A DNA stretch of 64,000 nucleotides from Myxococcota bacterium (GTDB taxonomy: Bacteria; Myxococcota_A; Bradymonadia; UBA7976; UBA1532), in contig CAUJDF010000042.1 of assembly GCA_963169045.1 (NCBI GenBank), positions 184,711 to 248,710 on the forward strand, written 5' to 3'. Position 1 is the first letter of the stretch; the number at the start of each line of letters is the position of its first letter. The notes under the pieces were generated by a model, which ran no database searches, was not told where the DNA came from, and worked only from the letters and a program-made list of their open reading frames with translations. A program made the translations under genes and the position numbers. Positions 1-64,000 of the stretch are shown here, piece after piece.

Positions 1-2438
1 CGCGCGTTGTCGAGCAGGTTGCCGAGCACCTGCAGCACGCGGTCGCGATCGGCGAGCACCGGCGGCAGCGCGTCCTCCACCTCGGTCGCGAAGTGCAGCG
101 ACGCCTTCTCGGCCTGGGCGCGGAAGAGGGCGGCCGCGTCCTCGACCAGGCGGCGCGCGTCGGCCGCCGCCGGCTCCACCTTCAGGTGCCCCGCCTCGGC
201 CCTCGCGACGTCGAGCAGGTCGCCGATGAGCCGCTGCGCGCGCTCCGTCGAGCGCACGATCAGGCGGATGTCCTCCGGCGCCACCGCGCCCTGCTCGTCC
301 ATCGCCGTCGCCGCCAGCGAGATGTTGGTGAGCGGCCCGCGCAGGTCGTGCGCCACGATGCGCAGCACCTCGTCGCGCATGCGCGTGGCCTCGCGCGCCT
401 CGCGGTACAGACGCGCGTTGTCGATCGCCAGCGCCGCGCGCCCCGCCAGGTCGGCGGCGAGCTGCAGCTCCTCGTCTCCGTAGCGCCGTTGGGCGCGCGC
501 AGAACCGAAGGTCGCCGCCCCGACGACGCGGCCCCGCACGCACAGCGGCACGATCATCACCGACCGCGGGTCGAGGCGCTGCCACGCCTCGTAGTCGTCG
601 TCGGACCGGCTCACGCCGCGCAGCCACGCGGCGCTGACCTCCGTCACGAGCTCCGGCTCGCCGCTGCGCAGCACCTGGGAGGGCCCGATCGGGCGGTCGT
701 CGGAGGGCGGGAAGGCGGCGAGCGCATCGAGCGCCCGCTGACCCTCCTCGTCGGCGTGCACCAGCGCCGCGCGCCGCGCGCCCCCGTCCTCGACCATGTC
801 GACCACGCACCAGTCCGCGCAGCGCGGCACCATCTGGCGCGCGAACGAGCGCACGATGTCGTCGAGGTCGAGGGAGCCGGCCAGCACCCGGCTCGCCTCC
901 GACAGGAAACGCAGGGTGTCTTCGTTCGCGCGGCGCTCGCTGATGTCGCGCAGGATGGTCGACAGGGAGGCCACCGAGCCGTCCTGCTCGCGGTGGGCGA
1001 CGAGCACCTGCGAGACGGGGAGCTCGCGGCCGTCGCGGTCGACGATGGCGCACTCGCCGCGCCAGACGCCGTCGTGCAGGGCGGCGGGGACGCCCTCGCG
1101 CAGCATGGTGCCGCCCTCCCGGCGCGACAGGAAGTCGGTGAAGCTGAAGCGGGTGACGTCGCCCTCGATGCCGAGGAGGCGGCGGCCCGCCTCGTTCACG
1201 TAGTGGACGCGGCCCTCGGTGTCCGTGCTCACCACGATGTCGGGCGTCGCCTCGAGGATGGCCGTCAGGCGCGCCTGCGTCTCCTCGGCGATCTTGCGCT
1301 CGGTCACGTCCTCGATCATGGCCAGCGCCAGCGGACCGTTGCCCGGCGCGCCGGTCACCCGCGTCACGTGCCCGCGCACCCACACCACGTGTCCCGCCCG
1401 GTGCAGCAGGCGCGTGGTCAGGCTGTAGGTCTCGAGCTCGCCGCGGATGACCGCGCGGAAGCGCGCCTCCTCGTCGCCGACGTCGGCGGCGTGGGTGATC
1501 TCGGTGAGGCTCAGCGCCCGCAGCTCCTCGTCGCCGTAACCGAGCATCCGCTGCAGCGCCGGGTTGACCTCGACGGGGTGCGCGTGTCCGTCGCACAGCG
1601 CCATGCCGATGCCCGCGCGCTCGAAGATCAGCCGGAAGCGCTCGCGGCTCTCGCGCACCTGCCGCTCGGTGCGCTTGCGCTCCGAGATGTCCTCGTAGAT
1701 CGCGAGCGCGCCCCGCCACCGCCCCTGGGCGTCGTAGAGCGGGCCCGCCGACACGCCCACCTCGACCCGCACGCCGTTCTTGCGCTCGCGCACGATCTCG
1801 AGGCCGGTGACCGTCTCGCCGGCCCGGATGCGCGCGTGCAGGGCATCGCTGGCCGCGCGCCCGTCGGGCGGGATGTGCGGCAGCGGCCGCCCGATGGCCT
1901 CCTCGCGCGTCCAGCCGAACAGGGCCTCCGAGGCGGCGTTCCAGAGCGTCACGCGCCACTCCTCGTCGACGGCGAGGGTGGCGAGCGGCGAGGCGCCGAC
2001 GAGGCGCTCGAGCGTGTCCTTGGCCTCGTAGAGCGAGTCGAGCAGGCGCCGCCGCTCCGTCGTGTCGCGCAGCGTTCCCGCGAAGTGCGTCAGGCGCCCC
2101 TGGGCGTCGCGCAGCGGCGCCACGTCGACTTCGACGAAGAACGGGGTGCCGTCCTTGCGGTAGTTGAGCAGCTCGATGCGCGCCGGCACGCCGCGCTTCA
2201 GGGCGTCGCGGAAGCGCGCCCGCGCCCGCGGATCGGTGCCCTGCCCCTGCAGAAAGCGCGGATCGCGGCCGATCGCTTCCTCGCGCGAGTAGCCGGTCAG
2301 CCGCTCGAACGCGTCGCTCAGGAAGACGATGCGCGGGCCGGGCGCGTCGAGGGGCTCCGCTTCGGTGATCATCATGGCATCACCGACGTGCGCGATGGCA
2401 TCTTCGACGAGACGTCGCTGCTCCTCCTGGTCCCGCAC
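1..2438 (-). CDS. Multi-PAS/GAF sensor histidine kinase, 3' end cut by window edge
   Basis: The gene reads on the minus strand from a GTG at 2438 (GGGGGAG just upstream) and runs off the left edge, so it is not in the ORF track. About 812 codons are visible. They hold a first PAS domain of LOV type (about residues 5-115, motif GRDPRFLQG and NYRKDGTPFF), three more PAS domains (about 120-490), a GAF domain (about 500-660) and a HisKA domain with H-box IVAHDLRGPLTNI near residue 680. The ATPase domain has only begun when the window ends. The family senses signals through PAS/GAF and autophosphorylates the H-box histidine. No transmembrane segment is visible, so it is probably cytosolic. The LOV-like PAS lacks the photoactive cysteine (see findings). 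No response regulator is adjacent. Confidence 0.9.
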   Translation of the reverse strand, partial: MRDQEEQRRLVEDAIAHVGDAMMITEAEPLDAPGPRIVFLSDAFERLTGYSREEAIGRDPRFLQGQGTDPRARARFRDALKRGVPARIELLNYRKDGTPFFVEVDVAPLRDAQGRLTHFAGTLRDTTERRRLLDSLYEAKDTLERLVGASPLATLAVDEEWRVTLWNAASEALFGWTREEAIGRPLPHIPPDGRAASDALHARIRAGETVTGLEIVRERKNGVRVEVGVSAGPLYDAQGRWRGALAIYEDISERKRTERQVRESRERFRLIFERAGIGMALCDGHAHPVEVNPALQRMLGYGDEELRALSLTEITHAADVGDEEARFRAVIRGELETYSLTTRLLHRAGHVVWVRGHVTRVTGAPGNGPLALAMIEDVTERKIAEETQARLTAILEATPDIVVSTDTEGRVHYVNEAGRRLLGIEGDVTRFSFTDFLSRREGGTMLREGVPAALHDGVWRGECAIVDRDGRELPVSQVLVAHREQDGSVASLSTILRDISERRANEDTLRFLSEASRVLAGSLDLDDIVRSFARQMVPRCADWCVVDMVEDGGARRAALVHADEEGQRALDALAAFPPSDDRPIGPSQVLRSGEPELVTEVSAAWLRGVSRSDDDYEAWQRLDPRSVMIVPLCVRGRVVGAATFGSARAQRRYGDEELQLAADLAGRAALAIDNARLYREAREATRMRDEVLRIVAHDLRGPLTNISLAATAMDEQGAVAPEDIRLIVRSTERAQRLIGDLLDVARAEAGHLKVEPAAADARRLVEDAAALFRAQAEKASLHFATEVEDALPPVLADRDRVLQVLGNLLDNA

Positions 2439-2608
2439 GGAGCTCCCCCACCCGAATGCCCGACCGCAAGCCGATCCACCGGCCGGCGAAAGGTCGCGCC
2501 GCCCGATGGCACCCGAAAAAAGTCCACGATTCCGACCACCTGCCGGCGCGCTCGGATCGACCCGATGGCACGCGCCATGGAAGACGAAGGGGGCAAGGAG
2601 GTGCCGCG

Positions 2609-2815
2609 ATGGTGGACATCATCGCCTTTTTCGTGCTCGGCCTGCTGTTCTTCACGCTCCTGGTCATGATGGCGCTCGGCAAGAGTCGGGAGGTCCATGT
2701 CGGGCGTTACCGGGCGGGCCCCGAGGGGCGCAACCGGCCCGTGCCGCCCGCCGACGATGCGGGACATCGGGGCTCGCACACTCGGCCGCCGGACGTACAG
2801 CCAGGCCCGGAATGA
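2609..2815 (+). CDS. Small single-pass membrane protein
   Basis: A 68-residue protein starting at ATG 2609, eight bases after an AAGGAGG ribosome-binding site. This start is much better than the track's upstream ATG at 2456. Residues 3-23 form one hydrophobic helix (IIAFFVLGLLFFTLLVMMAL), followed by a basic then Pro/Asp-rich cytosolic or periplasmic tail. It is divergent from the histidine kinase. I do not recognise a family. The clean RBS and helix make it a credible gene, but the short length limits certainty. Confidence 0.55.
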   Translation: MVDIIAFFVLGLLFFTLLVMMALGKSREVHVGRYRAGPEGRNRPVPPADDAGHRGSHTRPPDVQPGPE

Positions 2816-2948
2816 CCGCCCGAAGGGTGACCGTCGGCGCCTTTCGCCCCCGGCGCGTCGGGCCCCGTGGCAAAGCTCCCCGTCGCCTGGACGCGGGAGA
2901 CACGGCCCCTCGCGCCGCGTCGCGTGGCACGGGCGTCGCAATCCGCCG

Positions 2949-2964
2949 CCTCCGCCAACGGAGG
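2949..2964 (+). promoter_or_regulatory. Hairpin enclosing a ribosome-binding-site-like GGAGG
   Basis: CCTCCG-CCAA-CGGAGG is a perfect 6-bp stem with a 4-nt loop, 16 bases before the ATG of the epimerase remnant. The 3' arm contains GGAGG, so folding would hide a possible Shine-Dalgarno sequence. It may equally be chance in GC-rich DNA. Confidence 0.3.
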
Positions 2965-2980
2965 ATGGGGACGCACGTTC

Positions 2981-3082
2981 ATGGCGCAGACGGTCTTGAT
3001 CACCGGCGGTGACGGCTTCATCGGCTCGCATGCCGGCGACGCCCGGATTGGGGCGGGCGACCGGCAGGACGGGAGCCGCTGA
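2981..3082 (+). pseudogene. N-terminal remnant of an NAD-dependent epimerase/dehydratase
   Basis: The 33-residue reading frame begins MAQTVLITGGDGFIGSH, which is the first strand and the GGxGFIGSH dinucleotide-binding loop of the extended short-chain dehydrogenase/epimerase family (UDP-glucose 4-epimerase type, usually about 300 residues). After this loop the sequence stops resembling the family and ends at a TGA that overlaps the next gene's ATG (TGATG). Almost all of the gene is therefore missing. Its position directly before four glycosyltransferases suggests the lost enzyme made or modified a nucleotide sugar for them (inference). Confidence 0.7.
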
Positions 3083-4191
3083 TGCGCGTCCTCATGACGG
3101 CCGACACGGTCGGCGGGGTGTTCACCTACGCGCTCGACCTGGCCTCGGCGCTCGCGACCCGCGGCGTGCACGTCGACCTCGCCACGATGGGCGCTCCGGC
3201 GCAGCCGGACCAGCGGCGCGCCGCCGCGATGGTCCCCGGCCTGCGCATGCTCGAGAGCGCCCACCGGCTCGAGTGGATGGACGACCCCTGGGCCGACGTC
3301 GACGCCGCCGGCGAGTGGCTGCTGAAGCTCGAGCGCGAGTTGCGCCCCGACGTGGTGCACCTCAACGGCTACGCCCACGGCGCGCTCCCCTTCCAGGCGC
3401 CGCGCCTGGTCGTCGGCCACGCGTGCGTCGCCTCGTGGTGGCGCGCGGTGCACGGCTGCGACATGCCGCCGAGCTACGACACCTACCGCGCTCGCGTCCG
3501 CGCGGGTCTGCTGGCGGCGGACCGCGTCGTCGCGCCGACGACGACGATGGGGCAGGACCTTCGGGCGCACTACGACCTGCCGCACGAGCCGATGGTCATC
3601 GCCCACGGCATCCCGCGCCGGCGTCGCGGTCCGAACCGCAAGGCGCCGTTCGTGCTGGCGGCGGGGCGCCTGTGGGATCCGGCGAAGAACCTGGCCGCGC
3701 TGAACGAGGCAGCGGGGCACGTGCCCTGGCCCATCCGCGTCGCGGGGGACGCCTCGAGCCCCGACGGCCGCTCGCACGCGGCCGGGGGCGTGGAGATGCT
3801 CGGCCGCCTGCCGCGGATGGCGCTCGCCGGCTGGATGTCCCACGCCGCGATCTTCGCGCACCCCGCGCGCTACGAGCCGTTCGGCCTGGCGCCGCTCGAG
3901 GCCGCCGCGTCGGGATGCGCGCTGGTGCTGGGCGACATCCCGAGCCTGCGCGAGGTGTGGGGCGACGCCGCGGTGTTCGTCTCGCCCGACGATCCGCAGG
4001 CGCTGGCCCGTGGCATCCGCGAGCTCGCCGCCGATCCCGCGCGCCGCGCCGACTACGCCCTGCGCGCGCGCCGACGCGCCGCGCGCTACGACGTGGAGAG
4101 CCAGGCCGAGGCCTATCTGCGCGTCTACGCGGACGTCATGCTCGACGTCCGCCAGGAAGAGACGACGACGCCGGCCATGGGACAGGCATGA
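3082..4191 (+). CDS. Family 4 glycosyltransferase (GT-B)
   Basis: This 369-residue protein opens with MRVLMTADTVGGVFTYALDL, the N-terminal Rossmann strand and acceptor loop of GT4 enzymes. It carries the C-terminal GT1/GT4 donor-site signature around residues 268-282 (YEPFGLAPLEAAASGC), with the usual two glutamates. It would move a sugar from a nucleotide donor onto a lipid- or glycan-linked acceptor at the inner membrane face. The start overlaps the stop of the epimerase remnant and the stop overlaps the next start, so it is the first intact gene of a translationally coupled four-gene set. Specific donor and acceptor cannot be told. Confidence 0.88.
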   Translation: MRVLMTADTVGGVFTYALDLASALATRGVHVDLATMGAPAQPDQRRAAAMVPGLRMLESAHRLEWMDDPWADVDAAGEWLLKLERELRPDVVHLNGYAHGALPFQAPRLVVGHACVASWWRAVHGCDMPPSYDTYRARVRAGLLAADRVVAPTTTMGQDLRAHYDLPHEPMVIAHGIPRRRRGPNRKAPFVLAAGRLWDPAKNLAALNEAAGHVPWPIRVAGDASSPDGRSHAAGGVEMLGRLPRMALAGWMSHAAIFAHPARYEPFGLAPLEAAASGCALVLGDIPSLREVWGDAAVFVSPDDPQALARGIRELAADPARRADYALRARRRAARYDVESQAEAYLRVYADVMLDVRQEETTTPAMGQA

Positions 4192-5309
4192 TGCGGGTCG
4201 CACTCTTCTGCCACTCTCTGTTGTCCGACTGGAACCACGGCAACGCCCACTTCCTGCGCGGCGTGGTCACCGAGCTGCAGGCCCGCGGCCACGGCGTGCG
4301 TGTCTACGAGCCGAGCGACGCCTGGAGCGTGCGCAACCTCGAGGCCGACCACGGCGCGCTGCCCTTGGCCGAGCTCGCGCGCTCCTATCCCAGCCTCGAG
4401 GTGACGCGCTACGACCGGCAACGTCTGGACCTCGACCAGGCGCTCGAGCACGTGGAGCTCGTGCTGGTGCACGAGTGGAACGATCCCGCGCTCGTGGCCG
4501 ATATCGGCCGCCACCACGCGCGCCACGGCCACTACACGCTGCTCTTCCACGACACGCACCACCGATCGGTCAGCGATCCCACGGCGATGCGACGCGACGA
4601 TCTGTCGGCGTACGACGGCGTGCTCGCGTTCGGCGAAGCGGTGCGCGCGGTCTACGTGCGCGCCGGTTGGGGTCGCCGCGTGTGGACGTGGCACCAGGCG
4701 GCCGATGTGCGCGTCTTCTTCCCGCGCGCGTCGAACCGCGTCGAGGGCGACCTCGTGTGGATCGGCAATTGGGGCGACGACGAGCGCGCCGAGGAGCTGA
4801 CGGAGTTCCTGCTCGAGCCGGCGCGCGCGCTCGCCCTGCGCGCGCGCCTCCACGGCGCGCGCTACCCGGAGCACGCGCGCGCCGCGCTCGCCGCCGCCGG
4901 CGTCGAATACGCCGGCTGGCTGCCGAACTTCCGCGCGCCCGAGGTCTACTCGCGGTTCCGCGCGACGGTGCACGTGCCCCGGCGCTTCTACGTGAAGTCG
5001 CTGCCGGGCGTCCCCACCATCCGCCTCTTCGAGGCGCTCGCGTGCGGCATCCCCCTCGTGTGCAGCCCGTGGGACGACTGCGAAGGTCTGTTCCGCGCGG
5101 GGACCGACTACCTGCTCGCGAGGGACGGCGAAGCCATGAAGCGCAAGCTGCGCGCCGTCCTCTCGGACACGGCGCTCGCCACCACCCTCGCCCGGAACGG
5201 CCGCGAGCGCATCATCGCCCGACACACGTGCGCCCACCGCGTCGACGAGCTGCTCGCCATCCACCGCGGCCTCCAGGCCGAGGCCGCGCCGCGCCGGGAG
5301 GTGGCCTGA
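4188..5309 (+). CDS. Glycosyltransferase, CgeB-like
   Basis: A 373-residue protein whose ATG at 4188 overlaps the upstream TGA (a second in-frame ATG follows at 4191). The N-terminus (ALFCHSLLSDWNHGNAHFLR) and the C-terminal donor-site stretch near residue 278 (RLFEALACGIPLVCSPWDD) match the CgeB / Glyco_trans_1_2 type of GT-B glycosyltransferase. It shares the pattern 'N-G-x...RG(L/V)...L.ARGH.V..YE' with the next two genes, so the three look like diverged paralogues. A surface polysaccharide or glycan decoration role is likely from the cluster, but no substrate can be assigned. Confidence 0.8.
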   Translation: MMRVALFCHSLLSDWNHGNAHFLRGVVTELQARGHGVRVYEPSDAWSVRNLEADHGALPLAELARSYPSLEVTRYDRQRLDLDQALEHVELVLVHEWNDPALVADIGRHHARHGHYTLLFHDTHHRSVSDPTAMRRDDLSAYDGVLAFGEAVRAVYVRAGWGRRVWTWHQAADVRVFFPRASNRVEGDLVWIGNWGDDERAEELTEFLLEPARALALRARLHGARYPEHARAALAAAGVEYAGWLPNFRAPEVYSRFRATVHVPRRFYVKSLPGVPTIRLFEALACGIPLVCSPWDDCEGLFRAGTDYLLARDGEAMKRKLRAVLSDTALATTLARNGRERIIARHTCAHRVDELLAIHRGLQAEAAPRREVA

Positions 5310-6398
5310 ATGTCGCTGCGCATCGCCTTCTTCGGGTCCAGCCTCGTGTCGGCCTACTGGAACGGCGCCGCGACGTACTACCGCGGCCTCATCCGCGCGC
5401 TGCACGCCCGCGGGCACCGCGTGACGTTCTACGAGCCCGACGCCTGGGACCGTCAGAAGCACCGCGACATGGAGGATCCGCCGTGGTGCCGCGTCGTCGT
5501 CTACGACGCGAAGGGCGAGGCCGACGTGCGCAGGGCCCTACGGAGCGCGCAGGAGGCGGATCTCGTCGTCAAGGCGAGCGGCGTCGGCGTGTTCGACGAC
5601 CTGCTCGAGGAGGCCGTCCTCGAGCTCAAGCAGCCGGACCGAAAGGTGGTCTTCTGGGACGTGGACGCGCCGGCCACGCTGGCGCGTCTCCGCGAGGACC
5701 CGAGCGATCCCTTCCACGCGCTCATCCCCGTGTACGACCTCGTGTTCACCTACGGCGGCGGCCCGCCCGTCGTGCATGCATACGAGGAGCTCGGCGCCCG
5801 GCGCTGCGTGCCGATCTACTACGCGGTCGATCCCGAGACACACCGCCCCGTGCCGCCCGACCCGCGCTTCGACGCCGACCTGGCGTTCCAGGGCCACCGG
5901 CTGCCGGACCGCGAGGCCCGCGCGGAGGAGTTCTTCTTCAAGGTGGCGCGCGCGCTGCCCGACCGGCGCTTCGTGCTCGGCGGCTGCGGCTGGGACGACA
6001 AGCCGCTCCCGCACAACGTGCGGTGGATCGGCCACGTCGGCACGAACGACCACAACGTCTTCAACTGCAGCGCCAAGGCCGTCCTCAACGTCAACCGCGC
6101 CAGCATGGCGAGCACCGGCTGGTCGCCGCCCCCGCGTGTGTTCGAGGTCGCCGGCGCCGGCGCGTGTCTCATCACCGATGCCTGGGAAGGCATCGAGCAG
6201 TTCCTCGAGCCCGGCCGTGAGGTGCTCGTGGCGCGCGACGGCGACGAGGTGGCCGCGCACCTGCGCCGCCTCGACAAGCGGTCGCGCTGGGCCATCGGCG
6301 ACGCGGCGCGGCGTCGCGTGCTGGCGGAGCACACCTACGCGCACCGCGCTGCGCGCGTCGAGGCGGCGCTGCACGACTTCGGTGGAGGGCTCGGATGA
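5310..6398 (+). CDS. Glycosyltransferase, CgeB-like
   Basis: A 362-residue protein that starts immediately after the previous stop, with GGGAGG about 10 bases ahead. Its N-terminal half has SAYWNGAATYYRGLIRAL followed by ARGHRVTFYEPD. Near residue 275 it carries RVFEVAGAGACLITDAWEGI, the donor-binding signature of CgeB-type (Glyco_trans_1_2) enzymes. It is the closest relative in the window of the next gene. The stop overlaps the next ATG by four bases, so the two are probably translated together. Confidence 0.82.
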   Translation: MSLRIAFFGSSLVSAYWNGAATYYRGLIRALHARGHRVTFYEPDAWDRQKHRDMEDPPWCRVVVYDAKGEADVRRALRSAQEADLVVKASGVGVFDDLLEEAVLELKQPDRKVVFWDVDAPATLARLREDPSDPFHALIPVYDLVFTYGGGPPVVHAYEELGARRCVPIYYAVDPETHRPVPPDPRFDADLAFQGHRLPDREARAEEFFFKVARALPDRRFVLGGCGWDDKPLPHNVRWIGHVGTNDHNVFNCSAKAVLNVNRASMASTGWSPPPRVFEVAGAGACLITDAWEGIEQFLEPGREVLVARDGDEVAAHLRRLDKRSRWAIGDAARRRVLAEHTYAHRAARVEAALHDFGGGLG

Positions 6399-7528
6399 CG
6401 GAGCAGCCGCTGCGCATCGTCATCTGCGGGCTGTCGATCACCTCGTCCTGGGGCAACGGCCACGCGGTGACCTATCGCGGCCTCGTGCGCGAGCTCGCCC
6501 GCCGCGGCCACGACGTGCTCTTCCTCGAGCGCGACGTCCCCTGGTACGCCGACAACCGCGACGACCCCGAGCCCGAGGGCTGCCGCACCGCGCTGTACCG
6601 CTCGCGCGCCGAGCTCGAGCGCCGCTTCGGCAGCGCCGTCCGCGAAGCCGACGCGGTGATCGTCGGCTCGTACGTGCCCGAGGGCGTCGCCATCTCGCGC
6701 TGGGTCACCGACGTCGCGCGCGGCGTCACCGCCTTCTACGACATCGACACGCCGGTGACGCTGGCCCGCCTCGAGCGCGGCGACGGGGAGTATCTGTCGC
6801 CGGACCTCGTGCCCCGCTTCGATCTGTATCTGTCGTTCACCGGCGGTCCCACCCTCGATCGCCTGGAGAAACGCTTCGGCGCCCGGCGCGCGCTGCCGCT
6901 GTACTGCGCCGTCGATCCGCAGCAGTACCGCCCCGTCGACGGCCCCATGTTCTGGGACCTCGGCTACCTCGGCACCTTCAGCCCCGACCGTCAGCCGACG
7001 CTCGAGCGGCTCCTGGTCGAGGTGGCGCGCATCGCGCCGCGGCGCCGTTTCATCGTCGCCGGCCCCGGCTACCCCGCCGAGGCGCGCTGGCCGGCCAACG
7101 TCGAGCGGCGCGACCACGTCGCGCCCGGCGAGCACCCCGCGTTCTACTGCGCCCAGCGCTTCACGCTCAACGTGACGCGGGCGGACATGGTGCGCGCGGG
7201 CTGGTCGCCGAGCATCCGCCTGTTCGAGGCGGCGGCCTGCGGTGTCCCGGTGATCAGCGACGTGTGGGATGGCATCGCCGACTTCTTCGCGCCGGGACGC
7301 GAGATCCTGCTGGCGCGGGGCCCCGAGGACGTGCGCGCGGCGCTGTTCGACATGGACGAGGCCGAGCGGCGCGCCCTCGGCGAGGCGGCGCGGCGTCGCG
7401 CGCTCGAGGCGCACACCGCCGCCCACCGCGCGGCCCAGCTCGAGGGCTACCTGCGGGGCCGGACGGAGGCGGCGCGCTCGCCGGCGGAGACCGCCCCCGC
7501 CGCGGCCTCCGCACCGCCGAGGACGTGA
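6395..7528 (+). CDS. Glycosyltransferase, CgeB-like
   Basis: A 377-residue paralogue of the preceding protein. It has SSWGNGHAVTYRGLVRELARRGHDVLFLERDV at the N-terminus and RLFEAAACGVPVISDVWDGI near residue 274. The start overlaps the upstream stop (ATGA). The last 25 residues are an Ala/Pro/Arg-rich tail not shared with the other copies. It is the last gene of the glycosyltransferase run and is followed by two small hairpins before the KaiC-like gene. Confidence 0.82.
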   Translation: MTEQPLRIVICGLSITSSWGNGHAVTYRGLVRELARRGHDVLFLERDVPWYADNRDDPEPEGCRTALYRSRAELERRFGSAVREADAVIVGSYVPEGVAISRWVTDVARGVTAFYDIDTPVTLARLERGDGEYLSPDLVPRFDLYLSFTGGPTLDRLEKRFGARRALPLYCAVDPQQYRPVDGPMFWDLGYLGTFSPDRQPTLERLLVEVARIAPRRRFIVAGPGYPAEARWPANVERRDHVAPGEHPAFYCAQRFTLNVTRADMVRAGWSPSIRLFEAAACGVPVISDVWDGIADFFAPGREILLARGPEDVRAALFDMDEAERRALGEAARRRALEAHTAAHRAAQLEGYLRGRTEAARSPAETAPAAASAPPRT

Positions 7529-7576
7529 ACGGGACGTCGAACCTGGCGACAGCGACGGCCCGGGCGGTCGACCGGC

Positions 7577-7650
7577 TGGAACCATCGTTCCACAGCCTGC
7601 ACCTGCCCGACGGGCGATGCTTCGAGTGATCGAGCCCGGCCCGCCCGGGC
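7577..7650 (+). terminator. Two hairpins after the glycosyltransferase run
   Basis: TGGAAC-CATC-GTTCCA (7577-7592) and GCCCGG-CCCGC-CCGGGC (7634-7650) are perfect 6-bp stems lying 49 and 106 bases after the last glycosyltransferase stop. Neither has a T-tract, so a terminator role is only plausible. The rest of 7529-7810 shows no gene. Confidence 0.35.
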
Positions 7651-7810
7651 AGCAGGCCGACGAGCAGCGCTGATCCCGCTTCGGGGCGCCACCGCGCGGC
7701 GCGTGGCCCCTGCCGCGAATTCGCGCGACCCCGCACTTCCCCGATGCATCCACACGGGAACGCACCTCCGTGCGCGATGTCGCCCCCGAACTGGCGAAGA
7801 AAGGACGCCG

Positions 7811-9277
7811 ATGTCCGAAGCGGGACCCCTGCTGAGCACCGGAATCGAAGGGTTGGACGCCATCCTGAGCGGCGGCCTGCCGGCGAGGCGCATGTACCTC
7901 GTCGAGGGCCAGCCGGGCGTGGGCAAGACGACGCTCGCGCTCCAGTTCCTGCTCGAGGGCAGGCGCCTCGGCGAGCCGACCCTGTACGTGACCCTGTCGG
8001 AGACGAGCGAGGAGCTGCGGGCGATCGCCGCGTCGCACGGCTGGTCGCTCGAGGGCGTGGCGCTCTACGAAATGGCGACCGGCGACCCCGTCGACACCTT
8101 CGGCGACGAGGAGAACACGCTCTACTTCCCCGCCGAGGTCGAGCTCGGCGAGCGCATGCGCGCGCTGCTCGCCGAGGTCGAGCGCGTGAGACCGCGGCGC
8201 CTCGTCCTCGACTCGAGCACGGAGCTGCGCCTGCTCGCGCAGACGCCGCTGCGCTTCCGCCGCCAGGTGCTCGCGCTCAAGCAGCAGCTCGTCCACCGCG
8301 ACTGCACCGTCCTGATGCTCGAGAACCCGATCGAGCCCGAGGGCGACGTGCTGCTGCAGAGCCTCGTGCACGGCGTGCTGCACATGGAGCTGCTCTCGCC
8401 GGCGTACGGCGCGGAGCGCCGACGGCTGCGCGTCACGAAGCTGCGGCAGGTGAAGTTCCGCGGCGGCTACCACGACTGCTCCGTCGTGCGCGGTGGCCTC
8501 GTGGTGTTCCCGCGACTCGTCGCCGCCGAGCACCACCAGGAGTTCCCGCGGGAGACGGTGTCGAGCGGCGTCGGGGGCCTCGACGCGCTGCTCGGCGGCG
8601 GCCTCGACCGCGGCACCGGCACGCTGATCGTCGGCCCCGCCGGTTCGGGCAAGTCGGCGCTCGCGAGCAGCTACGTGCACGCCGCCGCCGAGCGCGGCGA
8701 GCACGCCTCGGTCTTCACCTTCGACGAGGGGCTCGGGACCTTCTTCCAGCGCGCCGCGGCGCTCGGCATGGACCTGCGCGGCCACGTCGAGAGCAGGCGC
8801 GTTACCGTCCAGCAGGTGGACCCCGCCGAGCTGTCCCCCGGCGAGTTCGTGCACGCGGTCCGGCACGCGGTCGAGTCGCGCGAGGCGAGGATCGTGGTCG
8901 TCGACAGCCTCAACGGCCTCCTGCATGCCATGCCCGAGGAACAGTACATGCTCCTGCAGCTTCACGAGCTGATGAGCTACCTGCGCCAGCGGGGCGTGGT
9001 GACGATCCTCGTGCTCGCGCAGAGCGGGATGTTGGGCGCGATGACATCGCCCGTCGACGTGAGCTACCTCGCCGACACCGTCGTGGTGCTGCGCTACTTC
9101 GAGGCGCTCGGGCGCGTCGGCAAGGCGGTCTCGGTGCTGAAGAAGCGGTCCGGCGAGCACGAGGATGCCATCCGCGAGCTCACGCTCGGCCCCGGCGGCC
9201 CGAAGATCGGCGCGCCCCTCGACCACCTGCAGGGCGTGATGAACGGCGTGCCGCGCCTGGATGTCCGCGGTGACTGA
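7811..9277 (+). CDS. KaiC-type double RecA ATPase
   Basis: The 488-residue protein starts at ATG 7811 behind AAAGGA. The track's start at 7703 adds unlikely residues. It contains two tandem RecA/KaiC domains. The first has Walker A GQPGVGKTT near residue 32 and Walker B RLVLDSS near 130. The second has Walker A GPAGSGKS near 274 and Walker B VVVDSLNG near 360. Family members are hexameric ATPases that couple to signalling kinases. The first domain's tandem glutamate site reads LSETSEE rather than EE, and no clear KaiC phosphorylation Ser/Thr pair was found, so circadian function should not be assumed. It overlaps the next gene, a hybrid histidine kinase, by 17 bases, which suggests they act together. 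Confidence 0.88.
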   Translation: MSEAGPLLSTGIEGLDAILSGGLPARRMYLVEGQPGVGKTTLALQFLLEGRRLGEPTLYVTLSETSEELRAIAASHGWSLEGVALYEMATGDPVDTFGDEENTLYFPAEVELGERMRALLAEVERVRPRRLVLDSSTELRLLAQTPLRFRRQVLALKQQLVHRDCTVLMLENPIEPEGDVLLQSLVHGVLHMELLSPAYGAERRRLRVTKLRQVKFRGGYHDCSVVRGGLVVFPRLVAAEHHQEFPRETVSSGVGGLDALLGGGLDRGTGTLIVGPAGSGKSALASSYVHAAAERGEHASVFTFDEGLGTFFQRAAALGMDLRGHVESRRVTVQQVDPAELSPGEFVHAVRHAVESREARIVVVDSLNGLLHAMPEEQYMLLQLHELMSYLRQRGVVTILVLAQSGMLGAMTSPVDVSYLADTVVVLRYFEALGRVGKAVSVLKKRSGEHEDAIRELTLGPGGPKIGAPLDHLQGVMNGVPRLDVRGD

Positions 9278-10805
9278 CGAGGCGCCCCTCGAGCAACGTC
9301 TGCTGGTGCTGGCGCCCACCGGCCGCGACGGCGCGCTCACGCGCACGCTGCTCGTCCGCGCCGGTCTCGCCGCCGAGGTGTGCCCCGACATGGCCGCGCT
9401 GTGCGTCGAGGCGGAGCGCGGCGCGGCGGGCCTGCTCGTCGCCGACGAGACGCTGACCCCCGCGGGCGTCCGCCGGCTCGTCGCGCTCCTCGCTCGGCAG
9501 CCGCCCTGGTCGGACCTGCCGATCGTGGTGTTCGCCGGGCAGCGCGTCGCGACCCCGGCCCGCGAGCCGCCCGGGGGCGTGCTGGCGTCGCTCGGCAACG
9601 TCACGCTGCTCGACCGGCCGGTGCGCCCCGAGACGATGCTCAGCGCCGCGCGCGCCGCCCTGCGCGCGCGCCGGCGGCAGTACGACGCCCGCGAGGAGCT
9701 CGTCCGGCAGCAGCAGGCGGTGCGCCAGCGCGACCAGTTCCTCGCCATGCTCGGTCACGAGCTGCGCAACCCGCTCGGGGTCATCCTGCTCGCCGCGGAG
9801 ATGCTCGAGATGGGCGCGCAGGCGGACCGTCAGAGCGAGATCATCCGCCGGCAGGGCCGTCACCTCGCGCGGCTCGTCGACGACCTGCTCGACGTGTCGC
9901 GCGTGACGACGGGCAAGGTGATCCTGCAGCGGCAGCCGGTGGACGTGGTCGCGGTGGTCGCGCGCTGCGTGCAGTCGGCGCGGCCCGCCCTCGACGCGCA
10001 GCGGCTGCGCCTCTCGTTCGACGAGGGCCGCGCGCCGCTCCTCGTCGACGGGGATCCGGTGCGCCTCGAGCAGGTCTTCGTGAACCTGGTCACGAACGCC
10101 ATCAAGTACACGCCGCCCGGCGGCGCCGTCGCGGTGCGCGTCGAGCGCGAAGGCGAGGCGGCGGTGGTGCGCGTGCGCGACACGGGCGTCGGCATCGCCC
10201 GCGAGATGCTGCCGCGCATCTTCGATCTGTTCACTCAGGTCGCAGGCACCCTCGACCGCAGCCAGGGCGGTCTCGGCATCGGCCTGACGCTGGTGCGCAG
10301 TCTGGTGGAGCTGCACAGCGGCACCGTCGAAGCCCACAGCGAGGGCGCCGGCCGGGGCAGCGAGTTCGTCGTGCGACTGCCGCTCGCCGTGGCGAGCCGC
10401 GACGCGCCGACGACGACCGCCGACGAGGCGGGCGCGGGTCCGGGACGACGCGTGCTGCTCATCGAAGACAACCCCGACACGCGCGAGCTCCTGACGCTGC
10501 TGCTCGAGGCGCGCGGCCACGAGGTCCATGCCGCCGCCGACGGCCCGCAGGGCGTCGAGCGGGCGCTCGCGCTGTCGCCCGATGCGCTCATCATCGACAT
10601 CGGCCTGCCCGGCCTCGACGGGTACGGCGTGGCTCGCCGGCTGCGCGCGCACTTCGGCGGGCGCGTGCTCCTGGTGGCGCTCACCGGCTACGGCCAGCCC
10701 GAGGACGAGCGGCGCGCGCTCGACGCCGGCTTCGACGCGCACTGCACCAAGCCCGTCGATCCCGCGCGCCTCGACCGCCTCCTCGCGGCGTCCCCCTCGA
10801 ACTGA
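9261..10805 (+). CDS. Hybrid histidine kinase (pseudo-receiver, HisKA, HATPase, receiver)
   Basis: A 514-residue soluble protein. Residues 10-135 look like a degenerate receiver domain. HisKA follows with H-box [13 protein letters not shown] (His near 164). The ATPase domain has N-box NLVTNAIKY near 274, DTGVGIA, and [12 protein letters not shown] complete C-terminal receiver domain (about 395-510) has LLIEDNPD, the phospho-acceptor Asp in [11 protein letters not shown] near 444, and the conserved Lys in CTKP. The expected phosphorelay is His to C-terminal Asp in the same chain. With no DNA-binding output in the chain, an external partner or the upstream KaiC-like ATPase is the likely link. 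The start lies inside the KaiC-like gene. Confidence 0.9.
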
Positions 10806-10855
10806 TCGCGCCTGCATCGTGCGGCGAGGCCCCCGCAGCGCTCGGGCTGCGTGCC

Positions 10856-10871
10856 GGCGCCGCACGGCGCC
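10856..10871 (+). terminator. Short GC hairpin after the hybrid kinase
   Basis: GGCGCC-GCAC-GGCGCC, a 6-bp stem 51 bases past the kinase stop, without a T-tract. The remaining intergenic DNA to 11031 shows nothing I can name. Confidence 0.25.
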
Positions 10872-11031
10872 CGACCGCCGCGGCACGACGGTTGCTGAAG
10901 CGGCGGGGGGGGTCGCCGCGAGGCGGCGTGGACGCGGCGCGTCGGCGCCGATCGAGACGGCGCGACCACGGGGACGCGGCGGTGTTCGAGACGCCGAGGA
11001 CACACGTTGCAGGGACGCGAGGGGGCGGGTC

Positions 11032-12438
11032 GTGGACGAGCGACAATGGTGCGGCGCGGGGCTGTTGGCGCTGGGGCTCCTGGTGGTGGGGTGCGCGCCG
11101 GAGGACGAGGGACCGCCTCGGGAGGCGCCGTGCGAGTCGGCGCCGTGCGCGCCCGCGCAGGGCGAGGCCGACGCCGCGCAGGGCGGGGCCGACGCCGCGC
11201 ACCGCGAGACCGACGCCGCGCACCGCGAGACCGACGCCGCGCAGGGCGGGGCCGACGCCGCGCAGGACACCCTCGAGACCGGCGATGCCGCCGCCGGCGG
11301 CGCGACCGCGGACGCCGCCGCGCCGCCCGACGACGCGCCGGCGCCGGCGGACGACGCATCCGCGCCGCCCGAAGACGCGGATCCGGTCCAAGACCGCGGC
11401 GACGCGCCCGCCGCCGAGCGCCCGCGCCGCGACGGCGTGAGCTTCGCGACGGACGCGAGCGAGCGACGCCTCGGCGTCCGCATCCGCGACCGCCAGCGCA
11501 CGCACCCCGCGATCATCTACTCGGTGCGTCTGCGCGACCTCGACGCCGACGAGCGCCTGCGCTTGCGCGGCGAGGTGGCGCTGTCGCGCTGCAATCGCAA
11601 GGACATCGCCGGTGAGTCGGGCGACGCCGACCAGACGCCATGCACGAGCCGCCAGATGCGGCAGAGCCCGTACGGCTATGCCCCGCGGTTCGCGGCGGCG
11701 TTCGTCCTCGGCGACGGGCCGGACGACGCGGGCGGCCGCCGCGTCGGTCCCTGGCGCGACACACTCTGCTGGGAGGAGAAGCACCACTGCGCGCTCGCGC
11801 TGCCGGAGGTCGAGGTCGACGACGTCCCCGCCGGCGGCGACAGATGGGTCCACCTCGTCGTCGCCGCCGACGCCAACGGCCACCCGGCCCGGGAGTGGCA
11901 CGTGATGGAGGTGGAGCAGGGCAAGGGCCGCCTCGCGGTCACGCGGCTCGGACGGGACGCGGCGCGCGTCGCCAACGAGCGGACGGAGCGCCTGCGCTCC
12001 CGCGGCTCGATGGGCGTCGACCAGACCGAGGACGAGGGCGACGACACCCAGGTCAAGCGCCTCGTCTTCAGCCAGCGCCTCGACGGCCTGCGCGCGGGCG
12101 ACGTGGTCTCGGCCGACGCGCGCATGCGCGCCGTCCTCGGCCGCTACGACTGCCACCCGCTCATCACGAGCCAGATCTTCCTCACCCGCCGCGAGGACGC
12201 CCGCGACCCACAGTCCGCCGTGAAGGTGCTCACCCAGAAGAACGGCTTCAACTGCACCGTCCACGGCGGCGACGGGTGCGTCTACGAGAAGTCGGGCGCC
12301 GCCGAGGTGCCCCGTGGCGAGGGCGGCACGCTGTACGTGAACTACGTCGCGACGGCGCTGCGCTCGTGCGCCGCGCCGAACGGCGGCGACCGCTGGGAGA
12401 TCCGCGGCGGCTTCCTCTCCGTCGCCGTCCACCGCTGA
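11032..12438 (+). CDS. Secreted lipoprotein, function unknown
   Basis: GTG 11032 gives a 468-residue protein with a lipoprotein signal (GLLALGLLVVGC, Cys at about 21). It is followed by a long low-complexity linker rich in Asp, Ala and Pro (to about residue 130) and a folded region of about 340 residues. The linker includes five copies of a 7-residue unit (GEADAAQ type). The folded part (from RRLGVRIRDRQRTHPAIIYSVR) contains several cysteines in short conserved-looking contexts, and I do not recognise the family. The linker style is typical of outer-membrane lipoproteins of Myxococcota. The nearby lipoprotein at 12830 has a similar length but no obvious sequence similarity. Confidence 0.75.
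   Translation: MDERQWCGAGLLALGLLVVGCAPEDEGPPREAPCESAPCAPAQGEADAAQGGADAAHRETDAAHRETDAAQGGADAAQDTLETGDAAAGGATADAAAPPDDAPAPADDASAPPEDADPVQDRGDAPAAERPRRDGVSFATDASERRLGVRIRDRQRTHPAIIYSVRLRDLDADERLRLRGEVALSRCNRKDIAGESGDADQTPCTSRQMRQSPYGYAPRFAAAFVLGDGPDDAGGRRVGPWRDTLCWEEKHHCALALPEVEVDDVPAGGDRWVHLVVAADANGHPAREWHVMEVEQGKGRLAVTRLGRDAARVANERTERLRSRGSMGVDQTEDEGDDTQVKRLVFSQRLDGLRAGDVVSADARMRAVLGRYDCHPLITSQIFLTRREDARDPQSAVKVLTQKNGFNCTVHGGDGCVYEKSGAAEVPRGEGGTLYVNYVATALRSCAAPNGGDRWEIRGGFLSVAVHR
11161..11265 (+). repeat. Five tandem 21-bp repeats in the lipoprotein linker
   Basis: Five in-frame 21-base units of the form SGCGRGRCCGACGCCGCGCAS occupy 11161-11265. They encode GEADAAQ, GGADAAH, RETDAAH, RETDAAQ and GGADAAQ. 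Copies 3 and 4 differ at one base, and copies 2 and 5 likewise. This is the kind of array that changes length by slippage. Confidence 0.85.
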
Positions 12439-12450
12439 ACGCGGCTCTGA

Positions 12451-12627
12451 CTCGAGTTTCGCCATCTTCGGCTGCCTGCGGCCGGCCCCGACCGGCCGCC
12501 GCCGTGTTGCTCACCGAGTTTCGGTCTCGACGTGCATCAAGCACGCCTTCGACCGACATCCGCCTCGCTCCCGGCGGCGACTCGGTCGTTGCTCGGCCTC
12601 GTCGACGCCGCAATGGCGAAACTCGAG
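12451..12627. repeat. Inverted repeat, 15-bp perfect arms 177 bp apart
   Basis: CTCGAGTTTCGCCAT at 12451-12465 is the exact reverse complement of ATGGCGAAACTCGAG at 12613-12627. A partial third copy (CCGAGTTTCGG) lies between them near 12510. The arms bracket 147 bp with no open gene. They sit in the 391-bp gap between two lipoprotein genes, and the rest of that gap (to 12829) holds nothing else I can identify. It could be a MITE-like remnant or a paired regulatory site. No target-site duplication is evident. Confidence 0.6.
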
Positions 12628-12829
12628 CGGACCGATGCGCTGTCGGCGCGAGCGCCCCTCGGCGTCGCTCTCCTGTCCCGCTGAGCTCGACGTGGAGGCA
12701 GCCGATTCGCGCTGGTGGGCGCCGCCGCCCTCGCGGGAGCGGCAGGTCGAGTCGCCACGGCACGCAAGTCGCCGCAAGGCTTCGCCAACGGCCCGGCCCG
12801 TGCAAGGGCGGCGCGCCGGAGGTCCACCG

Positions 12830-14290
12830 ATGCGCGCCCGTGCTCTCGTCCTCGCCCTGCTCGCCGCCTGCGGCTCGCCCGACGAAGCCGCCCCCGAGGC
12901 CGGCGCCGAGCCCACCCGCGGTCCCCTGCTCGGCCAGGCGGACGGCACGGACGCGTCGGACCGCGCCTGCCGCGTCGTCCTGCGCGACGCCGGCCGGCGC
13001 CCGGACGGCCGCGGCGGCTACGAGACGCGCGACGGCGGCTGGCTCTGGGCGGGTACGATCGACGTGGCCGAGGGCGACGCGGCGGACGCGCGCCCCGCCG
13101 TCCTGTACCGCTCGACGATGGAACCCGGGACGTGGTGGTCCATCGAGGCTACCGCCGCCGACGGCGCCCCCGACGGCTACCGCCGTTTCACGTTCGAGCT
13201 CGCCGCGCACCTGCCCGGCCCGGGCTTGAGCGGCACCGCGCTGTCCCGCGCGCAGGTCGAGCTCATTCCGGTGCTGCTCGGCGCCCGCGGCGAGCGCCTC
13301 TTCGACCACAACCGCCTCCCCGGCGACCTCGACAACTACCGGCTCGACGCGGGCAACGGCTGGTCCGTCGGGCCCGCGCCCGAGGTCTGCCCCGCCACGA
13401 AGAACGACGCGCACGCGACGCTCTCCTTCGCGGCCGACCGCTCCATCGCCCAGGACGGCGCGCTCGTCGCCGGCGGGCAGGTCACGATCGAGTACGCGCT
13501 CGAGCGCCTCTCCGGTTGCCACTCGACGCACAACGGCCACCCCGCGTGGGACCTGCGCGCCTTCGTGCGCTTCTTCGACGCCGCCGGCCGCGCCTCCGAG
13601 CCGCGCGCCGCCAGCGTGCGCCGGTTCGAGGCGCCGATGGGCGTCCCGCACAACGTCGCGCACCCGGTGCCGGCGACGTTCGCCATCCCGGCCAGCGCGG
13701 TGGCCATGGAGGCCTGGTTCGTCCAGGAGGGCTTCGGCTCGGGCACCCCCTGCCGCGCCTACGACTCCAACGACAGCCGCAACTACCGGTTCGACGTGCT
13801 CACGCCGCCCGGCTGGATGGGCAACGCGGTGGTGAAGATCTCGCGCGCCGGCGGCGACGCGTGCGACGGCGGCACCGCGCTCGGCGACGGCTTCACCTAT
13901 GACTCGTGGGGCCGCACGCGCGCGGTCCTGGGCAACGTCTGCTTCTCGGTCTGGAAGCAGGGCGTCACCGACCGCGACGACCCGGACCTGTGGCGCAAGC
14001 TCGACGTCCGGGTGCACCACCGCTTCGGCAGCGACGGCGATTTCATCAGCGATTACGTGCCCTTCGCGAGCCGCACCGGGAACGACGCGCGCTTCGCCTG
14101 GGACGTACGCGCGCTCGATCCCTTCCGCGCGCACCAATGCCCCGCGACGGACGTCTCGACCGGCGCGGCCCGCCTCGAGTTCTTCTTCACCGTGAACGGC
14201 GCCGCCCTCCGTGCGGACGACGGGCGACCCTTCGTCGGCACCTACGTCGGCGAGGGCGAGGATCCCTGGCGCGCCGCGAACTGCGACTGA
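12830..14290 (+). CDS. Secreted lipoprotein, function unknown
   Basis: A 486-residue protein from ATG 12830 (GGAGGT eight bases upstream), with a short lipoprotein signal (MRARALVLALLAAC). There is almost no linker. The mature protein seems to contain two related beta-rich halves: about 120-310 (the cysteine-containing stretch LSGCHSTHNGHPAWDLR) and about 320-486 (DYVPFASRTGNDARFAWDVR...HQCP). I do not recognise the family with confidence. DUF6209-like domains of Myxococcota are a possibility to test. The end is marked by a strong hairpin shared with the convergent sigma-factor gene. Confidence 0.75.
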   Translation: MRARALVLALLAACGSPDEAAPEAGAEPTRGPLLGQADGTDASDRACRVVLRDAGRRPDGRGGYETRDGGWLWAGTIDVAEGDAADARPAVLYRSTMEPGTWWSIEATAADGAPDGYRRFTFELAAHLPGPGLSGTALSRAQVELIPVLLGARGERLFDHNRLPGDLDNYRLDAGNGWSVGPAPEVCPATKNDAHATLSFAADRSIAQDGALVAGGQVTIEYALERLSGCHSTHNGHPAWDLRAFVRFFDAAGRASEPRAASVRRFEAPMGVPHNVAHPVPATFAIPASAVAMEAWFVQEGFGSGTPCRAYDSNDSRNYRFDVLTPPGWMGNAVVKISRAGGDACDGGTALGDGFTYDSWGRTRAVLGNVCFSVWKQGVTDRDDPDLWRKLDVRVHHRFGSDGDFISDYVPFASRTGNDARFAWDVRALDPFRAHQCPATDVSTGAARLEFFFTVNGAALRADDGRPFVGTYVGEGEDPWRAANCD

Positions 14291-14357
14291 CAGCGGCGGC
14301 CGTCCGAGTTGACTGCGCCTCGCTCGTCCCTTCGTCGACGGGGGCGGCCGCCGCTGT
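14290..14357. terminator. Long hairpin between convergent genes
   Basis: ACAGCGGCGGCCG at 14290-14302 is the perfect complement of CGGCCGCCGCTGT at 14345-14357. The stem extends inward through a T-G wobble and two more pairs to about 16 bp, with a 36-base loop. It sits exactly between the stop codons of the plus-strand lipoprotein and the minus-strand sigma factor, as expected for a shared bidirectional transcription stop. There is no U-tract. Confidence 0.6.
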
Positions 14358-14360
14358 GAC

Positions 14361-15626
14361 TCACCTGCAGGCGGCGGCGCGCGCGAGGAGCAGCGCGCGC
14401 TCCCGCGCGTTCTTCGTGAGGGACGCGGCGCGCTCGAGCTCCGCCCGCGCCTCGTCGCGTCGGCCGAGCTTCAGCAGCAGATCGCCGCGCACGCTCGGCA
14501 ACAGATGGTAGCCGGCGAGGGCGTCGGTCAGCGTGTCGGCGATGGCGAGGCCGGCGGCCGGTCCGAGCGCCATCGCGACGGCGACGGCGCGGTTCAGCTC
14601 GACGACGGGTGACGGGGCCGCCCGCGCGAGCTCGCCGTAGAGCGAAGCGATGCGCCCCCAGTCGGTGTCCTCGGCGCGCAGCGCCCGCGCATGGCACGCC
14701 GCGATCTGCGCCTGCAACACATACGGCCCCGGCGCGAGGCCGAGCGCCGCCACGCGATCCAACGCCGCGAGGCCGCGCCCGATCAACAGACGGTCCCAGA
14801 GCGCGCGGTTCTGCTCGAGCAACAGGATCGGCGCCCCGTCCGGACCCGTGCGCGCCCTCGCCCGCGACGCCTGGATCTCCATGAGCGCCACGAGGCCGAG
14901 CACCTCGGGCTCGCCGGGCGTCAGCGCCGCCAGGATGCGTCCGAGGCGCAGCGCCTCCTCGCAGAGGGCGGGCCGCATCCAATCGTCGCCGCTGGTCGCC
15001 GCGTAGCCTTCGTTGAAGACGAGGTAGACCACCTGCAGCACCGACGACAGCCGCTCGAGGCGGTCGTCGCCGCGCGGCAGCTCGAACGGCACGTTCGCCT
15101 CGGCGAGCGTGCGTTTGGCGCGGACGATGCGCTGCGCGACGGTCGGCTCCGGCACGAGGAAGGCGCGCGCGATCTCGTCGGTCGTCAGGCCGCCGAGGAG
15201 GCGCAGCGTCAGCGCGACGCGCGCCTCCATCGAGAGGATGGGATGGCAGGCAGTGAAGACGAGGCGCAGCAGGTCGTCACCCACGTCGTCGTCGAGCGCT
15301 GCCTCGAGGTCCGGGCTCTCGGAGGGAGGCATCTCGTGGGCGATCTGTTCGTGCTTGCGGTCGATGAGCCGTCCGCGGCGCAGGGCGTCGATGGCGCGGC
15401 GCTTCGCGGTGGCCATGAGCCAGGCGCCCGGGTTGTGGGGGATGCCCGACGCCGGCCAGCGTTCGAGCGCCGCGACGAGCGCGTCCTGCGCGAGCTCCTC
15501 GGCCAGGCCGACATCGCGGACCATGCGGGCGAGGCCGGCGATGAGCCGGGCGGACTCGATTCTCCAGACCGCGTGGATGGCGCGGTGGGTGTCGTGTGTG
15601 CTCACGGCGCCGGATGAAACCACCAC
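14361..15626 (-). CDS. ECF sigma factor of the ECF42 type (C-terminal TPR-like extension)
   Basis: The 421-residue protein has the two sigma domains of ECF factors: region 2 (about 20-95, LAEELAQDALVAALERWP) and region 4 (about 125-185, LTTDEIARAFLVPEPTVAQRI). They are followed by a 230-residue helical C-terminal extension ending in a TPR-like repeat. That length and extension, plus a DGPF/YCII gene directly upstream in the same direction, define the ECF42 group, which needs no classical anti-sigma factor. The track start is a GTG at 15626. A GTG at 15605 (VSTHDTHRAIH) is an alternative, and no strong RBS decides between them. Confidence 0.88.
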   Translation of the reverse strand: MVVSSGAVSTHDTHRAIHAVWRIESARLIAGLARMVRDVGLAEELAQDALVAALERWPASGIPHNPGAWLMATAKRRAIDALRRGRLIDRKHEQIAHEMPPSESPDLEAALDDDVGDDLLRLVFTACHPILSMEARVALTLRLLGGLTTDEIARAFLVPEPTVAQRIVRAKRTLAEANVPFELPRGDDRLERLSSVLQVVYLVFNEGYAATSGDDWMRPALCEEALRLGRILAALTPGEPEVLGLVALMEIQASRARARTGPDGAPILLLEQNRALWDRLLIGRGLAALDRVAALGLAPGPYVLQAQIAACHARALRAEDTDWGRIASLYGELARAAPSPVVELNRAVAVAMALGPAAGLAIADTLTDALAGYHLLPSVRGDLLLKLGRRDEARAELERAASLTKNARERALLLARAAACR

Positions 15627-15675
15627 CGCCCGCGACGGCGCGACTCCTCGAGCGTCACGAGGCGCGCCGCGGCGC

Positions 15676-16104
15676 TCACACCTTCCCTTCGAGGCGTTCG
15701 CGCAGGCGCTCTTCGGCCTCGCGGATCTCCCCGGTGGGATCCTGCTCGGCGAAGTCTTCGGTCTCGAAGACGCGGCGGATCTCGATCTCCGAGACGCCCT
15801 GCATGGGGTTCGGGCAGCGCTTCACCCACTCGATGGCCTCCTCCATCGACTTGACCTGCCAGAGCCAGAAGCCGGCGATCAGCTCCTTCGTCTCGGCGAA
15901 CGGCCCGTCCACCACCGCGCGCTCCTTGCCCGCGAAGCGCACGCGCGCGCCCTTCGACGAAGGCTGCAGCCCCTCGCCGGCCAGCATGATGCCCGCGTTC
16001 ACCAGCTCCTCGTTGTACTTGCCCATCGCCTCGAGCAGCTCCGTGCTCGGCATCACGCCCGCCTCGGAGTCCGCCGTCGCCTTCACGATCACCATCACGC
16101 GCAT
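15676..16104 (-). CDS. YCII-related DGPF-domain protein
   Basis: A 142-residue protein from ATG 16104 (GGGAG upstream; the track's longer start is unlikely). It contains the diagnostic DGPF motif in AVVDGPFAETKELIAGFWLW and the ferredoxin-like YCII fold start MRVMVIVKATADSE. The C-terminal 35 residues are charged and helical. DGPF proteins are encoded next to ECF42 sigma factors and are their known regulatory targets; their biochemical activity is unknown. It is the first gene of the two-gene unit with the sigma factor, 49 bases ahead of it, behind an ECF42-like promoter. Confidence 0.9.
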   Translation of the reverse strand: MRVMVIVKATADSEAGVMPSTELLEAMGKYNEELVNAGIMLAGEGLQPSSKGARVRFAGKERAVVDGPFAETKELIAGFWLWQVKSMEEAIEWVKRCPNPMQGVSEIEIRRVFETEDFAEQDPTGEIREAEERLRERLEGKV

Positions 16105-16155
16105 CTCGTCACTCCCGCGTTCGAGGGCGGGTCCATCCCGCGCCTTCACCCTGGC

Positions 16156-16182
16156 GACGAACGAGGCTCGCCGAGATCGACA
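16156..16182 (-). promoter_or_regulatory. ECF42-type promoter, TGTCGA-N17-CGTC
   Basis: On the minus strand TGTCGA (16182-16177) is followed 17 bases later by CGTC (16159-16156), about 52 bases before the DGPF start codon. This fits the ECF42 promoter motif as I remember it (TGTCGA at -35, CGA/TC at -10), implying that the sigma factor drives its own operon. An A8 tract (16194-16201 as T8 on plus) lies just upstream of the -35 and may act as an UP element. Confidence 0.6.
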
Positions 16183-16215
16183 CGCCCCGAACATTTTTTT
16201 TCGAGAACGGCGAGC

Positions 16216-17058
16216 TCAGAGCATCGCGATGCCGGGCCGGCGCGGCCCGCGCGGGAAAGCCTCGTCGAGGCGACGCAGCTCTTCCGGGGCGAGCTTCAGG
16301 TCGCCCGCGCGGGCGTTCTCCCAGACGTGGTCGAGCCGCGCGGCCTTGGGGATGGTGAACGTGCCGTCGAGGCGCGTCAGGAAGGCGAGCGCGACCTGGT
16401 GGGGTGTGGCGCCGCGGGCGCGGGCGACGTCGGCGAGCACGTCGTAGCCGGGCGCCGTCTCCGCCGGGAACCTGCCGGAGCCGAACGGGCTGTAACCGAC
16501 CACGGCGATGTCGTTCTCGACGCAGAACGGGATGACGCCGTGCTCGATGTTGCGCTCGCGCAGGTGGTAGAGCACCTGGTTGCAGGCGCAGCGGCCCGGC
16601 GCGATACGCACCACCTCGCGCATCAGCTCCTCGTCGAAGTTGCTGACGCCCCACATCCGGACCTGCCCCGAGTCGACGAGCGTCTCGAATGCGCGGATCG
16701 TGTCCTCGAGCGGGTGGTCGCCCGCCCAGTGCAGCATGTAGAGGTCGATGTAGTTCGTGCGCAGGCGCGTGAGGCTGCGCTCGCACGCGTTGAGCACGCC
16801 CTCGAAGCTGGCGTGCTCCGGCAGCACCTTGCTGGCGAGGAAGACGCGCTCGCGGATGCCCTCGAGCGCAAAGCCGAGCAGGTTCTCCACCTCGCCGCCG
16901 CCGTAGAGCTCCGCCGTGTCGATGTGCGTCATGCCCGCCTCGACCGCGCGGTAGATCGCCTCGATGGCGGCGTTGCGGTCCGTCAGCTCGAGGTGCCAGG
17001 TGCCGAAGCCGATCACCGGGACGTTCAGGCGGTCGGGACCGAAGGGGCGGGCGCGCAT
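16216..17058 (-). CDS. Aldo/keto reductase
   Basis: From ATG 17058 (GGAGG eight bases upstream) the protein is 280 residues, the usual size of the AKR TIM-barrel family. The full catalytic tetrad is visible: Asp47 and Tyr52 (HIDTAELYGGG), Lys77 (FLASKVLP) and His110 (YMLHW). The late GYSPFGSG and IPKAAR motifs bind NADP(H). It should reduce a carbonyl to an alcohol with NADPH in the cytosol, but the substrate is not predictable. It is divergent from the CBS-domain gene across a 127-bp spacer that holds a sigma-54-like promoter for the latter. Confidence 0.92.
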   Translation of the reverse strand: MRARPFGPDRLNVPVIGFGTWHLELTDRNAAIEAIYRAVEAGMTHIDTAELYGGGEVENLLGFALEGIRERVFLASKVLPEHASFEGVLNACERSLTRLRTNYIDLYMLHWAGDHPLEDTIRAFETLVDSGQVRMWGVSNFDEELMREVVRIAPGRCACNQVLYHLRERNIEHGVIPFCVENDIAVVGYSPFGSGRFPAETAPGYDVLADVARARGATPHQVALAFLTRLDGTFTIPKAARLDHVWENARAGDLKLAPEELRRLDEAFPRGPRRPGIAML

Positions 17059-17084
17059 GACGGGCCTCCAACGAAGCGGAACCA

Positions 17085-17102
17085 TTGCTGCTTACAGAGC
17101 AA
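17085..17102. promoter_or_regulatory. Inverted repeat TTGCT-N8-AGCAA in the divergent spacer
   Basis: A perfect 5-bp dyad lies about 29 bases upstream of the sigma-54-like -24 element of the CBS gene, a position where an activator or IHF might bind. Short dyads like this also occur by chance. Confidence 0.3.
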
Positions 17103-17130
17103 GCGACGGGCCGGTGGCGCGGCTCGACCG

Positions 17131-17146
17131 TGGCATGACCGCTGCA
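17131..17146 (+). promoter_or_regulatory. Sigma-54-like promoter TGGCAT-N5-CTGCA
   Basis: TGGCATGACCGCTGCA keeps the invariant GG and GC exactly 12 bases apart and departs from the consensus TGGCAC-N5-TTGCA only at the sixth and twelfth positions. Transcription would begin near 17157, 29 bases before the CBS-protein ATG. Confidence 0.6.
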
Positions 17147-17185
17147 CTCCCGGGGGATGCCACTACCCCCCCGAGGAGGAAGGCC

Positions 17186-17620
17186 ATGAAGGCCCGCGAG
17201 ATCATGACTCCCGATCCCTTCTTCGTGACGCCGGACCAGAGCCTCATCCAGGCCGCGAAGATCATGCGCGAGCACGACGTCGGCATCGTGCCGGTCGTCC
17301 AGGATCAAACGAACCACCGCCTCATCGGTGTGGTGACCGACCGCGACATCACGGTGCGGCATGTGGCGGAAGGCCACGAGGGTGATTGCCTCGTCCGCGA
17401 GGCCATGAGCGAGCACCTCGTCACCGCGCGCCCCGACGAGGACCTCGACTCGATCATGAAGAAGATGCAGGACCGCCAGATCCGCCGGATCCCGGTCGTC
17501 GAGAACAACGAGCTCATCGGCATCATCGCCCAGGCCGACGTCGCCGTTCACTGCGACCAGCCGGAGGGCGTGAAGAAGACGGTGGAAGGCATCTCGAACC
17601 CGGCGCACCCGAAGCGCTGA
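17186..17620 (+). CDS. CBS-domain pair protein
   Basis: ATG 17186 follows GAGGAGGAAGG and gives a 144-residue protein. It consists of two CBS motifs: about 7-60 (IMTPDPFFVTPDQSLIQAA...GVVTDRDI) and about 72-125 (MSEHLVTARPDEDLDSIMK...GIIAQADV). Stand-alone CBS pairs bind adenosine nucleotides and act as energy or stress sensors on other proteins. The lone gene has a sigma-54-like promoter, so expression probably depends on an enhancer-binding activator. It converges on the pirin gene with 16 bp between stops (GGGCGGCCGCCC palindrome). Confidence 0.92.
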   Translation: MKAREIMTPDPFFVTPDQSLIQAAKIMREHDVGIVPVVQDQTNHRLIGVVTDRDITVRHVAEGHEGDCLVREAMSEHLVTARPDEDLDSIMKKMQDRQIRRIPVVENNELIGIIAQADVAVHCDQPEGVKKTVEGISNPAHPKR

Positions 17621-17636
17621 GCCGGGGCGGCCGCCC

Positions 17637-18764
17637 TCACGCGGGCCGCTCGACCGTGCCGTCGGCGCGGCGGGCGAAGCGGACGCCTTCGGGGCCGTGC
17701 ACCGGGTCGTGGCTCGGCCAGGGCCAGCCGCCGAAGCGCGTGCGCTGGTAGTCGAGGACCGTCTGGCGGATCTCCTCGCGCGTGTTCATCACGAACGGCC
17801 CGTGCTGCACCACCGGCTCGGCGATGGGCCGCGCCTGCAGCAGCAGCAGCTCCGCCTCGTCGGCGCCGTTCTCGAGCGTCACGGCCACGTCCGGCCGCAG
17901 CTCGAGGCCGCGGGAGGCCGGGATGTCGCGGCCGCCCAGCTTCAGGCCCGCCCCGCGGAAGAAGTAGAGCGTGCGGTTCGTGCCCGTCAGCGCCGCCGGC
18001 AGCGTCCAACGCGCGCCCGGCGCCATCTTGATCGTCCAGATCGCGAAGTCGGTGTCGGGCCGCGACGCCCAGGACTTCGGCGGCGGCGACGGCGCCTTCG
18101 CGTCGTCGAGCCGGCCGGCGATCACCGCGATCTCGGTGGGCCGCCCGGCCTCGTCCTTCGCCACGACGCGCGGGATGTCGTCGTTCCAGAGCATGGAGAA
18201 GTGCGGCGCCGCCATCTTGTCGGCGCGGGGCAGGTTCACCCAAATCTGGAACAATTCCACGGGGTTGGGGCCACCTCTGTCGAGCAGCGGGAACATCTCC
18301 GCGTGCTGGATGCCGGCGCCGGCGGTCAGCCACTGCACGTCGCCGCGGCCGTAGCGCGCGGCGGCGCCGAGCGAGTCGGAGTGGTCGAGCAGGCCGCGCC
18401 GCACGACGGTCACGGTCTCGAAGCCGCGGTGCGGGTGGCTCGGGAAGCCGGGCACCACCTCGCCGTGGTACATGCGCCAGCCGTCGAGACCGGCGAAGTC
18501 CTGCCCGAGGTCGCGCCCGGCCAGCGACGCCGCCGGCCCGAAGCGCTCGTTGCCCGCGGGGTAGGCGTCGTCGTGGTGCACGCAGAACAGGAACGGGTCG
18601 CGCGTGGGCCACTGAAAGCCGAGCGGGAACATGCCGCGCACGGCGTTCTCGGCCGGGGTGACGAGGGTCATGGTCTTCTCCTGCTTGGGGCCTTCGACCG
18701 CGCACCCGGCCACGGTCGCGGCGGCGATCACCTTCAGCGCGTCACGGCGGGGCATGTCGGTCAT
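17637..18764 (-). CDS. Pirin-family protein with Tat-type lipoprotein signal
   Basis: The 375-residue protein starts at ATG 18764 behind AAGGAGG. The N-terminus MPRRDALKVIAAATVAGC has an RR motif, hydrophobic stretch and lipobox-like VAGC, so it is probably exported by Tat. The pirin N-terminal cupin is clear: HPHRGFETVTVV and GDVQWLTAGAGIQHAE carry the metal-binding histidines and glutamate. A second, weaker cupin half follows. Pirins bind iron, and some are quercetinases. It sits just downstream of the cytochrome oxidase genes in the same direction, 93 bp after ctaF, and may or may not be in that operon. An exported pirin is unusual, since most are cytosolic. Confidence 0.85.
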   Translation of the reverse strand: MTDMPRRDALKVIAAATVAGCAVEGPKQEKTMTLVTPAENAVRGMFPLGFQWPTRDPFLFCVHHDDAYPAGNERFGPAASLAGRDLGQDFAGLDGWRMYHGEVVPGFPSHPHRGFETVTVVRRGLLDHSDSLGAAARYGRGDVQWLTAGAGIQHAEMFPLLDRGGPNPVELFQIWVNLPRADKMAAPHFSMLWNDDIPRVVAKDEAGRPTEIAVIAGRLDDAKAPSPPPKSWASRPDTDFAIWTIKMAPGARWTLPAALTGTNRTLYFFRGAGLKLGGRDIPASRGLELRPDVAVTLENGADEAELLLLQARPIAEPVVQHGPFVMNTREEIRQTVLDYQRTRFGGWPWPSHDPVHGPEGVRFARRADGTVERPA

Positions 18765-18857
18765 GGCGGTGGCCTCCTTACGCCGCTCAACCTAGCGACG
18801 CCCGCGCCCCGGCACCAGCCCCCGCCCCCGGAACGCATCGTCACCAGAGGGAAACAA

Positions 18858-19136
18858 TCACTGTGGCAGGAAGCCCGTCGTTCGACGGAGGAAGACGTCG
18901 GTCGCCGCGATGCCGAAGAGCACGACGTACATCACGAGGCCGCTCAGCGCGAAGAGGCGCTCCCCGGCGGGCGCGTGGCGCAGGTGCATGAAGTACACGG
19001 CGACGAGGCCGACCTTCACCGTGGCGATCGCCATCGCCACCGGCATCTCGGCCCCGCCCAGGTCGAGGCGCGACACGCCGTAGCTCAGGAGCGTCAGCGC
19101 GAGCAGCGCCGCGCCGGTGATCGCGTAGGTCCTCAC
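18858..19136 (-). CDS. ctaF: Cytochrome c oxidase subunit IV (caa3 type)
   Basis: A 92-residue protein from GTG 19136, which overlaps the ctaE stop (GTGA). It has three hydrophobic helices, and the conserved mid-segment ATVKVGLVAVYFMHLRH is diagnostic for the bacterial oxidase subunit IV family (COX4 pro). It stabilises the oxidase core. It is the last gene of the respiratory block. The track shows it only inside a longer merged frame. Confidence 0.88.
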   Translation of the reverse strand: MRTYAITGAALLALTLLSYGVSRLDLGGAEMPVAMAIATVKVGLVAVYFMHLRHAPAGERLFALSGLVMYVVLFGIAATDVFLRRTTGFLPQ

Positions 19137-19765
19137 TTCGGCGCGCCTCCGGTCAGGTAATAGAGCGGCCACAGGAAGATCCAGATGGCATCGACGAGGT
19201 GCCAGTACAGCGCGCCGAGCTCGAGCTGCGCGGCGCGCAGCGTCCCCCGGCGGATGCGCCAGGCCATCACGAGCAGCACGCCGGCGCCCACCGTCACGTG
19301 GATCGCGTGCAACCCCGTCGTCAGCCAGTAGAGCGTGAAGAAGGCCGCCTCGCCCGGCAGCGCCCCCTCCGCGAAGTAGCGTCCCCGGCCGCCGGGCAGG
19401 ATGCCTTCGTCGATGTGGACGCCATACTCGGTGAGCTTCACGACGAGGAAGAGACCCGCCAGCAGGACGGTGGTCGCGACGAGCCGGAACGCCGCCCTCG
19501 GCGCGCCGTGCTGCAGCTTGCGCAGGCCCATTGCCACCGTGATGCTCGCGGTGATGAGCACGATCGTGTTCACCGTGCCGAGCAGCGCGTGGTTGTGCCC
19601 GACGCCGCTCGCGAAGGCCGCCGGCCAGTACAGGCGGTAGCACATGTAGAGGAAGAACAGACCGGCGAACAGCAGCAGCTCGCTCGCGAGGAACACCCAC
19701 ATGGCGAAGCGCGCCGCCGTCTGTTGGCGCGCGAGGCTCTCGAAGTGGGCGGCGTGCTCGGCCAT
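19133..19765 (-). CDS. ctaE: Cytochrome c oxidase subunit III
   Basis: A 210-residue integral membrane protein with about five to six helices. It carries the subunit III hallmarks ASELLLFAGLFFLY near the N-terminus, TGLHAIHVTVGAG, and a C-terminal YWHLVDAIWIFLWPLYYL. It belongs to the proton-pumping heme-copper oxidase. It begins seven bases after the ctaD stop and its stop overlaps the ctaF start. Confidence 0.95.
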   Translation of the reverse strand: MAEHAAHFESLARQQTAARFAMWVFLASELLLFAGLFFLYMCYRLYWPAAFASGVGHNHALLGTVNTIVLITASITVAMGLRKLQHGAPRAAFRLVATTVLLAGLFLVVKLTEYGVHIDEGILPGGRGRYFAEGALPGEAAFFTLYWLTTGLHAIHVTVGAGVLLVMAWRIRRGTLRAAQLELGALYWHLVDAIWIFLWPLYYLTGGAPK

Positions 19766-19772
19766 GGTTCCC

Positions 19773-21404
19773 TCAGGGCAGCGCGGCGGGGCCCTCGGGC
19801 GGCTCTTGCCCCGTGTAGTCGTAGGCGCCGCGGTGCAAGGCCGGCGACCCCGGGAAGTTGTACGGCGGCGGCGGCGAGGCGGTGCGCCACTCGAAGCCGG
19901 CCGAGTGCCACGGGTTGTCGGTGGCGACGGCGCCGTGCCGCAGCGACCAGGCCAGGTACAGCACGGTCGTGAGCAGCGCGATGCCGAGCAGCCACGAGCC
20001 GCCGGTGCTGATCACGTGCAGCCACTGCATGGACTCTGGGTAGTCGTAGTAGCGGCGCGGCATGCCGAGGTTGCCGAGGAGGAACTGCGGCACGAACGTG
20101 ACGTTGAAGCCGATGAACACGAGCACCGCCATCGCCACGCCCCAGGTCTCGGGGTAGTTGCGCCCGGTGACCTTCGGGAACCAGTAGTGCACCGCGGCGA
20201 GGAAGGCCGTGAGCGTCCCGCCCACCATGATGAAGTGGAAGTGCGCCACGACGAAGTAGGTGTCGTGCCAGTGGACGTCGAGGCTCATCGTGGCCACGGC
20301 GACGCCGGTCATGCCGCCGAAGACGAACAGAAAGAGGAACGCCAGCACATACAGCAGCGGTGCCTTCAGCGAGATCGATCCCTGGTAGAGCGTGCCCGTC
20401 CAGGTGAACACCTTGATGGCCGAGAAGATGGCCACCACCATCGAAAGGATGCCGAAGCTGCCGGCGGCGAACGTCGACATGCCCGCCGTGAACATGTGAT
20501 GGCCCCAGGCGAGGAAGCCGAAGAACGTGATGCCGACGGTGGCGATGACGATCGCCTGGTACGACAGCGGGTTCTTGCGGCTGAAGGCGCACACGACCTC
20601 GCTGATCACGCCCATGGCCGGCAGGACCATGATGTAGACCGCCGGGTGCGAGTAGAACCAGAACAGATGCTGGAAGATGACCGGGTCGCCCCCGCGCCGT
20701 GGATCGAAGATGCCCCAGTCGAACAGGTGTTCCATGCCGATGAGCAGCAGCACCAGGCCCAGGACGGGCGTCGCGAGCACCTGGATGACGCTCGTGCCGT
20801 AGATGGCCCAGACGAACAGCGGCATCTGCATCCACTGCAGGCCCTTGGCGCGCATCGTGTGCACCGTGGCGATGAAGTTCACGCCGGTCACGATCGAAGA
20901 CCAGCCGAGGATGAACACGCCGATGAGGACGGGCACGACCGCCGTCGCCGTCTGGGCGCTGTACGGCACGTAGAACGTCCAGCCGGTGTCGGCGCCGCCC
21001 ATGAACAGACCGAACAGCGCGACGACGGCGCCCGCCACGTAGATGTAGAAGCTCGCGAGGTTGAGCCGCGGGAAGGCGACGTCGTTGGCGCCGATCATGA
21101 GCGGCAGCAGGAAGTTCCCGAAACCGCTGGGGATGGCGGGGATCATGAACAGCCAGACCATGACCACGCCGTGCGCGGTGAACATGCGGTTGTAGGTCAT
21201 GGGTCCCATGAGGGTCTCGCGCGGCGCCAGCAGCTCGAGGCGCAGCAGCAGCGCGAACAGACCACCGACGAACAGGAAGAGGCTCGTCGCGATGAGGAAC
21301 ATCAGGCCGATGCGCTTGTGGTCGCGCGTCGTCAGCCACGATCGCAGCGTCCGCTCTCCGCCCAGGTAGCTCTCGCCCGCGTGGCGCTCGGTGGTCGGGG
21401 TCAT
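19773..21404 (-). CDS. ctaD: Cytochrome c oxidase subunit I (A2 type)
   Basis: ATG 21404 overlaps the ctaC stop (ATGA) and gives 543 residues with about 12 helices. The low-spin heme ligand (TAHGVVMVWLF), the CuB ligands (YSHPAVYIMVLP, WGHHMFTAG) and the high-spin heme ligand (VAHFHFIMVGG) are all present. The K-channel tyrosine is in the HPAVY motif. Position 278 is not the A1-type glutamate: the sequence reads FYSHPAVY, the Tyr-Ser signature of A2-type heme-copper oxidases. It reduces O2 to water and pumps protons. The track start at 22175 is a read-through artefact. Confidence 0.96.
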   Translation of the reverse strand: MTPTTERHAGESYLGGERTLRSWLTTRDHKRIGLMFLIATSLFLFVGGLFALLLRLELLAPRETLMGPMTYNRMFTAHGVVMVWLFMIPAIPSGFGNFLLPLMIGANDVAFPRLNLASFYIYVAGAVVALFGLFMGGADTGWTFYVPYSAQTATAVVPVLIGVFILGWSSIVTGVNFIATVHTMRAKGLQWMQMPLFVWAIYGTSVIQVLATPVLGLVLLLIGMEHLFDWGIFDPRRGGDPVIFQHLFWFYSHPAVYIMVLPAMGVISEVVCAFSRKNPLSYQAIVIATVGITFFGFLAWGHHMFTAGMSTFAAGSFGILSMVVAIFSAIKVFTWTGTLYQGSISLKAPLLYVLAFLFLFVFGGMTGVAVATMSLDVHWHDTYFVVAHFHFIMVGGTLTAFLAAVHYWFPKVTGRNYPETWGVAMAVLVFIGFNVTFVPQFLLGNLGMPRRYYDYPESMQWLHVISTGGSWLLGIALLTTVLYLAWSLRHGAVATDNPWHSAGFEWRTASPPPPYNFPGSPALHRGAYDYTGQEPPEGPAALP

Positions 21405-22438
21405 GGCGCGCGCCCCGCGTCGTGCCGCAGCGACTTGATGTACTCGACGATGGCGGCGACGTCCGCCGGCTCCATCTGTCCCTGGTAGGTCGGCATCACT
21501 GGCGGGTAGCCGGCGACGAGGTCCTCCATGGGACGCATCATCGACTGCGTCAGGTAGGCGGCGTCGGCGACGAGACGCTGGCCGGTGACCAGCACGCGCT
21601 CGCTGCCGAACAGACCGCGCCACGTCGGGCCGATGTGCGGCTGCCCGTCGACGGTGTGGCACGCCAGGCAGCCATAGCGGGCCGCCTGCTGCTCGCCGCG
21701 CTGCGCGATCGAGATCGCCTCGCGCTCGCCGAGCCGCCCGCCGGCGATGTCGGCGTTGCCGCCGGCCTCGCCGACCGCCGGCGGGACGGCCCCCTCGAGC
21801 CAGCGCTGGTACTCTTCCGGCGGGAGCGCCACGAGCGTCGCCCACATGCGCGAGTGCGACAGACCGCAATACTCGGCGCAGTACACCGGGAAGCTGCCCG
21901 GGCGGTCGATGGTGAACGACAACGACGTGTAGCGGCCGGGGATGGCATCCTGCTTCACGCGCAACGCCGGCACGAAGAACGAGTGGACGACGTCGCGCGC
22001 CGTGATGAGCAGGCGCACCGGCCGCGCCGCCGGCACCACGAGCACGCCCACCGTGTCGGGGCCGTCGGCGCTGGCGAACTTCCACATCCACTGCTTGCCG
22101 GTGACATAGATCTCGAGCGCGCCCTCGGGCGCCCGCTGGAGGGCGATCATCTGTCGATAGCCGACGAACCACCACGCGAGGAACAGACCGAGCAGCAGGC
22201 CGGCCATCGCGAGCTCGTACTTCACGGGCAGCGCGATGAAGCGGGTCGGCCGCGGACGGTCGCCCATGCGGCGGTACTTCACGAGGAAGACGAGCGCCGT
22301 CAGGCCGACCGCCAGCGCGCCGAGCATGGTCGCCGAGATCACCCAGAAGTGCAGCGCGTCGATGTCGCGCGCCTGCCGCGAGGCGGCCTCCGGCAGGAAG
22401 AGCACGTCGCGCATCAGATCGGCCGACGCGGGGATCAT
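21401..22438 (-). CDS. ctaC: Cytochrome c oxidase subunit II with fused cytochrome c
   Basis: A 345-residue protein with two N-terminal membrane helices. Its periplasmic cupredoxin domain has the CuA site: His in DVVHSFFVPALR, then CAEYCGLSHSRM (two Cys, His and Met). A C-terminal cytochrome c domain (about 250-345) has CLACH and the methionine ligand in PPVMPTYQG. This fusion defines a caa3 oxidase. It would take electrons from ACIII or a mono-heme carrier and pass them through its own heme c and CuA to subunit I. The start overlaps the stop of the upstream small gene. Confidence 0.96.
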   Translation of the reverse strand: MIPASADLMRDVLFLPEAASRQARDIDALHFWVISATMLGALAVGLTALVFLVKYRRMGDRPRPTRFIALPVKYELAMAGLLLGLFLAWWFVGYRQMIALQRAPEGALEIYVTGKQWMWKFASADGPDTVGVLVVPAARPVRLLITARDVVHSFFVPALRVKQDAIPGRYTSLSFTIDRPGSFPVYCAEYCGLSHSRMWATLVALPPEEYQRWLEGAVPPAVGEAGGNADIAGGRLGEREAISIAQRGEQQAARYGCLACHTVDGQPHIGPTWRGLFGSERVLVTGQRLVADAAYLTQSMMRPMEDLVAGYPPVMPTYQGQMEPADVAAIVEYIKSLRHDAGRAP

Positions 22439-22797
22439 GGCGGCGCCCCCGCCCTCAGGGCCATGTCGATGGCGGCGTCGATGGGGACGTGGACGACGCC
22501 GCGCTCGCGGTCGACCCAGCCGTAGGACTCGAGGGCGCGCCGCTCCGCGGCGTGGCGGCGCTCGCCGTCGGCGGTGTCGCGGATCGAGTCGTAGTAGATG
22601 CCGAGCTTCGCCGCGTCGGGCGGCAGCGGCGGGTCGTGCTCGTCGTAGTCATGGAAGCCGCCGCCGAGCCGGGGCAGGAGCCACGCCGCCGCGGCGATCG
22701 AGGCGACGGTCACGCCGACGGACGCGACCAGCATCCGGAACACACGCCGGAACGGCAGCTCGCTGTCTTCATGTCGCACCTCGCCCGGGATGTGCAT
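22435..22797 (-). CDS. Small membrane protein of ACIII/oxidase loci
   Basis: A 120-residue protein from ATG 22797 with one N-terminal membrane helix (about 24-43). The soluble domain ends in YGWVDRERGVVHVPIDAAIDMAL. A segment with this wording recurs, as I recall, in small proteins encoded between ACIII and cytochrome oxidase genes in several phyla; its role is not established. Placement between actF and ctaC, with the 4-base overlap into ctaC, suggests an assembly or supercomplex factor (inference). Confidence 0.75.
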   Translation of the reverse strand: MHIPGEVRHEDSELPFRRVFRMLVASVGVTVASIAAAAWLLPRLGGGFHDYDEHDPPLPPDAAKLGIYYDSIRDTADGERRHAAERRALESYGWVDRERGVVHVPIDAAIDMALRAGAPP

Positions 22798-22805
22798 CGC
22801 CCCCC

Positions 22806-23954
22806 CTACCCCGGCTCGCCTTTGTAGCGCAGCCCCTCCGCCAGCGCCGGATCGCCGACCGGCATTGAGGCGCCATGGCGCGCGCGCAAGGCCCCGAAGG
22901 CCACGCACGCCCCCGACACCGCGACGAGCGCCGACAGATCGAGCCAGTGCGGCGCGAAGGCCTCCGGGTGCAGCTCGGGCAGCACCAGGTAGTAGTGGTC
23001 CATGACATGGGCCGGCAGGATGACGGCGCCGACCCCTGCCAGCGCGCGCGGGCGCATCTTCAGCGGCTGGGAGAGGAGCAGCGCGAAAGGCAGCGCGAAG
23101 TGCGCGACGAGGAGCGCCACGCCGAAGCCCTGCCAGCCGCCCGCCCAGCGGTCGAGGTACCAGGTGACCTCGTCGGGCAGGTCCACGAGCCAGACGAGCA
23201 TCGTCTGGGCGAAGCCGATGTACATCCAGAAGATCGTGAAGGCGAGCATCAGTCGGCCCACGGCGAACGAGTGGCCGGAGCCGAGCGGCGCGCCAGCGCA
23301 GGCGATCCTCCATGCCACGAGCGAGAGCGCGGCGACGAATCCGCCGCCGAAGTAATAGACGCCGTACACGTTCGAGAACCAGGCCGGGTTGAGGGACATG
23401 ACCCAGTCCCAGGCGGCGAAAGACACGAGGAAGGCGACGACGGTCAGCGCCACCGCGCTGAAGCCGACCATGCGGGCGCGCAGGCGCTCGGCGTCCTGGC
23501 GGTCCTGCCGGCGGGACCAGCGGCGGAGCGCCTCGGCGACGGCGCCGAGCGCGACGACATAGGACAGAGCGCGCGCGGTGAAGAAGGGCCGGTTCAGCCA
23601 CCCCAGCTTCTTCTCGACGAGGTGGGCCTCGGCGGGCGGCAGGGCGTGCACGTCGCCGGCCCAGGGATACAGATGGCCGAGCGAGAGCAGGATCGGCAAC
23701 AACAGGACGAGGAACAGCGGCAGGACGGCGACGACATCCTCGGCGAACCGGCGCAGCGGCACGAACCAGCGGGCGTTGCTGGCGTTGCCGATGAGCACGA
23801 GGAAGAGCATGCCGGCGACGAGCGAGAAGCACGTGCTGAACGCGAACAGATACGCGTGGCTCGCCTGCGCCGGTTCGACGGCCCAGCCGATCGCGGTGGG
23901 GAGGCCGCCGGCGAGCAGCGCGGCGAGGCCGCCCCTCAGGAGCGCGCGGTTCAC
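22806..23954 (-). CDS. actF: Alternative complex III subunit ActF (integral membrane)
   Basis: GTG 23954 overlaps the actE stop (GTGA) and gives a 382-residue protein with about ten membrane helices. Segments such as WDWVMSLNPAWFSNVYGVYYFGGGFVA and HAHVMDHYYLVLPELHPE-type wording (here PAHVMDHYYLVLPELHPE) are characteristic of ActF, which is related to the NrfD/PsrC-like ActC. It forms part of the membrane sector of the quinol:electron acceptor oxidoreductase. Gene order actE-actF fits ACIII operons. Confidence 0.92.
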   Translation of the reverse strand: MNRALLRGGLAALLAGGLPTAIGWAVEPAQASHAYLFAFSTCFSLVAGMLFLVLIGNASNARWFVPLRRFAEDVVAVLPLFLVLLLPILLSLGHLYPWAGDVHALPPAEAHLVEKKLGWLNRPFFTARALSYVVALGAVAEALRRWSRRQDRQDAERLRARMVGFSAVALTVVAFLVSFAAWDWVMSLNPAWFSNVYGVYYFGGGFVAALSLVAWRIACAGAPLGSGHSFAVGRLMLAFTIFWMYIGFAQTMLVWLVDLPDEVTWYLDRWAGGWQGFGVALLVAHFALPFALLLSQPLKMRPRALAGVGAVILPAHVMDHYYLVLPELHPEAFAPHWLDLSALVAVSGACVAFGALRARHGASMPVGDPALAEGLRYKGEPG

Positions 23955-24553
23955 GGCGTCCCTCCCGACCGCCCCGGGGGCGGCGCGCGTTCGAGGGCCT
24001 CGCGCTGCGCCGCGTCGAGCTGCGCCAAGGGCACGTCCTGGCTGCGCTGCAGGACGCGCAGGTACGCGACGACGGCCCAGCGGTCGTCGGGATCCAGCTG
24101 CGCCTCGTAGCCGGGCATCAGGCCGTAGCCGTGGCGGACGATCCGATAGACGTCGCCCGGCGGCAGCTGGCGGATGCGCGGCTGGTGGAGCGACGGCGGC
24201 GGTCGCAGCCGCATGCGCTCGGCGACGGGCGTTCGGGCCGTGCCGCGCACGCCGTGACACGGCGCGCAGAACGTGTCGAAGCGATGGCGACCGCGCACCA
24301 GCAGTTCGCGGCTCAGCGGCACCGGGATCGAGGTGAGCGCGTTGCCGGCCTCGTCGAGGCCCTCGTGCAGGCGGCGGTCGCGCGGCGCCGGGCGGAAGGT
24401 GCGCGTGCCTTCGGGCGGCGGCTGCATGGCGCCGGGCTCGTACGGATCGAGGCGCGGCTGCTCGGCCATGCGGTTGAGATCGAAGTCGGGCGCGAACCAG
24501 ACGTCGTCGGTGCGGCAGCCGGCGAGCAGCAACGCGAGGGCGACCAGCCTCAT
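23951..24553 (-). CDS. actE: Alternative complex III subunit ActE (mono-heme cytochrome c lipoprotein)
   Basis: A 200-residue lipoprotein (MRLVALALLLAGC). It has one c-type heme site CAPCH in HRFDTFCAPCHGVRGT and a likely methionine axial ligand in YGLMPGYE, the usual c-type fold. In ACIII this subunit relays electrons from the pentaheme subunit toward the acceptor, here presumably the caa3 oxidase. The start overlaps the actD stop. Confidence 0.92.
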   Translation of the reverse strand: MRLVALALLLAGCRTDDVWFAPDFDLNRMAEQPRLDPYEPGAMQPPPEGTRTFRPAPRDRRLHEGLDEAGNALTSIPVPLSRELLVRGRHRFDTFCAPCHGVRGTARTPVAERMRLRPPPSLHQPRIRQLPPGDVYRIVRHGYGLMPGYEAQLDPDDRWAVVAYLRVLQRSQDVPLAQLDAAQREALERAPPPGRSGGTP

Positions 24554-25085
24554 GCGGGCGCCTCCTCGCCGACGCGCAGGACGCGGCGCGCGCCGAGCGC
24601 CGTCAGACGTCGCATGCTGACGTCCGCCGCGTAGCGCGGGTCGCGGGCGTCGACGGCGAGGAAGTAGCCGTCGATCGAGGCCCGCTCGAAGCCCTCGATC
24701 TCGAATACGGGATGCCACAGCCGCGGCAGGCGACACAGCCACGCCCAGCCGAAGAAGGCGGCGAGTCCGGCGAAGAGCACCGTCAGCTCGAACGTGATGG
24801 GGATGAACGCCGGCATGGCATGGGCCGGCCGCGATCCGATGTTCAGCGGGTAGTCGACGGCGTTCGTCCACCACATGCCGACGTAGGCGACGGTGGCGCC
24901 GAGCAGGCCGCCGCCGAGGACGAACCACGCGAGCGGCGACTTCGGCAACGCCAGCGCCTCCTCGACCGCGCGGTGCGGCAGCGGCAGGTAGGCGTCGAGA
25001 CGACGGTAGCCCTCGTCGCGCAGCGCGCGGATGGCCGCGGCGAGCGCGTCGGGTCCCTGGAACTCGGCCATGAGCCCGCGACGCA

Positions 25086-25086
<1 letters not shown>
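24550..25086 (-). CDS. actD: Alternative complex III subunit ActD (DUF3341)
   Basis: A 178-residue protein with an N-terminal soluble domain (MAEFQGPDALAAAIRALRDEGYRRLDAYLP) followed by two membrane helices (about 55-75 and 95-115) and a C-terminal soluble part. This is the DUF3341/ActD layout. It is a structural membrane subunit with no cofactor. An internal ATG (MAEFQ) is an alternative start. The start shares one base with the actC stop (TGATG). Confidence 0.9.
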
Positions 25087-26413
<1,327 letters not shown>

Positions 26414-26417
<4 letters not shown>

Positions 26418-29193
26418 GACCGCAGGTCCGGGTTGGGGTTCTCGATGCGCGCGAGGTGTCGCGTGCGCGGGAAGGTGCCGACCTCGTTCAGCACGGCGTA
26501 CGCGTGCAGCTCGGCGCGGCGCTTCGACACCTCCGCGCCGGGATCGCTCACGAGGCCGAAGACGAGCGCGCCCGTGGGGCACGTCTGGGCGCAGGCGGTC
26601 GTCACCGGGACGGCCTCGATGGGACGGCCGCCCGTGCGCGCCTCGATCTCGGCGCCGCGCAGGCGCTGCACGCAGTAGGTGCACTTCTCCATCACGCCGC
26701 GCGCCCGCACCGTCACGTCCGGGTTGGCGTGCATGCGCAACACGTCCTCGTCGCCGCGGTGCCACTCGAGCCAGTTGAAGCGCCGCACCTTGTACGGGCA
26801 GTTGTTGGAGCAGTAGCGCGTGCCGACGCAGCGGTTGTAGGTCATCTCGTTGATGCCATCGTGGCTGTGCGACGTGGCATTGACGGGACAGACGTACTCG
26901 CAGGGCGCCTTCTCGCAGTGCACGCACATCATCGGCTGGAACGCCGGCCCGCGCGCGCCGTCGTACACGTCGATGCGCAGCCAGTGCATCTCGCGGCCGA
27001 GCCGGACCTGCGCCTTGCCGACCATCGGGATGTTGTTCTCGGCGACACACGCGACGACACACGCGCTGCAGCCGGTACACAACGTCTGGTCGACGACCAT
27101 GCCCCACTGCTGCGTCCGTGGCACGTCACTGCGGTTCGGCAGCAGCGAGGGGGGCGGCGTGTTCTGGGCGACGGCGAACTGCGGATCGGCGCGCCAGTCG
27201 GCCAGCGTCCTCCTGAGCAGGATCGGGCGCCCGTGCGGGTCGCGGTGCGGCTGCGTGGTGGCGAGCGCGTGTCGCTCGCCGGTGGCGCGCACCTCGACGC
27301 CGGGCACGATCCAGGGCTCGCGGCCCGTGCGCAGCGGCGACACGTCGACGCCGTGCTGCGGGGCGAGCGCGCCGCCGGCGCGGCGACCGTAGCCCGTCCA
27401 CACGGCGACGGCGCCCTCGGCCTGGCCCGCGAGGACCCACACGGGGAGCCGGATGGCCGCGTCCCCGCGTCGGATCTCGACGACGTCCTCGTTCGCGACG
27501 CCCAGGCGCGCCGCGGTCGCGGGCGCGAGGACGGCGGCGTTGTCGTAGACCAGCTTCGTCACGGGCTCGGGCAGCTCGCGCAGCCAGACGTTGTGGGCGC
27601 GGCGGCCGTCGTCCGTGCGCGGGTCGCGCACGAGGTCGAGCACGAGGCCGGCGTCGGCGGCGGGCGACGGGAGCGCGCGGGCGACGGCGTCCCAGTCGAC
27701 GTCGCGGCGTGGCGCGGGCGCGGCGGCGGTGTCGTCGAAGACGCCGCGCGGCAGAGCCGCCTCGAGCCGCTCGCCCCACCGCCTCGCGAGGCGGTCGCGC
27801 AGGTCGGGGGCGCGGTCGCCGGCGAGCATCGCCAGCACGCCGTCGGGCGTGTGACCGGCGACGAGCGGCCGGACGAGCGGCTGCACGGGGGCCGCCGTCC
27901 CGTCGTAGGCGCGGGTGTCGCCCCAGCGCTCGAAGTCGTGCAGCGCCGGCAGGAGCCACGTCGCCGATTCCGCAGTCTCGTCGGGCAGATAGGCGAGGTG
28001 GACGCGCTCGCGGGCCTTCGCCGCCGCCGTCGCCCAGCCGAGGTCGGGCGAGAGCTCGAAGGCCGGGTTGGTCTCGAGCGTGACGAGGGTGTCGACGGCG
28101 CCGCCGCGGAGCGCGTCGACGAGGGCAGCGGCGTCGAACGCGGCGGTGCCCGCGCCGAGGAGGGGCGACGGCGCCCACGTCACCGGGCCCCCGAGCGCCG
28201 CGTTCAGCGCGATGCCGACGAGGTGCGCCGCGACGGGCTGGCGGCGGCCGACGAACACGGCGACCTCGCCGCGGCAGGCGACGAGGTCGCGGGCCACCGC
28301 CTCCGCCCAGGCGCGGTGCGCGCTGCGCTCGAGGGAGGCGCGGGCCGCGATCGGGACGGGGAGCCCCGCCTGTGCGAGGGCGCCGAGCAGCGCCGCGCCC
28401 ACGTGCACCACCTCGTTGCCCGGCACGGCCAGGCGGTGGTCGGCGGCCACGCCGGTGGGCGTGACGAAGCTCTCGACGACGTAGGTGCGGCTCATCTCGC
28501 CGTCGGGGCCGTGCACGCGGCGCCGCACGGCCCAGTCGCGCGACCAGCGGATCCAGTTCGGCTCGTCGGCGAGGAAGTCGGCGTCGAGCGAGACGATGCG
28601 CGTTGCGCGCGTGAGGTCGTAGCGCGGCTCGAGCGGCTCGCCGAAGGCCTGGCGCGCTGCCTCCCAGCGGGCGACGTCGCCGCCGGAGAAGCGCACGGAC
28701 GCCCGCGGATACAGCGCCAGCAGCTCCTCGATCAGCCTCGCGCGCAGCGGCGAGGCGGTCGGCGCCAGCAACAGGCAGAGGCCCTCGCCGGCGCGGCGGA
28801 CCCAGGGCGCGTCGCCGCGCGCACCGAAGCGGGCCAGGAACGCGTCCCAGGCGGCGGGCCGGCCGTCGTGGAGCAGCGCGCGCAGGCGGTCCCGATCGTA
28901 CAGGTCGAGGATGCGCGCCTGCTCCGCCGCGCCGAGCGCGCCCAGGCTGGCCGGGTGCAGCGGGTTGCCTTCGAGCTTCGTGGGATGTCCGGTGTGGCAC
29001 TCTCCCAGCACGCCCACGCCGTAGCCGTCCACCTCGACGCTCGTGGCGTAGGTGTCGGCGCGGCCCGGCACCGACTCGGGCGGGCGGCGCACATACGGCA
29101 CGATCTGTCCCTTGTCGACCTGAAGGCACCCCTCGAGGCCCCAGGCGGCGGCCGCCGCCGAGAGCGTGCGCAGGAAGTCGCGGCGCGTGGGTC

Positions 29194-29197
<4 letters not shown>
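26414..29197 (-). CDS. actB: Alternative complex III subunit ActB (molybdopterin-like plus Fe-S)
   Basis: From ATG 29197 the protein is 927 residues. It has a Tat signal (MRPTRRDFLRTLSAAAAAWG). The large N-terminal domain is related to molybdopterin oxidoreductases but, as in other ActB proteins, shows no obvious metal-binding N-terminal cluster. The C-terminal ferredoxin-like part has four cysteine blocks (CTGCSACVVACVAEN, CVHCEKAPCEYVCP, CVGTRYCSNNCP, CTYCVQR...CAQTCP), enough for several Fe-S clusters. It carries electrons from the quinol site to the heme subunit. The longer track start at 29920 is false, as it runs into actA. Confidence 0.95.
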
Positions 29198-29832
<635 letters not shown>

Positions 29833-29848
29833 CGATGGGGGGATGAGA

Positions 29849-29867
29849 GCGACCTCGCGCAGGTCGC
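29849..29867 (-). promoter_or_regulatory. Hairpin in the actA leader
   Basis: GCGACCT-N5-AGGTCGC, a perfect 7-bp stem in the 41-bp gap between the peptidase fusion and actA. It could weaken read-through or stabilise the 5' end of a processed act/cta message. There is no T-tract and no obvious separate promoter for actA in so short a gap. Confidence 0.4.
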
Positions 29868-29873
29868 CCGGAT

Positions 29874-32009
29874 TCAGCGCGGGGGCGCGTCCAGCGGAAT
29901 GCGGCCGTCGAAGCCGACACCCGAGTCGATGAGACGTCCGCTGCCGTCGACGTGCACGAAGGCGGGGGTGGAACGCACGGCGAAGAGCTGATGGGCCTGG
30001 TCGGCGAGGTCGAGGGCGATGGGGAACGGGAAGGGCCGGCCGCCGAGGCGGAACTTCGCGTGGAAGGCGGCGACGTCGGCGGCGGGCTCGTTGGTGATGG
30101 CGACGACCTGGGCGTTGTGGCTGATGGCCCAGCGCTTGAGCGCCGGCAGCGCGCGCTTGCAGGGGCCGCAGTGGGTCGCCCAGAAGAAGAGGACGGTGGG
30201 GCGGTCCTCGGAGAGCTTCGGCAGCGGCGGGGCGCCCTCGAGGGCGCCGAGCTCCAGGGCGGGCACGGCGTCGCCCGGCTCGAGGGGCCGCAGCGGCAGC
30301 GGCATGGGGACGAGGCGGACGGGCACCACCTCGGTGCCGCCGTCGCGCAGGACGGTGATCCGGGCGGTGTGTCCCGCGCCGGCGAGGGCGACGTGGGCGC
30401 GCAGCTCGCCGGTCGCGTTCAGGGGCGCGTCGTCGAACTTCACGAGCACATCGCCGGCGCGCAGGCCCGCGGCGCCGCCGGGGCCGTCGGCGCGCACGTC
30501 CTTGACCTTGGCGCCCGCGGGGCCCTCGTCGTAGGTCACGCCGAGGTACGCGGGGCGCAGCTCGGCCACGCCGGCGACGAGTGTGTCGACGGGCGGCAGC
30601 GGCTCCATCGCCGGCGGCTCGTCCTTCGGGCGTGGCGCGGCGCCGGCCAGCGTGACCGGGGGCAGGAGCGGCGCCTCCTCGCAGGCGCGCAGCTGCTCGA
30701 GCTGGTCGCGCGCGGGCGCCGAGAGGAGCGGCGGCGCGGCGAGGCGCGCGTAGAGGTACGCGATGCGCAGCGCGGCGGCCTCCTGCAGCTCGAGGCGCTC
30801 GCTCAGCTCGTCGCCGCGGCGGACGCGCGCGTTGACGGCGGCGAGGCGCGCGTCGAGCGCGGGGTGCTCGACGAGCGACGCCTTGAGCTGCTTCACGATG
30901 CCGCGGCGCGCGTTGACGCGCGCGTCGCGCGGGGCGGCGCGCGCGAGCTGGACGGTGAACGGCTCGGCGAGGCGCGCGCGGTCGGCGCCGATCACGGCGT
31001 CCCAGCGGTCGGACCACTCGTCGAGGGCGAAGAGGGCGGCGTCGACGCGGCGGCGGACCTGCTCGGTGGCGGCGAAGGTCGACACGTCGCCGAGGCCGTA
31101 CTGGCGCGCGATGCGCTGCGCGAGCCGGCGGGCGGGCGCGTCGGCGGGGACCTGCGCGAGCCGCGCGTCGACGAGCGCGGCCACCGTCTGCCCGCGGCGC
31201 TCGGCCTCCTCGGCCAGCGTCCGGTACAGGAAGGCGTCGCTCGTCAGGTGCGGCGTGTCGGGCGTGTCGTCGGTGAGCATTGCCTCGTCGGTGGCGGCGG
31301 CGACGGTGCCGTGCCGCTGCAACCCCGCGAGAAACTTCTGGAAATGGCCGATGTCCTGCCGCTCGGCGAGCTCGGGGAAGCACCCGTAGGCCGGCCGGTC
31401 GGGCATGGCTGCGAAGCTGCCGCAGAGGTTCTCGCGCTCGAGGTGCAGGCCGGCGAAGCCGCCGCCGTAGCACTGGGACATCCAGAGCACGACGCGCACC
31501 CCTTCGGGGACGGGGCGCAGATCGGCGGCCAGCTCCTGCGTCGTCCAGCTCTCGCCCCAGAGCGAGATGCGCGTGTCCCACTCGCCCTTCGGGTCGGGCT
31601 GGCCGTGGTCGGTGACGGCGAGCAGCAGCGTGTCGCCCGGTTGCAGGCGGCCGCCCTCGCGGGCGAGCCAGGCCTTGAGGGCGCGGCGCTTGGCGGGGCG
31701 CGGCTCGTAGCCCGGGAAGGTCGTGTCCTCGAGCGCCGGGCCGACGCGGGTGGCCTCGTCGAGGCGCGTCCCGTGGAGCAGCCAGTCGTCGCGGACGGCG
31801 TCCTCGGGCCGGACGACGGCGCGGTCCGCTCCGGGCGCGGCGCCGTCGGCCCAGAACACGGCGATGTCCGCCTTCGGGATGCCGCGCGCCTCGGCGGCCT
31901 CGACGAGGGCCCGCACGTGGACGGCGTGGCTGTTGTAGTTCTCGGCCGCCTCGCCCCCTCCGGCGAGGACGAGCACCTTGAGCGCGGCGAGGAGAAGCGG
32001 AGAGCCCAT
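29874..32009 (-). CDS. Clan-CD cysteine peptidase - PDZ - thioredoxin fusion
   Basis: A 711-residue protein from ATG 32009. Residues 10-260 resemble a legumain/caspase-type (C13, clan CD) peptidase. The strand KVLVLAGGG comes first, then catalytic His135 in AVTDHGQPD and Cys180 in VVLWMSQCYGGGF. A helical middle (about 270-470) leads to a PDZ domain (about 485-565, LGVTYDEGPAGAKVKDV...GLRAGDVLVKFDD). A TlpA-like thioredoxin domain follows (about 585-705) with FFWATHCGPCKRALP and the cis-Pro loop RSTPAFV. The N-terminus is weakly hydrophobic and may or may not be a signal peptide. The 41-bp gaps on both sides place it between the sigma-54 activator and actA, possibly co-transcribed. The fusion is unusual. 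Confidence 0.8.
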   Translation of the reverse strand: MGSPLLLAALKVLVLAGGGEAAENYNSHAVHVRALVEAAEARGIPKADIAVFWADGAAPGADRAVVRPEDAVRDDWLLHGTRLDEATRVGPALEDTTFPGYEPRPAKRRALKAWLAREGGRLQPGDTLLLAVTDHGQPDPKGEWDTRISLWGESWTTQELAADLRPVPEGVRVVLWMSQCYGGGFAGLHLERENLCGSFAAMPDRPAYGCFPELAERQDIGHFQKFLAGLQRHGTVAAATDEAMLTDDTPDTPHLTSDAFLYRTLAEEAERRGQTVAALVDARLAQVPADAPARRLAQRIARQYGLGDVSTFAATEQVRRRVDAALFALDEWSDRWDAVIGADRARLAEPFTVQLARAAPRDARVNARRGIVKQLKASLVEHPALDARLAAVNARVRRGDELSERLELQEAAALRIAYLYARLAAPPLLSAPARDQLEQLRACEEAPLLPPVTLAGAAPRPKDEPPAMEPLPPVDTLVAGVAELRPAYLGVTYDEGPAGAKVKDVRADGPGGAAGLRAGDVLVKFDDAPLNATGELRAHVALAGAGHTARITVLRDGGTEVVPVRLVPMPLPLRPLEPGDAVPALELGALEGAPPLPKLSEDRPTVLFFWATHCGPCKRALPALKRWAISHNAQVVAITNEPAADVAAFHAKFRLGGRPFPFPIALDLADQAHQLFAVRSTPAFVHVDGSGRLIDSGVGFDGRIPLDAPPR

Positions 32010-32050
32010 GCCGAGATGATACGTGGCGCGCCGCGAAGACGCGCCACGAC

Positions 32051-33586
32051 TCACGCGCGACGGACGCCGAGCTTCTGCATGCGCGACTGCAGGGTGGTCG
32101 GCTTGAGGCCGAGCAGATCGGCGGCGCCGCCGGGGCCGTAGACGCGGCCGTTCGTGCGCGTCAGGACGGCCTCGATGTGCAGGCGCTGCACCTCGTCGAG
32201 CGTGCGCACGGGCGCGTCCTCCGGGGGCGGAGGCGCGGCCCGGCGGACGTTGCCCGGCGCCTCGAAGAGCGAGGGCTCGAGGTCCCCCTCCGGCTGCAGG
32301 ATGGTGGCGCGCTCGAGGGCGTTGACGAGCTGGCGGACGTTGCCCGGCCAGGGCAGCGCGCGCAGGCGTTCGGCGGTGGCGCGCGGCAGCGTCCAGGGCC
32401 CGCGGCCGGTGCGCAGCGCGAGGCCGCGCAGGACGTCCTCGGCGATCGGCACCACGTCCTCGGGGCGGTCGCGCAGCGGCGGCAGGCGCAGCGGGAAGAC
32501 GTCGAGGCGATAGAGCAGGTCCTCGCGGAAGCGCCCGTCGCGCACGGCGGCGGCGAGATCGACGTTCGTCGCGGCGAGGATGCGGACGTCGACGCGCACC
32601 GTCTGGTCCGCGCCGACCGGCTCGAACGTGCCCTCCTGCAGCACGCGCAGCAGCTTGGCCTGCGCGCCCGCCGGCAGGTCGCCCACCTCGTCGAGCAGGA
32701 GCGTGCCGCCGTTGGCGGTGAGGAAGCGCCCGGGGCGCGCCCCGGTCGCGCCGGAGAAGGCGCCCTTCACGTGGCCGAAGAGCTCGGATTCGACGAGGTT
32801 TTCGGGCAGCGCGGCGCAGTTGATCTTCACGAACGGCTGATCGCGGCGGCGGCTCCAGTCGTGGAGGGCCTGGGCGAGGACCTCCTTGCCGGCGCCGGTC
32901 TCGCCGAGGAGGAGGACCGGCGTGTCGGTGACCGCCACCTGGCGGGCCTGGCGGGCGAGGCGCTGCACGACGGGCGAGCGGCTGTGCTCGAAGCGGGCGG
33001 TCGCGTCGGTGGGGCGGCCGGCCTCCTCCGCGAGCAGGCGGCTGTGCTCCTGCAGGCGCAGGCGGTAGCGGTCGAGCAGGCGCGCCTGCTCCGCGTGCAG
33101 AAAGGCGAGCGCCACGATCTGCCCGTAGACGCCGGCGAGGCCGACCATCTCCGGCGCGTAGGGCCGACAGACGCCGCGGTCGAGCGTGATGACACCGAGC
33201 GTGCGGTCGCCGGCGAAGAGGGGCACGACCATGCAGGCGTGCCCCGCGGGCAGGTCGAGCACGCCGTCGTACGGGTCGCCCTCGTCGGAGGCGTGGTGGT
33301 GCTCGAGCATGGCGATCGGCTGCCGCGTCTCGAGGGCGCGTCGCACGGTGGGGTAACGTCGCAGGGTGATCCGGTGACGGTGCACCTCGGGGCGCGCGAG
33401 CGGCCCGCGGGCGGCGCGAACACTGAGCTCGTCGCCGTGCAGCTCGAGGACGGCCGCGAGGTCGTAGGGCACGAGGGCCGCGAGCGAGTCGAGCGCGCGC
33501 CCGAGGACGTCGTCGAGCGAGTCCGGATGTCCGGCGAGGCGGGCGATCTCCCGCAGGTCGGCGGTGTAATCGACGATGTCCGGCAT
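32051..33586 (-). CDS. Sigma-54 activator with GAF sensor (NorR-like layout)
   Basis: A 511-residue protein from ATG 33586. It has an N-terminal GAF sensor domain (about 20-165) and a central AAA+ domain (about 190-420) with [20 protein letters not shown] (the sigma-54 contact loop) and LLDEVGDLP. The C-terminal Fis-type helix-turn-helix (about 470-511) reads [21 protein letters not shown]. The order GAF-AAA-HTH matches NorR and relatives, which sense NO or other small molecules. It is divergent from ahpC. The spacer carries three matching operator-like repeats and a sigma-54 promoter facing ahpC, so the peroxidase operon is the expected target. Confidence 0.93.
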
Positions 33587-33602
33587 GGCGCGCTCCGTGT
33601 GA

Positions 33603-33655
33603 CGAGATTTCGTTGGATGCACCGACATTTCGGTGCGTCGCGCAACGAAATTTCG
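33603..33655. promoter_or_regulatory. Three operator-like repeats CGANATTTCG
   Basis: CGAGATTTCG (33603-33612), CGACATTTCG (33623-33632) and CGAAATTTCG (33646-33655) share nine of ten bases at spacings of 20 and 23 bases, about two helical turns. Each is a dyad or near dyad; the second lies in the longer GCACCGA-N4-TCGGTGC, and the third is the perfect palindrome ACGAAATTTCGT. They lie 34-86 bases upstream of the ahpC sigma-54 promoter, the expected place for enhancer sites of the adjacent activator. Confidence 0.75.
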
Positions 33656-33688
33656 TCGACGGCGGCGGAAAACGCCGCGGCGCCGGGT

Positions 33689-33703
33689 TGGCACGGCGCC
33701 TGC
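33689..33703 (+). promoter_or_regulatory. Sigma-54 promoter for ahpC, TGGCAC-N5-CTGC
   Basis: TTGGCACGGCGCCTGCT matches the -24/-12 consensus except C for the first T of TTGC, with GG and GC 12 bases apart. Transcription would start near 33715, leaving a 44-base leader before the ahpC ATG. Confidence 0.8.
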
Positions 33704-33758
33704 TCAAGGGGCACGGCGTGGCGGCAACGACGCCGCCCCAACCCCCGAGGAGAGAGCC

Positions 33759-34289
33759 ATGTTGACGATCGGCGACCGCCTTCCGAACTTCGACCTGACC
33801 GCCGTGGTGAGCCGCGACAAGAACGAGGCCTTCAAGCAGATCCACCAGGACAGCTTCCCCGGCAAGTGGAAGGTCCTGTTCTTCTGGCCGATGGACTTCA
33901 CGTTCATCTGCCCGACGGAGATCGCGGCCTTCGGCAAGCGCAACCGCGACTTCAACGACCGCGACGCGGTCATCCTCGGCGCCAGCACCGACACGCACTA
34001 CGTGCACCTCGCCTGGCGCAACGACCACCCGGACCTGAAGGACCTGCCCTACCCGATGCTCGCCGACACCAAGCGCGAGCTGGCGACGGCGCTGGGCATC
34101 CTGCACAAGACCGACGGCGTCGCGCTGCGCGCCACGTTCATCGTCGACCCGGACAACGTCATCCGCTGGGTGAGCGTGAACGACCTGTCGGTGGGCCGCA
34201 GCGTGGACGAGACGCTCCGCGTGCTCGACGCGCTCCAGACCGACGAGCTCTGCCCCTGCAACTGGCAGAAGGGCGACCCCACTCTCTGA
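33759..34289 (+). CDS. ahpC: AhpC-type peroxiredoxin
   Basis: ATG 33759 follows GAGGAGAG and gives 176 residues. The peroxidatic cysteine sits in MDFTFICPTE (about residue 50) with the Thr and the later Arg (RATFIV) of the active site. The C-terminal LCPCNW supplies resolving cysteines, as in actinobacterial AhpC, which are reduced by an AhpD partner. It reduces hydrogen peroxide and organic peroxides in the cytosol. It is the first gene of an ahpC-ahpD-dps set behind a sigma-54 promoter. Confidence 0.95.
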   Translation: MLTIGDRLPNFDLTAVVSRDKNEAFKQIHQDSFPGKWKVLFFWPMDFTFICPTEIAAFGKRNRDFNDRDAVILGASTDTHYVHLAWRNDHPDLKDLPYPMLADTKRELATALGILHKTDGVALRATFIVDPDNVIRWVSVNDLSVGRSVDETLRVLDALQTDELCPCNWQKGDPTL

Positions 34290-34325
34290 AACGACGCGCT
34301 GACGACGATTCGACAGGAGGAAACC

Positions 34326-34850
34326 GTGAACGCGATCGACGCCCTGCGGGACCGGATCCCCGACCCGGCCCGCGACATCTCCGTGAACCTGCAGTCGGTG
34401 CTGACGCAAGGGTCGCTGAGCGAGGCGCAGCGCTGGGGCGTCGCGCTCGCGGTGGCCCTCGCGTCGGGCAACGCCGACCTGGCCCGCGCCATCGCCGCCG
34501 ACGGGGCGGGCGCGGGCCCGGCGGTGGCCGACGACGCCCGCGCCGCGGCCGCGCTGATGGCGATGAACAACGTGTACTACCGCTTCCGACATCAGATCGG
34601 GAAGGCGACGTACACCGAGAAGCCGGCGCGCCTGCGCATGCAGCGGATCGTGAAACCGCTGACGAACAAAGCGGATTTCGAGCTGATGTGCCTCGCGGTG
34701 AGCGCGGTGAACGGCTGCGAGGCGTGCGTGCGCGCCCACGAGCGCTCCGTGCTCGAGCTGGGCCTGACCGAGGAGCACGTCCACGACGCGGTGCGCGTCG
34801 CGGCGGTGGTCCGCGCCGCCGCCGTGACGCTGTCGATGCCGGCGATCTGA
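34326..34850 (+). CDS. ahpD: Alkyl hydroperoxidase AhpD
   Basis: A GTG at 34326 preceded by CAGGAGGAAACC gives 174 residues. The AhpD motif CEACVRAHE (Cys131 and Cys134, with the nearby His) is the thiol-disulfide centre that re-reduces AhpC. The acidic residue upstream (DFELMCLAVSAVNG) matches the family. It lies 36 bp after ahpC, and the pairing with a CPC-type AhpC fits the known AhpC-AhpD couple. Confidence 0.93.
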   Translation: MNAIDALRDRIPDPARDISVNLQSVLTQGSLSEAQRWGVALAVALASGNADLARAIAADGAGAGPAVADDARAAAALMAMNNVYYRFRHQIGKATYTEKPARLRMQRIVKPLTNKADFELMCLAVSAVNGCEACVRAHERSVLELGLTEEHVHDAVRVAAVVRAAAVTLSMPAI

Positions 34851-34910
34851 ACGCGACCGACGGCCCGCGGGGGACGTCGGTTCGAGACACTCCGGGAGCG
34901 AGGTGATCTC

Positions 34911-35390
34911 ATGAAGGGCAACAAGAACGGCGGCGTCGGCATCGCGCCCGAGCACCGCAAGCGCATCGCCGGCGATCTCGGTCGCCTGTTGGCGGACACC
35001 TACCTGCTGCAGCTCAAGACGCAGAACTACCACTGGAACGTGACGGGGCCGATGTTCGTCCAGCTGCACGCGCTGTTCGAGACACAGTACGAGCAGCTCT
35101 CCGAGGCGGTGGACGAGCTGGCCGAACGCATCCGGGCGCTGGGCGAGCCGGCGCCGGGCACCTTCCGGCAATTCAAGGACCTGGCCTCGGTGAAGGAGGA
35201 CGACTCGCTGCCCGAGGCGAAGGAGATGGTGCGGCTGCTGGCGGAGTGCCACGAGGTGTGCGCCCGCAACACGCGCCAGGTCATCCCGCGCGCCGACGAG
35301 GCCGGCGACGACGTCACCGCCGACCTGCTGACCGAGCGCCTGGCCGCGCACGAGAAGAGCGTCTGGATGCTGCGCGCGATTCTCGGCTGA
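34911..35390 (+). CDS. dps: Dps-type DNA-binding ferritin
   Basis: A 159-residue four-helix protein with the Dps ferroxidase signature across subunits (NYHWNVTGPMFVQLHALFETQYEQLSEAVDELAERIRALG). It forms dodecamers that oxidise and store iron with H2O2 and can coat DNA. The lysine-rich N-terminus (MKGNKNGGVG) could bind DNA. It lies 60 bp after ahpD, behind GGGAGCGAGG, and completes the oxidative-stress set. Confidence 0.95.
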   Translation: MKGNKNGGVGIAPEHRKRIAGDLGRLLADTYLLQLKTQNYHWNVTGPMFVQLHALFETQYEQLSEAVDELAERIRALGEPAPGTFRQFKDLASVKEDDSLPEAKEMVRLLAECHEVCARNTRQVIPRADEAGDDVTADLLTERLAAHEKSVWMLRAILG

Positions 35391-35420
35391 AGCGCGAGGG
35401 CATTCCCCGATACTCCCCGA

Positions 35421-35426
35421 TATCAT
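35421..35426 (+). promoter_or_regulatory. -10-like TATCAT directly before the cysteine-repeat lipoprotein
   Basis: TATCAT matches TATAAT at five of six bases and ends seven bases before ATG 35434, so transcription would start at or next to the start codon (leaderless candidate). No convincing -35 was found. Confidence 0.4.
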
Positions 35427-35433
35427 CGCGGGC

Positions 35434-38400
35434 ATGATGAAGCGTCGTGCCCTCCCCTGGCTCGTCCTCGTCCTCGCCGCCTGCACCGAAGAGAACCCGG
35501 ATCGCGTGACGTTACCCGCCGACGCGCCCGACGCCGCCGCGTGCGTGGACGGCGCGGCTTGCGACGACGGCGATCCGTGCACCGCGGGCGATCGATGCGA
35601 GCGCGGCGCGTGCCGCGGCGAGCCGCGGATCTGCGACGACGACGATCCGTGCACCGTCGACCGCTGCGACCCGACGAGCGGCATGTGCTTCGGCGAGGCC
35701 ATGCCGGTGCAGGGGCGCGAGGGCGAGCCGGGCGACGCCCGCTGCGGCGACGGCGTCGACGGCGACTGCGACGGGCTCGTCGACGGTGCGGACGCGGACT
35801 GCCGGCGCTGTGCGGACGACGCGGAGTGCGTCGACGCGAACCCGTGCACCCGCGAGCGCTGCGCCCGCGGACGCTGCGAGTCGGTGAACGCCGACGACGG
35901 CGTCGCGTGCGACGACGGCGACGCCTGCACCGAAGGCGACACGTGCGGCGGCGGGCGCTGCGGCGGGGCGCCGCGCGCCTGCCCGCCCGTCGAAGGCGCG
36001 TGCATGGCGCCGGCGTGCGCCGAAGGCGAGTGCGGCGCGGCGCCCCTCCCCGACGGGACGGCCTGCGACGACGGGGACCCATGCACGACGGAAGACGCTT
36101 GCGTTTCGGGCACTTGCGACGGCAAGCCCCGCGACTGCGGCGAGCTCGACGGGCCTTGCGTCCGCGGCGTGTGCGCCGAAGGCGGCTGCCGCGCGGCGCC
36201 GCGCGTCGACGGCACGCCGTGCGACGACGGCCTCTGCCAGCCCGACGCCATCTGCGTCGCCGGCGAGTGCGCCGGCGATCGCGTCGACTGCTCGCGGCTC
36301 GACGGCGTGTGCCGCGTCGGCGTCTGCGATCCCGACACCGGCGGGTGCGGCGCGGCGGCGGCTCCCGCGGGCACCGCGTGCGACGATGGCGATCCGTGCA
36401 CCACGGACGACGCGTGCGGGGAAGGCGGATGCCGGGGCACGCCGCGGGCCTGCGACGGCGGCCCCTGCGGTGTGGGCCGCTGCGACGCGGCCACCGGCGC
36501 GTGCGTCGTCGACCCGGCGCCGAACGGGACGCCCTGCGACGACGGCGAAGGCTGCACCGAGGGCGACCGCTGCGTGGACGGCGCGTGTCTCGGCGCCGAG
36601 CGCGCCTGCCCCGCGCCCGACGCGCCATGCCGGGTGGCCGCCTGCGACCCGCGCACGGGCGAGTGCGGGCGCGCGCCGGCGCCCGACGGGACGGCCTGCG
36701 ACGACGGCGACCGCTGCACCACGGGCGACGCCTGCACGGCGGGGCGCTGCGAGGGGGCGGCCCCGGCCTGCGACGATGGCGACGCGTGCACGGTGGACCG
36801 CTGCGATCCGGTGAGCGGGGCCTGCGTCCACCCCTTGCAGCCAGGCGACGGGCGCGAGGGCGCACCCGGCGACCCCGCGTGCGCCAACGGGCGCGACGAC
36901 GACTGCGACGGCCTCGCCGACGCCGCCGACGCGGACTGCCGCCGCTGCGCCGCGGACGCCGACTGCGACGACGGCGATCCCTGCACGGAATTCTCTTGCG
37001 ATGCGGGGACTTGCGTAGCCCGCCCCAGCGCGGCGGACGGACGCGCTTGCGACGACGGCGACGCCTGCACCCAGGGCGACACGTGCCGCGCCGAGCGCTG
37101 CGAGGGCGCCGCCGTCGACTGCTCCGGGCTCGACGGACCGTGCGCGCGCGGCGTGTGCGCCCTGGGCGCGTGCGTGCCGCGGCCGGTCGGCGACGGCGCG
37201 GCCTGCGACGACGGCGACGCCTGCACCCAGGGCGACGCGTGCCGCGAGGGCTCGTGCGCCGGACGCCCGCGCGACTGCTCGGCGCTCGACGACGAGTGCC
37301 GGGTGGGCCGCTGCGCCGAGGGCGGCTGCCGCGCCGAGCCGCGCCCGGCGGCGACGCCCTGCAACGACGGGCAGCCGTGCACCGTCCGCGACGCCTGCGA
37401 GGCCGGCGAGTGCCGCGGCGCGCCCGCCGACTGCGGCGCGTTCGATGGCGCATGCGTGGTCGGCCAGTGCGATCCGACGAGCGGCGACTGCGCGCCGGTC
37501 CGCCTGCCCGACGGGAGCGGGTGCGACGACGGCGATCCGTGCACCGTCGACGACGCGTGCACCCTCGGCGCCTGCGCCGGGCGCCCGCGCGACTGCGCCG
37601 CGCTCGACGGGGCGTGCGTGGTCGGGCGGTGCGACGAGGGCGCGTGCCGCGCGGTGCCGAGGCGCGACGGGACGCCCTGCGACGACGGCAGCGCGTGCAC
37701 CGCGGAGGACGCATGCGGCGGCGGCGAATGCCGCGGCGCGGCGCGTGATTGCGCCGCGCTCGACGGCCCGTGCGTCGTCGGCGCGTGCGATCCGGCGACG
37801 GGGCGCTGCGTCGCGGTGCCCGCCGGCGACGGCGCCCCCTGCGACGACGGCCTCCGCTGCACCGCCGACGACCGCTGCGCCGAGGGCGGCTGTGTCGGGG
37901 CGCCCGTGGACTGCCGCCGCCTGGACGGCCCGTGCGCGACGGGGGCGTGTGATCCCGCGACCGGCGCCTGCGTCGCCCGCCCGCTGCCCGACGACACCGC
38001 GTGCGACGACGGCCAGGCCTGCACCGACGGCGATGCGTGCCGCGACGGCGCATGCCGCGGCGACGGCCTCGATTGCGGCGGGCTGAACGACGCGTGTGTC
38101 GTCGGCGTCTGCGACCCGGCGGCGGGCGACTGCCGCGCCGAGCCGCTGGCCGACGGATCTCCCTGTGATCCCGGGGACTTGTGCACGGTGGGCGCCACGT
38201 GCGAGCGCGGCGCCTGCGTGGGCGCGCCGCGCGACTGCAGCGCGCTCGACGGGCCGTGCGTCACCGGCGCGTGCGATCCGGCGACCGGCGCGTGCGTGGC
38301 GGAGCGCGCGGCGGAGGGGACCGCCTGCGAAGACGGCAATCCGTGTACGGTCGAGGAGCGCTGCGAGGCGGGCCGCTGCCTCGGCGGCGCCCGGAGCTGT

Positions 38401-39057
38401 GCGCACCTCGACGGCCCGTGCACCGTCGGCCGGTGTGACGCGCAGCAGGGCTGCGTCGCCGTGCCGCGCGCCGACGGCGCCGCCTGCGACACCGGCAACC
38501 CCTGCCTGACGGAGGAGGCCTGCCGCGCCGGCGTCTGTACCGGGACGCCGATCGCCTGCGTCGACGCGGACCCGAACCCGTGCCGCGCCGCCGCGTGCAA
38601 TCCGGCCACCGGGCGATGCGAGCCGGCGGACGTGGCCGACGGCACCGCCTGCGACGACGGCGCGTTCTGCACGACGGGGGACGCGTGCCGCGCCGGCCAG
38701 TGCCGCGGCGCGGCCCGCGACTGCAACCCGCCCGGCGAGCCGTGCCGTGTCGGCACCTGCGACGAGCGTCGCGACCGGTGCGACGTCGGCAACCGGCCGA
38801 ACGGCACCGCCTGCGACGATGGTCAGTTCTGCAGCGTGGGCGACCGCTGCTACAGCGGCACCTGTCGGCCCACGGGCAGCCGCGACTGCCCCGACGCGAA
38901 CGCCGGGTGCGCGCGCGGCGTGTGCGACGAGCAGGGCGACCGCTGCACGCAGGTGGCGGCGCCCGAGGGCACCCTGTGCTTCGACGGGAACCCCTGCACC
39001 TTGGGCGACACCTGCCGCGGCGGTGACTGCGCCGCCGGCCGCGACATCTGCCCCTGA
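35434..39057 (+). CDS. Giant cysteine-rich repeat lipoprotein (Dictyostelium-type CTDC repeats)
   Basis: This 1207-residue protein has a lipoprotein signal (RRALPWLVLVLAAC). It then consists almost wholly of cysteine-rich repeats built on AC-DDG-DPCT-xxD-xC followed by RDCsxLDGPC-vxGxCDPxtG-xC. I count about 23 cores. The unit resembles the Dictyostelium (slime mold) repeat and would be heavily disulfide-bonded outside the cell. Two MopE-like calcium motifs (DGVDGDCDGLVDGADADC and NGRDDDCDGLADAADADC) interrupt the array near residues 105 and 485. Proteins of this style are common on the surface of Myxococcota. It may be leaderless. Minus-strand ORFs of 1206 and 876 residues over it are shadows. 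Confidence 0.9.
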   Translation: MMKRRALPWLVLVLAACTEENPDRVTLPADAPDAAACVDGAACDDGDPCTAGDRCERGACRGEPRICDDDDPCTVDRCDPTSGMCFGEAMPVQGREGEPGDARCGDGVDGDCDGLVDGADADCRRCADDAECVDANPCTRERCARGRCESVNADDGVACDDGDACTEGDTCGGGRCGGAPRACPPVEGACMAPACAEGECGAAPLPDGTACDDGDPCTTEDACVSGTCDGKPRDCGELDGPCVRGVCAEGGCRAAPRVDGTPCDDGLCQPDAICVAGECAGDRVDCSRLDGVCRVGVCDPDTGGCGAAAAPAGTACDDGDPCTTDDACGEGGCRGTPRACDGGPCGVGRCDAATGACVVDPAPNGTPCDDGEGCTEGDRCVDGACLGAERACPAPDAPCRVAACDPRTGECGRAPAPDGTACDDGDRCTTGDACTAGRCEGAAPACDDGDACTVDRCDPVSGACVHPLQPGDGREGAPGDPACANGRDDDCDGLADAADADCRRCAADADCDDGDPCTEFSCDAGTCVARPSAADGRACDDGDACTQGDTCRAERCEGAAVDCSGLDGPCARGVCALGACVPRPVGDGAACDDGDACTQGDACREGSCAGRPRDCSALDDECRVGRCAEGGCRAEPRPAATPCNDGQPCTVRDACEAGECRGAPADCGAFDGACVVGQCDPTSGDCAPVRLPDGSGCDDGDPCTVDDACTLGACAGRPRDCAALDGACVVGRCDEGACRAVPRRDGTPCDDGSACTAEDACGGGECRGAARDCAALDGPCVVGACDPATGRCVAVPAGDGAPCDDGLRCTADDRCAEGGCVGAPVDCRRLDGPCATGACDPATGACVARPLPDDTACDDGQACTDGDACRDGACRGDGLDCGGLNDACVVGVCDPAAGDCRAEPLADGSPCDPGDLCTVGATCERGACVGAPRDCSALDGPCVTGACDPATGACVAERAAEGTACEDGNPCTVEERCEAGRCLGGARSCAHLDGPCTVGRCDAQQGCVAVPRADGAACDTGNPCLTEEACRAGVCTGTPIACVDADPNPCRAAACNPATGRCEPADVADGTACDDGAFCTTGDACRAGQCRGAARDCNPPGEPCRVGTCDERRDRCDVGNRPNGTACDDGQFCSVGDRCYSGTCRPTGSRDCPDANAGCARGVCDEQGDRCTQVAAPEGTLCFDGNPCTLGDTCRGGDCAAGRDICP

Positions 39058-39157
39058 CCGACGATCCGCCGTCCACTTTGCGGCGTACCGCCTCTCGAGC
39101 CCGCCGCGCACGGACCCGCGCGCGGGGGCCACGACCGCGTCGGGCCTCCGCGCCCGA

Positions 39158-39186
39158 TTGACGGCCGATCGGCCCCTTGCTAGCGT
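39158..39186 (+). promoter_or_regulatory. Promoter-like TTGACG-N17-TAGCGT
   Basis: A -35-like TTGACG and a -10-like TAGCGT with the ideal 17-base spacer, ending 35 bases before the ATG of the ECF sigma gene. It could be read by the housekeeping factor. Confidence 0.5.
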
Positions 39187-39221
39187 CCGCCGCGTCGTGG
39201 GAGGGGGGTGGACGACAGCCC

Positions 39222-39785
39222 ATGGCGCCGAACGACAACGAGGTGGACGTCCTGCTCGTCCAGGCGATGGCCGACGGCGACGCGGAGTCGCTCGGCCGCC
39301 TGTACGACCGGCACGCGCCGCGCCTGATCGCGCTCGGGCTGCGCGTGCTGGGCCACCGCGACGAGGCCGAGGACCTGGTGCACGACGTGCTGCTCGAGGC
39401 GTGGCGCAGCGCCCCCGACTTCGATCCGGCGCGGGGCAGCGTGCGCACGTGGCTGGCGATGCGGTACCGCAGCCGCGCGCTCGACCGCCTGCGCTCGGCC
39501 GGCCGCGCCCGGGCGGTCTCGCTCGAGGACGCCGGCGTGCCGGAGCGCGCCGCGCCCGAGGGCGAGGATCCGGCGCTCGGCGCGGACCGCGAGCGCCTGG
39601 GCCGTGCGCTGGCGTCGCTGCCCGAAGCGCAGCGCCGCGTCCTCGAGCTCGGCTACTTCGAGGGCCTCTCCTCGTCGGAGATCGCCGAGCGCCTGGCGGT
39701 CCCCGTCGGCACCGTCAAGTCCCGCGTGGCGGCCGCGCTCGCCAAGCTGCGCGGCTTCCTGCAGGCGCCGGCCGAGGGCCCGTGA
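39222..39785 (+). CDS. ECF RNA polymerase sigma factor
   Basis: ATG 39222 gives 187 residues. Region 2 runs about 8-80 (LGRLYDRHAPRLIALGLRVLGHRDEAEDLVHDVLLEAWRS). Region 4 runs about 120-180 (LPEAQRRVLELGYFEGLSSSEIAERLAVPVGTVKSRV). The layout is that of ordinary ECF factors of the SigK/RpoE kind. The next gene overlaps its stop and looks like its regulator. The track's longer start (39177) has no support. Confidence 0.93.
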   Translation: MAPNDNEVDVLLVQAMADGDAESLGRLYDRHAPRLIALGLRVLGHRDEAEDLVHDVLLEAWRSAPDFDPARGSVRTWLAMRYRSRALDRLRSAGRARAVSLEDAGVPERAAPEGEDPALGADRERLGRALASLPEAQRRVLELGYFEGLSSSEIAERLAVPVGTVKSRVAAALAKLRGFLQAPAEGP

Positions 39786-40210
39786 GGGCGGGGCGCCGCC
39801 GCCTGCTGGCCGCCGCCCCGCCCCGCCCGCGCTTCGAACGCTTCACCGAACGGCTCGCGCGCCTGCTCGGCGTCGGGCCCGATCGCATCCGCGCGCTGCT
39901 GCAGGGCGTCGACGACGAGCGCCGCTGGGTGCCGGGCGTGGTGCGCGTCTGCCCGGTCGACGGCGGGCGGCTCGTCCGCGTCGGTCCCGGCGTGCGCTTT
40001 GCCTACGCGGGCCGCGTCGCCGAGCGCGTGCTGGTGCTCCAGGGCGCCTGCCGACCGTCCGCCGGCGACCGGGCGCTGCGGCCGGGCGACGAGCAGATCG
40101 TCGGGTGTCCGTGCGAGCTCGTCGCCTCGCCCGGTCCGGACCTCATCTACGCCGCCGCGCCGCTTCGCCCGGAGCCGGCGCAGGACGCCGTCGCGACCGA
40201 CCCGCGCTGA
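39782..40210 (+). CDS. Cupin-like putative anti-sigma factor
   Basis: A 142-residue protein whose GTG 39782 overlaps the sigma-factor stop (GTGA). A short helical N-terminus (RFERFTERLARLLGVGPDRIRALL) is followed by a cupin-like beta domain, GVRFAYAGRVAERVLVLQGACRPSAGDRALRPGDEQIVGCPCEL. The domain aligns by eye with ChrR-type anti-sigma cupins. However, the usual HxH metal ligands are replaced (AYAG), and no N-terminal zinc HxxxCxxC motif is present. It may sense by another route, or bind the sigma factor without metal. Identification rests on gene pairing plus fold pattern. Confidence 0.6.
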   Translation: MRAGRRRLLAAAPPRPRFERFTERLARLLGVGPDRIRALLQGVDDERRWVPGVVRVCPVDGGRLVRVGPGVRFAYAGRVAERVLVLQGACRPSAGDRALRPGDEQIVGCPCELVASPGPDLIYAAAPLRPEPAQDAVATDPR

Positions 40211-40247
40211 CGGGCATCAGGTCCATTCCCGACCCGCGGACGGCCAG

Positions 40248-40277
40248 TTGACAGCGCCGCAGGGTTGACTCCATATA
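40248..40277 (+). promoter_or_regulatory. Promoter-like TTGACA-N18-CATATA
   Basis: A perfect -35 TTGACA with an AT-rich -10 region (CATATA) 18 bases on, in otherwise GC-rich DNA, 35 bases upstream of the FYDLN-acid gene. This is a good candidate for a constitutive housekeeping promoter. Confidence 0.6.
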
Positions 40278-40311
40278 CGCGGCCACCAACCCAAGGGAGC
40301 ATCGAACCGCG

Positions 40312-40665
40312 ATGAGTGAGAGCACCGTGACCCTCGGGTCCAAGTACGCCTGCAGCGCTTGCGGCATCAAGTACTACGACCTCGGCCGCGAGGACGTCCG
40401 GTGTCCTCGCTGTGGCGCCCCGCCGGAGCCCATCGGCATCACGAGCATCGCCGCCAAGAAGAAGGGCGGCGCCAAGAAGGGCAAGAAGGCGGACATGTAC
40501 GAGCCGCGGCTCGGCGAAGAGGCCGACGAGGAGATCCTCGACGAGGAGGAGTTCGACGAGGCGGCCTTCGGCGACGAGGAGTTCGGCGAAGAGCTGCCCG
40601 ACGACGAAGAGGTCCTCGACGAGGACGAGGGCGACGAGGGCGGCGAGTCCGAAGACGAAGACTGA
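40312..40665 (+). CDS. FYDLN-acid family zinc-ribbon protein (TIGR02300)
   Basis: A 117-residue protein. A zinc ribbon (CSAC...CPRC, residues about 14-36) encloses the family motif as KYYDLGRED, a variant of KFYDLNK. It is followed by a lysine patch (AKKKGGAKKGKKA) and an acidic tail almost wholly of Asp and Glu. This is the layout of TIGR02300, a small conserved protein of Proteobacteria and relatives with no proven function. It has its own promoter and is followed by a strong hairpin. Confidence 0.9.
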   Translation: MSESTVTLGSKYACSACGIKYYDLGREDVRCPRCGAPPEPIGITSIAAKKKGGAKKGKKADMYEPRLGEEADEEILDEEEFDEAAFGDEEFGEELPDDEEVLDEDEGDEGGESEDED

Positions 40666-40674
40666 TGGGCACCC

Positions 40675-40760
40675 GCACTCGGGCTCCTGCCCGAGTGCTC
40701 TCGCGACGGGCGGGTGAACCGCCCTCCGCTCTGGTTCGCCGTCCGGGCCTCCTGGCCCGG
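40675..40760. terminator. Three-hairpin terminator region between convergent genes
   Basis: GCACTCGGGC-TCCT-GCCCGAGTGC (40675-40698, perfect 10-bp stem), GGGCGG-GTGAA-CCGCCC (40708-40724) and CCGGGCC-TCCT-GGCCCGG (40743-40760) fill the 96 bp between the FYDLN-acid stop and the oppD stop. The first serves the plus-strand gene and the last the minus-strand operon. Two of them carry the same TCCT loop (AGGA on the opposite strand). Confidence 0.75.
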
Positions 40761-40761
40761 G

Positions 40762-41751
40762 TCAGCGGGTGGCCTGCCGGACGGCGTCGCGGCGCAGGCA
40801 GGCCACCGCGTGCCCGGCCTCCTCGGCCTCGAGCTCCGGCAGCTTCTCCCCACACGCCTCGGTCGCGAAATCACAGCGATTTCGGAAGCGACAGCCCGAC
40901 GGGAAGTCGGTGGCGCTCGGCACCATGCCGCGGATGACCGCGAGGCGCTCGAGGTCCTGCTCGATGGAGGGCAGCGAGCGGAAGAGGCCCAGCGTGTAGG
41001 GGTGCCGCGGCCCGTCGAAGAGCTTGTCGACGGTGGCCTGCTCGGCTACCCGCCCGCCGTACATCACGACCACGCGGTGCGCCATCTCGGCGACGACGCC
41101 GAGGTCGTGGGTGATCAGCAGGATGGCCATGCCGATCTCCTTCTGCAGGTCGCGAAGGAGATCGAGGATCTGCGCCTGAATCGTCACGTCGAGCGCCGTG
41201 GTGGGCTCGTCGGCGATGAGCACCTTCGGGTTGCAGGCGAGCGCCATGGCGATCATGACGCGCTGCTTCATGCCGCCCGAGAGCTGGTGCGGGAAGTCGT
41301 CGACGCGCTTCGACGGATCGGGGATGCCGACGCGCTCGAGCAGGCGGATGGCCTCGTTGTGGGCCTCGGCCTTCGACATGCCCTTGTGGTGCCGCAGCGG
41401 CTCGCTGATCTGGGTGCCCACCCGGAAGATCGGGTTCAGGCTCGTCATCGGCTCCTGGAAGATCATCGCGATCTCGGAGCCGCGCACCCGGCGCCACTCG
41501 CGCTCGGTCATCTTCAGCAGGTCGCGTCCGCCGAACCGGATCTCGCCGCTCGGGTGGTAGCCGGGCGGCTTCGGCACCAGGCCCATCACCGACAGGCTCG
41601 TCACCGACTTGCCGCAGCCGCTCTCGCCGACGACCGCCAGGGTCTCGCCGGCGTGCACGTCGAAGGACACGTCGTCGACGGCCTTCGCGATGCCGCCCTG
41701 GGTGCGGAACCACGTCCGCAGGTTGCGCACGCTGAGGATCGGGTCGGCCAT
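40762..41751 (-). CDS. oppD: Oligopeptide ABC transporter ATPase
   Basis: A 329-residue ABC ATPase with Walker A (GESGCGKS, about 45), Q-loop [12 protein letters not shown], signature LSGGMKQRV, Walker [14 protein letters not shown] and the H-loop (LLITHD). The C-terminal oligopeptide extension has the CRFRNRC...CGEKLPEL cysteine motif typical of OppD/DppD. It powers peptide uptake through OppB-OppC. It ends the operon, and no OppF partner follows. Confidence 0.95.
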
Positions 41752-41756
41752 GCGCG

Positions 41757-42839
41757 CTACTCGAGGCTGCGGGGATCGGCCGCGTCGCGCAGGCCGTCGC
41801 CGAGGAAGTTGAACGCCATCACCGCCACGAAGATGAAGAAGCCGGGTGTGATCACCCAGGCGTAGTCGGTCAGGTAACGCACGTTCTGCGCATCCTTGAG
41901 CATGTTGCCCCAGGACGCCTCCGGCTCCTGGATGCCGACGCCGAGGAAAGACAGCGCGACCTCGCCCAGGATGTAGTACGGCACGTACAGCGTGGCCGTG
42001 ACGATCACGAACGAGAACGTGTTCGGCAGGATGTGCTTCACGATGATGCGCAGGCGGCTCGCGCCGAGCGCCTCCGCCGCGGTCACGTACTCGTTCTCCT
42101 TGATCGCGAGCACCATCCCGCGGATCACGCGCGCGTTCGCCGCCCACCCGATGAAGGCGAGCACCAGGATGACCACGAAGTAGGTCTGCGAGCTGGACAT
42201 GCCTTCGCCGAAGACCTGGCGCAGCGTGAGGATCAGATACAGGCCCGGGATGGCCAGGATCACCTCGATCACGCGCATGATCGCGAAGTCCCACCGCCCG
42301 CCGAAGTAGCCGGCGACCCCGCCGATGAGCATGCCGAGCGAGATGCTGATCAAGATGCCCACGATGCCCACCGACAGGCTGATCTGGCTGCCGTAGAGCA
42401 CGCGGCTCAAGATGTCGCGCCCATACATGTCGGTGCCGAACAGGAACAGCCCGTCGCCGGAGCTCTCTGGCCCGAACAAGTGCGTCGTCGTCTCGAAGAG
42501 GCCCAGAAGCTTGTAGGGATCGCCCTGCACGAAGAAGCCGATGGGTACGATCCTCGTGCGATCCTCTTCGTACTCGGCGATCAGCGGGTCGATGCGCTTC
42601 GTGCCGTACACGAAGAGCCCCTGGAACTCGCCGGCGTCGTCCCACAGGTGGAGGTCGTCGATCTGCGGCGGATGCCAGTTCTGCTCGCGGTTCTGCGTGC
42701 CGTAGTGGTACGGCGCGAGGAAGCCCGAGAACAGCATCATGGCGTAGAGGATGCCGATCACCCACAGGCCGATCATGGCCGTGCGGTTGCCGCGCAGCTT
42801 CGCCCAGATGATCTGACGGGGCGTGCGGACCTTCTTCAC
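41757..42839 (-). CDS. oppC: Oligopeptide ABC transporter permease, OppC type
   Basis: A 360-residue permease with the N-terminal OppC helix (IGLWVIGILYAMMLFSGFLAP) and five C-terminal helices. It carries the binding-protein-dependent transport motif EALGASRLRIIVKHILPN that docks the ATPase. Between helix 1 and the core lies an insertion of about 100 residues (GTQNREQNWHPP to FLFGTDMYGRDI), expected on the periplasmic side. It is longer than in classical OppC (about 300 residues). Confidence 0.93.
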   Translation of the reverse strand: MKKVRTPRQIIWAKLRGNRTAMIGLWVIGILYAMMLFSGFLAPYHYGTQNREQNWHPPQIDDLHLWDDAGEFQGLFVYGTKRIDPLIAEYEEDRTRIVPIGFFVQGDPYKLLGLFETTTHLFGPESSGDGLFLFGTDMYGRDILSRVLYGSQISLSVGIVGILISISLGMLIGGVAGYFGGRWDFAIMRVIEVILAIPGLYLILTLRQVFGEGMSSSQTYFVVILVLAFIGWAANARVIRGMVLAIKENEYVTAAEALGASRLRIIVKHILPNTFSFVIVTATLYVPYYILGEVALSFLGVGIQEPEASWGNMLKDAQNVRYLTDYAWVITPGFFIFVAVMAFNFLGDGLRDAADPRSLE

Positions 42840-42846
42840 TGCGCCT

Positions 42847-43815
42847 CTACTCCAGCCGGATGCGCGGATCGATCGACGCCAGCATCACGTCGGCGACCAT
42901 GTTGCCGACCACGAGCATGCAGGTCGCCATCACGACCGAGGCCATCACGAGCGGTTCGTCCTGAGCGAAGACCGCGTCGACGGTCAGGCGGGCCATACCC
43001 GGCCACGAGAACACCACTTCGACGAGGAAGCTGCCCGTGAGCAGCGCCGCCAGGCTGTACCCGAACAGCGTGACGAGCGGGTTCACCGCGTTGCCGAACG
43101 CGTGCTTCACGACGATCTGCCAGCCTGCCAGGCCCTTGGAGCGCGCGGTCCGGACGAAGTCCTTGCCGAGCGTCTCGACCATCTCGGCGCGCATCTGCCG
43201 CATGTGCGACGCCATCTCGGTCGTCGCGATGACGAACACCGGCAGCACGAGGTGGTGGCAGACGTCGACGAACTTCTCCCAGCCGGTGAAGTCGTCCCAA
43301 TAGATCTGGTCGCGCATGCCACCCGTCGGGAACCAGCCCGTCACGGCGGCGAACATCACCATCAGCAGCGCGAAGAACACCTTCGGGATCGAGAGGCCCA
43401 GGAACGAGACGAAGCCCGCCACCCGGTCGACGATGGTGCCCTTGTACACCCCGGCGATGACGCCCAGCGGGAGCGAGAGTCCCCAGGCGGCGATCATCGA
43501 CGTGCCGGTGAGCAGCAGCGTGTTGCCGAGGCGCTCGCCGATGAGCGAGAAGACCGGCGTGTCGAAGCGGAAGCTGTGGCCGAAGTCGAACGTCAGCGCG
43601 TTGAGCAGCCACTTCCAGTAGCGCCACAACAAGCCGCCGTCGAGGCCGTGCTGGGCCCGCAGCTGCGCCATGTATTCGGCGGTGACCGACGGGTCCTCGG
43701 CGAGGCGCGTGAAGTAGTCACCCGGCGCCGCATAGAGCAGGCAATGAGTCAGGAAGCTGACGGCCAACAGCAGCGGGGGGACGGCGATGAGGCGGCGGAG
43801 CAGAAACGTCCACAT
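42847..43815 (-). CDS. oppB: Oligopeptide ABC transporter permease, OppB type
   Basis: A 322-residue permease with the OppB N-terminal helix (LLRRLIAVPPLLLAVSFLTHCLLYAAPGD) and the EAA-like loop ARSKGLAGWQIVVKHAFGNAVNPLVTL. It pairs with OppC to form the channel. It lies between oppA (15 bp away) and oppC (7 bp). Confidence 0.94.
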   Translation of the reverse strand: MWTFLLRRLIAVPPLLLAVSFLTHCLLYAAPGDYFTRLAEDPSVTAEYMAQLRAQHGLDGGLLWRYWKWLLNALTFDFGHSFRFDTPVFSLIGERLGNTLLLTGTSMIAAWGLSLPLGVIAGVYKGTIVDRVAGFVSFLGLSIPKVFFALLMVMFAAVTGWFPTGGMRDQIYWDDFTGWEKFVDVCHHLVLPVFVIATTEMASHMRQMRAEMVETLGKDFVRTARSKGLAGWQIVVKHAFGNAVNPLVTLFGYSLAALLTGSFLVEVVFSWPGMARLTVDAVFAQDEPLVMASVVMATCMLVVGNMVADVMLASIDPRIRLE

Positions 43816-43830
43816 GGAACGCGTGGCCCC

Positions 43831-45687
43831 TCAGCCCTTCTTCGGATGCTTCAGGTACAACGACTCGAGATTCCAGTACAACACTGGACGAATCGGAGAC
43901 GGCTTGAAGTTGCCCAGATAGTTGCGGCCGGCGGCGTAGGCGTTGGCCACCACCAGCTGAATCTGCGGCTGCTCGTCGCTGAAGATGTAGTAGAGCTCGT
44001 CGATGAGCTTCTTGCGCTCGGCGTGGTCGAAGGCTTCGCCCTGCAGCTTCATGATCTCGTCGATGCGGGCCTCCCACGGCGTGACCGGCTTCTCCTGCGC
44101 CGGGTACCAGCCATGGTTGCGGCCGCTGCTGAGCAGCGCGTTCTTCGAGAGCGCCGGATCGGGGGGCACGCCCGTCGCCCAGCCGAGGACGAGGCCCTCG
44201 AAGTTGCGAGCGTCGTTGAGCGCGGTCACGACGTCGTTGAACGGCACGGGCCGCACGTTGACGCTGACGCCGAGCTTCGCGAGGTCGTCCTTGAGCACGT
44301 TGATGAGCGCGATGCGCGTGGAGTTCTCGGAGTTGGTCATGACCGAGAACTCGACCTTGTTGCCCTGCGCGTCGTACAGGCCGTCGTCCTTCTTCACGAA
44401 GCCGTCGGCCTTCAGCAGCTCCCCGGCCTTGACGAGGTCGTAGGCGTACTGCTCGACCTTGGTGGGATACCACTTCTTGTTTGCCTGGCTGACGTAGGCC
44501 CACAACGGCGAACCGCGGCCATGCAGGACGGTGCGGACGATGCCCTCGCGGTCGAGCGCGTGGCTCACCGCCTTGCGGAAGTTCTTGCTCTTGAACCAGG
44601 CGAGCTTGTGCGGGGCGACGTAGGGCTTGCCGTCCTTGTCCTTGCGGTCGTCGAGGTTGAACATGAGGTAGTTCGTGTTGAACGAAGGCCCCATGTCGAC
44701 GATGGAGTAGCCGCCCTTCTGCTCCTCGCGCTTGAGCAGGTCGTAGTGTTCGGGGCGGACCTCGAGCACGTCGGTCTCGCCCTCACGGAACTTCAGGAAC
44801 GCCACGTTGAAGTCGGGGACGCTCACGAAGATGACACGGTCGAGGTACGGCAGGCGGTTGCCCGCCTTGTCGACCTTCCAGTAGTACGGGTTGCGCTCGA
44901 TGACGACGCGCTCCGCCGCCGCGTAGGTCTTGATGCGGAACGGGCCGCTGCTGACGATCTTCTCGGGCGGCGTCTGCAGCTGCATCGTGCTGTTGAACTT
45001 GCCCGCCTTGAAGTCCTCTTCCCACACGTGCTTGGGCACGACGGTCAGAGAGCCCACCGAGAAGTGGAAGAGCACGTCCTTCTGGATCAGCTTCAAGCGG
45101 AAGGTACGCCCATCGACCTTCTCGAAGGTCGGGAAGCGGTCCTTCCCCGCCTCGTCCTTGCCCTGGCGGAACAGGTCCTTCTGCGAGCTGGCGACGTTCG
45201 CATCGGTGACGACCTGGTACGTGAACTCGAAGTCGTCGGTGGTCAGCGGCTTGCCGTCAGACCAGAGCAGGCCCTCCCGCAGCGTGAAGGTGTAGGTGAG
45301 GCCGTCCTCGGAGCGGTCGTACTTCTCGCAGAGGCCGGGCTCGTCCTCCTGGGTGCCGTTGTTGAAGTCCCAGCAGGTCTCGAAGACCGGGCCGTTGGTG
45401 ATCTCGGTGGTCGAGGTCTCGTTGGCGAGCACCGGGTTGAAGCTCTTCGGGTCGCCGGGCGTGGCGATCACGAGCGTGCCGCCGTACTTGCCGACCTCGA
45501 ACTCCTCGATCTTCTGCGCGCCCGTCGGCACCTCGCCCTGGAACGGCGGGTTGGGCTTGCCGATGCCGGTCTCGGCGGAGGGTCCGCCCCCCTTGGCGCC
45601 GCCGCCGGCCTGGCCGCCCTTCTCGCCGGAGCACGCGGACAGCGCCGCTACGGTCAGGAGCGAGGAGAGGATCGCGCGCGCTCGCAT
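43831..45687 (-). CDS. oppA: Peptide-binding lipoprotein (SBP family 5)
   Basis: ATG 45687 behind GGAGGTAG gives 618 residues. The lipoprotein signal ends in LSAC, followed by a Gly-rich linker and the family-5 solute-binding fold (GGTLVIATPGDPKSFNP; LREGLLWSDGKPLTTDDFEFTYQ). This is the peptide capture component, anchored outside the inner membrane, and the first gene of oppABCD. The length (a little over 600) is at the long end of the family, closer to YejA-like proteins. Confidence 0.94.
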   Translation of the reverse strand: MRARAILSSLLTVAALSACSGEKGGQAGGGAKGGGPSAETGIGKPNPPFQGEVPTGAQKIEEFEVGKYGGTLVIATPGDPKSFNPVLANETSTTEITNGPVFETCWDFNNGTQEDEPGLCEKYDRSEDGLTYTFTLREGLLWSDGKPLTTDDFEFTYQVVTDANVASSQKDLFRQGKDEAGKDRFPTFEKVDGRTFRLKLIQKDVLFHFSVGSLTVVPKHVWEEDFKAGKFNSTMQLQTPPEKIVSSGPFRIKTYAAAERVVIERNPYYWKVDKAGNRLPYLDRVIFVSVPDFNVAFLKFREGETDVLEVRPEHYDLLKREEQKGGYSIVDMGPSFNTNYLMFNLDDRKDKDGKPYVAPHKLAWFKSKNFRKAVSHALDREGIVRTVLHGRGSPLWAYVSQANKKWYPTKVEQYAYDLVKAGELLKADGFVKKDDGLYDAQGNKVEFSVMTNSENSTRIALINVLKDDLAKLGVSVNVRPVPFNDVVTALNDARNFEGLVLGWATGVPPDPALSKNALLSSGRNHGWYPAQEKPVTPWEARIDEIMKLQGEAFDHAERKKLIDELYYIFSDEQPQIQLVVANAYAAGRNYLGNFKPSPIRPVLYWNLESLYLKHPKKG

Positions 45688-45719
45688 TTTTCTACCTCCG
45701 GCAGCCCAGTCGGGGCCGC

Positions 45720-45749
45720 AGGCTAGCCCGCGCCGTCGACGAGTGTCAA
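45720..45749 (-). promoter_or_regulatory. Promoter-like TTGACA-N18-TAGCCT for oppA
   Basis: On the minus strand a perfect -35 TTGACA (45749-45744) is followed by TAGCCT (45725-45720) 18 bases on, 33 bases upstream of the oppA ATG. Confidence 0.5.
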
Positions 45750-45836
45750 CCGAGCCCCCCCTTGAACCGGGCCCCTTGCGTGGGCGAGAACACTCGGCCA
45801 GCATCGGGCGTTCGCCGAGACCGGAGGTGGGTGCGT

Positions 45837-46298
45837 TTGCGGCACTGGCTGATGAAGAGCGAGCCGGACGTCTATTCGATCGACGACCTGGAGCGCGACC
45901 GCCGCACGACGTGGGAAGGCGTGCGCAACTATCAGGCCCGCAACTTCCTTCGCGACGACATGAAGGTGGGTGACCTGGTGCTGTTCTATCACTCCAACGC
46001 CGAGCCGGCGGGCGTGGCGGGGGTGGCGCGGGTCTGTCGGGAGGCATACGCCGATCCCACCCAGTTCGATCCGCAGAGCGCGTATCACGATCCCGGCGCG
46101 AAGCCCGAGGCGCCGCGCTGGCTGATGGTCGACGTGGAGTTCGTGCGCAAGCTGCCGGCGCTCGTCGCGCTCGACGCGCTCAAGGCGGACCCGTCGCTCG
46201 AGGGCATGTACGTCATCCGGCGTGGGATGCGTCTGTCGGTGCAGCCGGTGACGCCGGCGCACTTCGCCCACGTGCTGCGGATGGGAGGCGCGGCGTGA
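45837..46298 (+). CDS. EVE-domain protein
   Basis: The 153-residue protein is nearly all EVE domain. The N-terminal signature RHWLMKSEPDVYSIDDLERD is followed by WEGVRNYQARNFLRDDMKVGDLVLFYHSNAEPAGVAGVARV. A TTG start at 45837 (nine bases after GGAGG) makes the protein begin exactly where family members do (M-[RN]-x-W-L-M-K-S-E-P-D); GTG 45831 is too close to the RBS. EVE domains belong to the PUA-like fold and bind modified bases in nucleic acids, and many sit beside modification-dependent restriction or RNA-modification genes. Its stop overlaps the GTG start of the DUF3348 gene, coupling it to the motor-like operon downstream. Confidence 0.88.
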   Translation: MRHWLMKSEPDVYSIDDLERDRRTTWEGVRNYQARNFLRDDMKVGDLVLFYHSNAEPAGVAGVARVCREAYADPTQFDPQSAYHDPGAKPEAPRWLMVDVEFVRKLPALVALDALKADPSLEGMYVIRRGMRLSVQPVTPAHFAHVLRMGGAA

Positions 46299-47107
46299 AC
46301 GCGCCGGTCCCGCGGCTCGACCTGGGGCCGCTCGCGGCGGCCGTGGAAGGCTTCTCGCCGGAGCCGGCGGCCGGCGAGGTGGATCCGACCGCGGTGCTCG
46401 CCGATCTGATCGATCTCCGAGGCGGCGTGGTGCTCGCCGAACGCCTGGCCCTCCTCGACGAGGTGCAGGAGACGGGCGACCCGTCGCTGGCGCCGCAGGC
46501 GCGCCGCCGGCTGTCCGAGGGCGTGGGCGAGATCGAGCGCCGATTGCACGACGCGTTCGACAACGCGCTCAAGCCGCGCTACCGCCTGCCGACGGCGCAC
46601 CGGGCGCTGCTCATCCTGCAACAGTCGGGGGCGCTCGAGGCGCGCAAGGGGGCGCCGTTGCGCAGCGCCATCCGCAATCTTTGGGCGCCGATCAACGAGT
46701 TCGTCGAGCTCAACCTCAAGCGGTCGCGGTTCGCGCTGGCGGAGCTGCGGGCGGCCCTCGGCGAGGACCTGCGCGCCCTCGGCGGCGACGCGGCCCGCCT
46801 CGAGCGGCTCGACGCGGCGCTCGAGGCGGCGACGAAGCACGAGGTGGAGCGGCTGTTCCGGCGCATCCCGCAGGCGTGCGAGGCCTCGTTCGACGCGGCG
46901 CTGCGGCGCGCGGTGGCGGCGCTGCCGGCGGAGGCCACCGCCGCCGACCTCGCCGAGGGCTTCAGCGCGTGGGGCTGGCTGCCGGACGAGATCGAGCGCG
47001 CTCGCGGCCTGGTCGGCGGGGTCGTCACGCGCGAGCGGCGCCGGCTCGAGGCGCTCGTCGAGGCCGCCTGCGACGCGGTCGCCCGCCGGGGGTCCGGTTT
47101 GCGTTGA
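46295..47107 (+). CDS. DUF3348-like helical protein
   Basis: A 270-residue, cytosolic, largely helical protein starting at a GTG that overlaps the EVE stop (GTGA). The segment VLADLIDLRGGVVLAERLALLDEV followed by a long helix array resembles DUF3348, and the neighbours match those of that family (DUF802, OmpA-like, DUF2894, TIGR02757). No enzyme motif is visible. Its constant place ahead of the MotA-like gene suggests a cytosolic partner of the motor complex (inference). Confidence 0.7.
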   Translation: MNAPVPRLDLGPLAAAVEGFSPEPAAGEVDPTAVLADLIDLRGGVVLAERLALLDEVQETGDPSLAPQARRRLSEGVGEIERRLHDAFDNALKPRYRLPTAHRALLILQQSGALEARKGAPLRSAIRNLWAPINEFVELNLKRSRFALAELRAALGEDLRALGGDAARLERLDAALEAATKHEVERLFRRIPQACEASFDAALRRAVAALPAEATAADLAEGFSAWGWLPDEIERARGLVGGVVTRERRRLEALVEAACDAVARRGSGLR

Positions 47108-47171
47108 CACCGGGTGCGGCTTGGGTGATGAGCTTGCTCCGACATTCGGAAGCGATGGGGCGGAACGAAGC

Positions 47172-49682
47172 ATGACGCGGGCCGGGGTCCTGGTCGCGGG
47201 GGGCGTCGGCACGGCGCTCGTGGTCCGGGCGGGCGCCGCCTACCAGGGCACCGATCCGGTGGCGCTGCTCGTCGTGGCGGCCATTGGCGCCGTGCTGATC
47301 TGCGGCTTCGCGGAGCAGTGGCTGCGCGCGGGGCGCGTCCGGCGCGACGTGCGCGCGCTCGAGGCGGCGCCGCCACCCGATGCCCTCGACGACCTCCCGG
47401 CGTCACTGCGGCTGCGCCTGCAGTCGCTGGCCGGCGGCCGCGGCGACATACCGCCGTCGGCGGGCTTCACCCCGTACCTGGTCGGCCTCGCGGTGATGCT
47501 GGGCGTGCTGGGCACGTTCCTGGGCCTCGTCGACACGCTCGGGGGCGTGCGCGAGGCCCTGACGGCGGGCGCCGATCCCGCGGCGCTGCGCAAGGCGCTC
47601 GGCGGCCCGATGGCCGGCATGACGCGCGCGTTCGGCACGTCGGTGGCCGGCGTGGCGACGTCCGCGACGCTCGGGCTCGCGGCGGCGCTGGTGCGGCGCG
47701 CGGAGGCCGGGCTGACGGCGCGCGTCGCGGCCTATGCGGCGCGGACGCTGGCGCCCGCCACCCCCGCGGCGCGGTCGCTGGCCGCGCTGGATCGCCTCGT
47801 CGACCAGGGCGCGGCCCTGCCCGCAGCGGCCGAGGCGCTCGGCGGCGTGGTGGCGCGGCTCGACCGGCTCGCGGCGGACGTGGCGGGGGCCCAGGCGAAG
47901 GTCGGCGACCGGCTGGCCGAGGGCCTGGACCGCGTCGCGCGCGAGGGCGTGGCGGCGCAGACCGCGGCGGCGCGCGCGCTCGAGGCGCGGTTCGAGGCGC
48001 TGGGCGGCGCCATCGCCGAGGGGCAGCTGGCGGCGGCGCGGGAGAGCGCGGCGGCGCTTTGGGCGGCGGCGGCAGAGGCGGCGGAGGCGACGCGCACGTC
48101 CGTGGCCACGCTCGTCGGCGAGGCGGTGGGGCGCGCGGGTGCCGTCGCCGGCGAGCACCTGCACTCGCTCGATGGGCGGCTGACGGCCGAGGCGACGACG
48201 CGGCGCGAGGCGGAGGCGCGGATGCTCGCGGCGCTCGAGGCGCGCATCGCCGAGGCGGCGGAACGGCTGGCGGCGGGCGAAGCGGCGCGCCTCAACGCGT
48301 TCGAAGAGCGCTTGTCGGCGATCGCCGCCGAGGTGGCGGGCGCAAGCGAGCGGCTGGCGGCGGCCGAGCAGGCCCGCGCCGCGGCCTTCTCCGAGCGGCT
48401 CGACGCGGTGGTCGGGCGGGTCGAGGCCGCTGGCGAGCGACTGGCCGAGGCCGAGCAGGCCCGCGCCGCGGCGCTCGCCGAAGGGCTGCACGACGCGGCG
48501 GCGCGGCTCGCCGAGGCCGAGCGGGTCCGGGCCGATGCGTTGCACGGCAGCCTGGCGGGCGTGGCCGAGGCCGCGACCCGGGCTGCGGAGCGCGTCGCCG
48601 GCGCAGCCGGAGAGCGCGCGGTCGCCCTCGACGCCCGGCTCGGGGCGATCGCCGAGGCCACTTCCGCGGCCGCGGACCGCCTCGCGGTCCGGGAACAGAC
48701 GCGCGCGGAGCAGCTCGACGGCCGCCTCGCCGATGTGGTCGCCGCCGCCGAGCGCGCCGCCGCGAAGCTCTCCGACGCCGAGCAGGCCCGCGCCGCCGCC
48801 CTCGACGCCCGCCTCGCCGACGTCGTCGCCGCCACCGAGCGCGCCGCCGCGAAGCTCTCCGACGCCGAGCAGGCCCGCGCCGCCGCCCTCGACGCCCGCC
48901 TCGCCGACGTCGTCGCCGCCGCCGAAGGCGCCGCCGCGAAGCTCGCTCTGGCCGAGCAGGCCCGCGCGGCGACGCTGCGCGATCGCCTCGACGAGGTCGC
49001 CGCGCGCTTCGAGGCCACCGGCGACCGCTTCGCGGAGGCCGAGCGCGGCCGGGCCGACGCGGACACGGTCCGCTCGGCGCGGCTCGAGTCGCTGGTGGAG
49101 CGCCTGGCGGCGGCCTTCGACGCCTCCGCCGCCCAGGCCGCGCGGCAGGCGGCGTCGCTCGACGCCTTCGCCGCCGCCGGCGAGCGCCGCGCGACCGAAG
49201 CCCAGGCGCAGGCCGAGGCGCGCATCGCGCACCTGTCGACCCTCTTCGAGCAGGCCCTGGCCCGCCAGGCCGAGCGCCTCGCCGACTTCGAGAGCCACGT
49301 GGCCGAGGCGCGCGCCGAGTCGGCCGGGGCGCTGGCGTCGACGCTGGCCGAGCACGCGCGCGGCCTCGCCGCCGACCTCGCCGCCACGGGGACCGTCGTC
49401 CGCGAGGCTGCCGGCCTGCTGCACTCCGGCGGCGCCGAGCTGACGGCCGTGGCCGAGATGTTCACCGGCGCCGTCGATCGCTACCGCGAAGGCTCGGAGC
49501 GCTGGCTGACCGCCCTCGGCGGCCTCGAGGAGGCGCTCGGCCGCGCCGGTCGCGAGGAGGCGGGCCGCCTGGTCGGCGAGTACCTCGACCAGACGCGCGA
49601 GGTGTTCGGCGACGCGTTGCGGTTCCAGCGCGAGCTCTTCTCCGAGCTGCGGGCGCTGCGCGGCGCCCAGGCGACGACCTGA
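47172..49682 (+). CDS. MotA/TolQ-like membrane protein with long coiled-coil tail (DUF802)
   Basis: An 836-residue protein. Two helices open it (about 4-22 and 27-48). A soluble segment follows, then two helices with the MotA/TolQ/ExbB-like wording YLVGLAVMLGVLGTFLGLVD (about 99-120) and GTSVAGVATSATLGLAAALV (about 153-173). The remaining 660 residues are an Ala/Arg/Glu-rich coiled-coil tail containing about nine copies of a 29-residue unit (AEQARAAALDARLADVVAA...RL). Two or more DUF802 repeats fit this region. Four helices plus a cytosolic tail is the layout of ZorA-type stators. The next gene is the matching MotB-like subunit. The ATG at 47172 has a weak RBS; the TTG at 47121 would add 17 residues. 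Confidence 0.85.
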   Translation: MTRAGVLVAGGVGTALVVRAGAAYQGTDPVALLVVAAIGAVLICGFAEQWLRAGRVRRDVRALEAAPPPDALDDLPASLRLRLQSLAGGRGDIPPSAGFTPYLVGLAVMLGVLGTFLGLVDTLGGVREALTAGADPAALRKALGGPMAGMTRAFGTSVAGVATSATLGLAAALVRRAEAGLTARVAAYAARTLAPATPAARSLAALDRLVDQGAALPAAAEALGGVVARLDRLAADVAGAQAKVGDRLAEGLDRVAREGVAAQTAAARALEARFEALGGAIAEGQLAAARESAAALWAAAAEAAEATRTSVATLVGEAVGRAGAVAGEHLHSLDGRLTAEATTRREAEARMLAALEARIAEAAERLAAGEAARLNAFEERLSAIAAEVAGASERLAAAEQARAAAFSERLDAVVGRVEAAGERLAEAEQARAAALAEGLHDAAARLAEAERVRADALHGSLAGVAEAATRAAERVAGAAGERAVALDARLGAIAEATSAAADRLAVREQTRAEQLDGRLADVVAAAERAAAKLSDAEQARAAALDARLADVVAATERAAAKLSDAEQARAAALDARLADVVAAAEGAAAKLALAEQARAATLRDRLDEVAARFEATGDRFAEAERGRADADTVRSARLESLVERLAAAFDASAAQAARQAASLDAFAAAGERRATEAQAQAEARIAHLSTLFEQALARQAERLADFESHVAEARAESAGALASTLAEHARGLAADLAATGTVVREAAGLLHSGGAELTAVAEMFTGAVDRYREGSERWLTALGGLEEALGRAGREEAGRLVGEYLDQTREVFGDALRFQRELFSELRALRGAQATT
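48690..48950 (+). repeat. Tandem 87-bp repeats encoding the coiled-coil tail
   Basis: Three successive in-frame 87-base units start at 48690, 48777 and 48864, with a fourth, diverged, at 48951. The second and third are identical over their first 57 bases and differ at only a few places after that, so the array has expanded recently. The unit encodes 29 residues. Confidence 0.9.
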
Positions 49683-49684
49683 TC

Positions 49685-50314
49685 GTGTTCGAGGACCCGC
49701 CCGCCCCCGCCGAGGTCGAGTCGGGCACCGTCTGGACGGTGTTCGGCGATCTCATGGCCGGTCTGCTCGGCCTCGTGGTGCTGCTGCTGCTGTGGCTGGT
49801 CGCATGGCAGGTGGATCTGGCCACCGACCTGCAGAAGGAGCGGCAGGCGCGCACGCAGGAGTCCGATCGCCGCGCCCGGCTCGAACGCGCGCTCGCGGGG
49901 CCGCTCGCCGAGGGTCGCATCCAGTTCGTCGACGGTCGGATCGGCATCAGCGGCCGCGTGCTCTTCGATCTGAACTCGGCGGACCTGAAGCCCGAGGGCG
50001 CGGCGCTCCTGCGGGAACTGGCGGCGCCGCTCGCCGGTTATCTCGGTGGTTCCGAGGAGTTGGCCATGGTGAGCGGCTTCACCGACGACCTCGCGATCCA
50101 CGACGACAACCCGCGATTCGCCGACAACTGGGAGCTCTCGGCCCAGCGCGCGCTGACGGTGACGCGGGCGCTCGTCGGCGCCGGCATCGGCCCGTCGCAG
50201 GTGTTCGCCGCGGGCTTCGGCGAGCATCAGCCCGTCGCGCCCAACACGGACGAGGCGAGCCGCGCGCTCAACCGGCGCGTCGAGATCGTCCCCGTGCCGA
50301 GGCGCGGTCCGTGA
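49685..50314 (+). CDS. MotB/ZorB-like OmpA-family protein
   Basis: GTG 49685 gives 209 residues. One N-terminal helix (about 16-38) begins with VFGDLMAGLLGLVVLLLLW. Its Asp22 sits where MotB and ZorB carry the proton-binding aspartate. A short helical linker follows, then an OmpA-type peptidoglycan-binding domain (about 80-209) with FDLNSADLKPEG, SGFTDD, NWELSAQRALTV and NRRVEIV. It should pair with the upstream four-helix protein as a cell-wall-anchored, ion-driven complex. It starts three bases after that gene's stop and overlaps the next start. Confidence 0.9.
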   Translation: MFEDPPAPAEVESGTVWTVFGDLMAGLLGLVVLLLLWLVAWQVDLATDLQKERQARTQESDRRARLERALAGPLAEGRIQFVDGRIGISGRVLFDLNSADLKPEGAALLRELAAPLAGYLGGSEELAMVSGFTDDLAIHDDNPRFADNWELSAQRALTVTRALVGAGIGPSQVFAAGFGEHQPVAPNTDEASRALNRRVEIVPVPRRGP

Positions 50315-51048
50315 CGCCGCTGTTCGAGAGGCTCGAGGAGCTGCGCCGCATGGGCGCGCTCGGCTTCGACCGGCCCGGCTTCCGCTTCATCGAGACGCTG
50401 CTGCAGCGCTCGACGGAGCTGGACGGCGCCGCGGGCGAGCGCCTCGAGATGCGCGCGCGGCAGCGGCTGTCGGCGCTCGAGAGCGCGCTGCGGTCGGCGC
50501 GCGCCGAGGCGGAGGCGGCGCTGGCGACGGCGCGCGCCGCCGGCTGCGCCACGACCGAGCTCGGCGCCCTCTACGCGAAGGGCGACTTCCGCGAGGTGGT
50601 CCAGGGCGCGCGGCGCGCCCTGCTGGCGCTCGACCGTCTCGAGGGCGGCGGCGTGGACCGCCTGCGGCGCCTGCACCGGCGCGCGATGGCCCAGGGCCTG
50701 ACGCTGCCGGCGGCGACGGTGGCCGACATCGAGCGCCTGGTGCGTGACGGGGCGACGCTCGACGCCGACACCGAGGTGCTCGCGCGCGCCATCGGCGACG
50801 AACTCGCGCGGGCGCTCTTCCGCGACGCGGCCGCGCAGGCGCGCGCCGTCCTCGTCGTCGCGCGCGCCGCCGACCGCGTGCCCGACGACGTCGGGCCCTA
50901 CAACCCCCAGGCGCTCTCGGCCCAGACGCTCAGCCTCATCGAGTCGCTGGCGCCCGGCTACCTGCGCACCTGTCTCGCCGGCCTCGAGGACCTCGCGTCG
51001 CTCCGCCGCCTGCCCGAGCCGCCGAAGCGCCCCCGCCGCCGCCGATGA
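50311..51048 (+). CDS. DUF2894-like helical protein
   Basis: A 245-residue soluble protein (GTG 50311 overlapping the upstream TGA). It is built of long helices with a coiled-coil-like middle (RLEMRARQRLSALESALRSARAEAEAAL). Near the C-terminus comes GPYNPQALSAQTLSLIESLAPGYLRTCLAGLEDLASL, and the end is a basic RPRRRR tail. The last part and the position after the OmpA-like gene match DUF2894. No catalytic motif is visible. The basic tail could bind nucleic acid or an acidic partner. Confidence 0.75.
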   Translation: MTPLFERLEELRRMGALGFDRPGFRFIETLLQRSTELDGAAGERLEMRARQRLSALESALRSARAEAEAALATARAAGCATTELGALYAKGDFREVVQGARRALLALDRLEGGGVDRLRRLHRRAMAQGLTLPAATVADIERLVRDGATLDADTEVLARAIGDELARALFRDAAAQARAVLVVARAADRVPDDVGPYNPQALSAQTLSLIESLAPGYLRTCLAGLEDLASLRRLPEPPKRPRRRR

Positions 51049-51902
51049 CGCTGCGCGACGAGCTGACCCGGCTCCTCGACGGGTTCGACTTCGCCCGTCA
51101 CCGCCGCAACGACCCGATCCGCTTCGTGTACGGCTACGACGACCCCGCCGACCGCGAGGTGGTCGCGCTGTTCGCGGCGCTCATGGCTTACGGGCGCGCC
51201 GACCTGATCGGCCGTGCCCTCGAGCGGCTCGTCGAGCGCCTCGGCCCCGCCCCCGCGTCCGCCGCTGACGACGAGGCCGCCGCGCTCGCCCGCTTCGACA
51301 CCTTCGTGTACCGGTTGACGCGCGGGCCCGACCTCGCGCGCATCTGGCTCGGGGTCGCGGCGCTGCGCCGGGAATTCGGCAGTCTCTTCGAGGCGTTCCG
51401 GGCGGGGGACGACGGCGCCGGCGACCTGCGCACCGCTGTGGTGGCCTTCCGCGACCGGCTGCTGGCGCCGACGGCGCACTTCCCGCGGCGGCAGGCGTTC
51501 GAGCACTTCTTCCCCGATCCGCGCCGCGGCAGCCCGTGCAAGCGCGTGTGCATGTGGCTGCGCTGGATGGTGCGCGGGCCCGACGCCGTCGACCTCGGGC
51601 TGTGGTCGGCGCTCGACCCTTCGCGGCTCACCATCCCGCTCGATACGCACGTGCACCGCCTCGGCCGCTACCTCGGCCTGACCGAGCGCCGCCAGGCCGA
51701 CTGGCGCACCGCCGCCGAGATCACCGCCGCCCTGCGCGCGCTCGACCCCGCCGACCCGCTCCGCTACGACTTCGCCCTGGCCCACATGGGCATCAGCGGC
51801 CAGTGCCCCACGCGACGCGTCGAGGCCGTCTGCGCGGCCTGCTCCATCCGGCGCGTCTGCCGCCTCGACGCCGAAGGCCGGGTCGCCTCGTCCCGGAGTT
51901 GA
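51045..51902 (+). CDS. TIGR02757/DUF2400 protein with HhH-GPD-like C-terminal half
   Basis: A 285-residue protein starting at ATG 51045, overlapping the DUF2894 stop. It belongs to the TIGR02757 family (function unassigned). The stretch IPLDTHVHRLGRYLGL (about residue 198) resembles the catalytic-Asp strand VDTHVxRVxxRLGL of endonuclease III. The C-terminus has Cys254-x8-Cys263-x2-Cys266-x5-Cys272, close to the C-x6-C-x2-C-x5-C Fe-S loop of that family. The phrase YDFALAHMGISGQCPTR fills the place of the LILHGRYxC segment. I infer a DNA glycosylase/lyase-like protein. It closes the motor-like operon. Confidence 0.8.
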   Translation: MTLRDELTRLLDGFDFARHRRNDPIRFVYGYDDPADREVVALFAALMAYGRADLIGRALERLVERLGPAPASAADDEAAALARFDTFVYRLTRGPDLARIWLGVAALRREFGSLFEAFRAGDDGAGDLRTAVVAFRDRLLAPTAHFPRRQAFEHFFPDPRRGSPCKRVCMWLRWMVRGPDAVDLGLWSALDPSRLTIPLDTHVHRLGRYLGLTERRQADWRTAAEITAALRALDPADPLRYDFALAHMGISGQCPTRRVEAVCAACSIRRVCRLDAEGRVASSRS

Positions 51903-51946
51903 CGCTCGTGGCACAGTCGGACTCGTACGGCACGAGGAAATTGACC

Positions 51947-53362
51947 ATGCGCATGCTCTTTCTGGCGCTGGCGCTCGCGCTCGCCGGCTGCGACGACGGC
52001 GGACGCACGCGCGACAACCCCGACGAACCGGACGCGTCCGCCCCACCGGACGCCGCCGCGCCCGACGGCGACGGCGCGCGCCCGCCCGACAGCGGCCCGC
52101 CGACCGACGCCGCGGTCCCGGACGCGGCCCTCGACGGCGCCCCGCCGGACCCCGACGCCGCGCCCGTCCCCGAGCTCTGCGACGGGGACGACGACGACGG
52201 CGACGGGCGGATCGACGAGGGCGTCGCCAACATCTGCGGCGGCTGCGGCGGCCTGCCGCCCGAGGGCTGCCAGTCCTGGCGCGTGCAGCTGCTGCGCGAC
52301 GAGGCCGGCGAGACCGACACGAACCGCGTGATCGGCCTGTCCGCGGGCATCCTGGCCGTGTCGGAGCGCCGCCTCGAGGGCGCGGACTGCGAGTTCATCC
52401 GCGTGCCGGCCCAGCACCCGGACGCGCACCTCGGCCTCGTCAACGTCGACGCGCCGGAGGTCACGCTGAACCAGGTGCCGGACTACGACGAGCAGAGCGG
52501 CGCCCACCGCTACGGCAACTCCCCGGATCTCGGCCGCATCCGGCTCTACGGCGACGGCGACCCGCTGACGGTGCGCGCCGGCGGCGGGCGGCTGGTCGGG
52601 GCGTTTCGCGAGACGCTGGACGCGCCGGCCGGGCTCGCGGGTGTGTCCGGCGAGGACCTCGCGCCCTTCGCGGCGCGCGCGCGCGGCGAGGGCGATGGCC
52701 CGGCGACGCTGCGCTGGACGCCGGCCGCGGACGGCGGCGGCGAACTGCGCCTGTTCATCGGCGGCAGCGTCGGCCTGTTCAACCGAAACGTGTACCGTGC
52801 CATCCGCCACTACCAGCTCGACGGCGTCCTGCAGGACGACGGCGAGCTCTCGTTGCCGCCCGAGCTCTTCACGCCCGTCCCGCAGAGCGCGGTCTGGGTC
52901 CACCTGACGCGGCAGGCGCGCCTGCAGAAGCCGCTCGGACCGCACGGCGTCGAGATCCTCGCCGGCCAGCGCGTCGAGACGCGCATGAGCGGCGCCCTCG
53001 ACCTCGACACGACCGCGCCCTTCGACATCCTCGCGCCGTCGCCCAACGAGCGCCGCGTCACGCCGGGCGAGCCCCTCGAGATCCGGTGGAGCGACCCGCC
53101 CGCCGGCACCGGCCCGCTCGTGGTGACGCTGACGCTCGTCGACGGCACCAACCTCGAGGTGCGCCAGCTGTCTTGCACGGTCGACGATCCCGCGGCAGGC
53201 CGCCTTGTGCTGCCCGGCGACGCGACCGAGGCCTGGCCGATGGGCCAGGGCGACCTGCGCCAGCTCAGCATCAGTTACGCCCTCGCCGACGCCCCGCTGC
53301 CGCCGCCCGACCGCGGCAGCCTCACCCAGTCCGTCACCCTCCTCCTGCGCCTCGAGCCCTGA
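51947..53362 (+). CDS. Secreted lipoprotein with MopE-like calcium motif
   Basis: A 471-residue protein from ATG 51947. It has a lipoprotein signal (FLALALALAGC), a 55-residue Asp/Pro/Ala linker, a MopE-like loop (CDGDDDDGDGRIDEG), a small cysteine knot (CGGCGGLPPEGC), a beta-rich middle and, near 370-460, an Ig-like domain (PSPNERRVTPGEPLEIRWSDPPAG). I recognise no enzyme. It is probably exposed on the outer membrane. It is 44 bp downstream of the TIGR02757 gene but unlikely to belong to that system. Confidence 0.75.
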   Translation: MRMLFLALALALAGCDDGGRTRDNPDEPDASAPPDAAAPDGDGARPPDSGPPTDAAVPDAALDGAPPDPDAAPVPELCDGDDDDGDGRIDEGVANICGGCGGLPPEGCQSWRVQLLRDEAGETDTNRVIGLSAGILAVSERRLEGADCEFIRVPAQHPDAHLGLVNVDAPEVTLNQVPDYDEQSGAHRYGNSPDLGRIRLYGDGDPLTVRAGGGRLVGAFRETLDAPAGLAGVSGEDLAPFAARARGEGDGPATLRWTPAADGGGELRLFIGGSVGLFNRNVYRAIRHYQLDGVLQDDGELSLPPELFTPVPQSAVWVHLTRQARLQKPLGPHGVEILAGQRVETRMSGALDLDTTAPFDILAPSPNERRVTPGEPLEIRWSDPPAGTGPLVVTLTLVDGTNLEVRQLSCTVDDPAAGRLVLPGDATEAWPMGQGDLRQLSISYALADAPLPPPDRGSLTQSVTLLLRLEP

Positions 53363-53421
53363 CGCGAATCGCCGCGGCCCCGCCCTCCCTCTGATTCCAC
53401 GTTGGGGGATGGAGGTGGGCC

Positions 53422-54930
53422 ATGCTGCTGCTCCTCGAACATCTGTTGACCTCGAGCGACGCGGCTTCGGTCGACGAGCTCGGCTGGGACGTCGCCGTCA
53501 GCGGATACACCGCCCTCGTCGGCGCCCCCCGCGGCATTCAGCCGGGGTCGGCCTATGTCTTCGTCCGCGAAGGCGGGGGCTACACCGAGCAGGCCATCCT
53601 GAACCCTTCGCTGCCTGAGGGCTTCGACGCCTTCGGCATGGCCGTCGACATCGACGGGGACGTGGCCGTGGTGGGCGCGCGCTCGTCCGGCGCTTCGGGA
53701 CGGGTGTTCGTCTTCGAACGCACCGGCACCGCCTGGGAAGAGACCTCGTTCATCGACGCGGAGGACGTGCTCGTCGACCCCGACGAGTTCTCGTTCGGCA
53801 ACGCGGTGGCCGTGTCCGGGGACCGCATGCTCGTCACGTCCAGCGCACGTGTGTATGCGTTCGAGCGCGACGGTGATGGCTGGGCGCTCGATATCGAGCT
53901 CACGTCCCTCGGTGTCGCCGGCGGGGTGTGGAGCGTCGACCTGCGGGGCGACCGCGCCATCGTCGGCAGCCTGAACGACAACGCCTATGTGTACGAACGC
54001 CACGCCGGCGGATGGCAGTTCGCCGCCGTGCTCCTGACCGAAGAGTCGCAGGCCGGCACGGGCTTCGGCCGCGCCGTGGCGATCGACGGCAACCTGGCGG
54101 TCGTCGGCGCGCCCGAGGCGCCGAGCAACGACACCGAGGAGGGCGGCGCGGCCTACGCCTTCGTCCGCACCGCCGCCGGCTGGGTCTTCGACGAGAAGCT
54201 CGAGCCGCTGCCGCCCGACGTGCACGACATCCACGACTATGGCTGGTCCATCGCCCTCGGCGGCGGCCGTCTCGTCGTCGGCGACCCCTCGGACATGCAC
54301 GCCAACGCCGGCGCCGGCGCCGCCTGGCTCTACGAGCGGAGCGGCGGCGCCTGGATCTTCGACCAGCGCGTCGTCGCCAGCGACGCCGAGTCGTTCGATC
54401 GCTTCGCCTGGTCCGTCGATCTGTCGGCGTTCGCGCTGCTCGCGGGCGCGCCCGAAGCCAGCGAGAACCACTTCCGTGAGGGCCTCGCGTACGCCTACGA
54501 CCTGCCCTTCGACCCGCCGGTCGGCGGCAACGGCTGGCTGCTGGTCGCGCGCATCCTGTTCGGCCTGACGGGCGGCGGCGGCGGCGTCATCCTGCTGCCC
54601 GGCTCGGGTCCCGTCCCCATCGATCCCGACCCGTTCTTCGGCCGTCCGCTCTTCGCGTTGTTCGCCGACGACGCCGCCGAGCGCGATCTCCTGATCGACC
54701 AGGTGCGGCGGCTGTGGCCCGGCGAGCGCGTGGCCGTGGTCGACGACGCACGCAGCGCGCTCGCGCTGCCCGACACGCTCGCGCTCGTCACGCCCGGGCG
54801 CGAAGCGCTCACGCTCGTCGGCCTGCTGCTGCCGACGCGCGCTGCGCTCCGCCGCACCGCCCCGGTGGTCGTCTTCCTCGACGCCGACGGCCCGATGGCG
54901 CGCGTCCTTCGCCTGCTCGCGCGTCTCTGA
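53422..54930 (+). CDS. Seven-bladed FG-GAP-like beta-propeller with C-terminal alpha/beta domain
   Basis: A 502-residue protein from ATG 53422 (GGAGGTGGGCC ahead). Residues 15-355 hold seven repeats of about 48 residues with the pattern FGxAVAxxGDxAVVGAP...AYVFER...GxW, so a complete seven-bladed propeller is likely. The final 140 residues change character. A Gly-rich, partly hydrophobic hinge (ILFGLTGGGGGVILLPG) leads to an alpha/beta domain (FADDAAERDLLIDQVRRLWPGERVAVVDDARSAL...PVVVFLDADG) that looks like a degenerate receiver or Rossmann fold. No signal peptide is evident, which is unusual for an FG-GAP protein. Confidence 0.75.
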   Translation: MLLLLEHLLTSSDAASVDELGWDVAVSGYTALVGAPRGIQPGSAYVFVREGGGYTEQAILNPSLPEGFDAFGMAVDIDGDVAVVGARSSGASGRVFVFERTGTAWEETSFIDAEDVLVDPDEFSFGNAVAVSGDRMLVTSSARVYAFERDGDGWALDIELTSLGVAGGVWSVDLRGDRAIVGSLNDNAYVYERHAGGWQFAAVLLTEESQAGTGFGRAVAIDGNLAVVGAPEAPSNDTEEGGAAYAFVRTAAGWVFDEKLEPLPPDVHDIHDYGWSIALGGGRLVVGDPSDMHANAGAGAAWLYERSGGAWIFDQRVVASDAESFDRFAWSVDLSAFALLAGAPEASENHFREGLAYAYDLPFDPPVGGNGWLLVARILFGLTGGGGGVILLPGSGPVPIDPDPFFGRPLFALFADDAAERDLLIDQVRRLWPGERVAVVDDARSALALPDTLALVTPGREALTLVGLLLPTRAALRRTAPVVVFLDADGPMARVLRLLARL

Positions 54931-54982
54931 CGCCCGCGGCGCGACGCGCGCGAGCCTTCGCCGACTCGAACGCCCGCCGCCG

Positions 54983-55228
54983 TCAGTCGAACGCGGGCTC
55001 GGGATCGGCGGGCGGCTCGGGCGGGATGAGCTCCGGCGGGACGAGCGGCTGCGCGTCGAGCGGGCCGCGGAGCGCGGGCACGTCGCCGGCGACCTCTTCG
55101 GGCGACGCCTTGGGACCGGTCACTTCGACGGCCTTCGGCGCCGACTGCACGACACGCCCCTCGAGCTTCTTCGCGCCGCCGCACGCGCACAGCGCCAGCA
55201 GCAGCGCGGGGAGGACGAGCCACTTCAC
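54983..55228 (-). CDS. Small Pro-rich lipoprotein
   Basis: An 81-residue protein from GTG 55228, which overlaps the stop of the TPR gene (GTGA). A lipoprotein signal (MKWLVLPALLLALCAC) is followed by a short Val/Lys segment and a Pro/Glu-rich tail (PPELIPPEPPADPEP). There is no recognisable family. Coupling to the TPR gene suggests a shared envelope role. Confidence 0.65.
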   Translation of the reverse strand: MKWLVLPALLLALCACGGAKKLEGRVVQSAPKAVEVTGPKASPEEVAGDVPALRGPLDAQPLVPPELIPPEPPADPEPAFD

Positions 55229-56475
55229 TTCCTGCCTCCCTTCTTCTTCTTGCCCGCCTTCGCCGGCGCCGGCTTCGTGCGGCCCTCGGGATCGGCCCGC
55301 TCGATCCAGCTCTCGACGTCGGGATCCCGCGGGTTGAGCTCGAGCACCTTGCGGAAGGCCCGCGCCGCGCCGAGCTTGTCGCCGAGGCGGTACAAGGTCG
55401 CGCCGCGATTATAGAAATCGTCCGCGCCGGCCGACGGCATGCCCGTCGCCATCAGGAACGCCTCCGACGCCTCGTCGTACTTGCCGGCGCGGTAGAGCGT
55501 GACCCCCAGGTTGTGGCGTGCCGGAACGAACTGCGCGTCGAGGTCCATGGCCTTGCGGAAGTACTTCTCCGCCCCCTCGAGGTCGCTCTTCCGGAAGGCG
55601 ACGACACCCTGGTTGAAGTGGAAGAGCGCGTGGTTGGGGCTGAAGACGCGGTGGTTCAGCCCCGCGCGCTCGAGGATGTACTCGGTGGGCTTCGCCACGT
55701 CCCAGGCGGCGGCGATGCCCGGGTTCATGTCCATCGAGCGGTGCAGGCGCAGCCAGTCGGCCGTCTCCTGGATGGTGAAGCCGGCGGTGACCGCGAGGAT
55801 GGCGAAGCGGACCGCATCGCGCGGCAGGCGGCCGCGGATCTGCCCGGCGGCGTCGCGCGACCAGGCCATCCACCGGGCGAGGCTCACGTCCTGGTTGTCG
55901 ACGAAGGTGTCGACGGCGAGCTGGCCGTCCTTGTCCTTGACGTAGCGAGAGACGCGCACGGCGTCCTCGGCCTCGAGGCGCTGGACGGTCCGCAGGACGG
56001 CGATGAGGCCGGGATCGTTCGAGCGCACGGCCTGCAGGGGCGTGCCCTCGGGGGGCGTCGGCTTGTCGGGCCAGATCGGGAGCGCCTCGAGCGCGAGCTC
56101 GGCCTCGGGCTGCTCGAGGACGAAGCGCTGGTTCGGCAGGGCGACGAAGTCGGCGCCGCCCGGGCCGCGGAAGACGATGCCCGCGTCGACCAGCAGCAGG
56201 CGCGGGCCGTCGCCGGGCCGCCGCACCTTGACCTTCAGGGTGTCGGCTTCGTTCGGCCCTTCGGCGTGGGTGCCCATCGCCACGGCGATCACGACCGCGC
56301 GCGCCGGGTCGTCGCCGGGCGGATCGAGCGGGCGGTAGTGCTCCGCGTCGGCCTGACCGCCGAGCGCGACGTCCAGCCGCGTCGACAACCGGTCGACGAG
56401 CGCGTGCAGCCCGCCTTCGGACGCGTGCGCCACGACGGGGAGCAGCGCCGCCAGCAACGCGGTGATCCTTCGCAC
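55225..56475 (-). CDS. Exported TPR-repeat protein
   Basis: A 416-residue protein from GTG 56475 behind GGAGGG. It has a signal peptide (RRITALLAALLPVVAHA). An unrecognised N-terminal domain (about 20-270) is followed by three to four TPR motifs (about 285-395: NQGVVAFRKSDLEGAEKYFRKAMDLD, HNLGVTLYRAGKYDEASEAFL, NRGATLYRLGDKLGAARAFRKVLELNP). The tail is lysine-rich (AKAGKKKKGGRK). It is likely a periplasmic scaffold. It overlaps the small lipoprotein gene. Confidence 0.8.
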   Translation of the reverse strand: MRRITALLAALLPVVAHASEGGLHALVDRLSTRLDVALGGQADAEHYRPLDPPGDDPARAVVIAVAMGTHAEGPNEADTLKVKVRRPGDGPRLLLVDAGIVFRGPGGADFVALPNQRFVLEQPEAELALEALPIWPDKPTPPEGTPLQAVRSNDPGLIAVLRTVQRLEAEDAVRVSRYVKDKDGQLAVDTFVDNQDVSLARWMAWSRDAAGQIRGRLPRDAVRFAILAVTAGFTIQETADWLRLHRSMDMNPGIAAAWDVAKPTEYILERAGLNHRVFSPNHALFHFNQGVVAFRKSDLEGAEKYFRKAMDLDAQFVPARHNLGVTLYRAGKYDEASEAFLMATGMPSAGADDFYNRGATLYRLGDKLGAARAFRKVLELNPRDPDVESWIERADPEGRTKPAPAKAGKKKKGGRK

Positions 56476-56583
56476 CAGGGGCCCTCCGGTCCTGCGGTTC
56501 GCCGATCAATAGCACCGGCCCCCGCCGCCGTGCTTGCAAATTTCCACGCCGCCGATCCTGGACGGCGCCCCGCGCGGCCCGCA

Positions 56584-56589
56584 TAGAAT
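56584..56589 (+). promoter_or_regulatory. -10-like TAGAAT directly before a GTG start
   Basis: TAGAAT (five of six matches to TATAAT) ends six bases before GTG 56595, with no Shine-Dalgarno between them. This is a leaderless-transcript candidate. A poor -35 (TGGACG at 56559, spacer 19) is the only option. Confidence 0.4.
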
Positions 56590-56594
56590 GCGCC

Positions 56595-57248
56595 GTGCGC
56601 CGCCTCACCCCGCTCTTCCTCCTGCTGCCGGCGTGTTCGTCGAACCGCGCGCCGGTGTTCGCGCCGCCGCCCGGCGATCGCGTGGTCACCGTCGGGCGCC
56701 TCGTCGAGTTCCCGGTGCACGCCATCGACCGCGACGGCGACGCGCTGCGCTACGCGGCCCGGGGGCTGCCCGTCGGCGCCCGCTTCGACGAGACGCGCGA
56801 TCCGCCGGTCTTCTCCTGGGTGCCGGTCGCCTCCGACGGCGCGGCCGCCGGGCGCCCCCACCCCGTCACGTTCGAGGCGAGCGACGACGGCGGCGGCAGC
56901 ACCGAGGCGCGCGTCGTCGTGACCGTCTTCTCGGGACACGCCGACCTGACCTTCACCTCGCCGTCGGCCTACGTGCTCGACCTCGCCGCGCAGCCGACCC
57001 TCGACGTGCTCGTCACCGTCCGCGACGACGACAGCACCCGCGTCGCCTTCGACCTCGTCGAGCAGCCGGAGGGCGCCACCATGGAGGCGCGCCCCAAGGC
57101 CGCGCGCCTCACCTGGACGCCGACGGCGGAGCAGGTCCGGCTGCGGCGCGTGCACGGCTTCATCCTGAACGCGCGCGGCGAGGACGACCCCCCCACGAAG
57201 TTCGTGCAGCAGCGGATCACCGTCGTCGTCGACGGCGATCCGCCATGA
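56595..57248 (+). CDS. Lipoprotein with two Ig/cadherin-like domains
   Basis: A 217-residue protein from GTG 56595. A short lipoprotein signal (LTPLFLLLPAC) is followed by NRAPVFAPPPGDRVVTVGRLVEFPVHAIDRDGDALRYAARGLPVGARFD. That is the textbook putative-Ig/cadherin-like (He_PIG type) domain, with the DxDGD calcium-loop wording. A second copy (LDVLVTVRDDDSTRVAFDLVEQPEGATMEA...LTWTPT) follows. Such domains mediate adhesion or spacing on the cell surface. Confidence 0.78.
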   Translation: MRRLTPLFLLLPACSSNRAPVFAPPPGDRVVTVGRLVEFPVHAIDRDGDALRYAARGLPVGARFDETRDPPVFSWVPVASDGAAAGRPHPVTFEASDDGGGSTEARVVVTVFSGHADLTFTSPSAYVLDLAAQPTLDVLVTVRDDDSTRVAFDLVEQPEGATMEARPKAARLTWTPTAEQVRLRRVHGFILNARGEDDPPTKFVQQRITVVVDGDPP

Positions 57249-57258
57249 AGGGCCGCAT

Positions 57259-57288
57259 TTGAAGCGAATTCCGCGGCTTCCGTATGCT
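57259..57288 (+). promoter_or_regulatory. Promoter-like TTGAAG-N18-TATGCT
   Basis: TTGAAG (57259-57264) and TATGCT (57283-57288), spacer 18, end six bases before GTG 57295. The TTG at 57259 that the ORF track uses as a start codon is thus better read as a -35 box, and the message may be leaderless. Confidence 0.5.
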
Positions 57289-57294
57289 TCGCGC

Positions 57295-59883
57295 GTGCTT
57301 CGTCCCCTCTTCATCGCGGCGCTGCTCGCGCTGGTGGCCTGCAACGACGCGCCGAGCGACGACGCCGACGACGCCGACGCGCCGGCGGACGCGGCGCCCG
57401 ACGTCTCGCTGCCCGATGTCTCGCCGCCCGAGGCCGACGCCGCCGCGAGGGACGCCGTGCCGCCCGATGCCGCCCCGGTCGCCCGCTGCGCCGCCGATCC
57501 CGACTGCCCCGAGGGCACCTGGTGCGACGAGGCGGGCCAGTGCCGGCCCGGCGCGACCGCGCTCTTCGTCGACCCGCCGAACGACGGCGTCACCCGGGCC
57601 GCCGCCGCCAGCTTCGACATCGCGCCGGCCTACCTCGAGCGCTGGACCGAGCGCGCCGGTCCCGAGTGTCCGGGCAACGTGCGCGGCCGCTTCGACGGCC
57701 GCGTCGACGTGCCCTCGCCCGCCGATCCGTGCGCCGACGGCTTCGAGGACGCCGACGGCGACGGGCACTTCGACGGCGTCTGGATGGGCGGCGGCGAGCT
57801 GGATCGCCCGGCGATGGGCGTCGACAACACCAACCCACCGGCCGGGCGCGTGCTCGTCTTCGTCCGCGACGACCTGCCCTACGTGCTCGTCACGCTCGAC
57901 GTCCACGCCATCGACCTGCCGCGCGCCCGCGACCTGGCGCGACACCTGCGCCTGCGCCTCGCCCTGCCCGAGGCGCGCGTCGCCGTCCACGCGACGGGCA
58001 ATCGCAACGGTCCCGACGCGGTCGGCGTCTTCGGACCGTCGCTGCTCGCCGCCGGCGGCCCCGCCGCCGAGGGCCTCCGCCAGCGCGGCCGCCGCGCCCT
58101 GGGCCTGCTGGCCAGCGTGCCCATCGCCAGTGGCGTCGCCGAGCCGTGGTGGGCGGAGACCCGGCGCCGCTGCGAGGCGGCCATCCGCCAGGCCGGCCAC
58201 CGTCTCGCGCCGGTGACCGTGCGCGCCGGCACCGTCGAGCTGCCGCTCGAGCCGGACGCGCCGGCCGACGTCGGCGCGGCGCTGCCCGACGCCGACGGGG
58301 ACGGCATCCTCAACGACGACCGCGATCTCGCGGCGTGGCGCGGGCGACCATGGCGCTTCTCGCGCGACCTGCGCCTGCCGCAGCAGCGCGACCGCCTGCT
58401 GCGCGTCGTCGCGCTGGACGCGGCGGCGGGCGGCGCGCCGGTGGCGGTGCTCGCGGGCTGGGGCGCGGTCCCGGCGACGCAGCCCGCCGCCGAGCCGATG
58501 CTCGGCGCCGACTTCCCCGGCGAGGTGCGCCGGCGGCTCGAGGCGGCCCTGCCGGGCGGCGTCGCGCTGTGGCTCGGCAGCGCGGCCGACGAAGGCGTGA
58601 TCGCCGATGAGTCCGTCTTCGTGCCCGAGGTGGACGCCGACGGGCGGCCCGTCGACGCGATGGGCGCTCCGGTCGACGACGTCGGCCAGGCCGCCCCCGC
58701 CCTCCAACGGACGCGCGCGCTCGGCGCGTACCTCGCGGCGCGGGCGCTCGACGCCCTCGACGACGTCGCGCCCGAGCCGGCGACCCTCGGCGTCGTCGGC
58801 CGCTTCGCCTGGGTCCCGCTCACGAACCCGCGGTTCGGCATCGCCGCGCGCCTCGGCATCCTGCGGCCGCTCGGCGACTGGCTCGCCGGCCGGGCCACGA
58901 CGCAGGCCTGGTCGAGCGGCACCGCGACGCCGGCGTGCGGCGGGCTCGGCTGCCTGCGCTACCGCCTCGACCGCGTCGACCTCGGCCCGATCACGCTGCT
59001 GACGACGCCGGGCGCGCTCGACGACGGCTACGTGCGCGGGCGCCCGCAGTCGAGCCTCCCCCTCGGCGACGCCCGCAACCTCGCCGATCTCGACGCCGAC
59101 GGCGTGCCGGACGCCGAGGACGCCGAGATCAAGGTCGACGCGAAGAGCCTGGGGCGCGAGATGCCCATCGTGCTGCCCGCGCCGATGAACCCGCAGCGTT
59201 TCGAGGCGATCGAAGGCCTCGCGCGGCCGCGCGTGTGGGTCGTCGGTCGGACGAACGGCGGCGTCGGCGGCCAGCGCCCGCGCGCCGAGGATGTCAACGT
59301 CTTCGAGGGCCAGCTCGACGCGCTCGCCGAGTTCGCCGCCCTCGAGGCCAACGGTGACCTCGACCTGTGCCGGGCGGGGTGGCCGTGCGACGGCGGCTTT
59401 GCGCTGGACCAGCTCGTCGCCGCGTCGCGCGACGCCCAGCCCGCTCGCCTCGCCGACATCCGCGGCGCCCACGAGCTCTGGCTGATGGGCGAGGCGGCGC
59501 CCGCGCCGGCGACGACCGGTCCCTGGCGCGTGGAGGCGCCCGACGGCACGGTCCGCGCGATGGGCGACAGCCTCGAGCTCGGCCCCGGCCAGAGCGCGTT
59601 CGATCTCGAGACCGACTTCGCCGACGTCGGCGTGGCCGCCGGTGACCGGCTGTGGGTCACCGTCGGCGAGGCCGAGGAGGCCACGTACACCGTGGGCGGG
59701 ATCGTGCCGGTCGTCCTCGCCGAGCACCCGAACCGCGGCGACGCCTGGACGGCCTCCGCCAGCGGCGGCGGCGACCTCGTCTACAACACCGCCTGCGAGC
59801 TGCTGCACGCCGGCGCCTGCCCGTCGCGGCGCCCCGTCCCCCAGGGCGAGGATCCGAACCAGGTCCTGCAGCGGACGCCCTGA
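57295..59883 (+). CDS. Large lipoprotein, neutral-ceramidase-like, metal site altered
   Basis: GTG 57295 gives 862 residues. A lipoprotein signal (LFIAALLALVAC) is followed by an Asp/Ala/Pro linker and a cysteine segment (CAADPDCPEGTWCDEAGQC). From about residue 120 the protein resembles neutral/alkaline ceramidases, with YVLVTLDVHAIDLPRARDLA and then HATGNRNGPDAVGVFGP where family members have (A/S)THTHSGP-type zinc-binding histidines. Here both histidines are lost. Several DxDGDG calcium loops occur (DADGDGILND, DLDADGVPDAEDAE). It may be a non-catalytic surface protein of ceramidase fold. Identification is by pattern only. Confidence 0.6.
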   Translation: MLRPLFIAALLALVACNDAPSDDADDADAPADAAPDVSLPDVSPPEADAAARDAVPPDAAPVARCAADPDCPEGTWCDEAGQCRPGATALFVDPPNDGVTRAAAASFDIAPAYLERWTERAGPECPGNVRGRFDGRVDVPSPADPCADGFEDADGDGHFDGVWMGGGELDRPAMGVDNTNPPAGRVLVFVRDDLPYVLVTLDVHAIDLPRARDLARHLRLRLALPEARVAVHATGNRNGPDAVGVFGPSLLAAGGPAAEGLRQRGRRALGLLASVPIASGVAEPWWAETRRRCEAAIRQAGHRLAPVTVRAGTVELPLEPDAPADVGAALPDADGDGILNDDRDLAAWRGRPWRFSRDLRLPQQRDRLLRVVALDAAAGGAPVAVLAGWGAVPATQPAAEPMLGADFPGEVRRRLEAALPGGVALWLGSAADEGVIADESVFVPEVDADGRPVDAMGAPVDDVGQAAPALQRTRALGAYLAARALDALDDVAPEPATLGVVGRFAWVPLTNPRFGIAARLGILRPLGDWLAGRATTQAWSSGTATPACGGLGCLRYRLDRVDLGPITLLTTPGALDDGYVRGRPQSSLPLGDARNLADLDADGVPDAEDAEIKVDAKSLGREMPIVLPAPMNPQRFEAIEGLARPRVWVVGRTNGGVGGQRPRAEDVNVFEGQLDALAEFAALEANGDLDLCRAGWPCDGGFALDQLVAASRDAQPARLADIRGAHELWLMGEAAPAPATTGPWRVEAPDGTVRAMGDSLELGPGQSAFDLETDFADVGVAAGDRLWVTVGEAEEATYTVGGIVPVVLAEHPNRGDAWTASASGGGDLVYNTACELLHAGACPSRRPVPQGEDPNQVLQRTP

Positions 59884-59893
59884 CCCGGACAGT

Positions 59894-59922
59894 TTGCGCG
59901 CCTCCCGGGCACCGTCTATCGT
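59894..59922 (+). promoter_or_regulatory. Promoter-like TTGCGC-N17-TATCGT
   Basis: TTGCGC and TATCGT with a 17-base spacer. The -10 ends seven bases before ATG 59930, and no Shine-Dalgarno intervenes, so this is another leaderless candidate. Confidence 0.5.
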
Positions 59923-59929
59923 CGCCAAC

Positions 59930-60271
59930 ATGGCGAAGCCAAAGAAGAAGAAGGTCTCCGCCGCGAAGAAGGCGGCCCCCGCGCGCAAGGGCGGCGCGAA
60001 GAATCCGCTCAAGGGCATGCTGATCGGCGCGGCCATCTTCGTGGCGATCGCGGCGTTCTTCATGCTGCGCGTGGGTGGCGCCACGCCGTTCGACCACCTG
60101 CGACGCGCTCTCGGCGGCGACGAGCCCGCCGCGACCGGGACGGGCGCCTCGGCCACGCCGCCGAAGCGGCCCGCGGTGGCGAAGGACGCGGCGAAGGCGG
60201 CGCCCATGGAGCAGCTCACCGCCCAGGACCAGGCCGACCTGACGAAGCTCATCGAGCAGCGCACGAAATGA
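59930..60271 (+). CDS. Small single-pass membrane protein with Lys-rich N-terminus
   Basis: A 113-residue protein from ATG 59930 (the track's 59642 start is a shadow extension). The first 30 residues are strongly basic (MAKPKKKKVSAAKKAAPARKG). One membrane helix follows (about 31-49, LIGAAIFVAIAAFFMLRVG), then an Ala/Pro/Lys periplasmic part and a short helix (LTAQDQADLTKLIEQRTK). The positive-inside rule puts the N-terminus in the cytosol. No family is recognised. It overlaps the next gene by four bases. Confidence 0.7.
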   Translation: MAKPKKKKVSAAKKAAPARKGGAKNPLKGMLIGAAIFVAIAAFFMLRVGGATPFDHLRRALGGDEPAATGTGASATPPKRPAVAKDAAKAAPMEQLTAQDQADLTKLIEQRTK

Positions 60272-60645
60272 TCCGCGGGGCGCTCATCGGGGCGCTCGCC
60301 GTGGCCGCGCTCCTCGCCGTCACCCTGCTCGGCCGCCACTTCGACGCCCGCGACGTCGAGCGCGCGGTGGACATCGCGCGCGCCCACCAGTACGGCCCGA
60401 CGACCCGCGCCCGCGTCGACGCGTGGCTCGTCGCCGAGCAACTCGGCGAGCGCGCCGCCTGGACGGCCGAGATGGAGGACGCCCTCCGCGGCCGCGTCGT
60501 GGTCACGCTGACCGTGCGCGACGGGGAGGGCCCGCCGGTGGTCCGTCAGTGGAGGGTGGAGGTGCCGACGCGCGCGGTCGAGCCGCTCGACGAGCCGACG
60601 CGCGCCTTCACCGAGCAGCTGGCGCTCTGGGCGCGGGAGCCCTGA
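60268..60645 (+). CDS. Small membrane-anchored protein
   Basis: A 125-residue protein beginning ATGA over the previous stop. There is one N-terminal helix (about 3-21, GALIGALAVAALLAVTLLG) and a soluble domain of mixed alpha/beta appearance (WTAEMEDALRGRVVVTLTVRDGEGPPVVRQWRVEV) with no known motif. It pairs with the previous small membrane protein and lies 76 bp upstream of the HtrA gene. Confidence 0.68.
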   Translation: MIRGALIGALAVAALLAVTLLGRHFDARDVERAVDIARAHQYGPTTRARVDAWLVAEQLGERAAWTAEMEDALRGRVVVTLTVRDGEGPPVVRQWRVEVPTRAVEPLDEPTRAFTEQLALWAREP

Positions 60646-60721
60646 CCGGCCCCCGCCGGTCCGCCGCGGAATGGCGCCGGCGGCGGCCGCTGTTGGCCGT
60701 CACGAGACGTTCGGGGGACCC

Positions 60722-62116
60722 ATGCGGACGAGACATCTGTCGACCCTGGCCCTGCTCCTCGCGACGACGGGCACCGCCGCCGCGCAACAGAAGTACTGGA
60801 CGGACGGGGTGATCGACACCGGTGTGAACGAGAACACGCCGGTCACCTACGGCGCCTTCAGCAAGCTGACGAAGCAGGCGGCGCCGGCGGTGGTGTCGAT
60901 CGAGACCGAGACGGCGCAATCGATGGGCGGCCTGCTCGGACACCCCTTCCTGCCGCCGATGGTGGCGCGCGGCGCCGGCTCCGGGTTCATCATCCGCAGC
61001 GACGGCTACATCCTCAGCAACAACCACGTGGTCGAGAACGCGCGCACCGTGAAGGTGCACCTGCTCGACGGCCGGAAGTTCACCGCCGAGGTCATCGGCA
61101 GCGATCCGGCGACCGACGTCTCGGTGCTGAAGATCGACGCCGGCGGGAAGCCGCTGCCCACCGTGCCGCTCGGCGACAGCGACGCGGTGCAGATCGCCGA
61201 GTGGGTCATCGCCATCGGCAACCCGCTCGGCCTGTCGCACACGGTCACCGCCGGCATCGTGAGCGCGAAGGGACGCCGGGAGGTCCAGCCCGACGGCCGA
61301 CTGCGCTACCGCGACTTCATCCAGACCGACGCGAGCATCAACCCCGGCAACAGCGGCGGCCCGCTCTTCAACCTGCGCGGCCAGGTGGTCGGCGTGAACA
61401 CCGCGGTCAGCGCCGAGGGCCAGGGCATCGGGTTCGCCATCCCGATCAACATGGTGAAGACGGTGCTGCCCTCGCTCATCGAGCGCGGCCGGGTGGAGCG
61501 GTCCTGGCTCGGCGTGCAGATCCAGCAGGTCGACGACGACCTCGCGAAGGCGCTGCGCCTCGACCACCCGCGCGGCGCGCTCGTGGCCGCGCTCGTCCCG
61601 GACGGCCCCGCGGCGCGCGCCGGCCTGCAGCGGGGCGACGTGATCGTGAACTTCGACGGGCAGCGCATCGAGAGCCACGACGATCTGCCGTGGCTCGCCA
61701 GCATCGCGGGCATCGGCCGGACGGTGGACGTCGGCGTGCTGCGCGAGGGCGCGACGCGCACCGTGAAGGTGAAGCTCGAGTCGATGCCCGACCCCTCCGC
61801 GCCGGCGCGACGCCTCCAGGGACGCCGCAGCGGGGGCGCGTCCTCGACGGTCGGCCTGACGCTCGAGACGCTCGCCGAAGACAGCGCGCGGCTTGCCGGG
61901 CTCGACGGCGGCGCGACGATCACCCGCGTCGATCCGGGCAGCCCCGCCGCCGCCGTCGGCCTGCGCCGCGGAGACATCGTCGTCGAGGTGGACGGCGCGC
62001 CGGTGGCCCGCGCCGACGAGGTCGCCCGCCGTCTCGACGCCGTGAAGAAGGGCGAAGTCATCCGTCTCCTGGTGCTCCGGGGAGAGACGCGCTCCCATGT
62101 CGCATTCCGGCGTTGA
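60722..62116 (+). CDS. DegP/HtrA-family periplasmic serine protease
   Basis: ATG 60722 behind GGGGGA gives 464 residues. A signal peptide ([17 protein letters not shown]) is followed by the trypsin-like domain with the full triad: His in SNNHVVE (about 101), Asp in [10 protein letters not shown] (about 130) and Ser in [10 protein letters not shown] (about 211). The first PDZ domain (about 255-345, WLGVQIQQV...[13 protein letters not shown]) is longer than the second (about 385-462, [13 protein letters not shown]). It degrades or refolds damaged envelope proteins. The two-PDZ layout is that of DegP/DegQ. Confidence 0.95.
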
Positions 62117-62216
62117 CGAGACGCCTCGTTCCACTTTGCCTGAACACAATTGATCGGTTAGTTTCGGCGCCGAGTCGGTCCCGACCCGACAGCGGGAATC
62201 GAGGAGGAGCCAGATC

Positions 62217-64000
<1,784 letters not shown>

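What the first reader, a model, noticed from the sequence alone, without database searches (positions are those of the whole stretch)
51640..51865. TIGR02757 protein looks like a DNA glycosylase with an Fe-S loop
LDTHVHRLGRYLGL aligns by eye with the catalytic-Asp strand VDTHVxRVxxRLGL of endonuclease III, and a C-x8-C-x2-C-x5-C motif follows at the C-terminus, close to that family's C-x6-C-x2-C-x5-C cluster loop. The family is annotated as of unknown function. If right, it gives the motor-like operon a DNA-acting member.
Basis: partly seen in the sequence, partly recalled or inferred. Interest (0 to 1): 0.65.

Follow-up and report, generated by a model that had tools for sequence, protein, structure and literature searches.

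The report
Iron-sulfur DNA glycosylase of unknown target
A bacterial protein family filed as 'function unknown' (DUF2400/TIGR02757) turns out to belong to the endonuclease III superfamily of DNA-repair enzymes, in this bacterium with an iron-sulfur loop; its target base is unknown, and its place next to a phage-defence motor operon looks mostly like a lineage-specific neighbourhood.

Summary
The gene at 51045-51902 (+, 285 aa; DUF2400, E=2.5e-67; TIGR02757, over cut-off) holds LDTH (D200) and C254-x8-C263-x2-C266-x5-C272. Three lines place it in the HhH-GPD superfamily. (1) Profile-profile comparison with Nth scores 64.2 against at most 23.1 in 200 shuffles, and in 96-100% of resamplings pairs D200 with D138 and the four Cys with E. 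coli Nth's C187/C194/C197/C203. (2) Single members match known glycosylase models (best 2.3e-7). (3) A confident AlphaFold model (pLDDT 93.7) and that of a clusterless relative find mostly HhH-GPD enzymes at the top of PDB searches. D200 and a lysine, K166, are invariant in 109/109 homologues; the cysteines occur in all but the Bacteroidota/phage branch, and the Pfam/TIGR models stop just before them. Most likely it is a DNA glycosylase, probably with AP-lyase activity; substrate unknown. The 'motor-like operon' is Zorya type III. DUF2400 overlaps its last gene by 4 nt, but the link is confined to one bacterial family (7 genomes linked, 2 unlinked); 23 of 31 good class genomes carry DUF2400, only 5 the Zorya gene. 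An operon role is unproven.

The parts
51045..51902 (+). DUF2400/TIGR02757 gene, 285 aa: predicted HhH-GPD DNA glycosylase with C-terminal iron-sulfur loop
   Evidence: Pfam PF09674 2.5e-67, TIGR02757 181.7 bits over cut-off 139.2, AF2 pLDDT 93.7 and Foldseek HhH-GPD hits
51540..51542 (+). K166, candidate Schiff-base lysine at the start of a helix
   Evidence: invariant 109/109; pairs with Nth K120 in 32-54% of resampled alignments, the commonest pairing in the local mode and tied with 'unaligned' in the global mode
51642..51644 (+). D200, candidate catalytic Asp in LDTH
   Evidence: invariant 109/109; pairs with Nth D138 in 96-100% of resampled alignments
51804..51860 (+). C254-x8-C263-x2-C266-x5-C272, predicted [4Fe-4S] loop
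   Evidence: pairs with Nth C187/C194/C197/C203 in 96-100% of resampled alignments; loop of 3, 7 or 8 residues in homologues, with K/R in 95 of 102
50311..51048 (+). DUF2894 gene (PADLOC ZorF3), overlaps the glycosylase gene by 4 nt
   Evidence: PF11445 2.6e-17; PADLOC ZorF3 1.4e-17
49679..50314 (+). ZorB3-like MotB/OmpA gene
   Evidence: PADLOC ZorB3 2.8e-89
47175..49682 (+). ZorA3-like MotA gene with long repetitive tail
   Evidence: PADLOC ZorA3 2.3e-57
46295..47107 (+). DUF3348-like gene (PADLOC ZorG3), weak match
   Evidence: PF11828 1.4e-4, below its cut-off; PADLOC ZorG3 2.3e-4

Best explanation
The protein is a divergent member of the HhH-GPD (endonuclease III / MutY / OGG) superfamily. 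It most likely works as a DNA glycosylase: it binds duplex DNA between two helical domains, flips out a damaged or modified base, and uses D200 to drive cleavage of the N-glycosidic bond. Invariant K166 probably acts as the Schiff-base nucleophile, making it a bifunctional glycosylase/AP lyase. The four C-terminal cysteines probably hold a [4Fe-4S] cluster whose first loop, usually carrying Arg/Lys, contacts the DNA backbone as in endonuclease III. Shown here: superfamily membership, the match of Asp and Cys to endonuclease III, and invariance of K166 and D200. Inferred: cluster binding, the role of K166, and catalysis. Unknown: the substrate base. It is probably a general genome-maintenance gene that happens to lie beside a Zorya type III cassette in this bacterial family.
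For: phmmer of the single protein against the PDB: only endonuclease III entries, best E=0.003, aligned through LDTH and the Cys. Profile searches: endonuclease III best, E=0.001 and 7.6e-4. hhalign against Nth: probability 95.7, E=9.7e-9, score 64.2; still 58.2 without the Cys loop; shuffles max 23.1; reversed 12.0. Asp and four Cys pair with D138 and C187/194/197/203 in 96-100% of resamplings. Members hit NCBIfam DR2438 glycosylase (19/37, best 2.3e-7), nth (9), mutY (6) and Pfam HhH-GPD (12/37, best 4.1e-4). Foldseek: EndoIII-3, MutY, NTHL1, EndoIII on top, probability up to 1.00; for a clusterless relative EndoIII-3, P. furiosus 1xg7 (AGOG), OGG1. K166 and D200 invariant 109/109.
Against: Residues 1-192 alone show no sequence signal to Nth, so the N-terminal half rests on the predicted structure. 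Foldseek E-values are not below 0.001 and TM-scores are about 0.5. No canonical LPGVGxK hairpin sequence is present, and the K166-K120 pairing is not robust. Spacing K166-D200 is 34 against 18 in Nth. No papers with enzymatic data were found. The genome already has nth and mutM, so a housekeeping need is not evident.
Confidence: 0.77

Rival explanations
1. It has the HhH-GPD fold but hydrolyses a nucleoside or nucleotide (N-glycosidase) rather than a base in DNA, like the queuosine-salvage enzyme of family DUF2419.
For: The model of the clusterless relative matches the DUF2419 queuine-salvage structures 7uk3 (probability 0.92) and 7u5a (0.72) among its best hits. The N-terminal half is divergent and the canonical DNA-binding hairpin sequence is missing.
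Against: The window protein's own fold hits listed are DNA glycosylases, with no DUF2419 among them. The Cys loop and LDTH match endonuclease III specifically, including a usually basic loop.
Confidence: 0.1
2. It is a DNA-acting part of a five-gene Zorya type III variant: the motor genes sense infection and the glycosylase damages phage DNA by base excision.
For: Same strand, 4-nt overlap with the DUF2894 gene; adjacent in seven genomes of the family. Zorya II carries a probable HNH nuclease ZorE whereas type III lists only two DUF proteins (PMC11890865). [quoted passage not shown]
Against: DUF2400 occurs in 23 of 31 good class genomes, DUF2894 in only 5. Unlinked in G002 and G012, and Zorya without DUF2400 nearby in G001. 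The published type III system from Stenotrophomonas protected E. coli with ZorA, ZorB, ZorF and ZorG (PMC8565338).
Confidence: 0.08
3. It has lost catalysis and only binds DNA structurally.
For: D. radiodurans EndoIII-3, the top fold hit, has no detected EndoIII activity despite its fold (PMC10523315).
Against: D200 and K166 are invariant across phyla, phages and clusterless members, unlike a decayed active site.
Confidence: 0.05

Closest known systems
Endonuclease III (Nth), HhH-GPD superfamily
   Same: DTH motif with catalytic Asp, four-Cys loop in the same order, a conserved Lys before the Asp, overall fold
   Different: First Cys spacing 7-8 (once 3) instead of 6, Lys-Asp spacing 33-35 instead of 18, no LPGVGxK hairpin sequence, N-terminal half not detectable by sequence
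MutY / MUTYH
   Same: High fold-search probability (up to 1.00); FeS loop (own knowledge for MutY)
   Different: Only weak matches to the mutY model (best 6.6e-4, 6 of 37 members); at 285 aa no room for the MutY C-terminal domain
AGOG (archaeal 8-oxoguanine glycosylase)
   Same: Non-canonical hairpin region and similar Lys-Asp spacing (K140-D172 = 32 in Pa-AGOG, PMC10157611); P. furiosus AGOG 1xg7 is a top fold hit of the clusterless relative
   Different: No member matches the Pfam AGOG model; short AGOG fragments do not align to the expected residues above chance; AGOG is described without an FeS cluster (own knowledge)
D. radiodurans EndoIII-like glycosylases (DR2438, EndoIII-3)
   Same: Best-scoring NCBIfam and Foldseek relatives
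   Different: Far below the DR2438 model's cut-off (17.6 bits against 400 for the window protein)
Zorya type III
   Same: Neighbouring genes match PADLOC ZorA3, ZorB3, ZorF3 and weakly ZorG3
   Different: DUF2400 is not part of the described system

Membership tests
TIGR02757 / DUF2400 | Score over curated cut-off | tested here: met
   227.6 against 25 bits; 181.7 against 139.2 bits
HhH-GPD superfamily | Statistically significant profile similarity | tested here: met
   hhalign score 64.2, shuffles max 23.1; Pfam HhH-GPD hits 12/37 members, best 4.1e-4, though not the window protein itself
HhH-GPD superfamily | Two-domain all-helical glycosylase fold | tested here: met
   AF2 pLDDT 93.7; leading PDB hits all HhH-GPD, probability up to 1.00, but E >= 0.07 and TM about 0.5; second model agrees
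HhH-GPD superfamily | Invariant catalytic Asp | tested here: met
   D200 109/109, pairs with D138 in 96-100% of resamplings
HhH-GPD superfamily | Helix-hairpin-helix of the L-P-G-V-G type | tested here: inconclusive
   The canonical sequence is absent: the stretch before K166 is FFPDPRRGSPC, with only a weak alignment to LPGVGR. AGOG, an accepted member, also has a non-canonical hairpin (PMC10157611), and the hairpin geometry could not be inspected here
Bifunctional glycosylase/AP lyase | Catalytic Lys in the hairpin | tested here: inconclusive
   K166 invariant 109/109, but pairing with K120 in only 32-54% of resamplings
Endonuclease III (Nth, TIGR01083) | Score over the nth cut-off of 211.7 bits | tested here: not met
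   nth only a weak match in 9/37 members, best 0.0056; nth is a separate gene in this genome
Endonuclease III (Nth, TIGR01083) | C-x6-C-x2-C-x5-C loop | tested here: not met
   C-x8-C-x2-C-x5-C: the last two spacings as in Nth, the first longer
Endonuclease III (Nth, TIGR01083) | Bound [4Fe-4S] cluster and excision of oxidised pyrimidines | not testable with these tools
   needs purified protein
AGOG (PF09171) | Match to the family model | tested here: not met
   absent from Pfam hits of 37 members at E<=1; fragment test negative
Zorya type III component | Consistent presence in Zorya III loci | tested here: not met
   linked in 7, unlinked in 2, absent in 1 family genome with the Zorya gene; DUF2400 otherwise without Zorya

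The most novel reading that the evidence does not exclude
In this myxobacterial family a Zorya type III cassette has recruited an iron-sulfur DNA glycosylase as its DNA-damaging effector, so that the motor complex triggers base excision of phage DNA.
Probability: 0.07. Interest if true: 0.8.

Novelty: new variant of a known kind. Interest (0 to 1): 0.45.

Why it matters
A family annotated 'function unknown', held by many delta-type proteobacteria, Acidobacteria, Nitrospirae, Bacteroidota and Bacteroides phages, gains a concrete testable function. It looks like a deep branch of the best-studied DNA glycosylase superfamily, existing both with and without an iron-sulfur loop. The Pfam and TIGR models end just before that loop, which helps explain why it was missed. 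The substrate is an open question that a simple biochemical panel could answer.

Tried and rejected
(1) Profile search of residues 1-192 against Nth: no signal. (2) AGOG link: peptide fragments read from published mutagenesis primers were scanned, ungapped, against the DUF2400 profile; the Lys fragment ranked 109th of 260 at K166 and the Asp fragment aligned best at D183, not D242, so the by-eye AGOG resemblance is not claimed beyond Lys-Asp spacing and one fold hit. (3) DUF2400 as a replacement for MutM: rejected for this lineage; the own genome and most DUF2400-bearing relatives also have MutM-type genes. (4) A Zorya III requirement for DUF2400: rejected. (5) Conserved neighbours outside the family: ORF clustering in 80 loci gave no shared neighbour beyond closely related groups and was blurred by spurious GC-rich ORFs. 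(6) PHROGs: no hit. (7) Single-sequence scan of genome contigs found nothing; the alignment-based scan worked. (8) Literature: no paper for TIGR02757, one incidental for DUF2400.

Full report
What is there. The gene at 51045-51902 (+) encodes 285 aa. L199-D200-T201-H202 begins at 51639 and the cysteines are C254, C263, C266 and C272. It is DUF2400 (PF09674, 2.5e-67) and TIGR02757 (181.7 bits, cut-off 139.2), both annotated as unknown. The genome holds a single copy. Both models end at residues 250-251, just before C254, so the database entries do not see the Cys loop.

Conservation. In 109 homologues from the same class, from GTDB-wide loci (Myxococcota, Geobacter and relatives, Acidobacteria, Nitrospirae and others), from Bacteroidota and their phages and from one archaeal provirus, K166, R167, R173, W174, R177, D183, D200, D237, P238 and D242 are identical in all. 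Some of the 109 are the same genome reached by two routes, so the number of independent sequences is somewhat lower. The Cys loop is present in 104 and cut off by a contig end in one; the four without it are the Bacteroidota/phage members. Three viral-contig members also lack it. The first spacing is 8 in 86, 7 in 15 and 3 in one sequence; x2 and x5 are constant. The first loop carries K/R in 95 of 102, as expected if it touches DNA like the endonuclease III loop. The spacing K166-D200 is 33-35.

Superfamily. A single-sequence phmmer of the protein against all PDB chains returns only endonuclease III, E=0.003-0.005, aligned through the Asp and the last cysteines; without the Cys part it drops to 0.12. 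The profile gives 0.001 and 7.6e-4; in the latter run designed helical proteins also score near 0.002, in another region, so these E-values alone would not suffice. hhalign of 37 DUF2400 against 9 Nth sequences gives E=9.7e-9, score 64.2. Controls: 200 column shuffles reach at most 23.1, the reversed profile 12.0, and removing the Cys loop still leaves 58.2. In 100 resamplings D200 pairs with Nth D138 and the four Cys with C187, C194, C197, C203 in 96-100%; K166 pairs with K120 in 32-54% and is otherwise mostly unaligned or on a neighbour. The E. coli Nth sequence in that alignment was supplied from memory; its key positions (K120, D138, four Cys) were checked in the output. Members also hit NCBIfam DR2438 glycosylase (19/37, best 2.3e-7), nth and mutY, and Pfam HhH-GPD (12/37, best 4.1e-4).

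Structure. AlphaFold2 gives pLDDT 93.7, pTM 0.91. Foldseek against the PDB returns EndoIII-3, MutY, MUTYH, NTHL1, EndoIII, the P. furiosus protein 1xg7 (AGOG, as PMC10157611 says) and TAG as its leading hits, with probabilities up to 1.00 but E-values of 0.07 and worse and TM about 0.5: the right superfamily, a distant member. A second model of a clusterless viral-contig member (pLDDT 91.6) finds EndoIII-3, 1xg7, OGG1 and the DUF2419 queuosine-salvage enzyme. The last leaves a non-DNA N-glycosidase as a rival.

Mechanism. I commit to a DNA glycosylase, probably bifunctional, with a [4Fe-4S] cluster in this branch. Shown: superfamily, position and invariance of D200, invariance of K166, match of the Cys to the cluster ligands. 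Inferred: cluster, chemistry, DNA binding. Open: substrate. It does not stand in for MutM or Nth here, since the genome has both. Phage annotators already wrote 'N-glycosylase/DNA lysase' for two phage copies, so the idea is not wholly new, although no paper on the family was found.

The operon. The upstream genes match PADLOC Zorya type III: ZorG3 (DUF3348, weak), ZorA3 (2.3e-57), ZorB3 (2.8e-89), ZorF3 (DUF2894, 1.4e-17); the founding paper (PMC8565338) uses the letters F and G the other way round. The DUF2400 start overlaps the DUF2894 stop by 4 nt, and similar GTGA overlaps are seen in two relatives. Within the family, seven genomes have the two genes adjacent (G000, G005, G006, G007, G008, G010, G011), two have both but apart (G002, G012) and one has the Zorya genes with no DUF2400 found (G001). 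Outside the family, among the genomes searched, DUF2400 is common and the Zorya gene absent: 23 of 31 against 5 of 31 good class genomes. A neighbouring putative secreted-protein gene (51932-53362) stays near DUF2400 even where Zorya is absent. So DUF2400 is a general gene whose neighbourhood in this family includes Zorya. Co-transcription is likely; a defence role is possible (glycosylases of another fold, Brig1-3, defend against phages, PMC13160076) but improbable on present evidence.

Verdict. Fold reading right, operon inference weak, substrate open.

Noticed in passing
L130:3512-4771 (BK065154.1, Archaeoglobus profundus pleomorphic provirus 1): A DUF2400 protein (6.2e-30) with the same C-x8-C-x2-C-x5-C loop and an extra C-terminal part with a D...EVK pattern that by eye resembles a PD-(D/E)XK nuclease; the nuclease reading is by eye only.
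   Followed up: partly
L128:3992-5140, L129:3950-4702, L132:2995-3735: Bacteroides/Parabacteroides phages carry clusterless DUF2400 genes, one beside RuvC, RecN-like and NinB genes, another near a cytosine methyltransferase and a PAPS reductase.
   Followed up: partly
47175-49682: The ZorA-like gene has a long tail built of 87-nt (29-aa) repeats, up to 88% alike.
   Followed up: no
45762-46298: An EVE-domain gene (4.6e-57; EVE domains bind modified bases) overlaps the start of the Zorya cassette by 4 nt; not found beside the cassette in the relatives examined.
   Followed up: partly
51932-53362: A putative secreted, Asp-rich protein with no clear family is conserved near DUF2400 in the bacterial family, in one genome on the opposite strand.
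   Followed up: partly
L112, L115, L118, L121, L123, L126: The main Nth of many of these relatives has an altered Cys loop ending in C-P-I-C (C-V-I-C in L123) instead of the usual C-x2-C-x5-C.
   Followed up: no
L094: The DUF2400 copy of a Chlamydiae MAG has an internal stop codon.
   Followed up: no
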